Source: Pseudomonadota bacterium
Lineage (GTDB): Bacteria; Pseudomonadota; Gammaproteobacteria; Burkholderiales; Gallionellaceae
Direction: 5' to 3'
NCBI GenBank assembly: GCA_021821945.1
Contig: JAJZTF010000002.1
Location: 124,001 to 188,000, forward strand
DNA: 64,000 bases
Shown here: one piece after another, positions 1 through 64,000 of the stretch
Numbering within the stretch: position 1 is the stretch's first letter
Layout of the letters: every line of letters starts with the position of its first letter
Made by a program: the position numbers and the translations under genes
Notes under the pieces: model-generated
Told to the model about the DNA's origin: nothing
What the model saw: only the letters and a program-made list of their open reading frames with translations
Databases searched by the model: none

Positions 1-88
1 AACTCGTTCCTGCATGAGTCGAAATCGCCGGCGAAGGCGGCCCCGCATGTAAGGAGGGCTGAAAGCGCGAAGCGTCTGACTGCAAGCA

Positions 89-1414
89 TCAGGCGCTGTG
101 CATCAGGTTCAGCTGTTTTGCGATGATGTCGTGGTTCAGCCAGAGCACGGGGCCCGAAGGATTCGAGCTCTCATGGAACATCAGGGGGCCCGTGCCATCC
201 AGCACCAGCGAGCTCAGATGCCCTGCGACCAGTTCGTTCCGGTTGATGTGCATGTGGGTGATCTCTTCCGAAGTCCCTATCATCACCTCAGCGAGCTCTG
301 CCGAGTTGTCCATGGGCCAGGCTGAAAAATCGCGGAATCGCATCATCACGTCGCTGACGTTGTAGTCCTCGATTTTTTTCAGGAGGCTGTCCAAGGAAAC
401 GCCTTCCTGCAGGAGCGCCTGACAGGCCTTCCACTGTTCATTCGCCCATGTTCCGTCTCCTTCCCTTTGCAGCGCCTTGAGCAGCGGGAAAAGCGAGAGC
501 TCCACACCCACGAAGATGTCCGATGAGTTGGTGCGTATCTCGGGACAGTTGTAGACGGTCGCCACAACGCCCTTTTCCCAGGCAGACCTCGCGATATCCT
601 CGAGGCGCATCTTGGCATAGCCCTGGGTGTAGTTGGTGTAGGTCTGCCACTGGTATCTTCCGTCTATCAGTATCTCGGTGCCGTGGTAGCCATAGGCGGA
701 ATAGCGCACTTGGCCTCCCGTCTTTTCCATGCGGTTGCGGATCGCGGCGCTGCCATCTATCAGGTGCTGGAAGGTGTTGGCGGTGACCTCGTCGAAATTC
801 ATCAGGATCAGTTTGCCAAGATCGCTGTCCAGAAGCGCGCGCGAAGACATGAATCGCTCGCCTCGCCCCTTGTAGATGCGGTTGGCGATCGCGAGGAAAA
901 CTTTGACCTTGGGGATGCCGCCCGCCATGGTGTGGGCGAAGAAGACATTTCTGCCGTCCTCTATCATGCCGTCGAGCTCCCGCATTGCTTCTGCAACAGC
1001 ATCCCTGAAGCGCTGCACGCCGGCTGCACGGCACTTCTCTATGTGCGCCCAGTCCAGTTTGTCTTCCTGCCAGCTCTTGAGCGTCATCTCGGAAAGCATA
1101 TCCGTGGGGGTGGGCGTGCCCTCGGGCGCATCGAGGTCGAATCCCGCCATCAGCGGCACGTTGATGATGCGGCCGCCGAGATTGGCTTCAGCTACGGCTA
1201 GCTCCTCGTTTGTCAGCTTGCGCAATGCATTGTTCTCGTCGCGTCGGCCCACCGTGATGCCGATCAGCGTCATTCCGGCCTTTCTCGCCTCATTGACCAG
1301 ACCGTTTGCATAGCCGCGGCCGAAGAGTTCTCCGAACAGCACGAAGACATCGCCCTTGCGAAATATGTTTGTTTTGGGAATGTCCCTCAGTGCAACTGGT
1401 GAAGTCATAATCAA
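89..1414 (-). CDS. Conserved protein, possibly FabMG-family enoyl-ACP reductase
   Basis: Long ORF (441 aa), good N-terminus MIMTSPVALRDIPKTNIFRKGDVFVLFGELFGRGYANGL; resemblance to the FabMG-like family from memory only. Confidence 0.5.
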   Translation of the reverse strand: MIMTSPVALRDIPKTNIFRKGDVFVLFGELFGRGYANGLVNEARKAGMTLIGITVGRRDENNALRKLTNEELAVAEANLGGRIINVPLMAGFDLDAPEGTPTPTDMLSEMTLKSWQEDKLDWAHIEKCRAAGVQRFRDAVAEAMRELDGMIEDGRNVFFAHTMAGGIPKVKVFLAIANRIYKGRGERFMSSRALLDSDLGKLILMNFDEVTANTFQHLIDGSAAIRNRMEKTGGQVRYSAYGYHGTEILIDGRYQWQTYTNYTQGYAKMRLEDIARSAWEKGVVATVYNCPEIRTNSSDIFVGVELSLFPLLKALQREGDGTWANEQWKACQALLQEGVSLDSLLKKIEDYNVSDVMMRFRDFSAWPMDNSAELAEVMIGTSEEITHMHINRNELVAGHLSSLVLDGTGPLMFHESSNPSGPVLWLNHDIIAKQLNLMHSA

Positions 1415-1433
1415 GCTCCGCTTTCAGATTCAA

Positions 1434-2876
1434 TCAAACTGTGCCGCCGACGGTCAGGCCGTCTATCTTTACCGTCGGTTGGCCGACTCCGACGGGCACG
1501 CTCTGGCCTTCCTTGCCGCAGGTGCCAACGCCGGGGTCCAGCGCCATGTCATTTCCTATCATCGAGATGCGCGTCAGCACATCGGGCCCGTTGCCGATCA
1601 GGGTCGCTCCCTTGACGGGGTATGCAACCTTGCCGTCTTCTATCATGTAGGCCTCGGCGGTGGTGAACACGAACTTGCCGCTGGTGATGTCCACCTGGCC
1701 GCCTGCGAAATTCACCGCATAAAGGCCGTGCTTGACCGAGGCGATGATCTCCGCTGGGTCCTTGTCGCCGTTCAGCATGTAGGTGTTGGTCATGCGCGGC
1801 AGCGGGATATGCGCGTAGGATTCTCGCCTTGCATTGCCGGTGATAGGGACGCCCATCAGTCGCGCATTCAGGCTGTCCTGAAGATAGCCCTTCAGTATGC
1901 CGTTTTCGATCAGGGTCGTGCACTGCGACGGGTTGCCCTCGTCGTCCATCTGCAAAGAGCCTCTGCGGTTCTGTATCGTCCCGTCATCGACCACCGTCAC
2001 GCCTTCAGCCGCCACGCGTTCTCCGACTCTACCCGAGAACGCCGAACTGCCCTTGCGGTTGAAATCTCCCTCAAGACCGTGGCCGATCGCCTCGTGCAGC
2101 AGGATGCCGGGCCAGCCGTTGCCGAGCACGACCGTCATGTTGCCTGCCGGAGCTGGCTCTGCATCCAGATTGACCACGGCCTGATGCACAGCCTGTTCGG
2201 CATAGCGCCGAAGCATCGCATCGTCGAAATAACCATAGCCGAAACGCCCCCCGCCGCCTGCCGAGCCCTGTTCGCGCCGCCCATTGCTCTCGACGATGAC
2301 CGTCAGGGACAGCCTGACCAGCGGGCGTATGTCCGCATTCATCAGCCCGGAGCTTTGCGCGACCAGCACGGCTTCGTATTCTCCCGCAAGGCCTGCGATC
2401 ACCTGAACCACGCGCGGATCGAGCGCGCGCGCATAGGTTTCCAGGCGTTCCAGCATCGCGACCTTGTCCGCATCCCTGAGGCTTGCGATCGGATCGTCCG
2501 GGAGATAGAGATCGCGCTTTTTGCCCTGATGCAGAATCGGCACTCGCTGGTTGCCGCCCGCGCTGGCGATCGCGCGGGTGGCGGATGCCGCGCTTTCCAG
2601 CGCTGCAAGGCTGATGTCGTCCGAATAGGCAAACGCGGTCTTCTCTCCGCTCACCGCCCTGACGCCCACCCCCTGATCGATGTTGAAGCTTCCGGACTTG
2701 ACGATGCCTTCTTCAAGCGACCAGCTTTCGGCGCGGCTGTACTGGAAATACAGATCCGCATAGTCCAGGCGGTGGGCGAGCATGCTGCCGAACACCTGCT
2801 CGATCTGCCGCGGCTCGATCAGATGGGGGGAAAGCAATATCTTCTGGGCAGTGTCAAACGCTGATGAAATTGTCAT
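1434..2876 (-). CDS. tldD: Metalloprotease TldD
   Basis: [26 protein letters not shown] motif and full-length TldD-like ORF; start placed at MTISSAF so it does not overlap the upstream nitrilase gene. Confidence 0.93.
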
Positions 2877-2901
2877 GTCTTGATGTGGGCTTGTTGAGTG
2901 G

Positions 2902-3744
2902 TTAGCGGCTGTCTTCACAGCTGTAAAGCGCGCGGTGCTGGAGGGCGGGAAGTCCGGTTCTCAGGCTTGCCTGATAGCCCGGATTGACCTCGGCGATCAC
3001 AACGCCCGACCCGCGCGGGAGCCTGTCCAGCACTCTCCCCCAGGGACCTATAATCATGCTGTTGCCATGGGTCTCCCGGCCGTTGACATGATAGCCTCCC
3101 TGAGCGGAGGCGATCACGTAGGCGAGATTCTCGATCGCGCGTGCCCTGACCAGCACTTCCCAGTGCATCTTGCCGGTGGTCTCAGTGAATGCGGACGGAA
3201 GCACGATGATGTCCACGTCCTTCATCGCGCGGAACAGCTCCGGAAAGCGCAGATCGTAGCAGATCGCAAGGCCTATGCGGCCGAAAGGGCTGTCTATCAC
3301 CACCACCTTGTTGCCGGGCTCTATCGTCTTGGCCTCGTCATAGCTCTCGTTTCCCAGGGACAGATTGAATAGATGTATCTTGTCGTAGCGCGCAACCTGC
3401 TCGCCCTGGTCGTTGAAGACCAGACAGCTGTTCTTTACCTTGTCGGGCACGCTTGCCGCAAGCGGGATGGATCCACCAACCAGCCATATCCCGTGACGGC
3501 GTGCAGTGCTCTTGAGGAAGTCCTGGATGGGGCCCTTGCCTTCCTGTTCCTTCACCTTGAGCTTGTCATACTCGCTCATGCCCATGATCGCAAAGAATTC
3601 CGGCAGCACCACGAGCCTGGCACCCTGTTCCGCGGCATTGGCGATCAGGCGTTCTGCCTCCTTCAGATTGCCTGACACGATGGGGCCTGAGGCCATCTGT
3701 ATGGCGGCGACCTTGAAGGTGTTGCCTTGCGCTTTATTTGACAT
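2902..3744 (-). CDS. Carbon-nitrogen hydrolase (nitrilase superfamily, Nit1-like)
   Basis: Catalytic Glu/Lys/Cys context: [29 protein letters not shown]. Confidence 0.9.
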
Positions 3745-3757
3745 GACTCATCCTGTG

Positions 3758-6700
3758 TTATTTTTTCGGCGCGTCGGCTGGCGCTTCCAGCACTTTGACC
3801 GGTTTCTCGCCAACCTTGACGACATTTGGGTTTGCCCACGAACCGCTTACATTGTATTCAAAAGACATCAACTTATCGAGCGGGTTCCCAAGCACCTTGC
3901 TGACGATGAAGGTGCCAATGCCGACAACGGGGCCTGCCGCGAACGCGCTCAGCGTGGAGATGCTCGAGCCCAGGGTGGGGAGGATGGCGATGTGCAGGTC
4001 CTGGGTCTCGTCGTTCAGGTTCACAGAGCCCTTCATCACCACCTTCGCCGATGAGCCGTCTATGCGCAGGTCATCCGTCTGCATCACGCCGTGCTTTATA
4101 GTGGCATTCCCCTTGATGCTGTCGAACTCGAACCCCGAGCTGAAAACGTCGGTGAAGTCGAGCGCGATGCGCTTCGGAAGCTCCTGGAGACTCAATATGC
4201 CAAGCAGTTTTCCGAACCCCGGATCCATCTTCAGGAACTGGCCCTTTCCCGTGTTGAGATTGAGCGTGCCATCCAGGGTTGCGTATTTGAAGTCGTCTGG
4301 CTGCCCTTCCCAGTTCAGATCTGCGACCAGCTTGCCGCTGCCATTCTTGACCGTATTGGGGTAGCCTGAGCGGGCCAGTATCTTGCCTGCATTGGAAATG
4401 TCGACCAGCAGCTTGACCTGGGTCTGGGTATTGCGCCAGTACCCATCCCCGGTGATCGTGCCGTCCGGATTGGTGATGCGCAGGCGCCTCAGCCGCCAGT
4501 CAGCCCCTTCAGGGAAGCCAACGAGCTCGAAGCGCCCGATGTTCTTTCCCTTGTACAGCATGTCCTCGATTGCGATTTCCATCGCGGGAAGCCGGTGAGG
4601 GGAGACAGGCTGCGCCTCGGTTTTGATTCCGGGTGCGGCTATTTTTTTCTCGCCCGCAAGATAGAGGTTGTGCATGTGGGCGATCAGTTTTCCGCTGCCG
4701 CCATATCCCTGCGGCTGCCAGACGACATCGCCATTCGCCTGGTTGCCCGAGAGCCGTGCGATCAGGCTATCCCCGCGCTTTCTTGCGGTGATCTGCAGAT
4801 CGTCGATGCCGAAGCCAAAGCCTTTGAGCTTGTCTATGTGAAGGTTGGCACCCGCAATCGGCAAGGATGAGGGGCCTTCGCCAAACCCGCCCCATCCCTG
4901 CATGGAAAGGACAGGCAGATTCCCCGCGAGCCAGATGCCGGTCTGGGCGCCTGTCGCATCCGCGCCCTGGTCCTTCACCTCTCCGAAGCTGACGACCCCG
5001 CGCGCGATGGCGCTCTCGCCGTTCTCGCTATAGAGCCTTGCATTCAGAAGCTTCGCGAGCCTGATGCCGATCATGTATTGGCCCGGCGCGATGTTCTTCC
5101 TTTCAATGCGCAAAGGCCAGACCTCCTCGGGACTCTTGGTCAGAGGCTCTGGCAGGGAGGAACTTATGCCCTGCAGATTCGAGTTCAGCGTCAGGTTGAC
5201 GATTTTCTTCGCGACAGAGATGTTCGCATCCCATGTCGTGCTTCCATGGAGGTTTTTCAGCAGTGGGGGAAGTTCGGACTCGCGCATGGCGTCGAGATTG
5301 GCTCTTCCCTGTATGCTCGCGTGCACAGCCCCTTCGGCAGTCTGAACATTGAGGCGCGCAGGTCCCCCCAGGATGGTTGCTGTCGCGTTGTTGGTCTTTA
5401 TTCCGGACTGCGTGAAGGAAATTTCGCCTCTGGCATTGCGCAGCATGGGTGCGCCGTGACCGAGATCGATATCGCTGCCCTGTATCTTGAACAGGCCGGA
5501 TATTGTCGGCGGCTTGCTCCTGGACAGCGGAATCTGCGCGGCAAGGTCGAGCTTGCCCTCGCCGCTCGCCTTGATGTCGTCGGTGAATCCGTCTATGTAA
5601 CCGCGAACCGGGCTTTGCTCCACGAACTGCAGGAAAGCGCTGTTCGTTGCGTCCGCGTGCCCCTGGATTTCCATCGACACGTCGGCATGCAGCATGTCTG
5701 GCAGGACAACGGAAAGGTCGTGTATGCGCGCACCCAGCATGGAAGCGGTGGGTGCATGAAATTCCAGCCTGTTGTCGTGTATCAGGAAGGAACCCGAAAG
5801 ATTCTCGATCCTGGGCCAGTCCTTGGCGAACTGCATCGAAGCGTCCTCTGCATGAGCCGTGATCTCGAGCGAGGCGTCATGTTTTCCGTTGAGCGGAAAT
5901 TCGCTCAGATTGCCTTTCAGCCGCAGGTGAAAATTTTCGGTGTGCCCCGAGAGCAGGGCGCTGTTGAGCCAGTCGCTTTCCTTCTGGTGCAGTGCCATGA
6001 GCGGCGTATAGCGGGCTGCCCGCCGGATGTCGCCGCGCGTGAGATTGACCGTCAGATCGATCACGCCGCGCGTGCCGGCCCTGGTGCGGTAGCTGCCATA
6101 GGCATTGCCGGCCAGATCGTCGTTGACTGCAGCCACATTGGCCACGCTGATGAACAGCTCTCCTTGTTCGCTTTTCCAGCTTGCCTGCCCGGTCAGCGTG
6201 GCGAACGCGACGGGCTCCCTCATGATGCCGGGTGCATCGACCTTGAGATTGCGCGCATTGATCGCGAGATTTCCGCCGCTTTCGCTGCCGTCTATCGATG
6301 CGGTGAGGTTTGAAAATCCGGGAAGCTTGCCGGCCTGCTGCATCGCGAGATTCTCGAACTGCCCCTTGACCCTGTAACTCTTGAGCTTTTCTTCAGCGAT
6401 CTGCCACTGCAGATCCAGGTCGGATGCCCTGCCTCGGGGCTGGTAGGCGTCGAGCTTTTCGCGCAGGCCCGCATCCAGCGGAAAGTAGCCTGCCAGGCTG
6501 GTCAGGGTCTCGAGATCAAGAACATTGGCGCGCAGCTCTCCCGTTGCAGGGTGCAACTTGCCCGGCGCCATGGTGCGAAAATAGAAATCGGTGGGCTGAA
6601 GCCGGATTCCGTTTTTTAGACCCATCGCGAGGCGGCGGGTCTCGATTTCCCAGCCGTCTGAAAGCCTCTTCCAGTCGACCCTTCCGCGCAGGTATTGCAC

Positions 6701-7603
6701 GTCCATCCTGGGCAGCCTTTCAGACAGCTGTGTCGATACATCGCGCAATGCAAGGTCTGTCGTGAGGCGGCTGGGCTTTCCGTTTTTGACGCCCAGCCAT
6801 GCGCGAAGCGCGCCGCGCCCTGCGCTCATCTCCGGAGGGAGCGTGATCCAGGGGCGCCATGCCTCGAGGTCCGTGCGGTCGACTTCCACGAACAGCCGCC
6901 CGCGCCATCCCTCTGGTTCTTCGAATTGCTTGCCGTGGAAATCGCCTCTCACATCCAGCGCGGATGACACTTCTGGCGGCGGCAGCGCGCGCAGCGAGAA
7001 GCGGTGATGATTGAAAAGATTCGCAATCAGCAGGTTGACCTGGGTCAGCACCAGGGGGGGCGCTTTGCGTGTTTCGTCCTGCCAGACGATGATCGCATTG
7101 CGCACCAGAATGTGGGGCTGATGCAGCACCCAGTTCGAGAGATCCGGGTTGGCATTTCCCGCCTGGACTGCGACGCTGCCGACATAGATCTGTCCTTTAG
7201 GATCGCGCCTGACCAGAAGTTCTGGCTGGTCGATTTCCAGGCTGGACAACCGCAGTCCCAGGGTGGGAATGGAGAGCCAGGATATGCTGGCATTGATGTG
7301 TGGAAGCAGCAGCGCAGGCTGGCCCCTGTCATCCAGAATGCGCACGTCGGTGAAGTCGAGATAGGGCTGCAATCCCTCCCATTCCCCCCTGATCTTTCCT
7401 ATGCTCACCGGATTGCCGATGGCGCGGGAGACAGAGGCGGCAATCTGGCCATGGAACTGCTCGATGCCGGGCAGCAGCCAGTAGCGCAGGGTGACCACGA
7501 CGAGCGCGGAGAACAATGCGACCGATAACGCAATCACCAGCGCGATGCGCGTCAGCCAGTTTAGGCTGTGCCAGAGCAGGCGAACTGGATGAGATTTGAG
7601 CAT
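3758..7603 (-). CDS. yhdP: YhdP family protein (AsmA-like, large envelope protein)
   Basis: 1281 aa, N-terminal TM, AsmA-like C-terminus (LDFTDVFSSGFEFDSIKGNATIKHG), located next to nitrilase/tldD as in many proteobacteria. Confidence 0.85.
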   Translation of the reverse strand: MLKSHPVRLLWHSLNWLTRIALVIALSVALFSALVVVTLRYWLLPGIEQFHGQIAASVSRAIGNPVSIGKIRGEWEGLQPYLDFTDVRILDDRGQPALLLPHINASISWLSIPTLGLRLSSLEIDQPELLVRRDPKGQIYVGSVAVQAGNANPDLSNWVLHQPHILVRNAIIVWQDETRKAPPLVLTQVNLLIANLFNHHRFSLRALPPPEVSSALDVRGDFHGKQFEEPEGWRGRLFVEVDRTDLEAWRPWITLPPEMSAGRGALRAWLGVKNGKPSRLTTDLALRDVSTQLSERLPRMDVQYLRGRVDWKRLSDGWEIETRRLAMGLKNGIRLQPTDFYFRTMAPGKLHPATGELRANVLDLETLTSLAGYFPLDAGLREKLDAYQPRGRASDLDLQWQIAEEKLKSYRVKGQFENLAMQQAGKLPGFSNLTASIDGSESGGNLAINARNLKVDAPGIMREPVAFATLTGQASWKSEQGELFISVANVAAVNDDLAGNAYGSYRTRAGTRGVIDLTVNLTRGDIRRAARYTPLMALHQKESDWLNSALLSGHTENFHLRLKGNLSEFPLNGKHDASLEITAHAEDASMQFAKDWPRIENLSGSFLIHDNRLEFHAPTASMLGARIHDLSVVLPDMLHADVSMEIQGHADATNSAFLQFVEQSPVRGYIDGFTDDIKASGEGKLDLAAQIPLSRSKPPTISGLFKIQGSDIDLGHGAPMLRNARGEISFTQSGIKTNNATATILGGPARLNVQTAEGAVHASIQGRANLDAMRESELPPLLKNLHGSTTWDANISVAKKIVNLTLNSNLQGISSSLPEPLTKSPEEVWPLRIERKNIAPGQYMIGIRLAKLLNARLYSENGESAIARGVVSFGEVKDQGADATGAQTGIWLAGNLPVLSMQGWGGFGEGPSSLPIAGANLHIDKLKGFGFGIDDLQITARKRGDSLIARLSGNQANGDVVWQPQGYGGSGKLIAHMHNLYLAGEKKIAAPGIKTEAQPVSPHRLPAMEIAIEDMLYKGKNIGRFELVGFPEGADWRLRRLRITNPDGTITGDGYWRNTQTQVKLLVDISNAGKILARSGYPNTVKNGSGKLVADLNWEGQPDDFKYATLDGTLNLNTGKGQFLKMDPGFGKLLGILSLQELPKRIALDFTDVFSSGFEFDSIKGNATIKHGVMQTDDLRIDGSSAKVVMKGSVNLNDETQDLHIAILPTLGSSISTLSAFAAGPVVGIGTFIVSKVLGNPLDKLMSFEYNVSGSWANPNVVKVGEKPVKVLEAPADAPKK

Positions 7604-7697
7604 GGATACATTCGGGTCGGTGGTGGGCTCGCAGGTACTCCTTGAGACTGGCGAGCCGCGACGGTTCGTAGCACAATGTATATTCTATCGTGAAGCC

Positions 7698-10364
7698 ATG
7701 CTTATGAACACCTTTCCGTCCCTATTGCAGCGCACCTTGCGCAGCAGCCGCTACGCAAAGCGCACGCTTGAGGCAGATCAGGCGCTTCTCGAATGGCTCG
7801 AGAAGACGCATCGTGAAAGATGCGCGCCAGAAGAGATGGAGGTGTTGCTCGGGCAGTCGGGCGCCGATCTTTCTTTGGAAGAGGAGCTCGCGCGCGCGAT
7901 GCGTCATCTTCGCAAGCAGGTGATGGTCAGGTTGATCCTGCGCGACATCAACGGGCTCTGCGATCTCGATGAGGTGATGCAGGCGATGACCTCTCTTGCC
8001 GAGCTCGTGTTAAGACGCGGGCTGGACTGCCTGATGAAATCCCTGCGGGCGCAGTTCGGAAACCCGGTCGGCGAAGCAAGCGGACTCATGCAGGAGCTGC
8101 TGGTGGTCGGCATGGGGAAGCTCGGGGGAGGGGAGCTCAATGTCTCGTCGGACATAGACCTGATCTTCCTCTATCCCGAAGACGGAGAGACCGACGGGAG
8201 CCGCACGCTCGGCAACCACGAATTCTTCACGAGGCTTGCCCGCCGACTGATCAGCCTGGTCAACGAGGCAACGAGGGATGGCTATGTTTTCCGCGTGGAC
8301 ATGAGGCTGAGACCCTATGGCGAGAGCGGTCCGCTGGTGATGAGCTTTGCGGCGCTCGAGGAATATCTTGCAAGCCAGGGGCGGGAATGGGAGAGATATG
8401 CGTGGATCAAGGCCCGCGTGGTCGCCCCGCGATCAAGCGGCTACACCCGGGATCTGAATGCGCTCTATCAGCCTTTCGTGTTCAGGAAATATCTCGATTT
8501 CAGCGCGATCGACTCGATGCGCAAGCTGCATGCGCAGATACGCCAGGAAGTGCAGAGGCGTGACCGGTTCAACAACATCAAGCTCGGGCCGGGGGGTATC
8601 AGGGAGATCGAGTTCATCGCCCAGGTCTTCCAGCTGATACGGGGAGGAAGGGATGCGAGGCTGCGCATATTGCCGACGCGCGAGGTATTGAGGCGGCTGG
8701 CCGAGCTCGGCCTCCTGTCTGCGGAGGTCGCGGGAAGGCTGGATGCGGCCTATGTGTTTTTGCGAAATCTCGAGCACCGTTTGCAGTATCTGGACGACCA
8801 GCAGACCCAGGATATGCCGGAGTCGGAGGAAGACCTTGCGATACTCGCCGAGGGAATGGGCATGGCAGACCGCGCCGCGCTCTTCTCGGAGCTCGAAAGG
8901 CACAGGACTTTCGTGAATGCCCAGTTCGGGCAGATTTTCGCCGCTCCGGATGCCGAGCCTGTCGTCTTTTGGAGAGAGGGAGTGGGGATCGAAGAGCTCT
9001 CTCGCGAACTTTCCAGATTCGGCCTTTCGGTATCCAGCGCGGAGCGCCTGATGCAGCTTCGCAGCCGGCAGATGTCGGATGCGGCAAGGCAGCGGGTCGA
9101 TGCGCTGGTCCCGCAGTTCGTCGCCATTTCCTCGGAATACCAAGATCCTGATGCGACCCTTTCAAGGTTCCTGGACCTTCTGGATGCGGTGATGCGCCGC
9201 GTCTCCTATCTTGCCTTCCTCGCGGAATATCCCGAAGCGCTGAAAAGGCTGGCCCGCCTGCTCTCCGCAAGCAGCTGGGCGGCGAGCTATCTGGCGCAGC
9301 ATCCTGCCCTGTTTGACGAGCTGCTCGATGCGCGCGAATTCTATCAGTCGCCTTCCTGGCCGGAGATCGAGCGCGATCTCGATGAAAGGCTTTCCGGGCT
9401 CGATGCGGAACGCCAGCTCGACGTGCTGCATCAGGTCCAGCAGGAACAGGTCTTCTACCTCCTCGCGATGGACCTGCAGGGGCTCATGCCGCTCGAAAAA
9501 TTGAGCGACCATCTGAGCGATCTTGCAGACCTCATTCTCGGGAAAGTTCTCAAGCTCTGCTGGTCGATTGCGAGAAAAAAGCATGCGCCAGAGCCGCGCT
9601 TTGCGATCATCGCATATGGCAAGCTGGGCGGCCGGGAGATGGGCTATGCCTCGGATCTGGACATGGTGTTCCTCTACGACGACGATCATCCGGATGCGCA
9701 GGAAATCTACGGGCGTCTGGGGCAGAGCATCAACGCGATGCTCGGAAGCTACACGACATCTGGGCGGCTCTATGAGACCGATCTCAGGCTGCGCCCCAAC
9801 GGCGCCAGCGGCCTTCTGGTCAGCTCGATTTCCGCATTCAGGGATTACCAGATGAAGGATGCCTGGGTATGGGAGCATCAGGCGCTGACGCGCGCGCGGT
9901 TCAGCGCCGGAGACGGGAGGATAGGGGAGGCATTCCAGGAAATAAGGCGCGAGGTCTTGAGGCTGCCGCGGGATCTGAAGATGCTCAAGGATGAAATCGT
10001 GAAGATGCGCCGGAAGATGCACGAGGGGCATCCCAACCGCAGCGCGCTTTTCGACATCAAGCACGACAGCGGCGGCATGGTCGACATCGAATTCATGGTG
10101 CAGTATCTGGTGCTGGCGCACGCCCATCAGCATGCCGAGCTGCTTCCCAATTCCGGAAATCTGGCATTGCTGAAAGTCGCCGCAGACCTTGGCCTGATCG
10201 ATGCCGGGCTTTCCGAAAAGGTGCGCGAACTCTACCGGGCGCTTCGCAGGATGCAGCACAGGATGCGGCTCAACGACGCCTCGCCCTGCCGCATTCCCAA
10301 GGACGAGATTGACACTGCTCCATGCCGGGCGCTCTGGATGGAGCTCTTCGGCGTGCCTAGCTGA
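7698..10364 (+). CDS. glnE: Bifunctional glutamine-synthetase adenylyltransferase/deadenylyltransferase
   Basis: Two nucleotidyltransferase motifs: VVGMGKLGGGELNVSSDIDLIFLYP and IIAYGKLGGREMGYASDLDMVFLYD; start chosen at ATG 7698. Confidence 0.93.
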   Translation: MLMNTFPSLLQRTLRSSRYAKRTLEADQALLEWLEKTHRERCAPEEMEVLLGQSGADLSLEEELARAMRHLRKQVMVRLILRDINGLCDLDEVMQAMTSLAELVLRRGLDCLMKSLRAQFGNPVGEASGLMQELLVVGMGKLGGGELNVSSDIDLIFLYPEDGETDGSRTLGNHEFFTRLARRLISLVNEATRDGYVFRVDMRLRPYGESGPLVMSFAALEEYLASQGREWERYAWIKARVVAPRSSGYTRDLNALYQPFVFRKYLDFSAIDSMRKLHAQIRQEVQRRDRFNNIKLGPGGIREIEFIAQVFQLIRGGRDARLRILPTREVLRRLAELGLLSAEVAGRLDAAYVFLRNLEHRLQYLDDQQTQDMPESEEDLAILAEGMGMADRAALFSELERHRTFVNAQFGQIFAAPDAEPVVFWREGVGIEELSRELSRFGLSVSSAERLMQLRSRQMSDAARQRVDALVPQFVAISSEYQDPDATLSRFLDLLDAVMRRVSYLAFLAEYPEALKRLARLLSASSWAASYLAQHPALFDELLDAREFYQSPSWPEIERDLDERLSGLDAERQLDVLHQVQQEQVFYLLAMDLQGLMPLEKLSDHLSDLADLILGKVLKLCWSIARKKHAPEPRFAIIAYGKLGGREMGYASDLDMVFLYDDDHPDAQEIYGRLGQSINAMLGSYTTSGRLYETDLRLRPNGASGLLVSSISAFRDYQMKDAWVWEHQALTRARFSAGDGRIGEAFQEIRREVLRLPRDLKMLKDEIVKMRRKMHEGHPNRSALFDIKHDSGGMVDIEFMVQYLVLAHAHQHAELLPNSGNLALLKVAADLGLIDAGLSEKVRELYRALRRMQHRMRLNDASPCRIPKDEIDTAPCRALWMELFGVPS

Positions 10365-12249
10365 TGCGCTTTTCCAGTTCCTCCCAGCGCCCCATCAGGC
10401 TTGAAAGCGCTTCCTCTATCTCTTCGTTTCTCGCCTGAAGCTGTCTTGCGCGCTTCGCGTCGTTTTTGAATATCGCGCCGTCGGCAAGGTGGGCGGCGAT
10501 GTCGATCTGTTCCTTTTCCAGCGCCTCGATGCGGCCGGGAAGTTCCTCGAGCTCGCGCGACTCCTTGTAGCTCAGCCTGTTCTCGGCCCTGGGTTTGACG
10601 GGAGCCTGCTGTTTGGGGGCAGCCTTTGCGGGTGCCGGAGCCTGCTGGAATTTCTTTGCCCTCACCCAGTCTTCATGCCCGCCTACGTATTCGACGAGCT
10701 TTCCTTCCCCTTCGAAGGCGATCACCTGCGTCACCACGTTGTCGAGGAATGCCCTGTCGTGGCTTACCAGGAAAAGCGTGCCGTCGTAGTTGGCAAGCAG
10801 CTCCTCCAGAAGTTCGAGCGTCTCGATGTCGAGATCGTTGGTCGGCTCGTCGAGCACGAGCACGTTTGCCGGCTGTGTGAATAGCCTCGCCAGAAGAAGG
10901 CGGTTTCTCTCCCCTCCCGAGCAGCTCTTTACCGGAGATCTCGCGCGCTCCGGCGGGAAAAGAAAATCTTCCAGATAGCTGATCACGTGCTTTCTCTGTC
11001 CGCCGATCTCGATGTAATCCGAGCCCTGGCTTATCGTGTCGGCGAGCGTGGCCTCGTCGTCAAGCTGCGCGCGCAGCTGGTCGAAATAGGCGACAGACAC
11101 CTTGGTGCCCAGCCTCGCCGTTCCGGAGTCTGGCTGGATCTCTCCCAGGATGATCTTGAGCAGCGTGCTCTTGCCAGCACCGTTGGGGCCCAGGAGTCCG
11201 ATCTTGTCGCCGCGCTGGATGCGGCAGGAGAAATCCTTGATCAGCGTGCGGCCGCCATAGGATTTGCTGACATCGATGAGTTCGGCGACCAGTTTTCCGG
11301 AGCGTTCTCCGCTGTCGACCGACATCTCGACCTTGCCCTGCTTTTCGCGGCGCGCCGCGCGTTCCCGGCGGAGCTTCTCAAGACGCAGCACGCGCCCTTC
11401 GTTCCGAGTGCGACGGGCCTTGACTCCCTGGCGTATCCAGGCTTCCTCCTGAGCCAGCACCTTGTCGAATTTCGCGTTCACCACCGCCTCGTCCGCGAGC
11501 ATGCGTTCCTTGATCGCAAGATAGGCGCTGAAGTTTCCGGGGAATGAGGCGAGCCTTCCGCGGTCAAGCTCCACGATGCGCGTTGCGACATTGTCGAGAA
11601 ATCTCCTGTCGTGGGTGACGAAGAGCACGCTGCCTGCAAAGCTGTTCAAGAGTCCTTCCAGCCATTCGATCGAGGCGAAGTCCAGATGGTTGGTCGGTTC
11701 GTCAAGGATCAGCACATCGGGCTCGGCTACCAGGGCCTGCGCCAAGGCAACGCGCTTTCTCTGTCCGCCGGAAAGATTGCCGACCATCTTTTCGGGATCG
11801 AGGTCTAGCTTCGCGATCGCGGTCTCGATGCGTGTCTTGACCGACCAGCCTCCCTGCGCTTCGAGTTCTGTCTGCAGGTGCTGCATCGCCTCGAGCAGCT
11901 TTTCGTGATCGGCATCGGGGTCGCCCAGCTGATGGGAGACGTGGTTGTAGTCCTGCAGGAGCTTCTGCAGCTTGCCCAGTCCCTTGGCCACAGCGTCGAA
12001 CACGCTGTCATCGGGATCGAGTGCAGGCTCCTGGCTCACATGGCAGATGCGTGCGGAAGGCGAACGCCAAACCTGCCCGTCGTCCAGCGTTGCCTGTCCT
12101 GCAAGGACGCGCATCATGCTGGACTTGCCACCGCCGTTGCGGCCGATGAGGCCCACTCGCTCCCCTTCGTCGAGTTGAAAGTCGGCATGGTCCAGGAGGG
12201 CAACGTGGCCGAAGGCCAGGCTTGCATTGTCGAGCGTGATGAATGGCAT
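10357..12249 (-). CDS. uup: ABC-F family ATP-binding protein Uup
   Basis: Duplicated Walker A/LSGGQ/Walker B, C-terminal coiled coil. Confidence 0.88.
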   Translation of the reverse strand: MPFITLDNASLAFGHVALLDHADFQLDEGERVGLIGRNGGGKSSMMRVLAGQATLDDGQVWRSPSARICHVSQEPALDPDDSVFDAVAKGLGKLQKLLQDYNHVSHQLGDPDADHEKLLEAMQHLQTELEAQGGWSVKTRIETAIAKLDLDPEKMVGNLSGGQRKRVALAQALVAEPDVLILDEPTNHLDFASIEWLEGLLNSFAGSVLFVTHDRRFLDNVATRIVELDRGRLASFPGNFSAYLAIKERMLADEAVVNAKFDKVLAQEEAWIRQGVKARRTRNEGRVLRLEKLRRERAARREKQGKVEMSVDSGERSGKLVAELIDVSKSYGGRTLIKDFSCRIQRGDKIGLLGPNGAGKSTLLKIILGEIQPDSGTARLGTKVSVAYFDQLRAQLDDEATLADTISQGSDYIEIGGQRKHVISYLEDFLFPPERARSPVKSCSGGERNRLLLARLFTQPANVLVLDEPTNDLDIETLELLEELLANYDGTLFLVSHDRAFLDNVVTQVIAFEGEGKLVEYVGGHEDWVRAKKFQQAPAPAKAAPKQQAPVKPRAENRLSYKESRELEELPGRIEALEKEQIDIAAHLADGAIFKNDAKRARQLQARNEEIEEALSSLMGRWEELEKRIS

Positions 12250-12256
12250 GTCGGAA

Positions 12257-12799
12257 TCAGGTCTTCTTTTGTTCTGCGATCAGTTTCTTCAGGTCGTCTA
12301 TGATTTCGACCGAATGGCGGGAAGTGTCGACGCTCAGGTAGACCTTGCTGATCCTGCCTTGCGGGTCGATCAGGAAGGTGTAGCGCTTGGCGATCTTGAC
12401 GAGGGCCAGATTGCGCTCGGCGCCATAGCTTTCCGCAACCTTGCCGTCCCTGTCGGCCAGAAGCGGAAAGGGCAGGTGATACTTCTTCGCGAATTCGGCA
12501 TGGTTGTCGGTGTTGTCGATGCTGACGCCGACCACCTGAGCTCCCATCTGTCTTAGCTGGCTAAGATCATCGCGGAACTTGCATGCCTCTTCGGTGCAGC
12601 CAGGCGTATCGTCCTTGGGATAGAAATACAGCACGAGGTATTTTCCGCGGAATTCCGAAAGGGTGTGCTGCATGCCGTGCTGGTCTGGCAGGTTGAAGTC
12701 GGGGGCCATCTGGCCTGCCTTTGGCGGATCGCTTGCCAGCGCTGCAGGCACGGTGAAAAGTATTACGATCGCGGTGGTGATGGAGAATAGCCATTTCAT
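12257..12799 (-). CDS. Exported peroxiredoxin (Bcp/thioredoxin-dependent peroxidase type)
   Basis: YFYPKDDTPGCTEEACKFRDD motif; N-terminal signal peptide MKWLFSITTAIVILFTVPAALA. Confidence 0.88.
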   Translation of the reverse strand: MKWLFSITTAIVILFTVPAALASDPPKAGQMAPDFNLPDQHGMQHTLSEFRGKYLVLYFYPKDDTPGCTEEACKFRDDLSQLRQMGAQVVGVSIDNTDNHAEFAKKYHLPFPLLADRDGKVAESYGAERNLALVKIAKRYTFLIDPQGRISKVYLSVDTSRHSVEIIDDLKKLIAEQKKT

Positions 12800-12891
12800 G
12801 GTGGACTCCCTTCTGTATGAGTTGCGACAGCCGGACATGATACAGCGAGAGGGTTCTGGTTGCAGAATAATTGCGGTAGAATACGCACCTC

Positions 12892-12966
12892 GTCCTTGTA
12901 GTTAAATGGATATAACCGCCCCCTCCTAAGGGGCAATTACAGGTTCGATTCCTGTCAAGGACACCA
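12892..12966 (+). tRNA. tRNA-Arg(CCT)
   Basis: Acceptor GTCCTTG/CAAGGAC, anticodon arm GCCCC-CTCCTAA-GGGGC (anticodon CCT), T-arm CAGGTTCGATTCCTG, encoded CCA. Confidence 0.95.
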
Positions 12967-13043
12967 TATGCTTATGGCAATGATCCCTATGCCTGTCATC
13001 TGCAAGGGCTGTTTTCTGGCCTGTCTTTAGGGGCGACACAGCG

Positions 13044-13394
13044 ATGCTTTACTATGCAATCAAGGTCATTGTTTCGGCTTTGCTCATCGTTGCGATCTCC
13101 GAAATCGCAAAGCGGTCGAGCGGCTTTGCGGCACTTGTCGCATCGCTTCCGCTTACATCGCTGCTCGCTTTTGTCTGGATGCACTTCGAGTCCTCGCCGC
13201 CTGAGCGTATCGGCGATCTTTCATTGCAGATTTTCTGGCTCGTTCTTCCATCGCTCGTCTTGTTCCTGGTGCTTCCTTTCCTGCTCAGGCATGGTCTGGG
13301 ATTCTGGGCCAGCCTCATTCTTTCGGTCGCTTTGACGGCTGGATCATATATGGTGCTTCTCCCTTTTCTGCGTCGCATGGGAGTGGCTTTGTGA
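13044..13394 (+). CDS. DUF3147 family membrane protein
   Basis: 116 aa, four hydrophobic segments, SGFAALVASLPLTSLLAFVWM signature. Confidence 0.75.
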   Translation: MLYYAIKVIVSALLIVAISEIAKRSSGFAALVASLPLTSLLAFVWMHFESSPPERIGDLSLQIFWLVLPSLVLFLVLPFLLRHGLGFWASLILSVALTAGSYMVLLPFLRRMGVAL

Positions 13395-13508
13395 AAGGCT
13401 TAAGACGTGCTGCGGAAAACTTGCCGGATCGATGCTATAGTTCCGTCATTGCCTAGCGTTGGATGATTCCGATCGTCTGGCGTGATTAGACCAATTCCTG
13501 AGGACAAG

Positions 13509-14681
13509 ATGAACGAAGAAAATTATCAGCCCGAGACGCTGGCGGTGCGGGAAGGGACGCTGAGGAGCCAGTTTGGCGAGCATTCCGAGGCGCTGTTTCT
13601 GACCTCGAGCTTCGTTTTCGAGAGCGCCGAGCAGGCGGCAAGGCGCTTCATAGGCGAAGAGTCAGGCAACATCTATTCGCGCTTTACCAATCCCACGGTC
13701 ACGATGTTCGAGGAGCGCCTTGCGGCCCTGGAAGGCGCCGAGCAGTGCGTTGCCACCGCATCAGGCATGTCGGCGATCCTGGCCTGCGTGATGGGGCTGC
13801 TCAAGGCGGGAGACCATGTCGTCGCATCCTACAGCCTGTTCGGCTCGACCGTGAATCTCTTCAACAACGTGATCAAAAAATTCGGCGTCGAGACCACCTA
13901 TGTTTCCGCGACCGATGTTCCGGCATGGCAGGCGGCCGTGCGTCCCAACACGAAGCTCTTTTTTCTCGAGACGCCATCCAATCCGCTGACCGAGATATCC
14001 GACATCGCTGCGATATCGGGGATTGCGAAATCCTGCGGCGCGCTCCTGGCGGTGGACAACTGTTTCTGCACGCCGATACTGCAGCGTCCGCTCGACTTGG
14101 GTGCTGACATCGTGATCCACTCGGCGACCAAATACATAGACGGGCAGGGGCGCGTGCTGGGCGGCGCAGTCCTTGGCAGCAGAAAAAACATGGAAGGTGT
14201 GTATGGATTTTTGCGCACCGCAGGACCCACGATGAGCGCCTTCAACGCCTGGATATTCCTGAAGGGGCTCGAGACGCTGAAAATCCGCATGGATGCGCAC
14301 AGCGCGAATGCGCTTGAACTTGCGAAGTGGCTGGAAGCGCAGCCCAACGTCACCCGCGTCCTTTATCCCGGACTTCCCTCCCATCCGCAGCATGAACTCG
14401 CGATGAGACAACAGAAGAGCGGCGGCGGCATCGTCTCCTTCGAGGTCAAGGGAGGCAAGGAAGCCGCGTGGCGTGTGATAGACGGCACGCGGCTCTTGTC
14501 GATCACCGCGAATCTGGGCGATACGCGAACCACGATCTGCCATTCCGCAAGCACCACGCATGCGCGCATCAGCCCTGAGGCGCGCGCGTCAGCAGGCATC
14601 AGCGACGGGCTGATCAGGATTGCAGTAGGGCTCGAGGCCGTCGTCGACATACAGCAAGACCTTGCGCGCGGTTTGCAGTGA
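13509..14681 (+). CDS. metZ: O-succinylhomoserine sulfhydrylase (PLP-dependent)
   Basis: Cys/Met metabolism PLP family: YSRFTNPTVTMFEERLAALEGAE, HSATKYIDGQGRVLGGAV. Confidence 0.9.
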   Translation: MNEENYQPETLAVREGTLRSQFGEHSEALFLTSSFVFESAEQAARRFIGEESGNIYSRFTNPTVTMFEERLAALEGAEQCVATASGMSAILACVMGLLKAGDHVVASYSLFGSTVNLFNNVIKKFGVETTYVSATDVPAWQAAVRPNTKLFFLETPSNPLTEISDIAAISGIAKSCGALLAVDNCFCTPILQRPLDLGADIVIHSATKYIDGQGRVLGGAVLGSRKNMEGVYGFLRTAGPTMSAFNAWIFLKGLETLKIRMDAHSANALELAKWLEAQPNVTRVLYPGLPSHPQHELAMRQQKSGGGIVSFEVKGGKEAAWRVIDGTRLLSITANLGDTRTTICHSASTTHARISPEARASAGISDGLIRIAVGLEAVVDIQQDLARGLQ

Positions 14682-14683
14682 CG

Positions 14684-15175
14684 ATGGATGTCCTGGCTGC
14701 ACAGCTTGGCGGATTGCTGAAGTCTCATGGGCTGATGCTTGCGACCGCTGAATCCTGCACGGGAGGGGGTGTGGCACAGGCGATCACCGATGTGGCGGGG
14801 AGCTCGGCCTGGTTCGAGCGCGGTTTCGTGACTTACTCGAACCTCTCGAAGCAGCAGATGCTGGGGGTCAGTGAGTCGACAATCGCACAGCACGGCGCGG
14901 TATCCGAGGCGGTGGTGCGCGAGATGGTTGCGGGGGCGCTTCTGAGAAGCTCTGCTCAGGTGGCGCTTGCAGTCAGCGGCATCGCGGGACCCGGAGGCGG
15001 GACGCTCGACAAGCCTGTCGGCACGGTCTGGTTTGCCTGGGGTTTGAGGCATACTGCGGCAATTGCACAGCGCTTCCTTTTTCCCGGAAACCGCGCCGAG
15101 GTGCGTGCCCACGCGGTGCATGCGGCGCTGCAGGGCGCGATCGACCTTCTGAACAAGCGCAGCGAAACCGTCTGA
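14684..15175 (+). CDS. CinA C-terminal family amidohydrolase (PncC-like)
   Basis: TAESCTGGGVAQAITDVAGSSAWFERGFVTYSN motif; adjacent to recA. Confidence 0.9.
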   Translation: MDVLAAQLGGLLKSHGLMLATAESCTGGGVAQAITDVAGSSAWFERGFVTYSNLSKQQMLGVSESTIAQHGAVSEAVVREMVAGALLRSSAQVALAVSGIAGPGGGTLDKPVGTVWFAWGLRHTAAIAQRFLFPGNRAEVRAHAVHAALQGAIDLLNKRSETV

Positions 15176-15247
15176 AAGAACGATCGTTCTGTTCAAATGC
15201 AAATCGCTGTGCCATAATTCGCGCACAATTTTTTCAAGGATGAATTC

Positions 15248-16273
15248 ATGGATGAAAACAAGAGCAAGGCGCTTGCCGCGGCATTGAGCCAGATCGAGAA
15301 ACAGTTCGGCAAGGGATCTATCATGAGGCTGGGCGAAAACGAGGTGGCGCGCGACATCGAGGTCGTCTCCACGGGTTCGCTGGGGCTGGACATCGCTTTG
15401 GGCGTCGGCGGATTGCCGCGCGGACGTGTGGTCGAGATCTACGGTCCCGAGTCTTCCGGCAAGACCACGCTGGCGCTTCAGGTGATCGCGGAGATGCAGA
15501 AGCTGGGCGGTACAGCCGCCTTCATCGACGCCGAGCATGCGCTGGATCCGCTTTATGCGCAGAAACTCGGGGTGCAGGTCGAGGACCTTTTGATCTCCCA
15601 GCCAGACAACGGGGAACAGGCGCTCGAGATCACCGACATGCTGGTTCGCTCGTCATCCGTCGACGTGGTGGTGATCGACTCCGTCGCCGCATTGACGCCC
15701 AAGGCCGAGATCGAAGGCGAGATGGGGGATGCCCAGATGGGCCTCCATGCAAGGCTGATGTCGCAGGCATTGAGGAAGCTCACCGCCAACATCAAGCGCG
15801 CAAACACCCTGGTGATCTTCATCAACCAGATACGCATGAAGATAGGCGTGATGTTCGGCAATCCGGAGACCACGACGGGCGGCAATGCGCTCAAGTTCTA
15901 CGCCTCGGTCCGCCTGGACATACGCCGCATCGGCGCGATCAAGAAGGGCGAAGAGGTGATCGGCAACGAGACGCGCGTCAAGGTCGTGAAGAACAAGGTG
16001 GCTCCTCCCTTCAAGGAGGCGCTGTTCGACATCCTCTATGGCGAAGGCATCTCGAGGGAGGGCGAGATCATAGACCTGGGCGTGTTGCACAAGCTCTTGG
16101 AGAAGTCCGGTTCCTGGTACAGCTACAACGGGGAGAAGATAGGCCAGGGCAAGGACAACGTGCGCGAATACCTGCGCGCACGTCCCGAAATCGCCCGCGA
16201 GATCGAGAACAAGATACGCGCGAGCGTCGGCGTTGCGCTGATCGGTGCGGACGGGCAGGGTGCGGCCGAATAG
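15248..16273 (+). CDS. recA: Recombinase RecA
   Basis: [19 protein letters not shown], full-length highly conserved. Confidence 0.98.
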
Positions 16274-16276
16274 GCA

Positions 16277-16750
16277 ATGAGGAAGAGGCCGGAGCCCACG
16301 CTGCGCACGCGCGCCCTTCATTGTCTGGCGCGCCGCGAATACAGCAGGGCTGAGCTCGCGGCCAAGCTCCGTCCATATGCATTGAAACAGGAGGAATCCG
16401 CAGAGAAGGCCGATCTCGATCAGCTGCTCGACGACCTTGCAGAAAGCGGCTATCTTTCCGACGAGCGCGCCGTCACCCAATTGCTGCACGCAAGGCGTCC
16501 GAGGTTCGGCTCGCAGCGCATCCTGCATGAACTGCACCAGAAGGGTATCAGCCACGAACTGATAGAGCAGGCAATGCCCTCCCTGATTGAAACCGAGCTG
16601 GAGACCGCGCGCGGCGTATGGCAGAAGAAGTTCGGTGAATTGCCGCGCGACACGAAGGAGAAGGCGAGGCAGATGCGCTTTCTGCAGTCCAGGGGGTTCT
16701 CCATGGACGTCATTCTGAAGGTGTTAAAACACGACAGATTGGAGGATTGA
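16277..16750 (+). CDS. recX: Recombination regulator RecX
   Basis: Size, RALHCLARREYSRAELAAKL motif, position 3 nt downstream of recA. Confidence 0.92.
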   Translation: MRKRPEPTLRTRALHCLARREYSRAELAAKLRPYALKQEESAEKADLDQLLDDLAESGYLSDERAVTQLLHARRPRFGSQRILHELHQKGISHELIEQAMPSLIETELETARGVWQKKFGELPRDTKEKARQMRFLQSRGFSMDVILKVLKHDRLED

Positions 16751-16757
16751 GCCGGCC

Positions 16758-17591
16758 TCAGCTCATCGGCGTGAAGCTCGTCGCCCACTGCATCTCCAGC
16801 GTCTCCCTGGCATTTTCAAGATCATCATGAGCAAGCCCGATCTGCTCGAGCTCTTCCGATGAGGCCTCTGGACAGGCTGCTCCGCGGATCGCGCTCTCTC
16901 CCGTGATCGACTCGATGATGCGCACCAGCGTGATGGGTATGTTGTCCAATGCCGGCCTGTGGTGACCCTCTATCACCCGGATCACATCGTCCGGCAGATT
17001 CCATTTTCTGGCCATCATGCCGCCGATTTCGGCGTGGGTGATGCCGAATTGCGATATCTCGAGGTCGATGGTGGACGCCTCGGGGTGGGCTTCGACATGG
17101 CTTATGAATGCGTCGAATTTTGCGGGATCGAGATGGGCCATCACGAGATAGCCCATGTCGTGCAGGAGGCCTGCGAGAAACAGCATGTTCTCGTCCTGTT
17201 TGTGTCTGCCTGGCAGCCTGGATGCGAGGAGGCGCATGCCGGCCGCCACCGAGAAGCTGTGCAGCCATAGATCGCTCAGCGTGAATATTTTGCTTTCGCG
17301 TATCTTGATGGGCTCGGTCAGCGCGATGACGGTCGCAACGGATTTAACGATGGAAAGCCCGAGAACCAGCGCGGCATCATTCACCGTGCTGATCCTTCTT
17401 CCGACTACGAAGACGGGGGAATTGGCCATGCCGATCAGTCTGGCCGAGATGACGGGATCCGATTTGACGAGATCGAGAAGCTCCTGTTCGCCCTTTTCGG
17501 TGTCCAGCTGCAAAGACAGCAATTGCCTCGCTATGGTGGAAATGGTGGGGAGAACGTCTGCCTTCCCGATCTTTGCGCGCAGGTCTTCCAT
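16758..17591 (-). CDS. HDOD domain-containing protein
   Basis: HDOD pattern: LPTISTIARQLLSL, LFLAGLLHDMGYLVM. Confidence 0.85.
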   Translation of the reverse strand: MEDLRAKIGKADVLPTISTIARQLLSLQLDTEKGEQELLDLVKSDPVISARLIGMANSPVFVVGRRISTVNDAALVLGLSIVKSVATVIALTEPIKIRESKIFTLSDLWLHSFSVAAGMRLLASRLPGRHKQDENMLFLAGLLHDMGYLVMAHLDPAKFDAFISHVEAHPEASTIDLEISQFGITHAEIGGMMARKWNLPDDVIRVIEGHHRPALDNIPITLVRIIESITGESAIRGAACPEASSEELEQIGLAHDDLENARETLEMQWATSFTPMS

Positions 17592-17796
17592 GGCTATATC
17601 CGAATGAATCGCAAGGGATTCTACACTCGCTGCGGGACGGGATCAAAGCATTTTTGGATGCCTTTGATGAGGCACGGCTTTCTGCAGAAATTCTTATGGC
17701 GCCTGGATATTTTCCGAAGGAAAAATCATCATTTCCCTATGGCGGGTGGTCCGCTGCGATGAACATAATGCATTGCCTGTTAAGCCTTGGAATATC

Positions 17797-18246
17797 ATGC
17801 GGAAGATTATTCTCAGCATCGCAGTGTTTCTCGCAGGGTGCGCATCGGCACCCATAGGTCCCCGCGTGGCCGTGATGCCGGCACCCGGAAAGCCTTACGA
17901 GGTGTTCATGGCCGAAGACCAGCTGTGCCGGCATTATGCTGCGCAATCGATAGGCGCTGCGCCCGGGGACTTTGCTGCTAAAAGCTTCGTCGGTTCTGCC
18001 GCAGTGGGCACGGCGATAGGGGCTGCGGCAGGCGCGATGAGCGGCGGACACGAAGGCAGCGGTGCGGCGGCAGGCCTTGTCATCGGCAGTATGGCGGGCG
18101 CAGGGCAGGGCGCGTATGCCGGGCAGGATGCGCAGATGCGTTATGACCTGACCTATGAGCAGTGCATGTATGCGAAGGGAAACCAGGTGCCAGGCATGCG
18201 CCTGCAAACGCCAGCGCCACCGGGGGCCTATCCGCCGCCGCGCTGA
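17797..18246 (+). CDS. Glycine-zipper family lipoprotein
   Basis: Lipobox VFLAGCAS; AAVGTAIGAAAGAMSGG...GLVIGSMAGAGQGAYAG glycine zipper. Confidence 0.75.
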   Translation: MRKIILSIAVFLAGCASAPIGPRVAVMPAPGKPYEVFMAEDQLCRHYAAQSIGAAPGDFAAKSFVGSAAVGTAIGAAAGAMSGGHEGSGAAAGLVIGSMAGAGQGAYAGQDAQMRYDLTYEQCMYAKGNQVPGMRLQTPAPPGAYPPPR

Positions 18247-18433
18247 TGTGCATGCCGGATCCCTGCTTCTGTCCCGCATGCCTTTTCTCGCTTTACCTCA
18301 CACCTGCCGGCTCGGCATTGCGCAGCTGATGCCGCCCTTCGATTTTTCGCTGCCGGCCATAAAAATCGATGGGCAGATGACGTTCTGATCCTGGGAAAAT
18401 GTCGCCTACTGCCATCAAGTCTGAATTCGGGAC

Positions 18434-18464
18434 AAAAAAAAGCCTGCGGGGGGATTGCAGGCTT
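18434..18464 (-). terminator. Intrinsic terminator (minus strand)
   Basis: 8-bp GC-rich stem AAGCCTGC/GCAGGCTT with a run of eight T (two of them in the stem). Confidence 0.8.
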
Positions 18465-18488
18465 CAAGGGGGTGTTTGAGTATTAGAT
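18434..18488 (-). ncRNA. Candidate ~55-nt small RNA with C-rich terminator loop
   Basis: Minus-strand TTGACA(18520-18515)-16 nt-TATAAT(18498-18493) followed by hairpin AAGCCTGC-AATCCCCCC-GCAGGCTT and a T-run; lies wholly in the intergenic region. Confidence 0.6.
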
Positions 18489-18492
18489 TTTC

Positions 18493-18520
18493 ATTATACT
18501 CTAATATTTTTATCTGTCAA
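18493..18520 (-). promoter_or_regulatory. Consensus sigma70 promoter of candidate sRNA
   Basis: Perfect -35 TTGACA and -10 TATAAT, 16-nt spacer. Confidence 0.7.
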
Positions 18521-18615
18521 CAGAAGATTTGAAAGCGTGGATGGCGGTGCCCGCACGATGGTATGATTCGCATCTTTACAAGGCGTTATATGAGCGCCGT
18601 TGCCACGAAAGATGG

Positions 18616-21234
18616 ATGCAGAATATGAAAAGCAGTGAAATCCGCCAGAAATTCCTCGATTACTTTGCAGAGCGCGGCCATACCATCGTCGCCTCGAGCC
18701 CGCTGGTGCCGGGAAACGATCCGACGCTGATGTTCACCAATTCAGGCATGGTGCAGTTCAAGGACGTGTTCCTGGGCACGGACAAGCGCCCCTATGTGAG
18801 GGCCGCATCGGTTCAGGCTTGCCTGCGCGCTGGCGGAAAACACAATGACCTCGAGAACGTGGGATACACCGCGCGCCACCACACCTTCTTCGAGATGCTG
18901 GGAAACTGGAGCTTCGGCGACTACTTCAAGCGCGAGGCGCTGAAATGGGCCTGGGAGCTGCTGACCGATGTCTACAAATTGCCTGCGGAAAGGCTTTGGG
19001 CCACGGTCTACATCGACGACGACGAGGCCTATGACATCTGGACGAAGGAGATCGGCCTGCCTCCCGAGCGCGTGGTGCGCATAGGCGACAACAAGGGCGG
19101 GAAGTACATGTCCGACAATTTCTGGATGATGGCGGACACCGGCCCCTGCGGCCCATGCTCCGAGATCTTCTACGACCACGGCCCCGAGATTGCGGGCGGC
19201 CCGCCGGGAAGTCCAGACGAAGACGGCGACCGCTACATCGAGATCTGGAACAACGTGTTCATGCAGTTCGACATGAGCGAGGACGGCAGCATCAAGCCAC
19301 TGCCTGCCCCCTGCGTGGATACCGGCATGGGGCTCGAGCGCCTGGCCGCTGTCCTGCAGCATGTGCACAGCAACTACGAGATCGACCTTTTTGACACGCT
19401 GATCCGTGCTGCCGCGCGCGAGACGCACTGCAGCGATCTTTCGAATCCTTCGCTCAAGGTCATCGCCGACCACATACGTGCAACCGCATTCCTCGTCGCC
19501 GACGGCGTGATCCCAAGCAACGAGGGTCGGGGCTACGTGCAGCGCCGCATCGTGCGCCGCGCGATCCGCCATGGCTACAAGCTTGGACGGAAATCCCCCT
19601 TCTTCCACAAACTGGTGCCCGATTTGGTCGGTCTGATGGGTGCGGCCTACCCCAATCTCGCGGAAAACGAGAAGCGCATCACAGAGGTATTGAAGACGGA
19701 AGAGGAGCGCTTCTATGAGACGCTTGCGAACGGCATGGAGATACTGGATGCGGCCCTTTCCGGCGGCGCGGCCATGCTGCCCGGAGAAGTGGCATTCAAG
19801 CTCCACGATACTTTCGGTTTTCCGCTGGATCTGACCAACGACGTGTGCCGAGAGCGGAATGTCAAGGTCGACGAAGCCGGATTCAATGCCGCGATGGAAA
19901 AACAGAAATCCCAGGCACGGGCGGCAGGAAAATTCAAGATGGACAAGGTGCTGGAATACAGCGGTGCGGCCAACACCTTCGTGGGTTACGAGAAGCTGGA
20001 ATCAGAGGCCAAGATCGTCGCCCTCTATGTGGAAGGCACGCCTGTCGCGCAACTCAAATCCGGACAGTCTGGCGTGGTCGTGCTGGACACCACGCCGTTT
20101 TATGCAGAGAGCGGCGGTCAGGTCGGGGATGCAGGGCTATTGATCAGCGGTTCGGCCAAATTTCTGGTCGGAGACACGCAGAAGATCAAGGCCGACGTGT
20201 ATGGCCACCACGGTGTTCTTTCGGAAGGCACGCTCAACGTGGGCGACCATGTGGCAGCCCGGGTGGACATGGCAAGACGCGCCGCTACGATGCGCAACCA
20301 TTCGGTCACGCATATCATGCACAAGGCGCTGCGCGAAGTACTGGGTTCGCACGTGCAGCAGAAGGGCTCGCTGGTGAATTCGGAGCGCACGCGCTTCGAC
20401 TTCTCGCACAATGCGCCGGTGACGGAGGCGCAGATCAGGGAGATCGAGGCGAGGGTGAATGCCGAGATTCTGGGCAACAGCGCGACACAGGCGCGCGTGA
20501 TGGACATCGAGTCGGCGCAGAAGACCGGCGCGATGATGCTGTTCGGCGAAAAATACGGCGAGACCGTGCGCGTGCTCGACATCGGCACATCGCGCGAGCT
20601 TTGCGGCGGAACCCATGTGCAGAGGACAGGCGACATCGGCCTGTTCAAGATCGTCGCGGAATCGGGCGTTGCGGCAGGCGTGCGCCGCATCGAGGCGGTG
20701 ACCGGCGTGAATGCGCTGATGTGGGTTGACCAGCAGCAGAGCCAGCTGAACCAGGTTGCGGATGCGCTGAAGGTGCAGCCCGCTGAGGCCGCAGTTCGCA
20801 TCTCCCAGATCATGGACGGCGTGAAGGCGCTGGAGAAGGAGCTCGCCCAGCTTAAGTCCAGGCTCGCCGCCTCCCAGGGCGATGAGCTTATGAATCAGGC
20901 TCGGGACATCAAGGGCGTCAAGGTGCTGGCAGCCAAGCTCGAAGGTGCCGATGCCAATGCGCTGCGCGAGACGATGGACAAACTCAAGGACAAACTGAAA
21001 TCCGCCGCGATCGTTCTGGCTTCGACAAGCGATGGGAAAGTCAGCCTGATCGCGGGCGTGACCCAGGACCAGACGGGAAAGTTGAAGGCGGGAGAGCTGG
21101 TGAATTTCGTGGCACTTCAGGTCGGCGGCAAGGGGGGCGGCCGCCCGGACATGGCCCAGGCGGGAGGGGCGCAGCCCGAAAATCTGCCGGCCGCATTGGC
21201 CTCGGTAGCGGACTGGGTCTCGTCCAGGCTCTAG
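18616..21234 (+). CDS. alaS: Alanine--tRNA ligase
   Basis: [51 protein letters not shown]; full-length AlaRS. Confidence 0.97.
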
Positions 21235-22470
21235 TCAGTTCTCGAAGCTGTTCGTCCAGGCCAGCGCTTCAAGCTGCGCCTGGTTGACCTGTTCGGGGTC
21301 GAGAGGGGTAAGATCATGGAGCAGTTCGTTGGCGGCATCCATGTTGTAGCTTTCCAGCAGCTCGATCATCGCCAGCATTTCTCCCAGCGGCCCCTTTCTT
21401 GAAAGCAGCGCCTCGCGTATCTCTGTCGGCGGATTGAGGGGCGAGATGATCTCGGCCAGCGGTATGCCAAGCAGGGTGTCCATCAGCGACATGATGCCGA
21501 CCATGAATGCCTGGTCTTCCATCGTCTTCGTGCAGCCGGGGATCTTTTTGACCATGAGCTCCATCGATTTCCCACGCGTTGCGGCGAGCTGGAGCAGCGG
21601 ATCAGGAAAGCTGCTCTTGTCGTTGGTGTAGACCAGAAGCTGAAGCCAGCGCTGCAGCTGCCGCCTGCCCAGTATCATGATGGCATCGGAAAGCGATGTG
21701 ATCTTGACGCGCGATCCGGCAGCGGCGGAATTGGTAAGCCTCAGCAGGTTGAAGCTGAGTCCCGGATTCTGCTTGAAAATCTTTTCGATCTCATCGGTAT
21801 CGGCATCGCTCATCACGAGGCCCAGCAGCTGCAACAGCGCGATTTCCGAATGAGACATGCGCTTGCCCGTGATGACCAGAGGCTTTGCGAAGTAATAGCC
21901 CTGGAACAGATGAAAGCCCGCATCCAGGCAAAGTTTAGCCTCTTCAGGATTGTCCACTTTCTCCGCAAGCAGCTTTGCGGGCCATTTCTTCAGCTGGTGC
22001 AGCGTGTCCGCGAGGTTTTTCGTGCCGGTGGACTTGAGGTCTATCTTGACGATGTCTATGCATTCCCGCAATGGATCAAGGTCGTTCGAGTATCTTGCGA
22101 CATCGTCCAGCGCGAGATGATAGCCTTTTGACTTGAGATGCCTGCAGCGTTCGACCACGATGTCGTTGATCTCTATGGTTTCAAGAAGCTCGATGACCAC
22201 CTGGTCCTTGGGGAGCAATTCAACCATGTCGTCCATCAGCATCTCGGCGCTGAAATTGATGAACCCCCGGTGCTTGCCGAGAACCGTCTGGAAGCCAAGT
22301 TCATTGAACGCGTGGTTGATCACGGTGCAGGTCGCGGAGACGTCGTCATGGATCCTCGCAGCATTTTTCTGGCTGGAGCGGAACAATAGCTCGAATCCGG
22401 CGAGGTTCTGTTCTCTATCGAGTATCGACTGCCGCCCGATAAAAAATTCGGAGATGTTTTGCGTCGTCAT
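21235..22470 (-). CDS. EAL and HDOD domain-containing signalling protein
   Basis: FIGRQSILDREQNLAGFELLFR (EAL-like) plus C-terminal HDOD region. Confidence 0.85.
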   Translation of the reverse strand: MTTQNISEFFIGRQSILDREQNLAGFELLFRSSQKNAARIHDDVSATCTVINHAFNELGFQTVLGKHRGFINFSAEMLMDDMVELLPKDQVVIELLETIEINDIVVERCRHLKSKGYHLALDDVARYSNDLDPLRECIDIVKIDLKSTGTKNLADTLHQLKKWPAKLLAEKVDNPEEAKLCLDAGFHLFQGYYFAKPLVITGKRMSHSEIALLQLLGLVMSDADTDEIEKIFKQNPGLSFNLLRLTNSAAAGSRVKITSLSDAIMILGRRQLQRWLQLLVYTNDKSSFPDPLLQLAATRGKSMELMVKKIPGCTKTMEDQAFMVGIMSLMDTLLGIPLAEIISPLNPPTEIREALLSRKGPLGEMLAMIELLESYNMDAANELLHDLTPLDPEQVNQAQLEALAWTNSFEN

Positions 22471-22548
22471 TCAAATCTTTCGTTTGGATGCTGCATTCAT
22501 CCCGGAAAATAGCATCAGGGCAGAAAACAAGCAACAGAAAATGGATAT

Positions 22549-23904
22549 TCAGAACGGAAGAGGCAGGTGGGGCGCGCTTTCCTTCAGCATCCTGCGAAAA
22601 TCTTCCATTATCCGCGCAAGGCCGGTTTCGGTATCCGCCTCGAAGCGCACGACGATCGCGGGCGTGGTGTTGGATGCGCGAATGAGGCCAAAACCGTATG
22701 AATATTCCACGCGCAGCCCGTCCAGCCTGTTGATCTGAAGCGCGTCCGGAAAGTCGGCCGTGCTTTGCAATGCCATGAGCAGCGCGTGATTTTCGCCTTC
22801 CCGCGTTGCAATGTGCAGTTCGGGCGTGCTGAATGCGTCCGGCAATTCATCGAATGTTGCATTGCGGCTCAGCAGTTCGAGCAGCCTTGCGGCGCTGTAC
22901 AAGCCATCGTCGAAGCCGTACCAGCGGTCCGCAAAGAAGATATGGCCCGTCATCTCGCCGGCAAGGACCGCGTCGGTTTCCCTCATCTTCGCCTTGATCA
23001 GCGAGTGTCCTGTCTTCCACATCAGGGGTTCCCCGCCGTGGTCGCGTATCCAGCCAAAGAGGCGGCCGGTGCATTTCACGTCGAATATGACCTTGCGATG
23101 CGGGTTCCTGCTCAGAACATCGGTTGCGAAAAGCATCAGGAGGCGGTCGGGATTGATGATGTTTCCTTCCCTGGAGACGACGCCCAGACGGTCTGCATCG
23201 CCGTCGAAAGCGAGGCCGATCTCGCTGTCTTCCATGGCGGCGACCAGGTCCGCAAGGTTTTCTGGAACGGAAGGGTCGGGATGGTGGTTTGGGAAATGGC
23301 CGTCGACTTCGCAGTAAAGCTCGCGCACCTCGCATCCAAGCCTGCGAAAGAGCCTTCCCGCATAGGCGCCTGCAGCGCCGTTTCCGCAGTCGATCGCGAT
23401 CTTCATGGGCCGGTTAATGCGGATGCCGGCTGCGATCCGATCGATGTAGGCCGGGCCTATGTCCTGCGTCCTGTAGCTTCCGGATCCATGCGCGAAGTCC
23501 TCATCCTCGATGCGTTGCCGCAGCGCCTGTATCGCCTCATCATGCAGCGCCTCCTGGTCCAGCACGATCTTGATGCCGTTGTATTCAGGGGGGTTGTGGC
23601 TGCCGGTCAGCATCACCGCAGAGCGGGTGCCGAGATGAAAGGCCGCGAAATAGGCCATCGGCGTGGTGATGCAGCCAAGGTCGATCACGTCCATCCCGCT
23701 TTCCCGGATGCCCAGGGCGAGCGAGCCGATCAGCTCGGGCCCTGAAAGCCTGCCGTCCCGCCCTATGGCGATCTCGCGCTGCCCGCGGGAAATCGCCTCC
23801 GACCCTATCGCACGGCCTATCGCCTGGACGATGTCGCAGGTCAATGTCTTCCCGGCAATTCCGCGTATGTCATAGGCCTTGAAGATTTCTGCCGGAAGCT
23901 TCAT
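22549..23904 (-). CDS. Phosphomannomutase/phosphoglucomutase (AlgC-type)
   Basis: MKLPAEIFKAYDIRGIAGKTL, TGSHNPPEYNGIK, FDGDADRLGVV. Confidence 0.92.
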   Translation of the reverse strand: MKLPAEIFKAYDIRGIAGKTLTCDIVQAIGRAIGSEAISRGQREIAIGRDGRLSGPELIGSLALGIRESGMDVIDLGCITTPMAYFAAFHLGTRSAVMLTGSHNPPEYNGIKIVLDQEALHDEAIQALRQRIEDEDFAHGSGSYRTQDIGPAYIDRIAAGIRINRPMKIAIDCGNGAAGAYAGRLFRRLGCEVRELYCEVDGHFPNHHPDPSVPENLADLVAAMEDSEIGLAFDGDADRLGVVSREGNIINPDRLLMLFATDVLSRNPHRKVIFDVKCTGRLFGWIRDHGGEPLMWKTGHSLIKAKMRETDAVLAGEMTGHIFFADRWYGFDDGLYSAARLLELLSRNATFDELPDAFSTPELHIATREGENHALLMALQSTADFPDALQINRLDGLRVEYSYGFGLIRASNTTPAIVVRFEADTETGLARIMEDFRRMLKESAPHLPLPF

Positions 23905-24920
23905 CTGTCTGCCGCGATGATCTGCTGGATCCTTGTCCAGACGATATCCGGGGTCAACTGGTTCATGCAGTTGAAATGCCCGAGCGGGCAAGTGCGTTTG
24001 AAGCAGGGACTGCACTCGATGTCGAGCTTCATCACGACCGCCTTGTCCGACAGCGGCGGCGTGAATTCCGGGCTGCTTGAACCGAAGATTGCGATCATCG
24101 GGCGGTTCAATGCGGCACTCAGGTGCATCAGGCCGGAGTCGTTGCTGATCACGAGGTTTGCGCAGGAGAGAAGCGCTATCGCATCCAGAAGGTCGGTGGC
24201 CCCGCAGAGATTGTATATACCGGGATTGCCCAGCGCGACGATGTTTTCGGCGACCTCCCGGTCTTTTGCAGAGCCTATCAGCCAGACCGCATAACCCAGC
24301 CTCTGGAGATGCTGTGCGGTTTGAGCAAAGTAAGCGACCGGCCAGCGCTTTGCGGGGCCGTATTCAGCGCCGGGGCAGAATACCGCGACGGGCAGGTCCA
24401 GGTTCAGGCCCAGCTTCTGAAGTGCCGCATCGCGCATATCTTTCGAGACGGTGAGCACGGGGTTGGCAAGCGGGCGGGGAATCTCCCCGTAGGGAGGCTC
24501 TGCAAGCTGTGCGAAACGCTCCACCATCAATGGAAGCTTATTCTTGTCCAGTTTGCGCGCATCGTTGAGCAGGCCGTAGCGCATCTCGCCGGTAAAGCCG
24601 GTGCGCAGGGGGATGCGGGCGAAGAGGGGAACCAGTGCGGACTTGAAGGAATTGGGCAGGACGATCGCCTGGTCGTATCGCTCGCAGCGAAGAAGTTTTC
24701 CGAGCCGATACCGCAAAGACAGGTTCAGCGAGCCGTGCGGAAAGGGATTGCTGATCACCTCGTGAACTTCAGGAAACGCTTTGAGCAACGCCGCTGTCCA
24801 GTCCGGTGCCAGCACATCGATCCGGCATTCCGGATGGCGCTCCTTCAGTCGCATCAGCATCGGCTGCATCAGCATGCAGTCGCCGACCCAGCTGGGGCCG
24901 ATGATCAATATCTTCCGCAT
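23901..24920 (-). CDS. waaF: Lipopolysaccharide heptosyltransferase II
   Basis: MRKILIIGPSWVGDCMLMQPM, GSSSPEFTPPLS; GT9 family. Confidence 0.92.
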   Translation of the reverse strand: MRKILIIGPSWVGDCMLMQPMLMRLKERHPECRIDVLAPDWTAALLKAFPEVHEVISNPFPHGSLNLSLRYRLGKLLRCERYDQAIVLPNSFKSALVPLFARIPLRTGFTGEMRYGLLNDARKLDKNKLPLMVERFAQLAEPPYGEIPRPLANPVLTVSKDMRDAALQKLGLNLDLPVAVFCPGAEYGPAKRWPVAYFAQTAQHLQRLGYAVWLIGSAKDREVAENIVALGNPGIYNLCGATDLLDAIALLSCANLVISNDSGLMHLSAALNRPMIAIFGSSSPEFTPPLSDKAVVMKLDIECSPCFKRTCPLGHFNCMNQLTPDIVWTRIQQIIAADR

Positions 24921-24932
24921 GGCGATACGGGT

Positions 24933-25124
24933 TCAGTGTCCCGTGGGATGCTCGCCGGTCAGCCTGTAGAGTGTCCCGCAATACGGGCAGCGCGCCTCGT
25001 TGCCTTTGGAGAAACCGATCACCACCTTGGGATGTGCATTCCACAGCGCCATGTCGGGCATGGGGCAGGTCAATGGAAGGTCCTTTGCGGTGACTTCGAT
25101 GATGCGCTGGTTCTGGTCTTTCAT
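24933..25124 (-). CDS. Small zinc-finger domain protein (63 aa)
   Basis: C-terminal part of a longer ORF in the track; AAGGAG ribosome-binding site before ATG; CPYCGTLYRL motif. Confidence 0.8.
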   Translation of the reverse strand: MKDQNQRIIEVTAKDLPLTCPMPDMALWNAHPKVVIGFSKGNEARCPYCGTLYRLTGEHPTGH

Positions 25125-25135
25125 GGCCATCTCCT

Positions 25136-26056
25136 TTACACGTAGCTTAGCCAGTCGCCGTGATCGGGATGTCTGCCTGCAACGCAGTCGAAGAACGCCT
25201 GCTGGAGTCTTGCGGTGACAGGGCCGCGCGAGCCTGTGCCTATGCTGCGCTGGTCGAGTTCGCGTATCGGCGTGACTTCGGCCGCGGTACCGGTGAAGAA
25301 GGCCTCGTCGGCGCAATATATTTCGTCCCGGGTGATGCGTTTCTCTATCACCTCTATGCCCATTTCCTTTGCCAGGGTGATCACCGAATCCCTTGTGATG
25401 CCCTCGAGGCAGGAAGTAAGGTCGGGGGTGTAAAGCTTTCCCTTCTTGACGATGAAGATGTTTTCGCCAGCACCTTCCGCGACGTAGCCATCCACGTCGA
25501 GGAGCAGCGCCTCGTCGTAGTTGTCGTTTGCCACTTCCTGGTGCGCCATGATCGAATTGGAATAGGTCGTCACCGACTTCGCGCGGCACATGTTGATGTT
25601 GACATGGTGGCGGGTGAAGCTTGAGGTCTTCACGCGTATTCCCTTTTGCATGCCCTCGTCGCCGAGATAGGCACCCCAGGGCCAGGCTGCGATCGCGACA
25701 TGGGTCGAGAGCGTCTTGGCCGCGATACCCATCGCCTCGGATCCATAGAAACAGATGGGGCGTATGTAGCAGGACTTGAGGTTGTTGGCGCGCACCACTT
25801 CCTTGTGCGCCTCGAGTACGGTTTCCTTGTCATAGGGCATCCTCATCTGGAAGATGTGGGCCGAGTTGAAAAGGCGGTCGGTGTGTTCCTTCAGCCGGAA
25901 AATCGCGGTGCCCTTCGCCGCCTCATAGGCGCGGAGTCCTTCGAAAACGCCCATGCCGTAGTGCAGGGTATGGGTGAGCACATGGGTGTTTGCTTCCCGC
26001 CAGGGTACCAGTTTTCCGTCGTACCAGATGAAGCCGTCGCGGTCGGACATGGACAT
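25136..26056 (-). CDS. ilvE: Branched-chain amino acid aminotransferase
   Basis: [38 protein letters not shown]; class IV aminotransferase. Confidence 0.95.
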
Positions 26057-26136
26057 GATCTTGTTCCTTGAGAGATATCGGTTGCAAAGAATGGATTCTA
26101 GCAGCCCGCCGGATTTTTTGCAGCGGAAAGCCTGCG

Positions 26137-26685
26137 CTATTGCGGCGCGTAAAGGCGCAACTCGTCCTTTGCCTGTTCCACTTTCAATGAGCCAAGAACC
26201 GATTGGCCAAGCAGGACGCCCGCAGCATTGGGCGAGACGACCGCCGGGATGTTGCTGATGACCATCCTGCCGAGCTTCAGGCTTTTTACGGTCGTCTCAT
26301 AGCCACTGACTGGGCCGTTGGCCGACATCAAACTGTGCGGCTTGCCCTTTTTCAGCTTGAGCTGTTCGGCCATCTGGGATGGAATGGATAGGAACGCAGC
26401 GCCGGTGTCGATCACCATGTTGACCGCCACGCCGTTGATTTCCCCATCGAGGCGATAGACGCCGCCATCCCCCTTCTTTGCGGAAACGTAATAGCCTTCT
26501 CCCTTGGGCTTCTCTGGCGGCGGAACATACGCATTCGTGTGCCATTGATTGACCGTCGCCTGCTCGCAGGGGGAGTCCTGGTAGACCAGCGCACCTTCGC
26601 GGTTCATGCATTTGAACACGGTGTCCGCAAAACCCGGCATGGGAAGCAGCAGCGCGATGAATAAAAGTGCGGGTGTATTCTTCAT
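26137..26685 (-). CDS. Exported retropepsin-like aspartic protease with N-terminal DUF4124-like region
   Basis: Signal peptide; [40 protein letters not shown]. Confidence 0.75.
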
Positions 26686-26702
26686 GGTGTCTTCCTGCTG
26701 GA

Positions 26703-27578
26703 TCAGGGTTTGTCCAAGGGCAGATAGTTCGCCGGGTCCACGGGTTTGCCAAGGCGGCGGACTTCGAAGTGCAGTTCGACCCGGTCGCTGTCGCTCTTGC
26801 CCATTTCCGCTATCTTCTGGCCTTTCTTTACCGTATCGCCTTCCTTCACGAGCAGCTTGTCATTGTGCGCATAAGCGCTGAGATAGGTCTTGTTGTGCTT
26901 GATGATGAGGAGCTTGCCATATCCCCGCAGCCCGCTTCCGCTGTATACAACCTTGCCTGCGGCGCTGGCATAGATGGGCTGCCCGAGCTTGCCCGCGATG
27001 TCTATGCCCTTGCGGTTTTCCGCTTCCGAGAAGGTGCCTATCAGCTTGCCTTGCGCGGGCATGCCCCAGTCTATCGCATCTTCTGCCGCCGGTGTCACGG
27101 GCTTGATTTCCGCCTTTGCATCGGTCTTGGCTTCGGGTTTTGCGTCTGATCTGGTTTCTGGTTTCGTATCCGCCTTGGCTGGCTGGCCCTGGACGGCTTC
27201 AGCCTTTGCGACGGCAGCCTCGCTGTAGGCATACTTCACCACACGAGGCTGATCCTTGACGAAGGCGTGCGCTGCTTCTGCCGGGGCTTTTTCGGCTGGC
27301 ACATTTTCGGATGGCAGCCTGATCTGCTGACCCACCCTGATCTGGTTTGGATCCTTGATGCCGTTGAGTTCGGCGAGCTCGCGCTGATCCACGCCATAGC
27401 TGAACGCAATGCCGTAAAGGGTATCGCCCTTCTGCACGACATGCACTTTGGGCTTTTCGCCGGCGTCCTGCTGCCTTGCGGCGGAAGTGCCTGACGCCTG
27501 CACCGGCGCGCGATGCCCGCCGGATGCGCAACCGGCCATTAAAATTGCCGCGATCAGTGCTGCAAGTATTTTCTTCAT
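26703..27578 (-). CDS. nlpD: NlpD-like lipoprotein, LysM + M23 peptidase domain
   Basis: Lipobox LMAGCAS; LysM HVVQKGDTLYGIAFSYG; LytM-type C-terminus; surE-pcm neighbourhood. Confidence 0.85.
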   Translation of the reverse strand: MKKILAALIAAILMAGCASGGHRAPVQASGTSAARQQDAGEKPKVHVVQKGDTLYGIAFSYGVDQRELAELNGIKDPNQIRVGQQIRLPSENVPAEKAPAEAAHAFVKDQPRVVKYAYSEAAVAKAEAVQGQPAKADTKPETRSDAKPEAKTDAKAEIKPVTPAAEDAIDWGMPAQGKLIGTFSEAENRKGIDIAGKLGQPIYASAAGKVVYSGSGLRGYGKLLIIKHNKTYLSAYAHNDKLLVKEGDTVKKGQKIAEMGKSDSDRVELHFEVRRLGKPVDPANYLPLDKP

Positions 27579-28231
27579 GCTTTCCCCATCAGCAGCGGTA
27601 CGAATTTTACGGGTTCGAGCCTGGATTCGCGAAAGCCCGATGCTTCGCGTTCGATCAGATAAAGCCATTGTTCCTGAGTTCCCATCGGCAGTACCATGCG
27701 GCCACCGATTGCAAGCTGTTCGCGCAATGTCCGGGACATCACGGGTGCTGCGGCAGCCAGGATGATGCCGTCAAAGGGCGCTTTATCCGGCAGGCCGTTG
27801 CTGCCATCGGCATGGCGCAGCTCCGCGTTGCGGATCCCGAGATCCGACAGCAGCTTCCTTGCGCGCTCGTAAAGAGGTTCTATGCGTTCCACGGTACAGA
27901 CTTCGGGGAACACATGGGCCAGCACGGCAGCCTGGTAGCCGCAGCCCGTGCCCACTTCGAAAACGCGCTTCATGTCGGAAAATCCCCTCAACGCCTCCAC
28001 CATCCTCGCCACGATATAGGGCCTGGAAATGGTCTGCTCGTAATTGATCGGCAGCGACACGTCGTCATAGGCCCGGCTCGCTAGCGCCTCGTCCACGAAC
28101 AGATGGCGCGGGACCTCGTACATCGCCGCAAGCACCGCCTCATCCTGGATGCCCTGATCGCGCAGTCGGGCAATCATCCGTTGCCTCGTTCTTGCCGAAG
28201 TCATGCCTATTCCGCTGTGCCGCAAATTCAT
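27575..28231 (-). CDS. pcm: Protein-L-isoaspartate O-methyltransferase
   Basis: [52 protein letters not shown]. Confidence 0.93.
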
Positions 28232-28974
28232 TTCTTCCCCAGCCACCCTTTCAGCGCATCGAGCTGGCCGTACTGGGTCAGATCGATCTGCAGCGGGGTC
28301 AGCGAGACAAACCGATTCTCCACCGCATGAAAATCGGTGCCTTCCCCGGCATCCTGGGCGGTGCCTGCGGCCCCGACCCAATAAACGGTTTCTCCTGTCG
28401 GGCTTTGCGCCTTGATCACGGGCTCCGCCTTGTGGCGCTTTCCGAGGCGGGTCACGTTCATTCCTTTAAGCTCGTCAAAGGGAAGGTCTGGCACGTTCAC
28501 GTTGAGCAGCCAGGGAAACTCGTGAGTGTTGCCGGCAAAGCGCCTGACAAGATCTGTGACGACCCTGGCTGCAGTATCGAAATGCTTCAATTCCTTCCCG
28601 ACAAGCGAAACGGCGATGGCGGGGATGCCGAGGAGGTATCCTTCGGTTGCGGCAGCGACTGTTCCGGAATAAATCGTGTCATCCCCCATGTTCGCGCCGG
28701 CATTGATGCCGGATACAACCATGTCGGGCTGGTAATCGAGCATGCCGGTCACGGCAAGATGCACACAGTCGGTGGGGGTTCCGTTGACGTAGTGGAATCC
28801 GTTAGCTGCCCGCCTCAGCTTCAAGGGACGATCAAGCGTCAGGGAATTGCTGGCCCCGCTGCGGTCCCGTTCGGGTGCCACCACGACGACTTCTGCGATG
28901 TTTGATAGATGATCAAAGAGCGTTGCCAGGCCAGGCGCGAAGTAACCATCGTCATTGCTGATCAGGATGCGCAT
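28228..28974 (-). CDS. surE: 5'/3'-nucleotidase SurE
   Basis: [39 protein letters not shown]. Confidence 0.95.
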
Positions 28975-29116
28975 TGTTGAAATATCAGATAGCAGGGGCC
29001 AGCCAAAATTGATCGGGGCTTGAGGATTTCAAGCTTCTGGGATGATAACCCATTGCGGCTGAAACCACCAATACTGCCTTTCAGGCGTATCGAAGCTTCG
29101 TGGCCTTTGCTAAGAC

Positions 29117-29134
29117 TGTCTCCTTATGGAGACA
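29117..29134. promoter_or_regulatory. GlrR-type site 1: TGTC-TCCTTATGGA-GACA
   Basis: Perfect dyad matching the published TGTC-N10-GACA GlrR motif. Confidence 0.65.
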
Positions 29135-29194
29135 TGAAAAATATCATTATTTCCAAGCCATTGAATATATCCCCGAGGTTTTTGCAAGGCCGGG

Positions 29195-29212
29195 TGTCGC
29201 TTTCTGGCGACA
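29195..29212. promoter_or_regulatory. GlrR-type site 2: TGTC-GCTTTCTGGC-GACA
   Basis: Perfect dyad matching TGTC-N10-GACA; centre 78 bp from site 1. Confidence 0.65.
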
Positions 29213-29300
29213 CTAAATTTTTCCGTTTAAGCAGAAGGATAAAGGAAGCTTCCACAAAGAGGCATTGAAAATCAGCTGGATATCATTCTGTTTTCATCTC

Positions 29301-29317
29301 TGGCCCGGTAATTGCTT
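29301..29317 (+). promoter_or_regulatory. Sigma54 (-24/-12) promoter TGGCCCGGTAATTGCTT
   Basis: GG-N10-GC spacing; matches TGGCACG-N4-TTGCW except one base; predicted TSS ~29327, ~23 nt before ATG 29350. Confidence 0.7.
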
Positions 29318-29349
29318 CAACTCGTGTGTCCATCACAAGACTGAAGAAC

Positions 29350-31215
29350 ATGAAAAACCACGACTCGAACGGATTGATCCCCCCCATACGCCGCGGCAGC
29401 ATGGCGCCGCGTCCCTGGACCGGCTTCTGGAAAGGCCTTGTGCTGATGCTGACCGAACGCGAGGAGCCTTCTTCGACAGGCACCTCATGGATGCGCGCCG
29501 CATCGAGACGTCGCATGTTCCTTTTGTTGCTGGTGATCATGAGCGCGGTGATGGCGGGAAGGCTGCTTGTCTACACGCAGCCCGCGGATAGCGCCTATCC
29601 CGTCCTGCATTATATTCAGCTCGCGCTCTTTGTCCTGCTGTTCGGCTGGGTGGCCGCCGGTTTCGTGACGGCATTGATGGGGTTCTGGGTGCAATGGCGT
29701 CCGGATGCGCATGCGCTGTCGCTCTCTACTGCGCGCCGTCAGATCTTGAGCAAGGAAGCCAGGACCGCGATCATCATGCCGATCTGCAATGAACCTGTCG
29801 GCCCGGTCTTTTCGGGTTTGCGCGCAACCTGCGAATCGCTGCTCACGAGTGAGGCTTCAGGAATTTTCGATGTCTTCGTTCTTTCCGACACCTACAACGC
29901 CTCGATGCAGGAACAGGAACTCGAAGCTTTCCAGGCATTGCGGCAGCAGCTTGGCGACCGCTGTCGCATCTATTACAGGCTGCGCAAGCGCCGTGTCCAT
30001 CGCAAGGCCGGAAACGTCGCGGACTTCTGCCGTCGCTGGGGAAAAAATTACCGCTACATGGTGGTGCTCGATGCCGACAGCGTGATGACAGGGGAAAGCG
30101 TCACCATGCTGGTGCGCCTGATGGAGGCGAACCCAAAGGCGGGCATCATACAGACTGCGCCGCGCGCCTGCGGCGTGCAGACACTGCATGCGCGCATTCA
30201 GCAATTTGCAGGCAGGGTGACGGGGCGCCTGTTCACTTCCGGCATGCAATACTGGCAGCTCGGTGAATCGCATTACTGGGGACACAACGCGATCATACGC
30301 GTAGAGCCCTTCATGAAGCATTGCGCGCTGGCCAGGCTGACCGGAAAAGGCGGGCTTTCAGGCGAGATACTGTCGCACGACTTCGTGGAGGCCGCGCTGA
30401 TGCGCCGCGCGGGCTATCACACCTGGCTGGTCCCCGATCTCGGGGGGAGCTACGAGCAGCAGCCATCCAACCTGATGGAAGAGCTGCAAAGGGATCGCCG
30501 CTGGTGCCAGGGGAATCTGATGAATTTCCGGCTCATCACGGAGCAGGGGTTTCAGCCTGTCCACCGGGCGATGCTGTTCACCGGCGCGATGGCCTATGTT
30601 TCCGCCCCGCTATGGCTTGCCTTCTTGCTTGTCAGCCTGAGTCTGGGGCTTTTGGAGCCGCACGGCGCCAACTCTAGCCTGTTTCCCTGGCTTGGCATGT
30701 CCTACATGCTGGAGATTTTGTGGGCATTCACGCTGACGCTGCTGTTTCTGCCGCGTATCCTGGCCGTGATCGCGATCATCGGGCTAGGAGAGCAGGCTGC
30801 CTACGGCGGAACCCTCGCGCTGATCAAGAGCGCGCTGATGGAAGCGTTCCTGTCGGCGCTTCAGGCGCCCATCCGCATGGTCGCGCATACGCTGTTCGTG
30901 GTGACTGCGCTGACCGGGATAGGCCTGGAGTGGAAGTCGCCGATGCGCGAAGCGACTTCCATCCTGTGGCGCGATGCGTTGCAAAGATTCATGCCGGTGA
31001 TGGCCGTCGCCTCATTCGCCATGCTTGCGACTTTTTATGCGCGTCACGATGCGCTGCTCTGGCTTCTGCCGGTGGGTTTGCCCCTGCTGTTGGCCGCTCC
31101 CCTGACCGTCTTGACCAGCGAATCCCGCTGGGGCTTGAGGCTGAGGTATCGTCTCTGGCTTCTCACCCCTGAGGAACGCATCCCACCTGCAGTTCTGATC
31201 AGGGCCTGGGCATAA
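29350..31215 (+). CDS. opgH: Glucans biosynthesis glucosyltransferase OpgH (MdoH)
   Basis: GT2 fold: MVVLDADSVMTGESV, HDFVEAALMRRAGY, ELQRDRRWCQGNLMN, multiple TM helices. Confidence 0.92.
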   Translation: MKNHDSNGLIPPIRRGSMAPRPWTGFWKGLVLMLTEREEPSSTGTSWMRAASRRRMFLLLLVIMSAVMAGRLLVYTQPADSAYPVLHYIQLALFVLLFGWVAAGFVTALMGFWVQWRPDAHALSLSTARRQILSKEARTAIIMPICNEPVGPVFSGLRATCESLLTSEASGIFDVFVLSDTYNASMQEQELEAFQALRQQLGDRCRIYYRLRKRRVHRKAGNVADFCRRWGKNYRYMVVLDADSVMTGESVTMLVRLMEANPKAGIIQTAPRACGVQTLHARIQQFAGRVTGRLFTSGMQYWQLGESHYWGHNAIIRVEPFMKHCALARLTGKGGLSGEILSHDFVEAALMRRAGYHTWLVPDLGGSYEQQPSNLMEELQRDRRWCQGNLMNFRLITEQGFQPVHRAMLFTGAMAYVSAPLWLAFLLVSLSLGLLEPHGANSSLFPWLGMSYMLEILWAFTLTLLFLPRILAVIAIIGLGEQAAYGGTLALIKSALMEAFLSALQAPIRMVAHTLFVVTALTGIGLEWKSPMREATSILWRDALQRFMPVMAVASFAMLATFYARHDALLWLLPVGLPLLLAAPLTVLTSESRWGLRLRYRLWLLTPEERIPPAVLIRAWA

Positions 31216-32754
31216 ATGGACCGCCGCCAATTTTTGGGTTTGCTGGCTGCCGTCGCCTGCTCCGATGCATGGGCTGAAAATGCCGTCCTGCCCATGGGAA
31301 AGGCGAAGTCATTCAGCTGGGATAAACTGGTCGAGGAGGCGCGCCTGATGGCGGAGAGTCCCTATCGTCCGGCCTCCCAGCCCGATGCCGCCGTGCTCGA
31401 GCAGATCGACTGGGAGGCGCATGGAAAAATCCGCTTCAAGCCCGAAGATGCGCTTTTCTCGGATGGTCCCGGCCAGTATCCGATAGCATTCTTCCATCCG
31501 GGAAGATTCTTTCAAAAGCCGGTGAAGATGTACCGGCTGGATCCGATGGCTTCGGGATTCCTGTCCCGCGAAGTTCTGTACGACAAGAACTGCTTCGACA
31601 TGCCTGCCGACAGTCCTGCGCAGAGGTTGGGAGCAGACACCGGCTATGCGGGATTTCGCATACAGGAGAGCCGCAAGGATGGGCGCCTCGATTGGCGGAA
31701 CAACGACTGGGCCGCGTTTCTGGGCGCCTCGTATTTTCGCGCGATCGGCGACGAATATCAGTACGGACTTTCCGCACGCGGCATTGCGATCAATACCGTG
31801 GTGAAGGGTGTCACCGAGGAGTTTCCTGACTTCACCCGGTTCTACTTCGAACCCTCGGACAAGAATGAAATGACGGTCTATGCCCTGCTGGACGGGCCGA
31901 GCCTCTCTGGCGCCTATCGCTTCCTGCTGACGCGGGGCAAGGGTGTGGTGATGGATGTAAATGCCAATCTTTTCCTGCGCCGGGATGTCGAGCGCTTCGG
32001 CATCGCTCCGATCACCTCCATGTACTGGTTTTCCGGAAAGGACAAGCTGTTCCAGGAAGACTGGCGGCCCGAGGTGCATGACTCGGATGGTCTTGCGCTC
32101 TGGACGGGCAGGAATGAGCATGTCTGGCGCCCTCTGATCAATCCGTCCGGGATCAATGTTTCCTATTTCACGGACAGGGACCCCAAAGGGTTCGGGCTGA
32201 TGCAGCGGGAGCGCCGTTTCTCCGAATATCTGGATGGCATCCATTACGAGCGCCGTCCCAGCCTCTGGGTGGAGCCTCTGGAGGGGTGGGGCGAGGGGAC
32301 GGTCGAGCTTGTCGAGCTGCATACGACCGAGGAGATCTACGACAACGTCGTTGCGATGTGGGTGCCGCAAAAAAAAGCGCGTGCGAAAGACAGCTATCGG
32401 CTGCGCTACCGGCTGTACTGGCAGGCAGAAGAGCCGTTCGCCACGAACCTTGCGCGTTGCGTCGCAACCCGCATAGGCCGGGGAGGGGAATCGGCAAAAC
32501 GTCCCAAGGGCGTGCGCAAGTTCGAGGTCGAGTTCACGGGGATTCTGCCTGGCGTTCATCCCGAAGCGGTGGTGACCAGCACGGGCGGCAGGATATCGAA
32601 CGTGATGACCGAAGCGGTGCCCGATGGGAAACCGGGAGGTTGGCGCGCCTTTTTCGATGTCGAGGCGGAGGACACCGTCGAGATACGCCTCTACCTCAAA
32701 TCGAATGATTTGACGCTGACCGAGACCTGGCTTTACCAGCTACACCCAGCCTGA
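31216..32754 (+). CDS. Periplasmic glucan biosynthesis protein OpgG/OpgD
   Basis: N-terminal DRRQFLG (Tat-like) signal; MdoG-like body (ARGIAINTVVKGVTEEFPDFTRFYFE); directly follows opgH. Confidence 0.9.
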   Translation: MDRRQFLGLLAAVACSDAWAENAVLPMGKAKSFSWDKLVEEARLMAESPYRPASQPDAAVLEQIDWEAHGKIRFKPEDALFSDGPGQYPIAFFHPGRFFQKPVKMYRLDPMASGFLSREVLYDKNCFDMPADSPAQRLGADTGYAGFRIQESRKDGRLDWRNNDWAAFLGASYFRAIGDEYQYGLSARGIAINTVVKGVTEEFPDFTRFYFEPSDKNEMTVYALLDGPSLSGAYRFLLTRGKGVVMDVNANLFLRRDVERFGIAPITSMYWFSGKDKLFQEDWRPEVHDSDGLALWTGRNEHVWRPLINPSGINVSYFTDRDPKGFGLMQRERRFSEYLDGIHYERRPSLWVEPLEGWGEGTVELVELHTTEEIYDNVVAMWVPQKKARAKDSYRLRYRLYWQAEEPFATNLARCVATRIGRGGESAKRPKGVRKFEVEFTGILPGVHPEAVVTSTGGRISNVMTEAVPDGKPGGWRAFFDVEAEDTVEIRLYLKSNDLTLTETWLYQLHPA

Positions 32755-32758
32755 CAAT

Positions 32759-34090
32759 TCAGGACCTGACCGATGCGGGGTCGAGCTGATGCTTCTGGAG
32801 CAGCTTGTAGAATTCGGTGCGGTTGCGTTTTGAGAGCTTTGCTGCCTGGGTCACATTGCCTTCCGTGATCTTGAGTATGCGGATCAGATACTCCCGTTCG
32901 AAGCGTTTCTTTCCTTCCTCGAGCGAGAGCAGCATTTCCTCCTCCTGGTGCATGGTCTGCTGGACCAGCACCGACGAGATCAGGGGGGTTGTGGAAAGCG
33001 CAATGCTTTGTTCCACGACATTCAAAAGCTGCCTGACATTGCCAGGCCAGGGTGCCTTCACCAGCGCTTCCATCGCCTCCTGTGAGAATCCGTTGATGTT
33101 CCGGTTGTATTTCCTGGCGAGTGTCGACAGGAAATGCATGGCCAGCAGGGGGATGTCCTCGCGGCGCTCGGAAAGGCTCGGGATCACGAGCTCGACGACA
33201 TTGAGGCGGTAATAGATGTCTTCCCGGAAATTCCCCGCCTTGATTTCGGCTTTCAGGTCGCGGTGGGTCGCCGAGATGATGCGCACGTCGAGCGGAATTG
33301 CAACCGTGGCACCCACCGGGGTGACCCGTCTCTCCTGAAGCACGCGCAGCAGCTTGCTTTGCAGCGCGAGCGGCATGTCTCCTATCTCGTCCAGAAAGAT
33401 CGTCCCGCCGTTTGCCGACTGGAACAAGCCCTTGTGGTCCCGGACTGCGCCCGTGAATGCGCCCTTGGTGTGTCCGAAGAGCTCTGATTCGAGCAGCTGT
33501 TCGGGTATCGCCGCGCAGTTGATCGCGACGAACTGGTTCTTTGCGCGCGGGCTCGCATCGTGTATCGCATGCGCCAGCAGTTCCTTTCCGGTTCCGCTGG
33601 CGCCCCTGATCAGCACGCTCGCGTCTCCTCCTGCGACCAGTTTTGCCTTCATCAGCACGTCTTCCATGATGCTGCTCTGGGTGACGATGCCGCTGCGCCA
33701 TTGCGCCTCCTCGGGAGACTGGGTCGAGGATGAGAACTTGAGCGCCCTTGAAATATGCTCGAGGAGCACGGCGCTGTCGAAAGGTTTGGTCAGATAACCA
33801 AAGAGTCCGCGCTGCGTTGCCGCAACGGCATCCGGTATGGTGCCATGCGCGGTGAGCATGATCACCGGGAGGGCCGGCATGCTTCTGTGTATGTGCTCGA
33901 AAAGCGCCATGCCGTCCATGCCATGCATGCGCATGTCCGTGATCACGAGCTGGGGTCTTGCCATTTCGAGGGACTGGATCGCAGCCTCCGCGCTGTCAGC
34001 GGATACAACCTCGTATCCTGCCGAAGTGAGCCGCATGGACAGGAGCTGAAGCAGATCGGGGTCGTCGTCGACGATCAGTATTTTGCTCAT
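32759..34090 (-). CDS. glrR: Sigma54-dependent response regulator, GlrR/QseF-like
   Basis: Receiver domain (ILIVDDDPDLLQLLSMRL), AAA+ with GASGTGKE and GAFTGA loop, C-terminal HTH; operon with histidine kinase and lipoprotein. Confidence 0.85.
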   Translation of the reverse strand: MSKILIVDDDPDLLQLLSMRLTSAGYEVVSADSAEAAIQSLEMARPQLVITDMRMHGMDGMALFEHIHRSMPALPVIMLTAHGTIPDAVAATQRGLFGYLTKPFDSAVLLEHISRALKFSSSTQSPEEAQWRSGIVTQSSIMEDVLMKAKLVAGGDASVLIRGASGTGKELLAHAIHDASPRAKNQFVAINCAAIPEQLLESELFGHTKGAFTGAVRDHKGLFQSANGGTIFLDEIGDMPLALQSKLLRVLQERRVTPVGATVAIPLDVRIISATHRDLKAEIKAGNFREDIYYRLNVVELVIPSLSERREDIPLLAMHFLSTLARKYNRNINGFSQEAMEALVKAPWPGNVRQLLNVVEQSIALSTTPLISSVLVQQTMHQEEEMLLSLEEGKKRFEREYLIRILKITEGNVTQAAKLSKRNRTEFYKLLQKHQLDPASVRS

Positions 34091-34611
34091 GGCTGATCCT
34101 TGCGACTGGTTTCGTAAGCCTTGATTGCGTCTATCTTGCCCTGCAGCGACTTGGAGTGCATCTTCTCGCTGGCAAGCGCCTTGTTAAGTTCGTTTGCCGC
34201 ATTGTCCGCTTCAATCTGCTGGGAAAGAAGCGAGCTTAAAAGCAGGGCGAGATCGCGAAGTTCCGTTGCATCCTGGTCCGGCCAGGCGGTCAGAAGGTCG
34301 CGCGCGGCTGCCGTGTTGCGAAAGGAGGTGCCGGGCAGGGAAAGCAGCATCGCCAGCTTGATGCGTTGAACATTTCCGGGGCTCTTGGGGAAGTTCGCGT
34401 TGACGGCATTGTATTCGCCTGCTGCATCCTGCGCGGGCAGCGCGCTGATACGGGAATAGTATCGCAGGACTTCAGTGATCTCCGGAGTCTCCTTCACGGG
34501 CGGGCAGATGACGTGGGTGCGCACGGGGGGAGGAACGGGAGCGGGGGGCGTGGCGGTCTTGCATGCGCCAAGCAGTAGCGTCAGCATCAAAAGGTGGAAT
34601 TTCTTGATCAT
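34087..34611 (-). CDS. Lipoprotein, QseG/YfhG-like, in two-component operon
   Basis: Lipobox TLLLGACKT; position between kinase and regulator as in the glrK-yfhG-glrR locus. Confidence 0.7.
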   Translation of the reverse strand: MIKKFHLLMLTLLLGACKTATPPAPVPPPVRTHVICPPVKETPEITEVLRYYSRISALPAQDAAGEYNAVNANFPKSPGNVQRIKLAMLLSLPGTSFRNTAAARDLLTAWPDQDATELRDLALLLSSLLSQQIEADNAANELNKALASEKMHSKSLQGKIDAIKAYETSRKDQP

Positions 34612-36140
34612 AGGGTTTCGTCGGGGTTCAATGGGAAAGTCAGACGGAAGCATGTGCCTTTTTCATTCTCTGCTAATTCTATCGCTCCTCCATGCACGAG
34701 TGCATATTCGCGTGCGATGGAAAGGCCAAGCCCGGTCCCCTTGATGTGGGACTGGGGTGCCCTGCGGCCCTGATAGAAGGCTTCGAAGATCTTTTCCCGG
34801 TCCATGAGGTCTATGCCGGGGCCAAAATCGATCACGTCGAGCGTCAGCGTGCGGTCCGATTCCGCCGCACGTATCCTGATGGTTCCTCCCGGGGGGGAGT
34901 ACTTGATCGCATTGGAAAGCAGGTTGTCGACAATGATCCTGAATTTTTGCTGGTCGCAGGTCATCGATATTTCCGGGCAGGACAGCTCGATCTGCAGCGA
35001 CTTGTTGGTGATTGCCAGATACTGGTCACGCACCACGAGTTCGAGCAGGGGCTTGAGCGCCACCTTCTGTCTCAGCAGCACAACCTTTCCGGATTGCAGC
35101 GCACTGAAGTTTAACAGGTCTTCGATGCGTTTTTGCAATTGCACGCTGTTGGTCGCGAGTATCCTGACGATTTCGGTCTGGTCCGGGTTGAGTCCGCCTG
35201 CAATGCCTTCTGAGAGCAGGTTCGTCCCTTCCCTGATCGAGGTCAGCGGAGTCTTGAGCTCGTGGGAGACATGCTGGAGGAAGGTGGATTTCTGCTCTTC
35301 GATTTCCAGCAGGCGCGAACGCATCCAGTCCAGCCTCTCGCCCAGGCGCTGCAAGTCCTGAGGGCCTGCTATGCTGACTGCATTCGATAGATTGCCGTTG
35401 CCTATCGCGCGGATCGCCTTGTCGATTTGCCGCATGGGTCTTGCGATCAGGATGGAAAATCCGAAGGCAAGAAGAATCACCAGGGGGATCAGGGCGATCA
35501 GCAGCCAGACGATCACGCTGTTTGCCTGATCGGCCATGTCCTGCATCGCGCTGACTTCCCGCTCGATGGGCGCATCGCCGTGTTTCAGGAAGCTCTGCGT
35601 TGCATCCATCAGCGGGGAGAAGTCGACATGCCATTCGCCCTGATGCGAATGGGCGATGCTTTGGACATTCCGGAAGATGGCGGCATCGGCTGCGTCTATC
35701 TTCTGGAGCAGGCCGATTTGCTGAGGCGTGAGCGGAAGGGCGCCGAGATCTCCCAGGGTTTCCCTGAATTTTTCCCGGTTCTGAAAATAGTTTGCCAGCA
35801 GGGAGTCGTCGGTCAGGATGGAGGACAGTTTCACGTTGTGCTCCATCGTCGTCGCGTAATCGACCAGCAGACGGCTGAAGTGAGCGATCCTCTCGGCCTT
35901 GTAGACCACCTGGCGGTTCTGTTGTGCAAGCTTGTTGATCGATGCTGCGCTGTACATGAGGGAGAGCATCAGCGGCACCGAGGCCAACAGGAATCCCGCC
36001 AGGATCAGCCCCGAGAAGGACTTGGGGAGCCATGCTGACAGTCTTTTTGCGAGCCTCGATGTCAGGCTTCTGCTCGTGCGGGTTTGAAGGTGAAACATGT
36101 CGTGGGAGGCGGCAATCTGTCTGGATTGCGATTCTACCAT
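34608..36140 (-). CDS. glrK: Sensor histidine kinase, GlrK/QseE-like
   Basis: Two TM segments, HAMP, HVSHELKTPLTSIREGTNLL H-box, HATPase N/G boxes. Confidence 0.85.
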   Translation of the reverse strand: MVESQSRQIAASHDMFHLQTRTSRSLTSRLAKRLSAWLPKSFSGLILAGFLLASVPLMLSLMYSAASINKLAQQNRQVVYKAERIAHFSRLLVDYATTMEHNVKLSSILTDDSLLANYFQNREKFRETLGDLGALPLTPQQIGLLQKIDAADAAIFRNVQSIAHSHQGEWHVDFSPLMDATQSFLKHGDAPIEREVSAMQDMADQANSVIVWLLIALIPLVILLAFGFSILIARPMRQIDKAIRAIGNGNLSNAVSIAGPQDLQRLGERLDWMRSRLLEIEEQKSTFLQHVSHELKTPLTSIREGTNLLSEGIAGGLNPDQTEIVRILATNSVQLQKRIEDLLNFSALQSGKVVLLRQKVALKPLLELVVRDQYLAITNKSLQIELSCPEISMTCDQQKFRIIVDNLLSNAIKYSPPGGTIRIRAAESDRTLTLDVIDFGPGIDLMDREKIFEAFYQGRRAPQSHIKGTGLGLSIAREYALVHGGAIELAENEKGTCFRLTFPLNPDETL

Positions 36141-36163
36141 CCCGCACGCAGGCTATGGGGCGC

Positions 36164-36325
36164 TTACTTCAGGCGGGCGAGCACAGCACCAAGCAGTTTT
36201 GAGATGAGTGACTCCTGTCTTTCCCATTCGAGTTGGTCCGCCGTCTCCTCTTCCTTCAGATGAAGCTCCGAGAGGTTTTCCGGGGAGACCGAATAGAGCA
36301 GGCCGTGTGAAAAGGGCTGTTCCAT
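36164..36325 (-). CDS. Small hypothetical protein (53 aa)
   Basis: MEQPFSHGLLYSVSPENLSELHLKEEETADQLEWERQESLISKLLGAVLARLK; GGAGG RBS at good spacing; upstream FNR-type box. Confidence 0.6.
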   Translation of the reverse strand: MEQPFSHGLLYSVSPENLSELHLKEEETADQLEWERQESLISKLLGAVLARLK

Positions 36326-36391
36326 CGCTTGATCCTCCGCTTTGAAGCTGGGTGCAGTATATACGGTAATATTGTTGATGCAATAGGGGAT

Positions 36392-36405
36392 TTGATAAAA
36401 ATCAA
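36392..36405 (-). promoter_or_regulatory. FNR/ANR-type box TTGAT-N4-ATCAA
   Basis: Perfect consensus TTGATAAAAATCAA between DUF4149 stop and the 53-aa ORF. Confidence 0.6.
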
Positions 36406-36426
36406 ACAAAATCGCTGAGAATCGTG

Positions 36427-36876
36427 CTAGGGACGGCGGCTCTTGACGGCGAGATAGGCGCCGGCAAGGCTCTCGACCAGCGCCAACATCTGCGAAATGC
36501 CGTGCAGCATCTTGAATCTTCCGGCATATGCGCTGTGCATCACGTCGGCCGCATGCGCCTTCATGCCGTTCATGACGGGCTCGATATAAAAGAGCATGAC
36601 CAGCGTGATCAGCAGCATCAGGGTGGAGGCCAGGAAAACCGGCTGGCGGGGAGCCGAGCGCTTGAACTGCCAGACGAAATAGGCAAGCAGGTATGCACCG
36701 CAGACCAGGCCGATCAGATGAGTGACTGAAAACATGTGACCCGCAAGCCGGCCTGCGAGCAGCCTGTCGGGCTGGGTATAGAAGAGCACGGGGGCGGCGA
36801 CATAGCTGATGGCCCAGAGACTGCCCACCCAGGCGGTGATGGCAAGCGATGCAAGATGATGGCTGATGCGTTTCAT
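36427..36876 (-). CDS. DUF4149-like membrane protein
   Basis: 149 aa, four TM segments, GSLWAISYVAAPVLFYTQPDRLLAGRLAGHMF. Confidence 0.75.
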   Translation of the reverse strand: MKRISHHLASLAITAWVGSLWAISYVAAPVLFYTQPDRLLAGRLAGHMFSVTHLIGLVCGAYLLAYFVWQFKRSAPRQPVFLASTLMLLITLVMLFYIEPVMNGMKAHAADVMHSAYAGRFKMLHGISQMLALVESLAGAYLAVKSRRP

Positions 36877-36973
36877 GCGACAAGGTTAGCGCAAGTATCG
36901 CTTTATTGCACGCGTGCTGGTAGCATGAACTAAGGGGATGATTCGGATTTGACGCCATCCGGACAGGGAAGCC

Positions 36974-38500
36974 ATGACCATTATTCGCCAGCAGGATTTC
37001 ATAGACAGCATCGCGGATGCGCTGCAATTCATTTCGTATTATCACCCGGCCGATTTCATTAAGGCGCTGGCAAAGGCATACGAGACCGAACAGTCGCCCG
37101 CCGCAAAGGATGCGATGGCGCAGATACTTGCGAATTCGCAGATGTGTGCGGTGGGGCATCGTCCGATCTGTCAGGACACGGGCATCGTGGTGGCTTTCGT
37201 CAGGGTGGGCATGGATGTGCGCTGGGAGGCCGATCTCGATGTCGTCGAGATGGTCAATGAGGGCGTGCGTCGCGCCTATCTCGATCCGGACAATGTGCTT
37301 CGCGCATCGATCGTTTCGGACCCGGCGGGTGAGCGCAAAAACACCGGCGACAACACGCCGGCAGTGGTGCACGTCGAACTGGTGCGGGGGGACAAGGTCG
37401 AGGTCAGCATCGCAGCCAAGGGCGGGGGGTCGGAAAACAAGGCTGTCCTGGAGATGCTGAATCCCGGCGACGACATCGTCGAATGGGTGCTTAAGAGTGT
37501 GGAGCGCATGGGGGCGGGCTGGTGTCCGCCGGGCATGCTGGGCATAGGCATAGGCGGAACCGCGGAAAAGGCCGCGCTGCTCGCAAAGCAGGCGCTGATG
37601 CAGCCGATCGACATGCATGAGCTCAAGGCACGCGGGCCTGCCAGCCACATCGAGGAACTGCGCATCGAACTCTTTGAAAAGGTCAACGCCCTGGGCATAG
37701 GCGCTCAGGGGCTGGGCGGACTCACCACGGTGCTGGATGTGAAGATACTGGATTACCCGACGCACGCCGCATCGAAGCCGGTCGCGATCATCCCCAACTG
37801 TGCAGCGACGAGGCATGTGCATTTCGAGCTCGACGGCACGGGGAGGGCCGAGTTTGCAGCGCCCGCCCTTTCCGATTATCCCGACTTGCACTGGCAGCCT
37901 GCAAAGGATGCGAGAAGAGTGGATCTGGACGGCATCACCCGTGACGAGATAAGCCAGTGGCAGCCAGGAGAGACGATCCTGTTGTCGGGGAAACTCCTGA
38001 CCGGCCGCGATGCCGCCCACAAGCGCATCGTCGAGATGCTCGCGCGCGGAGAAAAATTGCCCGGGGGCGTGGATTTTAAGGACCGCTTCATTTATTATGT
38101 CGGGCCCGTCGACCCCGTGGGGGACGAGGCGGTAGGACCTGCAGGGCCCACCACTGCAACGCGCATGGACAAGTACACCGAGACGATGCTGGGTGACATG
38201 GGCCTGATCGGCATGGTAGGCAAGGCCGAGCGCGGACCTCAGGCGATAGAGTCGATCAGGAGGCATGGGGCTGTGTACCTGATCGCGGTCGGCGGCGCGG
38301 CTTATCTCGTCTCTCGCGCGATAAGGAGTGCGAAGGTCCTGGCTTTTGCCGACCTCGGCATGGAGGCGATATACGAATTCGAAGTCCGCGACATGCCGGT
38401 GACGGTTGCCGTGGACAGCAGGGGGCGTTCGGTGCACGACATCGGACCCCGTGAATGGAAGAAGCGCATCGGCATCATCCCGGTGCGCGTGGGTTTGTAG
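36974..38500 (+). CDS. Fumarate hydratase class I (Fe-S)
   Basis: CQDTGIVVAFVRVG, GGSENKAVLEMLNPGD, VGPAGPTTATRMDKYTE. Confidence 0.95.
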   Translation: MTIIRQQDFIDSIADALQFISYYHPADFIKALAKAYETEQSPAAKDAMAQILANSQMCAVGHRPICQDTGIVVAFVRVGMDVRWEADLDVVEMVNEGVRRAYLDPDNVLRASIVSDPAGERKNTGDNTPAVVHVELVRGDKVEVSIAAKGGGSENKAVLEMLNPGDDIVEWVLKSVERMGAGWCPPGMLGIGIGGTAEKAALLAKQALMQPIDMHELKARGPASHIEELRIELFEKVNALGIGAQGLGGLTTVLDVKILDYPTHAASKPVAIIPNCAATRHVHFELDGTGRAEFAAPALSDYPDLHWQPAKDARRVDLDGITRDEISQWQPGETILLSGKLLTGRDAAHKRIVEMLARGEKLPGGVDFKDRFIYYVGPVDPVGDEAVGPAGPTTATRMDKYTETMLGDMGLIGMVGKAERGPQAIESIRRHGAVYLIAVGGAAYLVSRAIRSAKVLAFADLGMEAIYEFEVRDMPVTVAVDSRGRSVHDIGPREWKKRIGIIPVRVGL

Positions 38501-38526
38501 GTCGGGGTTTGATGATCCCGATCCAA

Positions 38527-38630
38527 GAATTGGCGGGTCTCCCCGCATTGCAGGGTAGCAAACCTGGTCAGGTCCGGAAGGAAGCAGCCATAGTTATTTC
38601 TGCAAGTGCCGGGGGTAAGGCTCGCCTCCT
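38527..38630 (+). ncRNA. ffs: Signal recognition particle 4.5S RNA
   Basis: Conserved core GGTCAGGTCCGGAAGGAAGCAGCC flanked by complementary arms; boundaries approximate. Confidence 0.93.
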
Positions 38631-38654
38631 TATGCAATGCCTCTGGAGGGCTGG

Positions 38655-39182
38655 GTGAAGAAGCTGGTTTTTTGTTTTTTCTTGATGTTGTGCGGCAATG
38701 TATGGGCGGTGGACGGGATATCCGTCGAGGCTGGAAATGGCAATGCAACGGATACCGAAAGGGTGGGCGCGATCTGGAACTTCAACCGCAACTGGTTCAC
38801 CGATGGGGACTGGCAGGTGACAGGCTTCTGGGAGGCCATGGTGGGAAGATGGCGCGGCCACAGCAGCTTTGGCGACAATCAGAATGTGACGGATCTGGGG
38901 CTTACCCCGGTTTTCCGTTTGGTGCAGAAGAATCCCGGCAGCCTCGCGCCTTATCTCGAAGGGGCGATAGGCGCGCATCTGATCTCGCCGGATTTCATCA
39001 ATGGGGACAGAAGGTTTGGCAGCTCGTTCCAGTTCGGCGACCATGTGGGCGCGGGCATCAGACTGGGAGAACGCCAGCAGTATGACCTGGGTTATCGCTT
39101 TCAGCATCTCTCCAACGGTGGAATCAAGAAACCTAATCAGGGCATCAATCTGAACGAGGTTCACCTTATCTACCACTTTTGA
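38655..39182 (+). CDS. pagL: Acyloxyacyl hydrolase, PagL-like lipid A deacylase
   Basis: Signal peptide; GYRFQHLSNGGIKKPNQGIN (HxSN motif); small outer-membrane barrel size; GTG start with GGAGGG SD. Confidence 0.85.
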   Translation: MKKLVFCFFLMLCGNVWAVDGISVEAGNGNATDTERVGAIWNFNRNWFTDGDWQVTGFWEAMVGRWRGHSSFGDNQNVTDLGLTPVFRLVQKNPGSLAPYLEGAIGAHLISPDFINGDRRFGSSFQFGDHVGAGIRLGERQQYDLGYRFQHLSNGGIKKPNQGINLNEVHLIYHF

Positions 39183-39193
39183 CGCGGTATAAC

Positions 39194-40753
39194 TTGTCGG
39201 ATACTTCGGTTCTTGCACGCAAATGGCGACCTAGGAACTTCGCGCAGCTGGCGGGGCAGGAGCACGTCGTCAGGGCGCTCACCAATGCGTTGACGCAGAA
39301 CAGGTTGCATCACGCCTATCTCTTCACCGGCACGCGCGGGGTCGGCAAGACCACGATCGCGCGCATCTTCGCAAAGTCGCTGAACTGCCTGACCGGTATC
39401 ACTGCGACGCCGTGCGGGGTGTGCAGCGCCTGTGTTGAAATCGACAGCGGACGTTTCGTCGACCTGATCGAACTGGATGCGGCATCCAACACCCAGGTGG
39501 ACAGCATGCGCGAGCTTCTGGAGAGCGCGCTTTATGCGCCTACCAATGCGCGCTTCAAGGTGTATATCATAGACGAAGTCCACATGCTGTCGAAATCCGC
39601 CTTCAATGCGATGCTGAAGACGCTGGAGGAGCCGCCTCCCCACGTGAAATTCATCCTTGCGACGACCGACCCGCAGAAGATCCCCGTCACCGTGCTGTCG
39701 CGCTGTCTGCAGTTCAATCTGAAGCAGTTGCCGCAAAACCTGATCGCAATGCATCTGGGTCATGTGCTCGAACAGGAGAAGATCGAATTCGAGCCCGGCG
39801 CGCTGAATCTAGTCGCGCGCGCAGCACAGGGCAGCATGCGGGATGCATTGAGCCTGATGGATCAGGCGATCGCCTTTTCTTCGGGCAGGGTGGAAGAGGA
39901 GGCGATGCGCAGCATGCTGGGCGCGATCGACCAGGGTTATCTGTTCGGCCTTTTGCAAGCGCTGCAGCAGAAGGACGGCGCAGCGCTGATCGGGATCGCA
40001 GACGACATGGCGATGCGCAGCATCGCGTTCGAGTCCGCGCTGCAGGAATTGGCGTCCATACTGCATCGCATCGCGCTTGTACAGTCCGTTCCCCAGGCAA
40101 TTTCAGATGATGAGCCCGGGAGGGCGAGTCTGCTCGAGCTGGCATCGGCCTTTACGCCGGAAGACATCCAGCTTTTCTACCAGATCGCGATCCATGGATG
40201 TGCCGAAATCGATCTGGCGCCTGACGAATATGCGGGTTTCACGATGACGCTCCTGCGCATGTTGGCGTTTTCCCCGTCAAGGGATGTTCAGCCGGCTGTG
40301 CCGGCTGGCATGCAGCCGGTTAGGATCGCGCAGGCTGAAACCAGCCAGCCTGTTGGTGCATCCATGGATGAAGCGGCGCCGGACTGGATCGGGTTGATGG
40401 GAAGGCTAAAAGTGCAGGGCATGGCGCAGCAGCTTGCCAAGCACTGCGTGCTCGAATCGTTTTCCGGCGATCATCTGGTGTTGCGTTTGGCAGAGGAGAA
40501 CAAGCACCTGCAGACCAGGATGGCGACAGACAATCTTCAGGCCGCGCTGAAAAATCACTTCGGCAGGCCGATAAGGCTTACCATAGTGCTGGGCAAGGTG
40601 ACATCGGCAACGCCTGCAAAGATCGAGCTGCAGAATCAGCAGGAAAAGCAGGATCAGGCGAACAGCTCGATTGCAGAGGACGAATTCGTGAAGGATGCCG
40701 AGGCTGTTTTTGGCGCAAGCCTGGTGCCAGGATCAATTAAACCGGTTCAATAG
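39194..40753 (+). CDS. dnaX: DNA polymerase III subunit gamma/tau
   Basis: [51 protein letters not shown] start inferred. Confidence 0.95.
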
Positions 40754-40764
40754 GAGCAGTCGTT

Positions 40765-41088
40765 ATGATGAAGGGTGGATTGGGCGGCCTGATGAAACAG
40801 GCCCAGCAGATGCAGAAAAACATGCAACAGGCGCAGGCCGAGCTTGCCAACATCGAGGTGGAAGGGCAGGCAGCCTCCGGCATGGTCAAGGTCACCATGA
40901 CCTGCGCGCATGAAGTGCGCCGGGTGTCCATCGACGAGAGCATGCTGTCCGACAAGGAAATGCTGGAGGATCTGATGGTGCTGGCATTGAACGATGCGGT
41001 GCAGAAAGTGGCGGCAACCACCGAGCAGCGCATGAGCGCCTTCGGCGCGGGCATGGGCCTGCCTCCCGGGATGAAGCTGCCTTTTTGA
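40765..41088 (+). CDS. YbaB/EbfC family nucleoid-associated protein
   Basis: [24 protein letters not shown]; between dnaX and recR. Confidence 0.95.
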
Positions 41089-41678
41089 TGACCTATCTCG
41101 ACGAGCTGATCGCGGCTTTGCGCTGCCTGCCGGGAGTCGGTCCAAGATCGGCCCAGCGCATGGCCTATCATCTCCTGCAGAGGGATCGCGCAGGGGCATT
41201 GAATCTCGCCTCGGCCCTGCAGGAGGCGGCGACCCATATCAGGCACTGTTCCAGATGCAACAATTTTTCCGAGCAGGAGATCTGCGGCCTATGCGCATCC
41301 GGAAGCCGCGATGAGCGCATGCTGTGCGTGGTCGAGATGCCTGCCGACCTGTTGATGATGGAACAGACACAGTGCTACAAGGGCATGTATTATGTGCTGA
41401 TGGGCAGGCTTTCGCCGCTTGACGGGATAGGGGCGAGGGAACTGCATCTGGACAGGCTCATCAAGCGCGTGCAGGAGCAGCCTTGCGAAGTGATACTGGC
41501 GACCAACTTCACGACCGAGGGGGAGGCCACGGCGCATTATCTGGCAGCCCAGCTGCAATCTTTTGGCGTCAGGGTGTCGCGCATTGCAAGGGGACTTCCG
41601 GTCGGCGGCGAGCTGGAGCAGGTGGACAGCGGTACATTGGCACAGGCTGTGCTGGAGAGGCGCGAGCTGATCACATGA
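41088..41678 (+). CDS. recR: Recombination protein RecR
   Basis: [33 protein letters not shown] zinc finger, TOPRIM. Confidence 0.96.
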
Positions 41679-42496
41679 ACGGACAGGGCGAAAAATTGCA
41701 GAAGGTGCTGGCCCAGGCCGGATTCGGTTCGCGCCGCACCATGGAGGAATGGATAGCGGCAGGCCGCGTCAGCGTCAATGGCGAGCCCGCCACGCTCGGC
41801 ATGCGGGTCTTTCCCGGCGACCTTGTCAAGACCGAAAGGCGCACGATACGCGTGGGAGAACGCGAGCATGCGGTGCGCGTGTTGCTGTATCACAAGCCGG
41901 AAGGCGAAATCGTGAGCCGCGATGATCCGGAGAAGCGCGCGAGCGTGTTCGACAAACTGCCAAGGCTCAGAGGCCAGAAGTGGATTGCGATCGGCCGGCT
42001 GGATTTCAACACCAGTGGATTGCTGATTTTCACCACATCGGGGGAACTAGCCAACCGCCTGATGCACCCCCGTTTCGAGGTCGAGCGCGAATATGCGGTT
42101 CGGGTTCAGGGGGCGATGACTGAAGAGCAGGTCGATCGCGCCCTGAAAGAGGGGGTCGAGCTCGAGGACGGGCCGGTGACCTTCGAGAAACTCGAAGATC
42201 AGGGAGGCGAAGGATTCAATCACTGGTACCGCGTGATGCTGAAGGAGGGAAGGAACCGCATCGTGCGCCGCGCATTCGATGCGCTGGGTCTGCCCGTCAG
42301 CAGATTGATCCGTGTGCGTTTCGGTATAATCAACCTGCCGCCCCGCCTGAAAAGGGGGATGACTGCGGAACTGGGAGAAGGTGAAGTTGCGCAGGTGCTC
42401 GATTGGGCCGGATTGACAGCCGTGAGTGAGATCGAGGCTGGTGCGGAGGGCAAGGCTACCGGCCGTACCCGCCCTTCAGGACGTTTCAAGCGTTGA
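41675..42496 (+). CDS. rluB: 23S rRNA pseudouridine synthase, RluB-like
   Basis: S4 domain [40 protein letters not shown]. Confidence 0.9.
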
Positions 42497-42526
42497 GCGG
42501 TCAACGATAATTTCGGTGCAACCTGA

Positions 42527-43873
42527 ATGGAAGAACGCAACAACAAAACCATCGTCTGCAGCGTGCTTTTTCTGGATATCGTCGAATATTCCAAAAAATC
42601 CGTCACGGGGCAGATATCGCTGAAAGACAGGTTCAATGCCTATCTTGCGGAAGCGATCGCCGATGTGCCTGTCGCGGAGCGCATCATTCTGGACACCGGG
42701 GATGGCGCCGCGATCAATTTCCTGGGCGATGTCGAGGCAGCGTTGAACGCGGCGCTTCGCCTGCGCGCAAGCCTGCTCGCCGAAGATCCCTATGTCGAGC
42801 CGCAGCTTCTGGTCCGCATCGGCATCAACCTTGGGCCTGTGCGCCTGGTGAGGGATATCAACGGACAGCCCAACATCGTGGGCGACGGCATCAATGTCGC
42901 ACAACGCATCATGGGTTTCGCCGAGCCCAGCCAGATACTGGTGTCGCGTTCCTACTACGATGCAGTCTCGCGCCTGTCACCGCAGTACCCGGGGATGTTC
43001 CACTACCAGGGGTCGCGCACTGACAAGCATGTCAGGGAGCACGAGATTTATGCGATCGGCTATCCGGGAGATCATACGATAAGGCACATGCCGACCCCGA
43101 AAGACAGGCTGCAGCAGCTGCAGGCCGCGATTCAGGAGGGAATGGCAAGGGGGTCGCGCCTGCTGGCAGGCCTGCCCGGAAAATTCAGGGATGCGAGCCC
43201 TGCAAGACGCATCGCCTATGCCGCCGTCGTCATCCTGCTTCTGGGAATGCTGCCGCTCATGTTCATCAAGCATCGCGCCGTCGAGCCGGTTGCAGACATC
43301 GCATCGGCGCCGGCTACAGTCTCTGCGGCTGCCTCATCGGTTGCTGTCCCTGAAATTCCATCGACCGAGGCTGTTTCGTCCGTGGCCGCGGCCTCGTCGG
43401 TATTGGCAGCCTCTTCAGTCGCCGCAGCCTCTTCAGTAATCGCGGCCTCGCCAGTTGCTGCGCCGGCTTCTTCCGTCCGCGCTGCCAAACCCAGGCAGGT
43501 CAAGTCGCCAGCGGAAAAAGCCGTCAAGCGCGTCGTGCGAACCGAAAGCAGGCCTTCTGCCATGGAGTATCATGCAAAGCCTGTTGAAAGCCGCACGACA
43601 GCGAAGGTCGAGCAGGAAAAGAAATTGGAGAAGAAGGCGGAAGATGCGGCATTGCCTCAGGAGTCGAGCATCATCGTGAGCTGCAAGGAGAAGGCTAAGC
43701 TGTTCCTGGATGACGTTGCAAAAGGAGAGGTCGGCCCCTCGACAGTCACCCTTTCAGTCAGGCCGGGAAAGCACCTGCTGATCATTTCGTACCGGAGCTC
43801 CAGCGTTGCCAGCAGGGTGGTGGAGGTCGATCAGGGAAAATCCGTCAGGCTGCAGCCCAAAGAGTGCAATTAG
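42527..43873 (+). CDS. Class III adenylate/guanylate cyclase-domain protein with TM, Ala/Ser-rich linker and C-terminal PEGA-like domain
   Basis: SVLFLDIVEYSK, DTGDGAAINFLGD, GDGINVAQRIM; TM at IAYAAVVILLLGMLPLMFI; C-term KLFLDDVAKGEVGPSTVTLSVRPGKH. Confidence 0.8.
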   Translation: MEERNNKTIVCSVLFLDIVEYSKKSVTGQISLKDRFNAYLAEAIADVPVAERIILDTGDGAAINFLGDVEAALNAALRLRASLLAEDPYVEPQLLVRIGINLGPVRLVRDINGQPNIVGDGINVAQRIMGFAEPSQILVSRSYYDAVSRLSPQYPGMFHYQGSRTDKHVREHEIYAIGYPGDHTIRHMPTPKDRLQQLQAAIQEGMARGSRLLAGLPGKFRDASPARRIAYAAVVILLLGMLPLMFIKHRAVEPVADIASAPATVSAAASSVAVPEIPSTEAVSSVAAASSVLAASSVAAASSVIAASPVAAPASSVRAAKPRQVKSPAEKAVKRVVRTESRPSAMEYHAKPVESRTTAKVEQEKKLEKKAEDAALPQESSIIVSCKEKAKLFLDDVAKGEVGPSTVTLSVRPGKHLLIISYRSSSVASRVVEVDQGKSVRLQPKECN

Positions 43874-43913
43874 CCATGGAAGGGTACGCAACTATGAATT
43901 CCGGGGGACGTCG

Positions 43914-45062
43914 ATGATCAAGCAGCTCGGTCGCTACGAGATGCTGAGCGAGCTAGGCCAGGGCGCAATGGGCGTGGTCTACAAGGCGCGCGATCCGCTG
44001 ATAGATCGCGTGGTCGCCATCAAGACCATCAATCTCGGCCTGGCTCTCGACGAAAAGGAAGAATACGAGGGGCGCTTCTACCAGGAAGCAAGGGCCGCAG
44101 GCAGGCTCAACCACCCGAACATCGTGACCATCTATGACGTGGGCAAGAGCGGGAACATCGCCTTCATCGCGATGGAGTTTCTGCAGGGCAGCGAATTGCG
44201 GGACCTGCTGCGCGAGGAACGCAGCATGCCGGTCAGTCAAATCATCGAAATCGTGGCCCAGGTGGCAGAGGGGCTTTCCTACGCGCACCAGCACGGGATC
44301 GTGCATCGCGATATCAAGCCCTCCAACATCATGCTGGTTCGCGACGGGCGCATCAAGATCACGGATTTCGGCATAGCGCGCATGCCTTCGTCCGCGGTCC
44401 ATACGCAAACGGGAATGGTGCTGGGTTCGCCCAAATACATGTCGCCAGAGCAGGTGCTGGGAAAGGAGATCGACAGGCGTTCGGACATCTTCTCGCTCGG
44501 TGTGATGTTGTATGAAATGCTCACGGGGACATCGCCCTTTGTCGGCGAAAACGTCAATGCGATCATGTACCAGACGCTGAATCTGGTGCCTCCTGCGCCA
44601 GGCACATTGAATCCCGATGTGCCGGACATGCTGAATTTCATTGTGGCCAAGGCGCTGGCCAAGGGCGTGGAGGACCGCTATCAGAATGCGCTGGATCTGG
44701 CAAAGGATCTGCGTGCCTGCCGCGATACGCTGCCAAGTCAGGAGAGAAAGGCCCAGCCCGTGCCTGCGGAAAAGACCAGGCTCAACGGGCTTGCGATCGC
44801 CGATCAAGCAGAGGAGGTCGCGCCCTCGACGCTGGGGCTTTCCAGATCCTTCGACTCATCCGAGGCGACCCTGCGCCTTGCGGCATTGACCGCCGACCCT
44901 TCCGATCTGGACGAGCTCTCGAAGACGCTCAAGGTGGCAAGGTCGCAGACCCGCCCGCTCGTCGATGACAGACCCAGGGAGGAAGAGTCTGCGGGAAAAT
45001 TCAAGCTTCTGGTGCTGGGGCTGGTCGTGCTGGTTCTGGCCGTCATGTTCTTCCTTCATTGA
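43914..45062 (+). CDS. Membrane-anchored Ser/Thr protein kinase (Hanks type)
   Basis: LGRYEMLSELGQGAMGVVYKA, GIVHRDIKPSNIM, ITDFGIAR, C-terminal TM. Confidence 0.95.
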   Translation: MIKQLGRYEMLSELGQGAMGVVYKARDPLIDRVVAIKTINLGLALDEKEEYEGRFYQEARAAGRLNHPNIVTIYDVGKSGNIAFIAMEFLQGSELRDLLREERSMPVSQIIEIVAQVAEGLSYAHQHGIVHRDIKPSNIMLVRDGRIKITDFGIARMPSSAVHTQTGMVLGSPKYMSPEQVLGKEIDRRSDIFSLGVMLYEMLTGTSPFVGENVNAIMYQTLNLVPPAPGTLNPDVPDMLNFIVAKALAKGVEDRYQNALDLAKDLRACRDTLPSQERKAQPVPAEKTRLNGLAIADQAEEVAPSTLGLSRSFDSSEATLRLAALTADPSDLDELSKTLKVARSQTRPLVDDRPREEESAGKFKLLVLGLVVLVLAVMFFLH

Positions 45063-45065
45063 GCC

Positions 45066-45458
45066 ATGCTTTTTGTCCTCAGGCCTTCGAGGACATATCT
45101 CTTGCTTCTGCTGCTCACCCATCTGGCCCTGATCACCTCCATTCTTCTGACGGATCTAGATGCATGGGCGCGCATCATGCTCGCAATCCTGATGGTTACA
45201 AGCCTTCTTCACCAATCGCGGCTTCATGTGCACAAGGGATGGCAGAGCCTCATTCTGGAGCAGGGCCGGCTGCACGTCAGGGACATGTCCGGTCTTGAAG
45301 TCGCGGGCGAGATTCTGGATGAAACGGTCGTGACCCCCTTTTGCATCGCGCTATGCGCAAGACTCCAAGGCAGGAGGCAGTGCCAGCTGATCTTTCGCGA
45401 TGCGCTGGGAGATGAAGCGCACAGGGAGCTGCGCGTGCGCTTGAGATATGCTCAGTAG
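45066..45458 (+). CDS. YgfX-like membrane protein
   Basis: Two N-terminal TM segments, size and position adjacent to nadB. Confidence 0.6.
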   Translation: MLFVLRPSRTYLLLLLLTHLALITSILLTDLDAWARIMLAILMVTSLLHQSRLHVHKGWQSLILEQGRLHVRDMSGLEVAGEILDETVVTPFCIALCARLQGRRQCQLIFRDALGDEAHRELRVRLRYAQ

Positions 45459-47032
45459 TTTTTCGGGATCAGGATGGTGGGCTTGGGATTTTCCTCGGTT
45501 TCCGGATAGTCCCGGCTGTAATGCAGGCCGCGGCTTTCGTGGCGCGACAGCGCGCTTTTCACGATCAGGTCTGCATTGGTGACGAGATTGCGAAGCTCGA
45601 GCAGGTCGGAGCTGACATGGAAATGCGCATAGTATTCGTCTATCTCGTTTTGCAGGAGCTGGACGCGGTGCATGGCGCGCTGCAGGCGCTTGTTGGTGCG
45701 CACGATGCCGACATAGTCCCACATGAAATGACGCAGCTCGGCCCAGTTGTGGGCGATCACGACCTCTTCGTCCGCGTCGGTCACCTGGCTGTCGTCCCAG
45801 GCAGGCAGCGTGCGGGGCGATTCGAGCGGCTGGCCTAATATGTCGCGGGCTGCCGCATCCGCAAACACCAGGCATTCGAGCAGGGAATTGCTGGCCAGGC
45901 GGTTCGCGCCATGCAGACCGCTGTATGCGGTCTCGCCCACGGCGTAGAGGTTTTTCAGGTCGGTGCGCGCGTCAAGGTCGGCGACCACGCCGCCGCAGGT
46001 GTAGTGGGCCGCAGGCACGACGGGGATGGGCTCCTGGCTGATGTTGATGCCGAGCGTCAAACAGCGGGCGTAGATGGTCGGGAAGTGCTCCTGCAAAAAT
46101 TCCACGGACTGATGCGAGATGTCGAGATAGACGCAATCCAGTCCACCCTTTTTCATCTCGTAGTCTATCGCCCTTGCCACGACATCGCGCGGAGCAAGCT
46201 CTGCGCGCTCATCGTGGGCGGGCATGAAGCGCGTCCCGTCGGGCAGCTTCAGTATCCCGCCTTCGCCGCGCACCGCTTCGCTGATCAAGAAGGATTTTGC
46301 ATGCGGGTGGTAGAGGCAGGTCGGATGAAACTGGATGAATTCCATGTTGGCCACGCGGCACCCTGCGCGCCATGCCATCGCGATGCCATCGCCGGTCGAG
46401 GTGTCGGGGTTGGTCGTGTAAAGATAGACCTTGCCGCTTCCGCCGGTGGCCAGTATGGTGTGCTGGGCGGAGATCGTGACCACCTCGTCGGTCCTGGTGT
46501 CCAGCGCATATACGCCATAGCAGCGGTTGTCGGCATGCCCGAGCTTTTTTCCGGTGATCAGGTCGACCGACATGTATCCTTCGAGCAGCGTGATGTTGGG
46601 GTGGTTCAGCACTTTGTCGGACAGGGTTTTCTGCACCGCAAGACCGGTCGCATCTGCGGCATGGATGATGCGCCGCCTGTCGTGCCCGCCCTCGCGGGTC
46701 AGATGGTAGCCCGTGTCGCTGCTGCTGTCCTCGGTGAAGGCGACGCCTTGGGATACCAGCCAGTCTATCGCCTCTTTGCCGTGCTCGACGACGAAGCGGG
46801 TGGCGGTTTCATCGCAAAGCCCGGCCCCTGCGATCAGCGTGTCCCGCATGTGGGCTTCCGGTGTGTCGTCGCCGGAAAGCACTGCGGCGATGCCACCCTG
46901 CGCCCAGCTGCTCGCGCCGTCCAGCAGGGACTTCTTCGTGATCAGGCCGATTCTTCTCTGGTCGGCGAGCTTGAGCGCCAGCGTCAGCCCGGCCAGGCCG
47001 CTGCCGATAATCAATGTGTCGAATTGCAGCAA
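45452..47032 (-). CDS. nadB: L-aspartate oxidase
   Basis: DTLIIGSGLAGLTLALKLAD; ASSWAQGGIAAVL; ALGINISQEPIPVVPAAHYTCGGV-type region. Confidence 0.95.
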   Translation of the reverse strand: MLQFDTLIIGSGLAGLTLALKLADQRRIGLITKKSLLDGASSWAQGGIAAVLSGDDTPEAHMRDTLIAGAGLCDETATRFVVEHGKEAIDWLVSQGVAFTEDSSSDTGYHLTREGGHDRRRIIHAADATGLAVQKTLSDKVLNHPNITLLEGYMSVDLITGKKLGHADNRCYGVYALDTRTDEVVTISAQHTILATGGSGKVYLYTTNPDTSTGDGIAMAWRAGCRVANMEFIQFHPTCLYHPHAKSFLISEAVRGEGGILKLPDGTRFMPAHDERAELAPRDVVARAIDYEMKKGGLDCVYLDISHQSVEFLQEHFPTIYARCLTLGINISQEPIPVVPAAHYTCGGVVADLDARTDLKNLYAVGETAYSGLHGANRLASNSLLECLVFADAAARDILGQPLESPRTLPAWDDSQVTDADEEVVIAHNWAELRHFMWDYVGIVRTNKRLQRAMHRVQLLQNEIDEYYAHFHVSSDLLELRNLVTNADLIVKSALSRHESRGLHYSRDYPETEENPKPTILIPKNY

Positions 47033-47058
47033 TTGTTTTCCCGTTCGATGACCATGGA

Positions 47059-47087
47059 GGAACTATAGCATGATGCATGTGGTCAGA
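47059..47087 (+). promoter_or_regulatory. Candidate sigmaE-type autoregulatory promoter GGAACTA-N16-GTCAGA
   Basis: Close to the GGAACTT-N15/16-GTCNNA sigmaE consensus, ~90 nt upstream of rpoE start. Confidence 0.5.
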
Positions 47088-47178
47088 TGCGGTTTGGCTG
47101 GGTCCTCGGCTCGCAAAACTGACGAAGTGGACTGCAGCGGTTATAATTTGCACTGCGACGGATTTTATCGGAATAGGG

Positions 47179-47778
47179 ATGGGCGATAAGGAAGTTGATC
47201 AACAGCTGGTGGAGCGCGTACAGCGCGGGGATAAGCACGCCTTCGACCTGCTGGTAGCAAAATATCAACGCAAGCTGGGGCGACTGATCTCGCGCTTCGT
47301 GCGCAACGCGTCCGAGGCGGAAGATGTCACCCAGGAGGCTTTCGTCAAGGCCTATCGCGCCTTGCCCGGGTTCCGCGGCGACAGCGCTTTCTATACCTGG
47401 CTATACAGAATCGGCATCAATACGGCCAAGAACTACCTGCTTGCCAACAAGCGCCAGCCGGCAGCCAACACCCCTTTTGACACGGAAGAAGCGGAAACCT
47501 TCGAGGAAGCCGGGTTTCTCCATGAAGTCAGCACGCCTGAAAATGAACTCATGAGCAAACAGGTTGTCAACACCGTGCAGCAAGCCTTGCAGCAACTGCC
47601 CGAGGATTTGCGCAGCGCCCTGACGCTGCGAGAGATTGAAGGTTTGAGTTACGAAGAAATCGCAAACGTGATGAACTGCCCTGTCGGCACGGTGCGATCG
47701 AGGATATTCAGGGCGCGCGAGGCGGTCGCGGAAAAACTGCGTCCGCTGTTGGAAACCAGTCAAGGCAATAGGTGGTAA
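47179..47778 (+). CDS. rpoE: RNA polymerase sigma factor RpoE (ECF)
   Basis: FDLLVAKYQRKLGRLISRFVRNASEAEDVTQEAFVKAYRAL; followed by rse genes. Confidence 0.95.
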   Translation: MGDKEVDQQLVERVQRGDKHAFDLLVAKYQRKLGRLISRFVRNASEAEDVTQEAFVKAYRALPGFRGDSAFYTWLYRIGINTAKNYLLANKRQPAANTPFDTEEAETFEEAGFLHEVSTPENELMSKQVVNTVQQALQQLPEDLRSALTLREIEGLSYEEIANVMNCPVGTVRSRIFRAREAVAEKLRPLLETSQGNRW

Positions 47779-47780
47779 AA

Positions 47781-48281
47781 ATGAAACACGATATCTCTGC
47801 ACTGATGGATGGAGAGCTGTTCGAGGATGAGGCCGAGACCCTGCTCGGCCAGATCAGGCGCGATCCTGGCATATACGCCGATTGGGCGGTCTATCACCTG
47901 ATCGGTGATGTGCTGCGCCAGCCCGAATGCATACATCGCGACATGACCGACAGGGTCAGCGAAAGGTTGCGCAACGAGGCGACTGTCCTTGCGCCGAGAA
48001 GCCGGGCGCTGAAGCAGAAGGCCCGGGTGTTTGCGCTTTCCGCCGCGGCATCCCTGATGGCGGTCGGCATGGTCGCCTGGATGACGCTGCAGATCAACCC
48101 TGAAACTGCTCCGCAGCTTGCGATGCAGCAGTCCGGCATGCGTCCTGTCAATCTGCAGATACAGCCGGCTGCGAACGACTACCTGATGGCTCACCAGGAA
48201 TTCTCCCCCAGCAACGACATGAATGGCGGAGCATCCTACATACACACCGTGACCTACAGCCCGGAGGAAAAGCTTCAATGA
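47781..48281 (+). CDS. rseA: Sigma-E anti-sigma factor RseA/MucA-like
   Basis: ISALMDGELFEDEAETLL; single TM; follows rpoE. Confidence 0.88.
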   Translation: MKHDISALMDGELFEDEAETLLGQIRRDPGIYADWAVYHLIGDVLRQPECIHRDMTDRVSERLRNEATVLAPRSRALKQKARVFALSAAASLMAVGMVAWMTLQINPETAPQLAMQQSGMRPVNLQIQPAANDYLMAHQEFSPSNDMNGGASYIHTVTYSPEEKLQ

Positions 48282-49234
48282 AGGCATGGGTTGGAGTTTT
48301 CGGCCTGATGCTGGCCTTCAATGCCAGCGCGGCCGGCGGGCAGTCTACCCTCGATCTGCTGAAGGCGATTGCATTTGCGGGTCACCAGACGGATTACAGC
48401 GGCGTTTTCGTATACCAGTACGGCAATCATGTCGAGACTTCGAGGATCTCCCATATCGTCGATCAGAACGGGGGGTACGAGAAGCTCGAGGGGCTCGATG
48501 GGCCTAGGCGCGAGATCATACGTCATCGCGGGCAGGTCTGGTGTTACAGGCAGAACGAGATGGTCCAGGTCGACAGCGGGAAAGGGGGGGGCAAGTTTCC
48601 GATGCTGCTGCCCGATCAGCTCTCCGCGCTGAGCGAGAACTACAAGGTCAGGGAAGTCGGAACCGACAGGGTGGCGGGCCACGAGACCCGCGTGTTGCTC
48701 TTCCAGCCCAGGGACAGGCTGCGCTATACGCGCAAGGTCTGGGTGGATACGGGGACAGGCTTGCTTTTGAAATCCGCCGTGCTCAATGACAAGAACCAGA
48801 TCGTCGAGCAGTATGCCTTCACCGAGCTCAAGGTGGGCAAGGATGCCGACAGGTCATGGATCGCATCGGATGAGGTCAAGAACCTCCCGGGTCTCGGGCA
48901 GGTGAGCCAGGACAAGACCGAGCCGGCCGTGAACAGCGGCTGGGTGGTGGATGCGATGCCTGGCGGTTTCAGGAAGACGACCGAGCTCGTAAGGCCCATG
49001 CATGGGAACCATGCCCCGGTGACCCAGCTCGTGTTTTCCGATGGTCTTAGCGCAATATCGGTTTTTGTCGAACCTGCAAGCCCGGGCGATGACGAAAAGG
49101 AGGGCCTTTCCAGCCGCGGTGCGGTCAACCTCTACAGCAAGATCGTCGACGGCCATGTGTATCATGTAGTCGGTGAAGTGCCGCCGATCACGGTGATACA
49201 GGTTCTCAACTCGATAAGATACAACGGCAAATAA
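48278..49234 (+). CDS. rseB: MucB/RseB family sigma-E regulatory protein
   Basis: DYSGVFVYQYGNHVETSRISHIVD...EKLEGLDGPRREIIRH. Confidence 0.92.
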   Translation: MKAWVGVFGLMLAFNASAAGGQSTLDLLKAIAFAGHQTDYSGVFVYQYGNHVETSRISHIVDQNGGYEKLEGLDGPRREIIRHRGQVWCYRQNEMVQVDSGKGGGKFPMLLPDQLSALSENYKVREVGTDRVAGHETRVLLFQPRDRLRYTRKVWVDTGTGLLLKSAVLNDKNQIVEQYAFTELKVGKDADRSWIASDEVKNLPGLGQVSQDKTEPAVNSGWVVDAMPGGFRKTTELVRPMHGNHAPVTQLVFSDGLSAISVFVEPASPGDDEKEGLSSRGAVNLYSKIVDGHVYHVVGEVPPITVIQVLNSIRYNGK

Positions 49235-49647
49235 TGCTCGAGACCCGCGCCATCGTGGTTCAGTCAGACGCCGGATCCGCCGAGGTCATCGGCAGCGGTA
49301 GTAGCGGCTGTTCGGCCTGCGAAGGAAGAGGCTGCGGCTCCAGGAAAGTTGCGCAGCTTTTTTGCAGCAAGCCGCGCCAGTTCAGGGTGGACAATCGCAT
49401 CCATGCGGGCGTGGGGGACGAGGTGATCGTCTGCATGCCTGATGGCGCACTGCTGCGCGGGGTCGGCCTCGTGTATCTGCTGCCCCTGGTCTTCATGTTT
49501 TCCGGCGCCTTGCTGGCAGGGCAGAGCGATGCCCGTGCTGCCATGGGCGCACTGTTCGGACTCCTGATCGGATTCTTGCTGGCGAAATGGTTATCCGCGC
49601 GCAGCTTCCGCCAGCAACCTTATATAGCGAGGCTGGCGCGCGAATAA
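49234..49647 (+). CDS. rseC: SoxR-reducing/RseC family protein
   Basis: SSGCSACEGRGCGSRKVAQLF; two TM segments; operon position. Confidence 0.88.
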   Translation: MLETRAIVVQSDAGSAEVIGSGSSGCSACEGRGCGSRKVAQLFCSKPRQFRVDNRIHAGVGDEVIVCMPDGALLRGVGLVYLLPLVFMFSGALLAGQSDARAAMGALFGLLIGFLLAKWLSARSFRQQPYIARLARE

Positions 49648-49666
49648 TTTTCGATGAGGTGATTGT

Positions 49667-51052
49667 ATGCTTGGAAAGTGTATCAACGTCATACTTTTTT
49701 CTGTCGCGCTGGTATCCGCCGCGGTTGCAGGCGAGCTCCCGGACTTCAGCGGATTGGTTGAGAAGCAGGGGCCCGCAGTCGTCAACATCAGCACGACGCA
49801 GCACATCCCGGGACAGACGGTTTCCGGCATTCCCGAGGACGATCCTTTCTTCGAGTTTTTCAGGCGTTTTGCGCCACTAGAGCCGCGCGACCAGGAGACC
49901 CATTCGCTGGGTTCCGGATTCATCCTGAGTTCTGACGGCTACATCATGACCAACTCCCATGTGGTCGACCATGCGGACAAGATCACGGTGAGACTGACAG
50001 ACAAGCGGGAATTCTCGGCGCGCGTGATCGGCGTGGACGCGAAGACGGATGTGGCGCTGCTCAAGATAGATGCGACCAATCTGCCCAGGGTCGCGATAGG
50101 GGACCCGAACAAGCTCAAGGTCGGGGAATGGGTGGTTGCGATCGGCTCCCCCTTCGGTTTTGACAACAGCGTCACGGCAGGTATCGTGAGCGCCAAGGGG
50201 CGCTCCCTGCCGCAGGACAACTATGTCCCTTTCATACAGACCGATGTGGCGATCAATCCCGGCAATTCAGGCGGGCCGCTATTCAACATGAACGGCGAGG
50301 TTGTGGGCATCAATTCGCAGATCTATACGCGCTCCGGCGGATCCATGGGTTTGTCCTTCGCGATACCGATCGATGTCGCCATGCAGGTCGCGGACCAGCT
50401 GCGCACCAAGGGCGTGGTGACGCGAGGCAGGATAGGCGTGACGATACAGGAGATGACGCGTCAGCTAGCCGAGTCTTTCGGCCTCTCCCAGCCCAATGGC
50501 GCATTGGTGAGCAGCGTCGAGAAGGGCGGGCCTGCCGACAAGGCGGGCATAGAGGCGAGCGATGTGATACTGAAGTTTGACGGCAAGACTGTTGCCAATT
50601 CGGGCGATCTGCCGCGCATCGTGGCTGCGGCAAAGCCGGGAAGCAGTGCGGTGGTCGACCTTTGGCACAAGGGGGCTCCCAGGCAGGTGACGGTGGTTGT
50701 TGGAAAAATGCCGGATGAAAACAGGCTGTCGAAAGCGGCAAAAGGCCCGTCCGGCCAGGAAGAGAAGACGGTCGCGAGGCTGGGCGTTTCGCTTGGCGAG
50801 CTGACGAAGGAGCAGCTTTCGGACATGGGAATCAAGGGCGGCCTGCTCGTCCAGGCGGTCAAGGGCAAGTCTGCGGTCTCTTCCGGAATCCAGCCGGGGG
50901 ACGTGATTCTTGCCATAGGCAATGTACCGTTGAATTCGCTAAAGCAGCTTAACGACATCGTCAGGCAGCTGCCCAAGGGGCGCAATGTCGCGCTTCTGGT
51001 GCGCAGGGAGGATGCGGTTTTTTATGTGGCGATCAGGCTGGATGACAATTGA
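49667..51052 (+). CDS. mucD: DegQ/MucD family periplasmic serine endoprotease
   Basis: Signal peptide; TNSHVVDHAD; TDVAINPGNSGGPLFN; two PDZ domains. Confidence 0.93.
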   Translation: MLGKCINVILFSVALVSAAVAGELPDFSGLVEKQGPAVVNISTTQHIPGQTVSGIPEDDPFFEFFRRFAPLEPRDQETHSLGSGFILSSDGYIMTNSHVVDHADKITVRLTDKREFSARVIGVDAKTDVALLKIDATNLPRVAIGDPNKLKVGEWVVAIGSPFGFDNSVTAGIVSAKGRSLPQDNYVPFIQTDVAINPGNSGGPLFNMNGEVVGINSQIYTRSGGSMGLSFAIPIDVAMQVADQLRTKGVVTRGRIGVTIQEMTRQLAESFGLSQPNGALVSSVEKGGPADKAGIEASDVILKFDGKTVANSGDLPRIVAAAKPGSSAVVDLWHKGAPRQVTVVVGKMPDENRLSKAAKGPSGQEEKTVARLGVSLGELTKEQLSDMGIKGGLLVQAVKGKSAVSSGIQPGDVILAIGNVPLNSLKQLNDIVRQLPKGRNVALLVRREDAVFYVAIRLDDN

Positions 51053-51141
51053 TGCATGAGCTCACCTGCATGTAATGCCCAAATCGGCTAGAATTCGCGC
51101 TTTGCGAAATTGTCCGTCACGGCGGTCTGAACTGGAATCCC

Positions 51142-52932
51142 ATGCAGCTGATCCGTAATTTTTCTATCATAGCCCATATCGATCACGGCAAGTCGACGTT
51201 GGCCGATCGCATCATACATCTCTGCGGAGGCCTGTCCGACCGGGAAATGGAAGCGCAGGTGCTAGACTCGATGGACATCGAGCGCGAGCGCGGCATCACG
51301 ATCAAGGCGCAGACTGCCGCTTTGAGCTACAAGGCGCGCGACGGGCAGACCTACAATCTCAATCTGATCGACACGCCGGGACATGTCGACTTCTCCTACG
51401 AAGTCTCGCGTTCGCTCGCTGCCTGCGAAGGGGCTCTTTTGGTGGTCGATGCATCCCAGGGCGTCGAGGCGCAGACGGTCGCCAACTGCTATACCGCGCT
51501 CGATCTGGGGGTGGAAGTGGTGCCGGTGCTGAACAAGATAGACCTGCCTTCGGCGAATCCGGACAATGCGATCGCCGAAATCGAGGACGTGATCGGCATA
51601 GAGGCGCACGATGCGGTGCGCTGTTCCGCAAAGACCGGGGAAGGCATAGAGGATGTGCTGGAGGCGCTGATACAGAAGGTTCCGGCTCCGAAGGGCGATG
51701 TGGATGCGCCCCTGCAGGCGCTGATCATCGATTCCTGGTTCGACAACTATGTCGGCGTCGTGATGCTGGTGCGCGTGATGAACGGCACGATCAGGCCCAA
51801 GGAGAAGATACTGTTCATGGCGACAGGCGCCCATCACCTGACCGAGCATGTCGGTGTGTTCACGCCCAAGTCGCAGCACAGGGATGCGCTCAGCGCCGGA
51901 CAGGTCGGTTTCGTGATCGCGGGCATCAAGGAACTGAAGGCGGCAAGGGTGGGCGACACGATAACGCATCTCGCAAAACCGGCGGAACATGCGCTGCCCG
52001 GTTTCAAGGAAGTGCAGCCCCAGGTCTTCGCGGGCCTCTTTCCGGTGGAGTCGAACCAGTACGAGGCGCTGCGCGATTCGCTGGAAAAGCTCAAGCTTAA
52101 CGATGCGGCCCTGCAGTATGAACCCGAGGTTTCCCAGGCGCTGGGTTTCGGGTTCCGCTGCGGCTTTCTCGGGCTGCTGCACATGGAGATCGTTCAGGAG
52201 AGGCTGGAGCGGGAATTCGACATGGACCTCATCACCACTGCGCCCACGGTGATCTATGAGGTCGAGTTGAGGGACGGTACCGTCGTGTCGGTGGACAATC
52301 CCTCAAAGATGCCGGATCCTTCCAAGATCGCCGAAATCCGCGAACCCATCGTGACGGTCAATCTTTACATGCCGAACGAATATGTCGGCTCCGTGATCAC
52401 GCTTTGCACGCAAAAGCGCGGCACCCAGATCAACATCAGCTATCATGGCAAGCAGGTGAAGCTGATCTACGAAATGCCGATGGCGGAAATCGTGATGGAT
52501 TTCTTCGACAGGCTGAAATCGGTCTCGCGCGGCTATGCCTCGATGGATTACGAGTTCAAGGAATACAGGGCTGCGGATGTGGTCAAGGTCGACATGCTGA
52601 TCAATGGCGACAAGGTGGATGCGCTGGCGATGATCGTGCACCGGGCAAGCAGCCAGTTCAGGGGGCGCGAGGTGGCGGCCAAGATGCGCGAGCTGATCCC
52701 GCGCCAGATGTACGATGTCGCGATACAGGCGAGCATAGGCTCGAACGTCATCGCGCGCGAGAACGTCAAGGCGATGCGCAAGAACGTCCTCGCCAAGTGT
52801 TACGGCGGCGACATCACGCGCAAGAAGAAGCTGCTTGAGAAGCAGAAGGCCGGCAAGAAGCGCATGAAGCAGGTGGGCAACGTGGAGATTCCGCAGGAGG
52901 CCTTCCTGGCCATCCTGCGTGTGGACGAGTAA
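51142..52932 (+). CDS. lepA: Elongation factor 4 (LepA)
   Basis: [37 protein letters not shown], full length. Confidence 0.98.
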
Positions 52933-52965
52933 GGCGCACGTTTAAACAATATTCAAGGAATAAAA

Positions 52966-53769
52966 ATGGATTTCGCTCTGATCATGTTTGTGCTGCTGCT
53001 GGTGACAGGCAGCATCTGGCTTCTGGATAAGTACTGGCTTGCAGAAAACAGGGGGAAGGGCGTCGAAGAGCCATGGTGGGTCGAGTATGCGAAGAGCTTC
53101 TTTCCGGTCATACTGGTCGTGTTCTGCATACGCTCGTTTCTGGTCGAGCCCTTCAAGATCCCTTCCGGCTCGATGATTCCGACGCTGCATGTCGGGGATT
53201 TCATCCTGGTGAACAAGTACACCTATGGCATCAGGCTGCCCATCATCGACCAGAAGATCATCAGGCTCAACGATCCCAGGCGAGGCGACGTGATGGTGTT
53301 CCATTATCCCGAAAACCCTTCCGTCGATTACATCAAGCGCGTCGTGGGCGTGCCTGGCGATGTCGTCGAATACAGGAACAAGCGCCTGACCATCAACGGG
53401 AAGGAGCAGCCGCAGCAGCCCGAGGGCGATTATAATTATGTCGAGAGCGGGCTCAATTTCGTGCATACCGAGCGTCGCTCGGAATTGCTGGGGGACAAGC
53501 GCCACGACATTCTGATCAATCCTGACATGCCCAATGTGCACATGGGTTCGGTTGCGGACTTTCCGGGCCGGGAGAACTGCATATATGATGAGGATTCGGT
53601 GCGCTGCACCGTGCCTGCCGGAAGCTACTTCATGATGGGCGACAATCGCGACAACAGCCGCGACAGTCGCTACTGGGGTTTCGTCCCTGACAGGGAGATC
53701 GTCGGAAAGGCGTTTTTCATCTGGATGAATTTTTCCGACCTGAAGCGTATCGGCATGTCAGTCAATTGA
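52966..53769 (+). CDS. lepB: Signal peptidase I
   Basis: FKIPSGSMIPTLHVGDFILVNKYTYG; GDNRDNSRDSRYWGFVP. Confidence 0.97.
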   Translation: MDFALIMFVLLLVTGSIWLLDKYWLAENRGKGVEEPWWVEYAKSFFPVILVVFCIRSFLVEPFKIPSGSMIPTLHVGDFILVNKYTYGIRLPIIDQKIIRLNDPRRGDVMVFHYPENPSVDYIKRVVGVPGDVVEYRNKRLTINGKEQPQQPEGDYNYVESGLNFVHTERRSELLGDKRHDILINPDMPNVHMGSVADFPGRENCIYDEDSVRCTVPAGSYFMMGDNRDNSRDSRYWGFVPDREIVGKAFFIWMNFSDLKRIGMSVN

Positions 53770-53785
53770 GGTGAGGAGAAACAGT

Positions 53786-54160
53786 ATGAATATTTCTAAA
53801 CCGGGCATGCAGAAAGGCATCACGCTCTCCGGGCTGATCATCGCCGCATTCGTGCTCGTGCTGGTAGTGTCCACGGGTCTGAAGCTGGTCCCCGCATACA
53901 TCGAGAATGCGGAGATACAGAAGATATTCAACGAAGTCTCCAACGATCCGGCGATGCAGAAGGCCTCGTTGAACGACATCCGCCTCTCCTATTCAAGGCG
54001 GGCCTCCATCGACAACATCCAGGCGGTCAAGGCCGAAGACATCGATATAGACACGAGTTCTGGCAAGCCTCTGTTGAGTGCGAGCTATTTCGTCAAGGTT
54101 CCGCTTGCCGGAAACATCAGCTTCTACCTCGATTTCAATCCAACCAGTGGGAAGGGCTGA
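53786..54160 (+). CDS. DUF4845 family protein
   Basis: Single N-terminal TM (MQKGITLSGLIIAAFVLVLVV), between lepB and rnc. Confidence 0.85.
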   Translation: MNISKPGMQKGITLSGLIIAAFVLVLVVSTGLKLVPAYIENAEIQKIFNEVSNDPAMQKASLNDIRLSYSRRASIDNIQAVKAEDIDIDTSSGKPLLSASYFVKVPLAGNISFYLDFNPTSGKG

Positions 54161-54830
54161 AGAGCACCTGTCCCGCCGGCTGGGACATGAGTTCAGGGAT
54201 GCCGGGCTGCTGGAGCGCGCGCTGACCCATCGCAGCTTTTCGCCTGCCCATTACGAGAGGCTGGAGTTTCTGGGCGACAGCATACTGGGCTGCGTGATAT
54301 CGAAATATCTTTACGGAAAGTATCCGGACATGAGCGAGGGGGATCTGTCGAGGCTTAGGTCCAACCTTGTCAAGGAATCCACCCTCGTGGTGTTTGCCGA
54401 ACAGCTGGAGCTTGGCAGTTTCCTGATGCTCGGGGAGGGAGAGCGCAGGAGCGGCGGATCCCGCAGGCCGTCGATACTCGCCGATGGCGTGGAGGCATTG
54501 ATAGGCGCGATATTCCTGGATGGCGGGTTCGAATCCGCAGAAAGGGCCGTGCTCAACCTTTATGTGCCCTATCTCGAAAAGCTCGACCTGAAGACGCTGG
54601 GCAAGGATGCCAAGACCCTGCTTCAGGAATATCTGCAGGGACGCCGGCTGGCCCTGCCGCATTACAGCGTGATCGACACCGAAGGCGGCGCGCACGAGCA
54701 GATGTTCAGGGTCGAATGCGCGGTGCCCGCGCTCGGGATCGTCACGCAGGGAACCGGCAGCAGTCGCCGCAATGCCGAGCAGCAGGCCGCGGCCGAGGCC
54801 TATCAGAAGATTGGAAAGAAACATGAATGA
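54147..54830 (+). CDS. rnc: Ribonuclease III
   Basis: [13 protein letters not shown]-terminal dsRBD; GTG start inferred. Confidence 0.95.
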
Positions 54831-55728
54831 AGACGTTGCAATGAATGAGGACTTCCGCAGCGGTTATGTCGCGATCGTCGGCCGTCCCAACGTGGGCAAG
54901 TCCACGCTGCTCAACCATCTGATCGGGCAGAAGATCAGCATCACATCCAGCAAGGCGCAGACCACGCGCCACCGCATACACGGCATCTACACCGATGAGC
55001 GCGCCCAGTTCGTGTTCGTCGACACGCCGGGATTCCAGCTGAGGCATCTCAATGCATTGAACCGCGGCATGAACCGTGTGGTGACGAGCAGCCTCAGGGA
55101 TGTGCAGGTGGTCGTGTATGTCCTGGAAGCGCTGCGCTATGACGAGCGCGACCGGGAAGTGCTGAAGCTCCTGCCGGACAACCGTCCTGTCGTTCTGGTC
55201 ATCAACAAGATCGATGCTGTCGAGGACAAGGGCAGGCTTTTCGATTTTGCAGAGCGGGTCGCAAGGGATTTCAAGTTTGCCCACATCGTTCCGGTGAGCG
55301 CGAAATTCGGAAAGCAGATGGACGAGCTGAGGGAAACGCTGCGCAGCCTGTTGCCCAAAGGCGGCCTGATCTATGATCCGGACGATGTGACGGACCGAAG
55401 CGAGCGCTTTTTGGCTGCGGAAATCCTGCGCGAAAAGGTCTTTCGCCTGACCGGTGAAGAGCTGCCTTATTCCGTGAGCGTCCTGATAGAGGCATACAAG
55501 ACGGAAAAGAACCTGCGCCGCATCAATGCAGCCATCCTCGTCGACAAGGAGGCGCACAAGGCGATGCTGCTCGGCAAGAAGGGAGAGAAGATCAAGGAGA
55601 TCGCGACCCAGGCCAGGCTCGACATGGAAAAGCTTTTCGACGGCAAGGTGTTTCTCGAGGTGTTCATCAAGGTGCGCAGCGGCTGGGCGGATGATGCCCG
55701 CATGCTTCAGTCCCTGGGATATGAGTGA
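54823..55728 (+). CDS. era: GTPase Era
   Basis: [42 protein letters not shown] domain. Confidence 0.97.
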
Positions 55729-55744
55729 ACACCTCTAGAAGAGC

Positions 55745-56470
55745 ATGGCGCTGACAAGCAGGCAGAACAGGCAGCAGGATGAGATGGCGTTCGTGCTGCA
55801 TACACGCCCTTTCAGGGAAACCAGCCTGTTGCTAGACGTGTACAGCCGTCAGCATGGCAGGCTTGCTGTGGTGGCGCGGGGTGCGAGACGGCCGGGATCC
55901 GCCCTGCGCGGCGTACTGATGAACTTCCAGCCGCTGCTTTTGTCATGGTTCGGCAAGGGCGAGGTGAAAACGCTGCATGCGGCGCAGTGGCAGGGCGGAC
56001 AGCCCTGCCTTCAGGGCACGGCGCTGATGTGCGGATTCTATCTCAATGAGCTGCTTGTCAACATGCTGGCGCGCGACGATCCGCACGAGCGCCTTTTCGA
56101 TTACTATCGCGCGACACTGTACAGGCTGGCCCATGAGTCAGACCATGCGGCGAGCCTGCGCTGTTTCGAGAGGCATCTGCTTCAGGAGCTGGGCTATGCG
56201 ATGGAGCTGGAAAAGGAGGCGGGAAGCGGCAAACCCATACAGCCTGAAATTTGCTATCGTTACGTCGTGGAGCGCGGGGCCTTGCCGGATGAAGGCGGAG
56301 AAGGAATGAAGGTGCTGGGAAGGACGCTGTTGGCGATGGCGAAGGATGACTATGCCGACCCTCTGGTGATACAGCAGAGCAAGCAGCTGATGCGCATGCT
56401 GCTCAATCACCACCTGGGGGGAAAGGTGCTGCATACGCGTGAACTGATCAAGGATCTGCAGAGAAAATGA
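55745..56470 (+). CDS. recO: DNA repair protein RecO
   Basis: [34 protein letters not shown]. Confidence 0.93.
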
Positions 56471-57198
56471 TGAAACTCGGACTTAACATAGACCATGTTG
56501 CCACGCTGCGCCAGGCGCGCGGCGCGCGCTATCCCAATCTGCTGCGTGCGGCGCTGATCTGCGAGGAGGCGGGCGCTGATGCGATCACCCTGCATCTGAG
56601 GGAGGACCGCCGCCATATCCAGGACGAGGATGTGCGCCTTCTGCGCGGGATGCTGCAGACCCGCATGAACCTGGAATGCGCGGTCACGGACGAGATGATA
56701 GACAATGCGCTCATGATCAAGCCGCACGACCTTTGCATGGTGCCGGAAAGGCGCGAGGAGCTGACGACCGAGGGCGGGCTCGACGTGATACGCCATTTCG
56801 ATGCCATCAGGTCGGCTTGCGAGCGTTGTGCCGATGCGGGCATACGCGTATCCCTGTTCATCGATCCCGATGTCAGGCAGATCGATGCAGCCTGCAGGAC
56901 AGGCGCTCCGGTGATCGAACTGCATACCGGAAGATACGCCGATGCCGACAGCGTTCCCGCAAGGAGGGAAGAACTCGATCGCATACGCTATGCGGCAGAA
57001 CACGCCCATCAGCAGGGTTTGCAGGTGAATGCGGGGCACGGCCTGCATTACCACAATGTGCAGGATATCGTCGCGATCCCCAATATCGTCGAGCTCAACA
57101 TCGGTCATGCGATCATCGCCGAGTCGATTTTCATAGGGCTGGATGCCGCGGTGCGCAAGATGAAGGCGCTGCTGGTCGCGGGAAATCAGCAGGCATGA
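56467..57198 (+). CDS. pdxJ: Pyridoxine 5'-phosphate synthase
   Basis: [26 protein letters not shown]. Confidence 0.97.
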
Positions 57199-57578
57199 TC
57201 TTCGGCATAGGCACGGACATCGTCGAATATGCCCGCATCGAGTCGATGTGGCGTCGCCATCAGGCAAGGCTCGCAGAGCGCCTGCTGAGCCGCTTTGAGC
57301 TTGCCGAGTACAGCGCCCATGCCGATCCCGCGCGCCTGCTTGCAAAGCGGTTTGCCGCAAAGGAGGCGTTTTCCAAGGCGCTGGGCAGCGGACTCAGGCA
57401 TCCCGTGAGCCTCACGGCGATCAGCGTTTCGCACGACGGGCTGGGGAAGCCTGTGCTGCAGTTCGAGCCCGAGCTTCGCACCTATCTGGCGCAGGCGGGC
57501 ATAGGCGCCCATCATCTATCCATCAGCGACGAGAAAAGCATGGTCGTCGCATTCGTCGTGCTTGAGACTGCGGGGTAA
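57195..57578 (+). CDS. acpS: Holo-[acyl-carrier-protein] synthase
   Basis: [34 protein letters not shown]. Confidence 0.96.
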
Positions 57579-57580
57579 TC

Positions 57581-58630
57581 ATGGGATTGGGGCCGGTCAT
57601 GCTGGATGTGCTGGGAACGGAGCTGACCCCCGAGGACGAGGCGCGGCTTTTGCATCCCCTTGTGGGCGGGGTGATCCTTTTCAGGCGAAATTTTTCATCC
57701 GTGGCGCAGCTCGTTTCGCTGACTTCCGCGATACGTGCGCTGCGCAACCCGCCGCTTCTGATCGCGGTCGACCACGAAGGCGGCAGGGTGCAGCGCTTCC
57801 AGGAAGGATTCACGAAAATTCCCGCGATGCGCGAGCTCGGAAGGATCTGGGATCACCATCCCCAGCGGGCCCGTCATCTGGCGCATCAGGCGGGCTTTGT
57901 GCTGGGCGCCGAATTGCGCGGCTGCGGAGTCGATTTCAGCTTCACGCCGGTGTTGGATGTCGACCATGGGTCTAGCAGCGTGATCGGGGACCGTGCCTTC
58001 CACAGCGATCCCCAGGCGGTTTCAGAGCTTGCGCATCATCTTCAGCTGGGACTCAGGCAGGCGGGCATGCAATCGGTGGGCAAGCATTTCCCCGGTCACG
58101 GCTTTGTCGTCGCGGATTCCCATCTCGCAATCCCCGTGGACGAGCGGAAATTCGTGGACATCGAGCTTTGCGATCTCGTGCCTTTCAGGCAGATGATCTC
58201 CTTCGGGCTTGCAGCGATCATGCCGGCGCATGTGATCTATCCTGACGTGGACGATCGCCCGGCCGGATTTTCTCCTGTCTGGCTCAAGGAAATCCTGCGC
58301 GGCAGGCTGGGGTTTGAAGGCTGCATCTTCAGCGATGATCTGAGCATGGAAGGGGCGACGGTCGCCGGCGGGATAGTTCAGCGCGCATCAGCCGCGCTGA
58401 ATGCCGGATGCGACATGGTTCTGGTCTGCAACAGGCCCCAGTCGGCCGACGAGCTGCTCTCTGGGCTTCACTGGGAAATGCCGGTGACGAGCCGCGCCCG
58501 TTTGACGCACATGCGGGGCGCGCCGCATCCGGTGCCGCTTGCCCGGCTGCACGAGGACGGGAATTTCCTGAAGGCGCTCAAGGATGTGTCTGGCATAGGC
58601 ATAAGCTCGCCGGAGTTACCCCTGGTCTAG
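57581..58630 (+). CDS. nagZ: Beta-N-acetylhexosaminidase
   Basis: [44 protein letters not shown]. Confidence 0.95.
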
Positions 58631-58674
58631 CTTTTTTGAGATAATTCGAGCGTATCCACGTCGGGAATGAGAAC

Positions 58675-62350
<3,676 letters not shown>

Positions 62351-62360
62351 GGGAGCTTAT

Positions 62361-63107
62361 ATGCTGGCAATCATAGGCGGTCGCGGCCTGACCGAACTCG
62401 CGAATCTCAAGATCACGCACAGGCAGGTGATGCGCACGCCCTTTGGCGAGCCTTCCGGGGCGTTCCTCTTCGGCACGCTGAACGGGCACGAGGTGATCTT
62501 CCTTGCGCGCCACGGGTTTGGCTACACGATACCGCCGCATCTCGTGAACTACCGCGCCAATCTCTGGGCGCTGCGCGAACAGGGGGTAAGCGATGTGGTG
62601 TCGGTCGCGACCGTGGGCGGGATACGCGCCGATCTCGTTCCAGGCACGCTGGTTGTACCGGATCAGATCATCGATTACACATACGGCCGGGAATACACGT
62701 TTTATGGAAACCGCAGCACCAGCTATCGCAACATCGACTTCACGCTTCCCTATTCCGGGAAGATGAGAAAGCGCATCCTCCAAGGCGCAGTACTTGCGCG
62801 GCAAGCCTGCCTGGATGGCGGCGTTTATGCGACGACCCAGGGGCCGAGGCTTGACAGCATCGCAGAGATCAACCGCTACGAGAAGGACGGTGCGGACATG
62901 GTCGGCATGACGGGCATGCCGGAAGCGGCGCTGGCGCGCGAGCTCGACATGGACTATGCGATGATCGCGGTGGTTGCAAACTATGCCGCGGGGCGCGGGG
63001 ACAACCTTCATGGCATCAATGTCGAAAGCGTGAATGCGGTGGCGATGGGTGCGATGGACAGGGTGCGCGCGCTGCTAGAATGCGTCGTCAACTGCGAGGA
63101 GGATTGA
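62361..63107 (+). CDS. S-methyl-5'-thioinosine phosphorylase (MTAP/PNP family)
   Basis: MLAIIGGRGLTELANL; RHGFGYTIPPHLVNYRANLWAL; TQGPRLDSIAEINRYEKDGADMVGMTGMPEAALARE. Confidence 0.85.
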   Translation: MLAIIGGRGLTELANLKITHRQVMRTPFGEPSGAFLFGTLNGHEVIFLARHGFGYTIPPHLVNYRANLWALREQGVSDVVSVATVGGIRADLVPGTLVVPDQIIDYTYGREYTFYGNRSTSYRNIDFTLPYSGKMRKRILQGAVLARQACLDGGVYATTQGPRLDSIAEINRYEKDGADMVGMTGMPEAALARELDMDYAMIAVVANYAAGRGDNLHGINVESVNAVAMGAMDRVRALLECVVNCEED

Positions 63108-63641
63108 ATGGCGGTCAGACCGGTTTTGCGCATGGGAGATGCGCGTCTGTTGCAGGTTTCGGAACCCGTTTCGGATTTTTCGGGCCTTCAGGAATTGCTG
63201 CTGGACATGAGGGATACGATGAAGGCCTTGAACGGCGCAGGCCTTGCCGCGCCGCAGATCGGCGTCAGCCTCCGCGTCGTGATCTTCGGCGTCCCGGAGA
63301 TGAAAAATCCGCGCTACCCCGATGCGGAGCCTGTCCCAGAGACGGTGCTCGTCAATCCTGTGATCACGCCGCTGCATGGCGAAATGAACGATGACTGGGA
63401 GGGATGCCTTAGCCTGCCCGGTATGTGCGGACTCGTGCCGCGCTACAGCGCGATACGCTATCAGGGATACGACGAATACGGATCGCTGGTGGACCGCGTG
63501 GCGAGCGGTTTTCACGCCCGCGTGGTGCAGCACGAATGCGATCACCTGGACGGAATACTCTATCCCATGCGCATACGCGACCTCGGAAAATTCGGTTTCA
63601 GGGACGTGATGTTCCCGAACGCGCCGATGCAGGATGAATAA
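63108..63641 (+). CDS. def: Peptide deformylase
   Basis: [31 protein letters not shown]. Confidence 0.95.
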
Positions 63642-64000
63642 GCAGCCGGGATCAAGAGCCTTACGCAACCTTCTGATCGCGGCTGCGTCACTGGTCGCCG
63701 TCTTCATCATCGGGACGATAGGCTACCGCATCCTGGGCGGCCCCAGGTATTCCTGGCTGGACTGCTTTTACATGACTTTCGTCACGGTGTCGACCATAGG
63801 CTACGACGAAGTCGTGGACGTGAGCCACTACGAATACGGCAGGCTGTTCACGGTGTTCATCGGCATCAGCGGAATCGGTTTGCTGGGTTATGTGTTGTCG
63901 ACATTCACCGCCTTCATGCTGGAGAGCGATCTGAATGTCTTCTGGCGGAGGAAGAAAATGCTGAAGAGAATTGCAGGGCTGAAGGGGCATTACATCGTGT
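63634..64000 (+). CDS. Potassium channel family protein (2TM, RCK), truncated by window end
   Basis: TM-pore-TM with [10 protein letters not shown] filter-like sequence, followed by KGHYIV (start of RCK/TrkA-N domain); ORF runs off the window. Confidence 0.8.

Follow-up and report, generated by a model that had tools for sequence, protein, structure and literature searches.

In E. coli the opgGH genes belong to the sigma E regulon; to our knowledge, little is known about the control of periplasmic glucan synthesis outside the enterobacteria. The E. coli small RNA gene glmY is transcribed from a sigma54 promoter that GlrR (QseF) activates with the assistance of IHF (PMC6075780), and three GlrR sites are present in its upstream region. 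QseF also activates the E. coli rpoE P2 promoter (Klein et al. 2016, as cited in PMC6075780). The GlrR/QseF consensus has been given as TGTCN10GACA (PMC8745638) and as TGTN12ACA (PMC6075780).

The window (the whole 64,000-nucleotide stretch of DNA analysed, most likely from a Gallionella-like bacterium) was found to contain the following features.

29117-29134, plus strand: predicted GlrR upstream activating site 1, TGTCTCCTTATGGAGACA (motif match, aligned and conserved among relatives)
29195-29212, plus strand: predicted GlrR upstream activating site 2, TGTCGCTTTCTGGCGACA (motif match, conserved among relatives)
29270-29282, plus strand: AATCA element AATCAGCTGGATA, IHF-like with 2 mismatches to WATCAANNNNTTR (consensus scan; ATCA core invariant in 12 genomes)
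29301-29317, plus strand: predicted sigma54 -24/-12 promoter TGGCCCGGTAATTGCTT (GG-N10-GC spacing; GG and TTGC unchanged across 12 genomes)
29350-31215, plus strand: opgH (mdoH), glucans biosynthesis glucosyltransferase (NF003960, 912 bits, exceeding the cut-off of 829)
31216-32754, plus strand: opgG (mdoG), periplasmic glucan biosynthesis protein (PF04349, E 8.8e-172)
32759-34090, minus strand: glrR, sigma54-activating response regulator of the NtrC type, carrying GAFTGA (436-residue alignment with E. coli GlrR at 57% identity)
34087-34653, minus strand: glrG, small predicted lipoprotein in the position of qseG (lipobox LLLGAC and position)
34608-36140, minus strand: glrK, sensor histidine kinase (HAMP, HisKA, HATPase_c)

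The original prediction had called the two palindromes, the sigma54-like element, the opgH ATG (29350), opgH and opgG, and a GAFTGA enhancer-binding protein with its kinase and lipoprotein at 32759-36140 after opgHG; each was recovered at exactly these positions, and the two family matches bear out opgH and opgG. It had further proposed that GlrKR directly drives opg. Conservation and a site shared with glmY support this, and we consider it highly probable (about 0.9) that a GlrR-activated, sigma54-dependent promoter drives the opgHG operon. GlrK, together with the GlrG lipoprotein, would phosphorylate GlrR upon an envelope or osmotic cue, and phosphorylated GlrR would bind both palindromes. 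The DNA between these sites and the promoter would be bent, probably by IHF, and the GlrR AAA+ domain with its GAFTGA loop would open the complex of sigma54 and RNA polymerase poised at 29301-29317. The opgHG genes would then be transcribed, with OpgH and OpgG making more periplasmic glucan.

The arrangement resembles E. coli glmY in the type of regulator, in the palindromes (one of them identical), in having at least two upstream sites and a sigma54 promoter, and in a target that adjoins the glrK-glrR genes. It differs from glmY in that its target, instead of a small RNA, is an operon whose protein products make periplasmic glucan, and in carrying two sites 78 bp apart rather than three separated by 33 and 63 bp. 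With rpoE P2 it has in common an envelope function driven by GlrR and sigma54; the target there is a regulator gene (sigma E), through which any link to opg would be indirect. The enterobacterial opgGH genes encode the same two enzymes, but upstream of E. coli opgG there is neither a TGTC-N10-GACA site nor a sigma54 element. In a literature search limited to open-licence papers, opg genes were nowhere found described as targets of GlrR. The GlrR-opg link is best described as a new target and a wider role for a known type of regulator; a direct GlrR-sigma54 promoter would give this control an identified regulator with identified sites, and Variovorax, Hydrogenophaga and Polaromonas would serve as culturable bacteria in which to study it.

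The identities of opgH and opgG are certain from their family matches. MdoH glucosyltransferase and MdoG are encoded together, as in an OpgGH operon, and the first base of opgG directly follows the opgH stop codon, so a single operon is likely.

Of the three GlrR sites at E. coli glmY, the middle one matches site 2 at 18/18 bases, and this match is the strongest single fact in the analysis. The identity was absent from the original prediction. The centres of sites 1 and 2 lie approximately 201 bp and 123 bp upstream of the predicted start. Both contain the TGTC-N10-GACA frame and dyad symmetry, previously given as the only features that they share; they also agree at positions 6 (C) and 13 (G), which fits a wider consensus TGTCGC-N6-GCGACA. 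Three copies of TGTC-N10-GACA were found in the window against 0.55 expected, a number never reached in shuffles. The third copy (17501-17518) had no sigma54 element nearby and was taken as chance. The genome-wide scan suggested with the original prediction gave 43 perfect frames in 2.47 Mb against 26 for the reversed control, an excess of approximately 1.7-fold that makes the bare frame weak evidence and no proof by itself. The extended motif TGTCKY-N6-RMGACA, by contrast, has only 4 perfect copies in the 2.47 Mb genome: two form the opgH pair, and one of the others is part of a second promoter with paired sites.

The regulator assignment was examined at the level of the protein. The best NCBIfam model for the glrR product was GlrR (NF011695) at 621 bits, for which it was also the best match in the whole genome; as this score lies below the equivalog cut-off of 763, the protein is labelled GlrR-like and a likely ortholog rather than a certified equivalog. 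The receiver domain and the sigma54 activation domain with GAFTGA were found, the C-terminus aligns with that of E. coli GlrR, and the Pfam HTH_8 match was weak (20.7 bits, cut-off 22). The recognition helix RNRTEFYKLL is identical to that of E. coli GlrR and differs by few changes among relatives. GlrK of the window and E. coli GlrK are 30% identical in an alignment of 486 columns (E 6e-62) that runs the length of the kinase. Similarity between GlrG and E. coli QseG was undetectable and alignment was impossible; the resemblance to QseG is confined to position and lipobox. GlrG shows about 32-77% identity among relatives, as for a fast-evolving sensor partner.

The palindromes might instead be recognised by a different enhancer-binding protein, or by some unrelated dimeric regulator, with the adjacency of glrKGR being coincidental. 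The genome encodes six enhancer-binding proteins and bare TGTC-N10-GACA is not very specific, but the RNRTEFYKLL helix is present in GlrR only and differs in the other five, site 2 equals an E. coli glmY GlrR site, and the sites stay with glrR in various lineages, including ones that lack opg. We regard this explanation as very unlikely, and GlrR as the probable ligand of both sites.

In the -24/-12 element, TGGCCCG-GTAA-TTGC, the GG and GC pairs are spaced as in a sigma54 promoter (GG-N10-GC), and the element is of the TGGC-N7-TTGC type. It places the predicted start at approximately 29327, and rpoN (sigma54) is encoded in the genome with a score above cut-off. No sigma70-type promoter was found within 28970-29400 (0 found, 0.5 expected). 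The AATCA element is located between site 2 and the promoter, where IHF would bend the DNA, and an IHF role for it is suggested by this position and its consensus match. A near copy of the promoter elsewhere in the genome (C26:61221) was rejected, having no TGTC-N10-GACA nearby and being located within an open frame. The surE gene is divergent, on the other strand, with its start approximately 140 bp from site 1, and the sites could in principle control surE or both directions. The sole sigma54 element of the region faces opgH, and four loci (L075, L246, L247 and L249) keep the sites and promoter with opgH while surE was undetected in the stretch read. Control of surE is accordingly rated very improbable, and opgH is taken as the gene served by the promoter.

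Conservation was assessed by footprinting in 12 genomes, from the same genus and related lineages, whose upstream DNA is otherwise diverged. Invariant columns made up 18/53 positions in the sites and promoter against 14/240 elsewhere, the latter including the 3 of the start ATG. Both sites, the -24/-12 element and the AATCA element stood out; L107 and L242 have one mismatch in each site. The original prediction would have been refuted had relatives lost the sites and the -24/-12 element; this was checked and did not refute it, the arrangement being conserved in the genus and in many other Burkholderiales. The palindromes could also be RNA or DNA hairpins, site 2 followed by AAATTTTT scoring as terminator-like, but this is the least credible alternative, as the palindrome is kept in relatives and the T run is not, chance alone would give 0.7 terminators of this kind in the region, and surE and opgH are divergent, leaving no upstream transcript to end.

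The breadth of the GlrR-opg arrangement was assessed with OpgH relatives taken from 80 genomes, 76 of which had enough upstream DNA to read. At 70/76 loci the opg operon, led by opgH or in some cases by opgG, was preceded by a perfect site and a sigma54 element; the 80 loci are the best OpgH matches, so they do not sample opg genes at random. The rest of the same 1.24 Mb contained 1 site and sigma54 combination, and the reversed motif gave 1. One of the 70 (L174) looks spurious, and three loci outside them (L107, L111 and L131) have versions judged by eye as near-perfect. The 76 loci come from Gallionella relatives, Ferrovum, Variovorax, Polaromonas and Hydrogenophaga, among others; Comamonadaceae mostly have the genes in the order glrK-glrR-opg, with a pair of sites spaced 67 bp apart and CTGGCACAGGGTTTGCC. 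No such sites precede opg at four more distant Burkholderiales loci (L054-L057), so the link is not universal. A class-wide pattern search matched 14/369 genomes, and matches other than opg look background-like. GlrR appears from these comparisons to be a direct activator of opg genes in the Gallionella-like bacterium and in many betaproteobacteria.

Among 76 genomes of the genus, opgG and glrR were both present in 10, one was present alone in 2 and neither was found in 64 (Fisher p ~1e-10, uncorrected for shared descent). The exceptions were G822, a 65% complete assembly with opgG alone, and G799, with glrR alone. In G799 (L250, 10048-10521), where glrKGR occurs without opg, a site pair and sigma54 element lie directly 3' of glrR and precede a relative of a small Lys/Ala-rich protein of the source genome. 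In the source genome (G000:C10:9953-10114; L101, minus strand, ~3890-4115) two palindromes, TGTCGCCGCCCGGCGACA and TGTCTCCGCCCGGAGACG, 65 bp apart, and a sigma54 element, CTGGCACGGCACTTGC, precede the gene for a 63-residue secreted Lys/Ala-rich protein, for which no Pfam family match was obtained. With opg, GlrR thus has at least two predicted targets in the source genome. Since glrKGR of G799 occurs without opg, opg was probably gained by or lost from GlrR regulation within the genus. The link between GlrR and opg proposed originally is not a peculiarity of this one locus, and opg is not the sole predicted target of GlrR in the source genome.

In other Burkholderiales, GlrR-linked sigma54 promoters were found before BON-domain-like genes (weak Pfam matches, partial sequences) and before glycine-zipper genes (target loci of the two kinds: L077, L078, L080-L082; L212, L213, L217). 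In G022 (L104 / L085), a GlrR site and sigma54 element just 3' of glrR are followed by a unit of ~65 bases that ends with a strong hairpin (z -3.3) and a T run and has no evident reading frame; this is a possible GlmY-like small RNA. Based on a modest number of loci, we lean towards GlrKGR being a widespread betaproteobacterial envelope switch, in which regulator, site and sigma54 promoter are constant and the neighbouring target is swapped between lineages. The targets would comprise opgHG or opgGH, BON-domain (OsmY-like), glycine-zipper and small Lys/Ala-rich secreted proteins, and small RNAs. The enterobacterial GlrR-GlmY pathway would thereby appear in a new light, as the small RNA may be just one among several exchangeable envelope targets of an older switch. 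The earlier suggestion that opg is controlled here rather than, or in addition to, GlmY/GlmZ fits, in its 'rather than' form, the window as far as Rfam goes, no GlmY or GlmZ match being found in it or in three loci. A bacterial small SRP RNA gene (Rfam RF00169) is located at 38532-38629 of the window, flanked by a fumarase gene and by a short secreted-protein gene that precedes dnaX.
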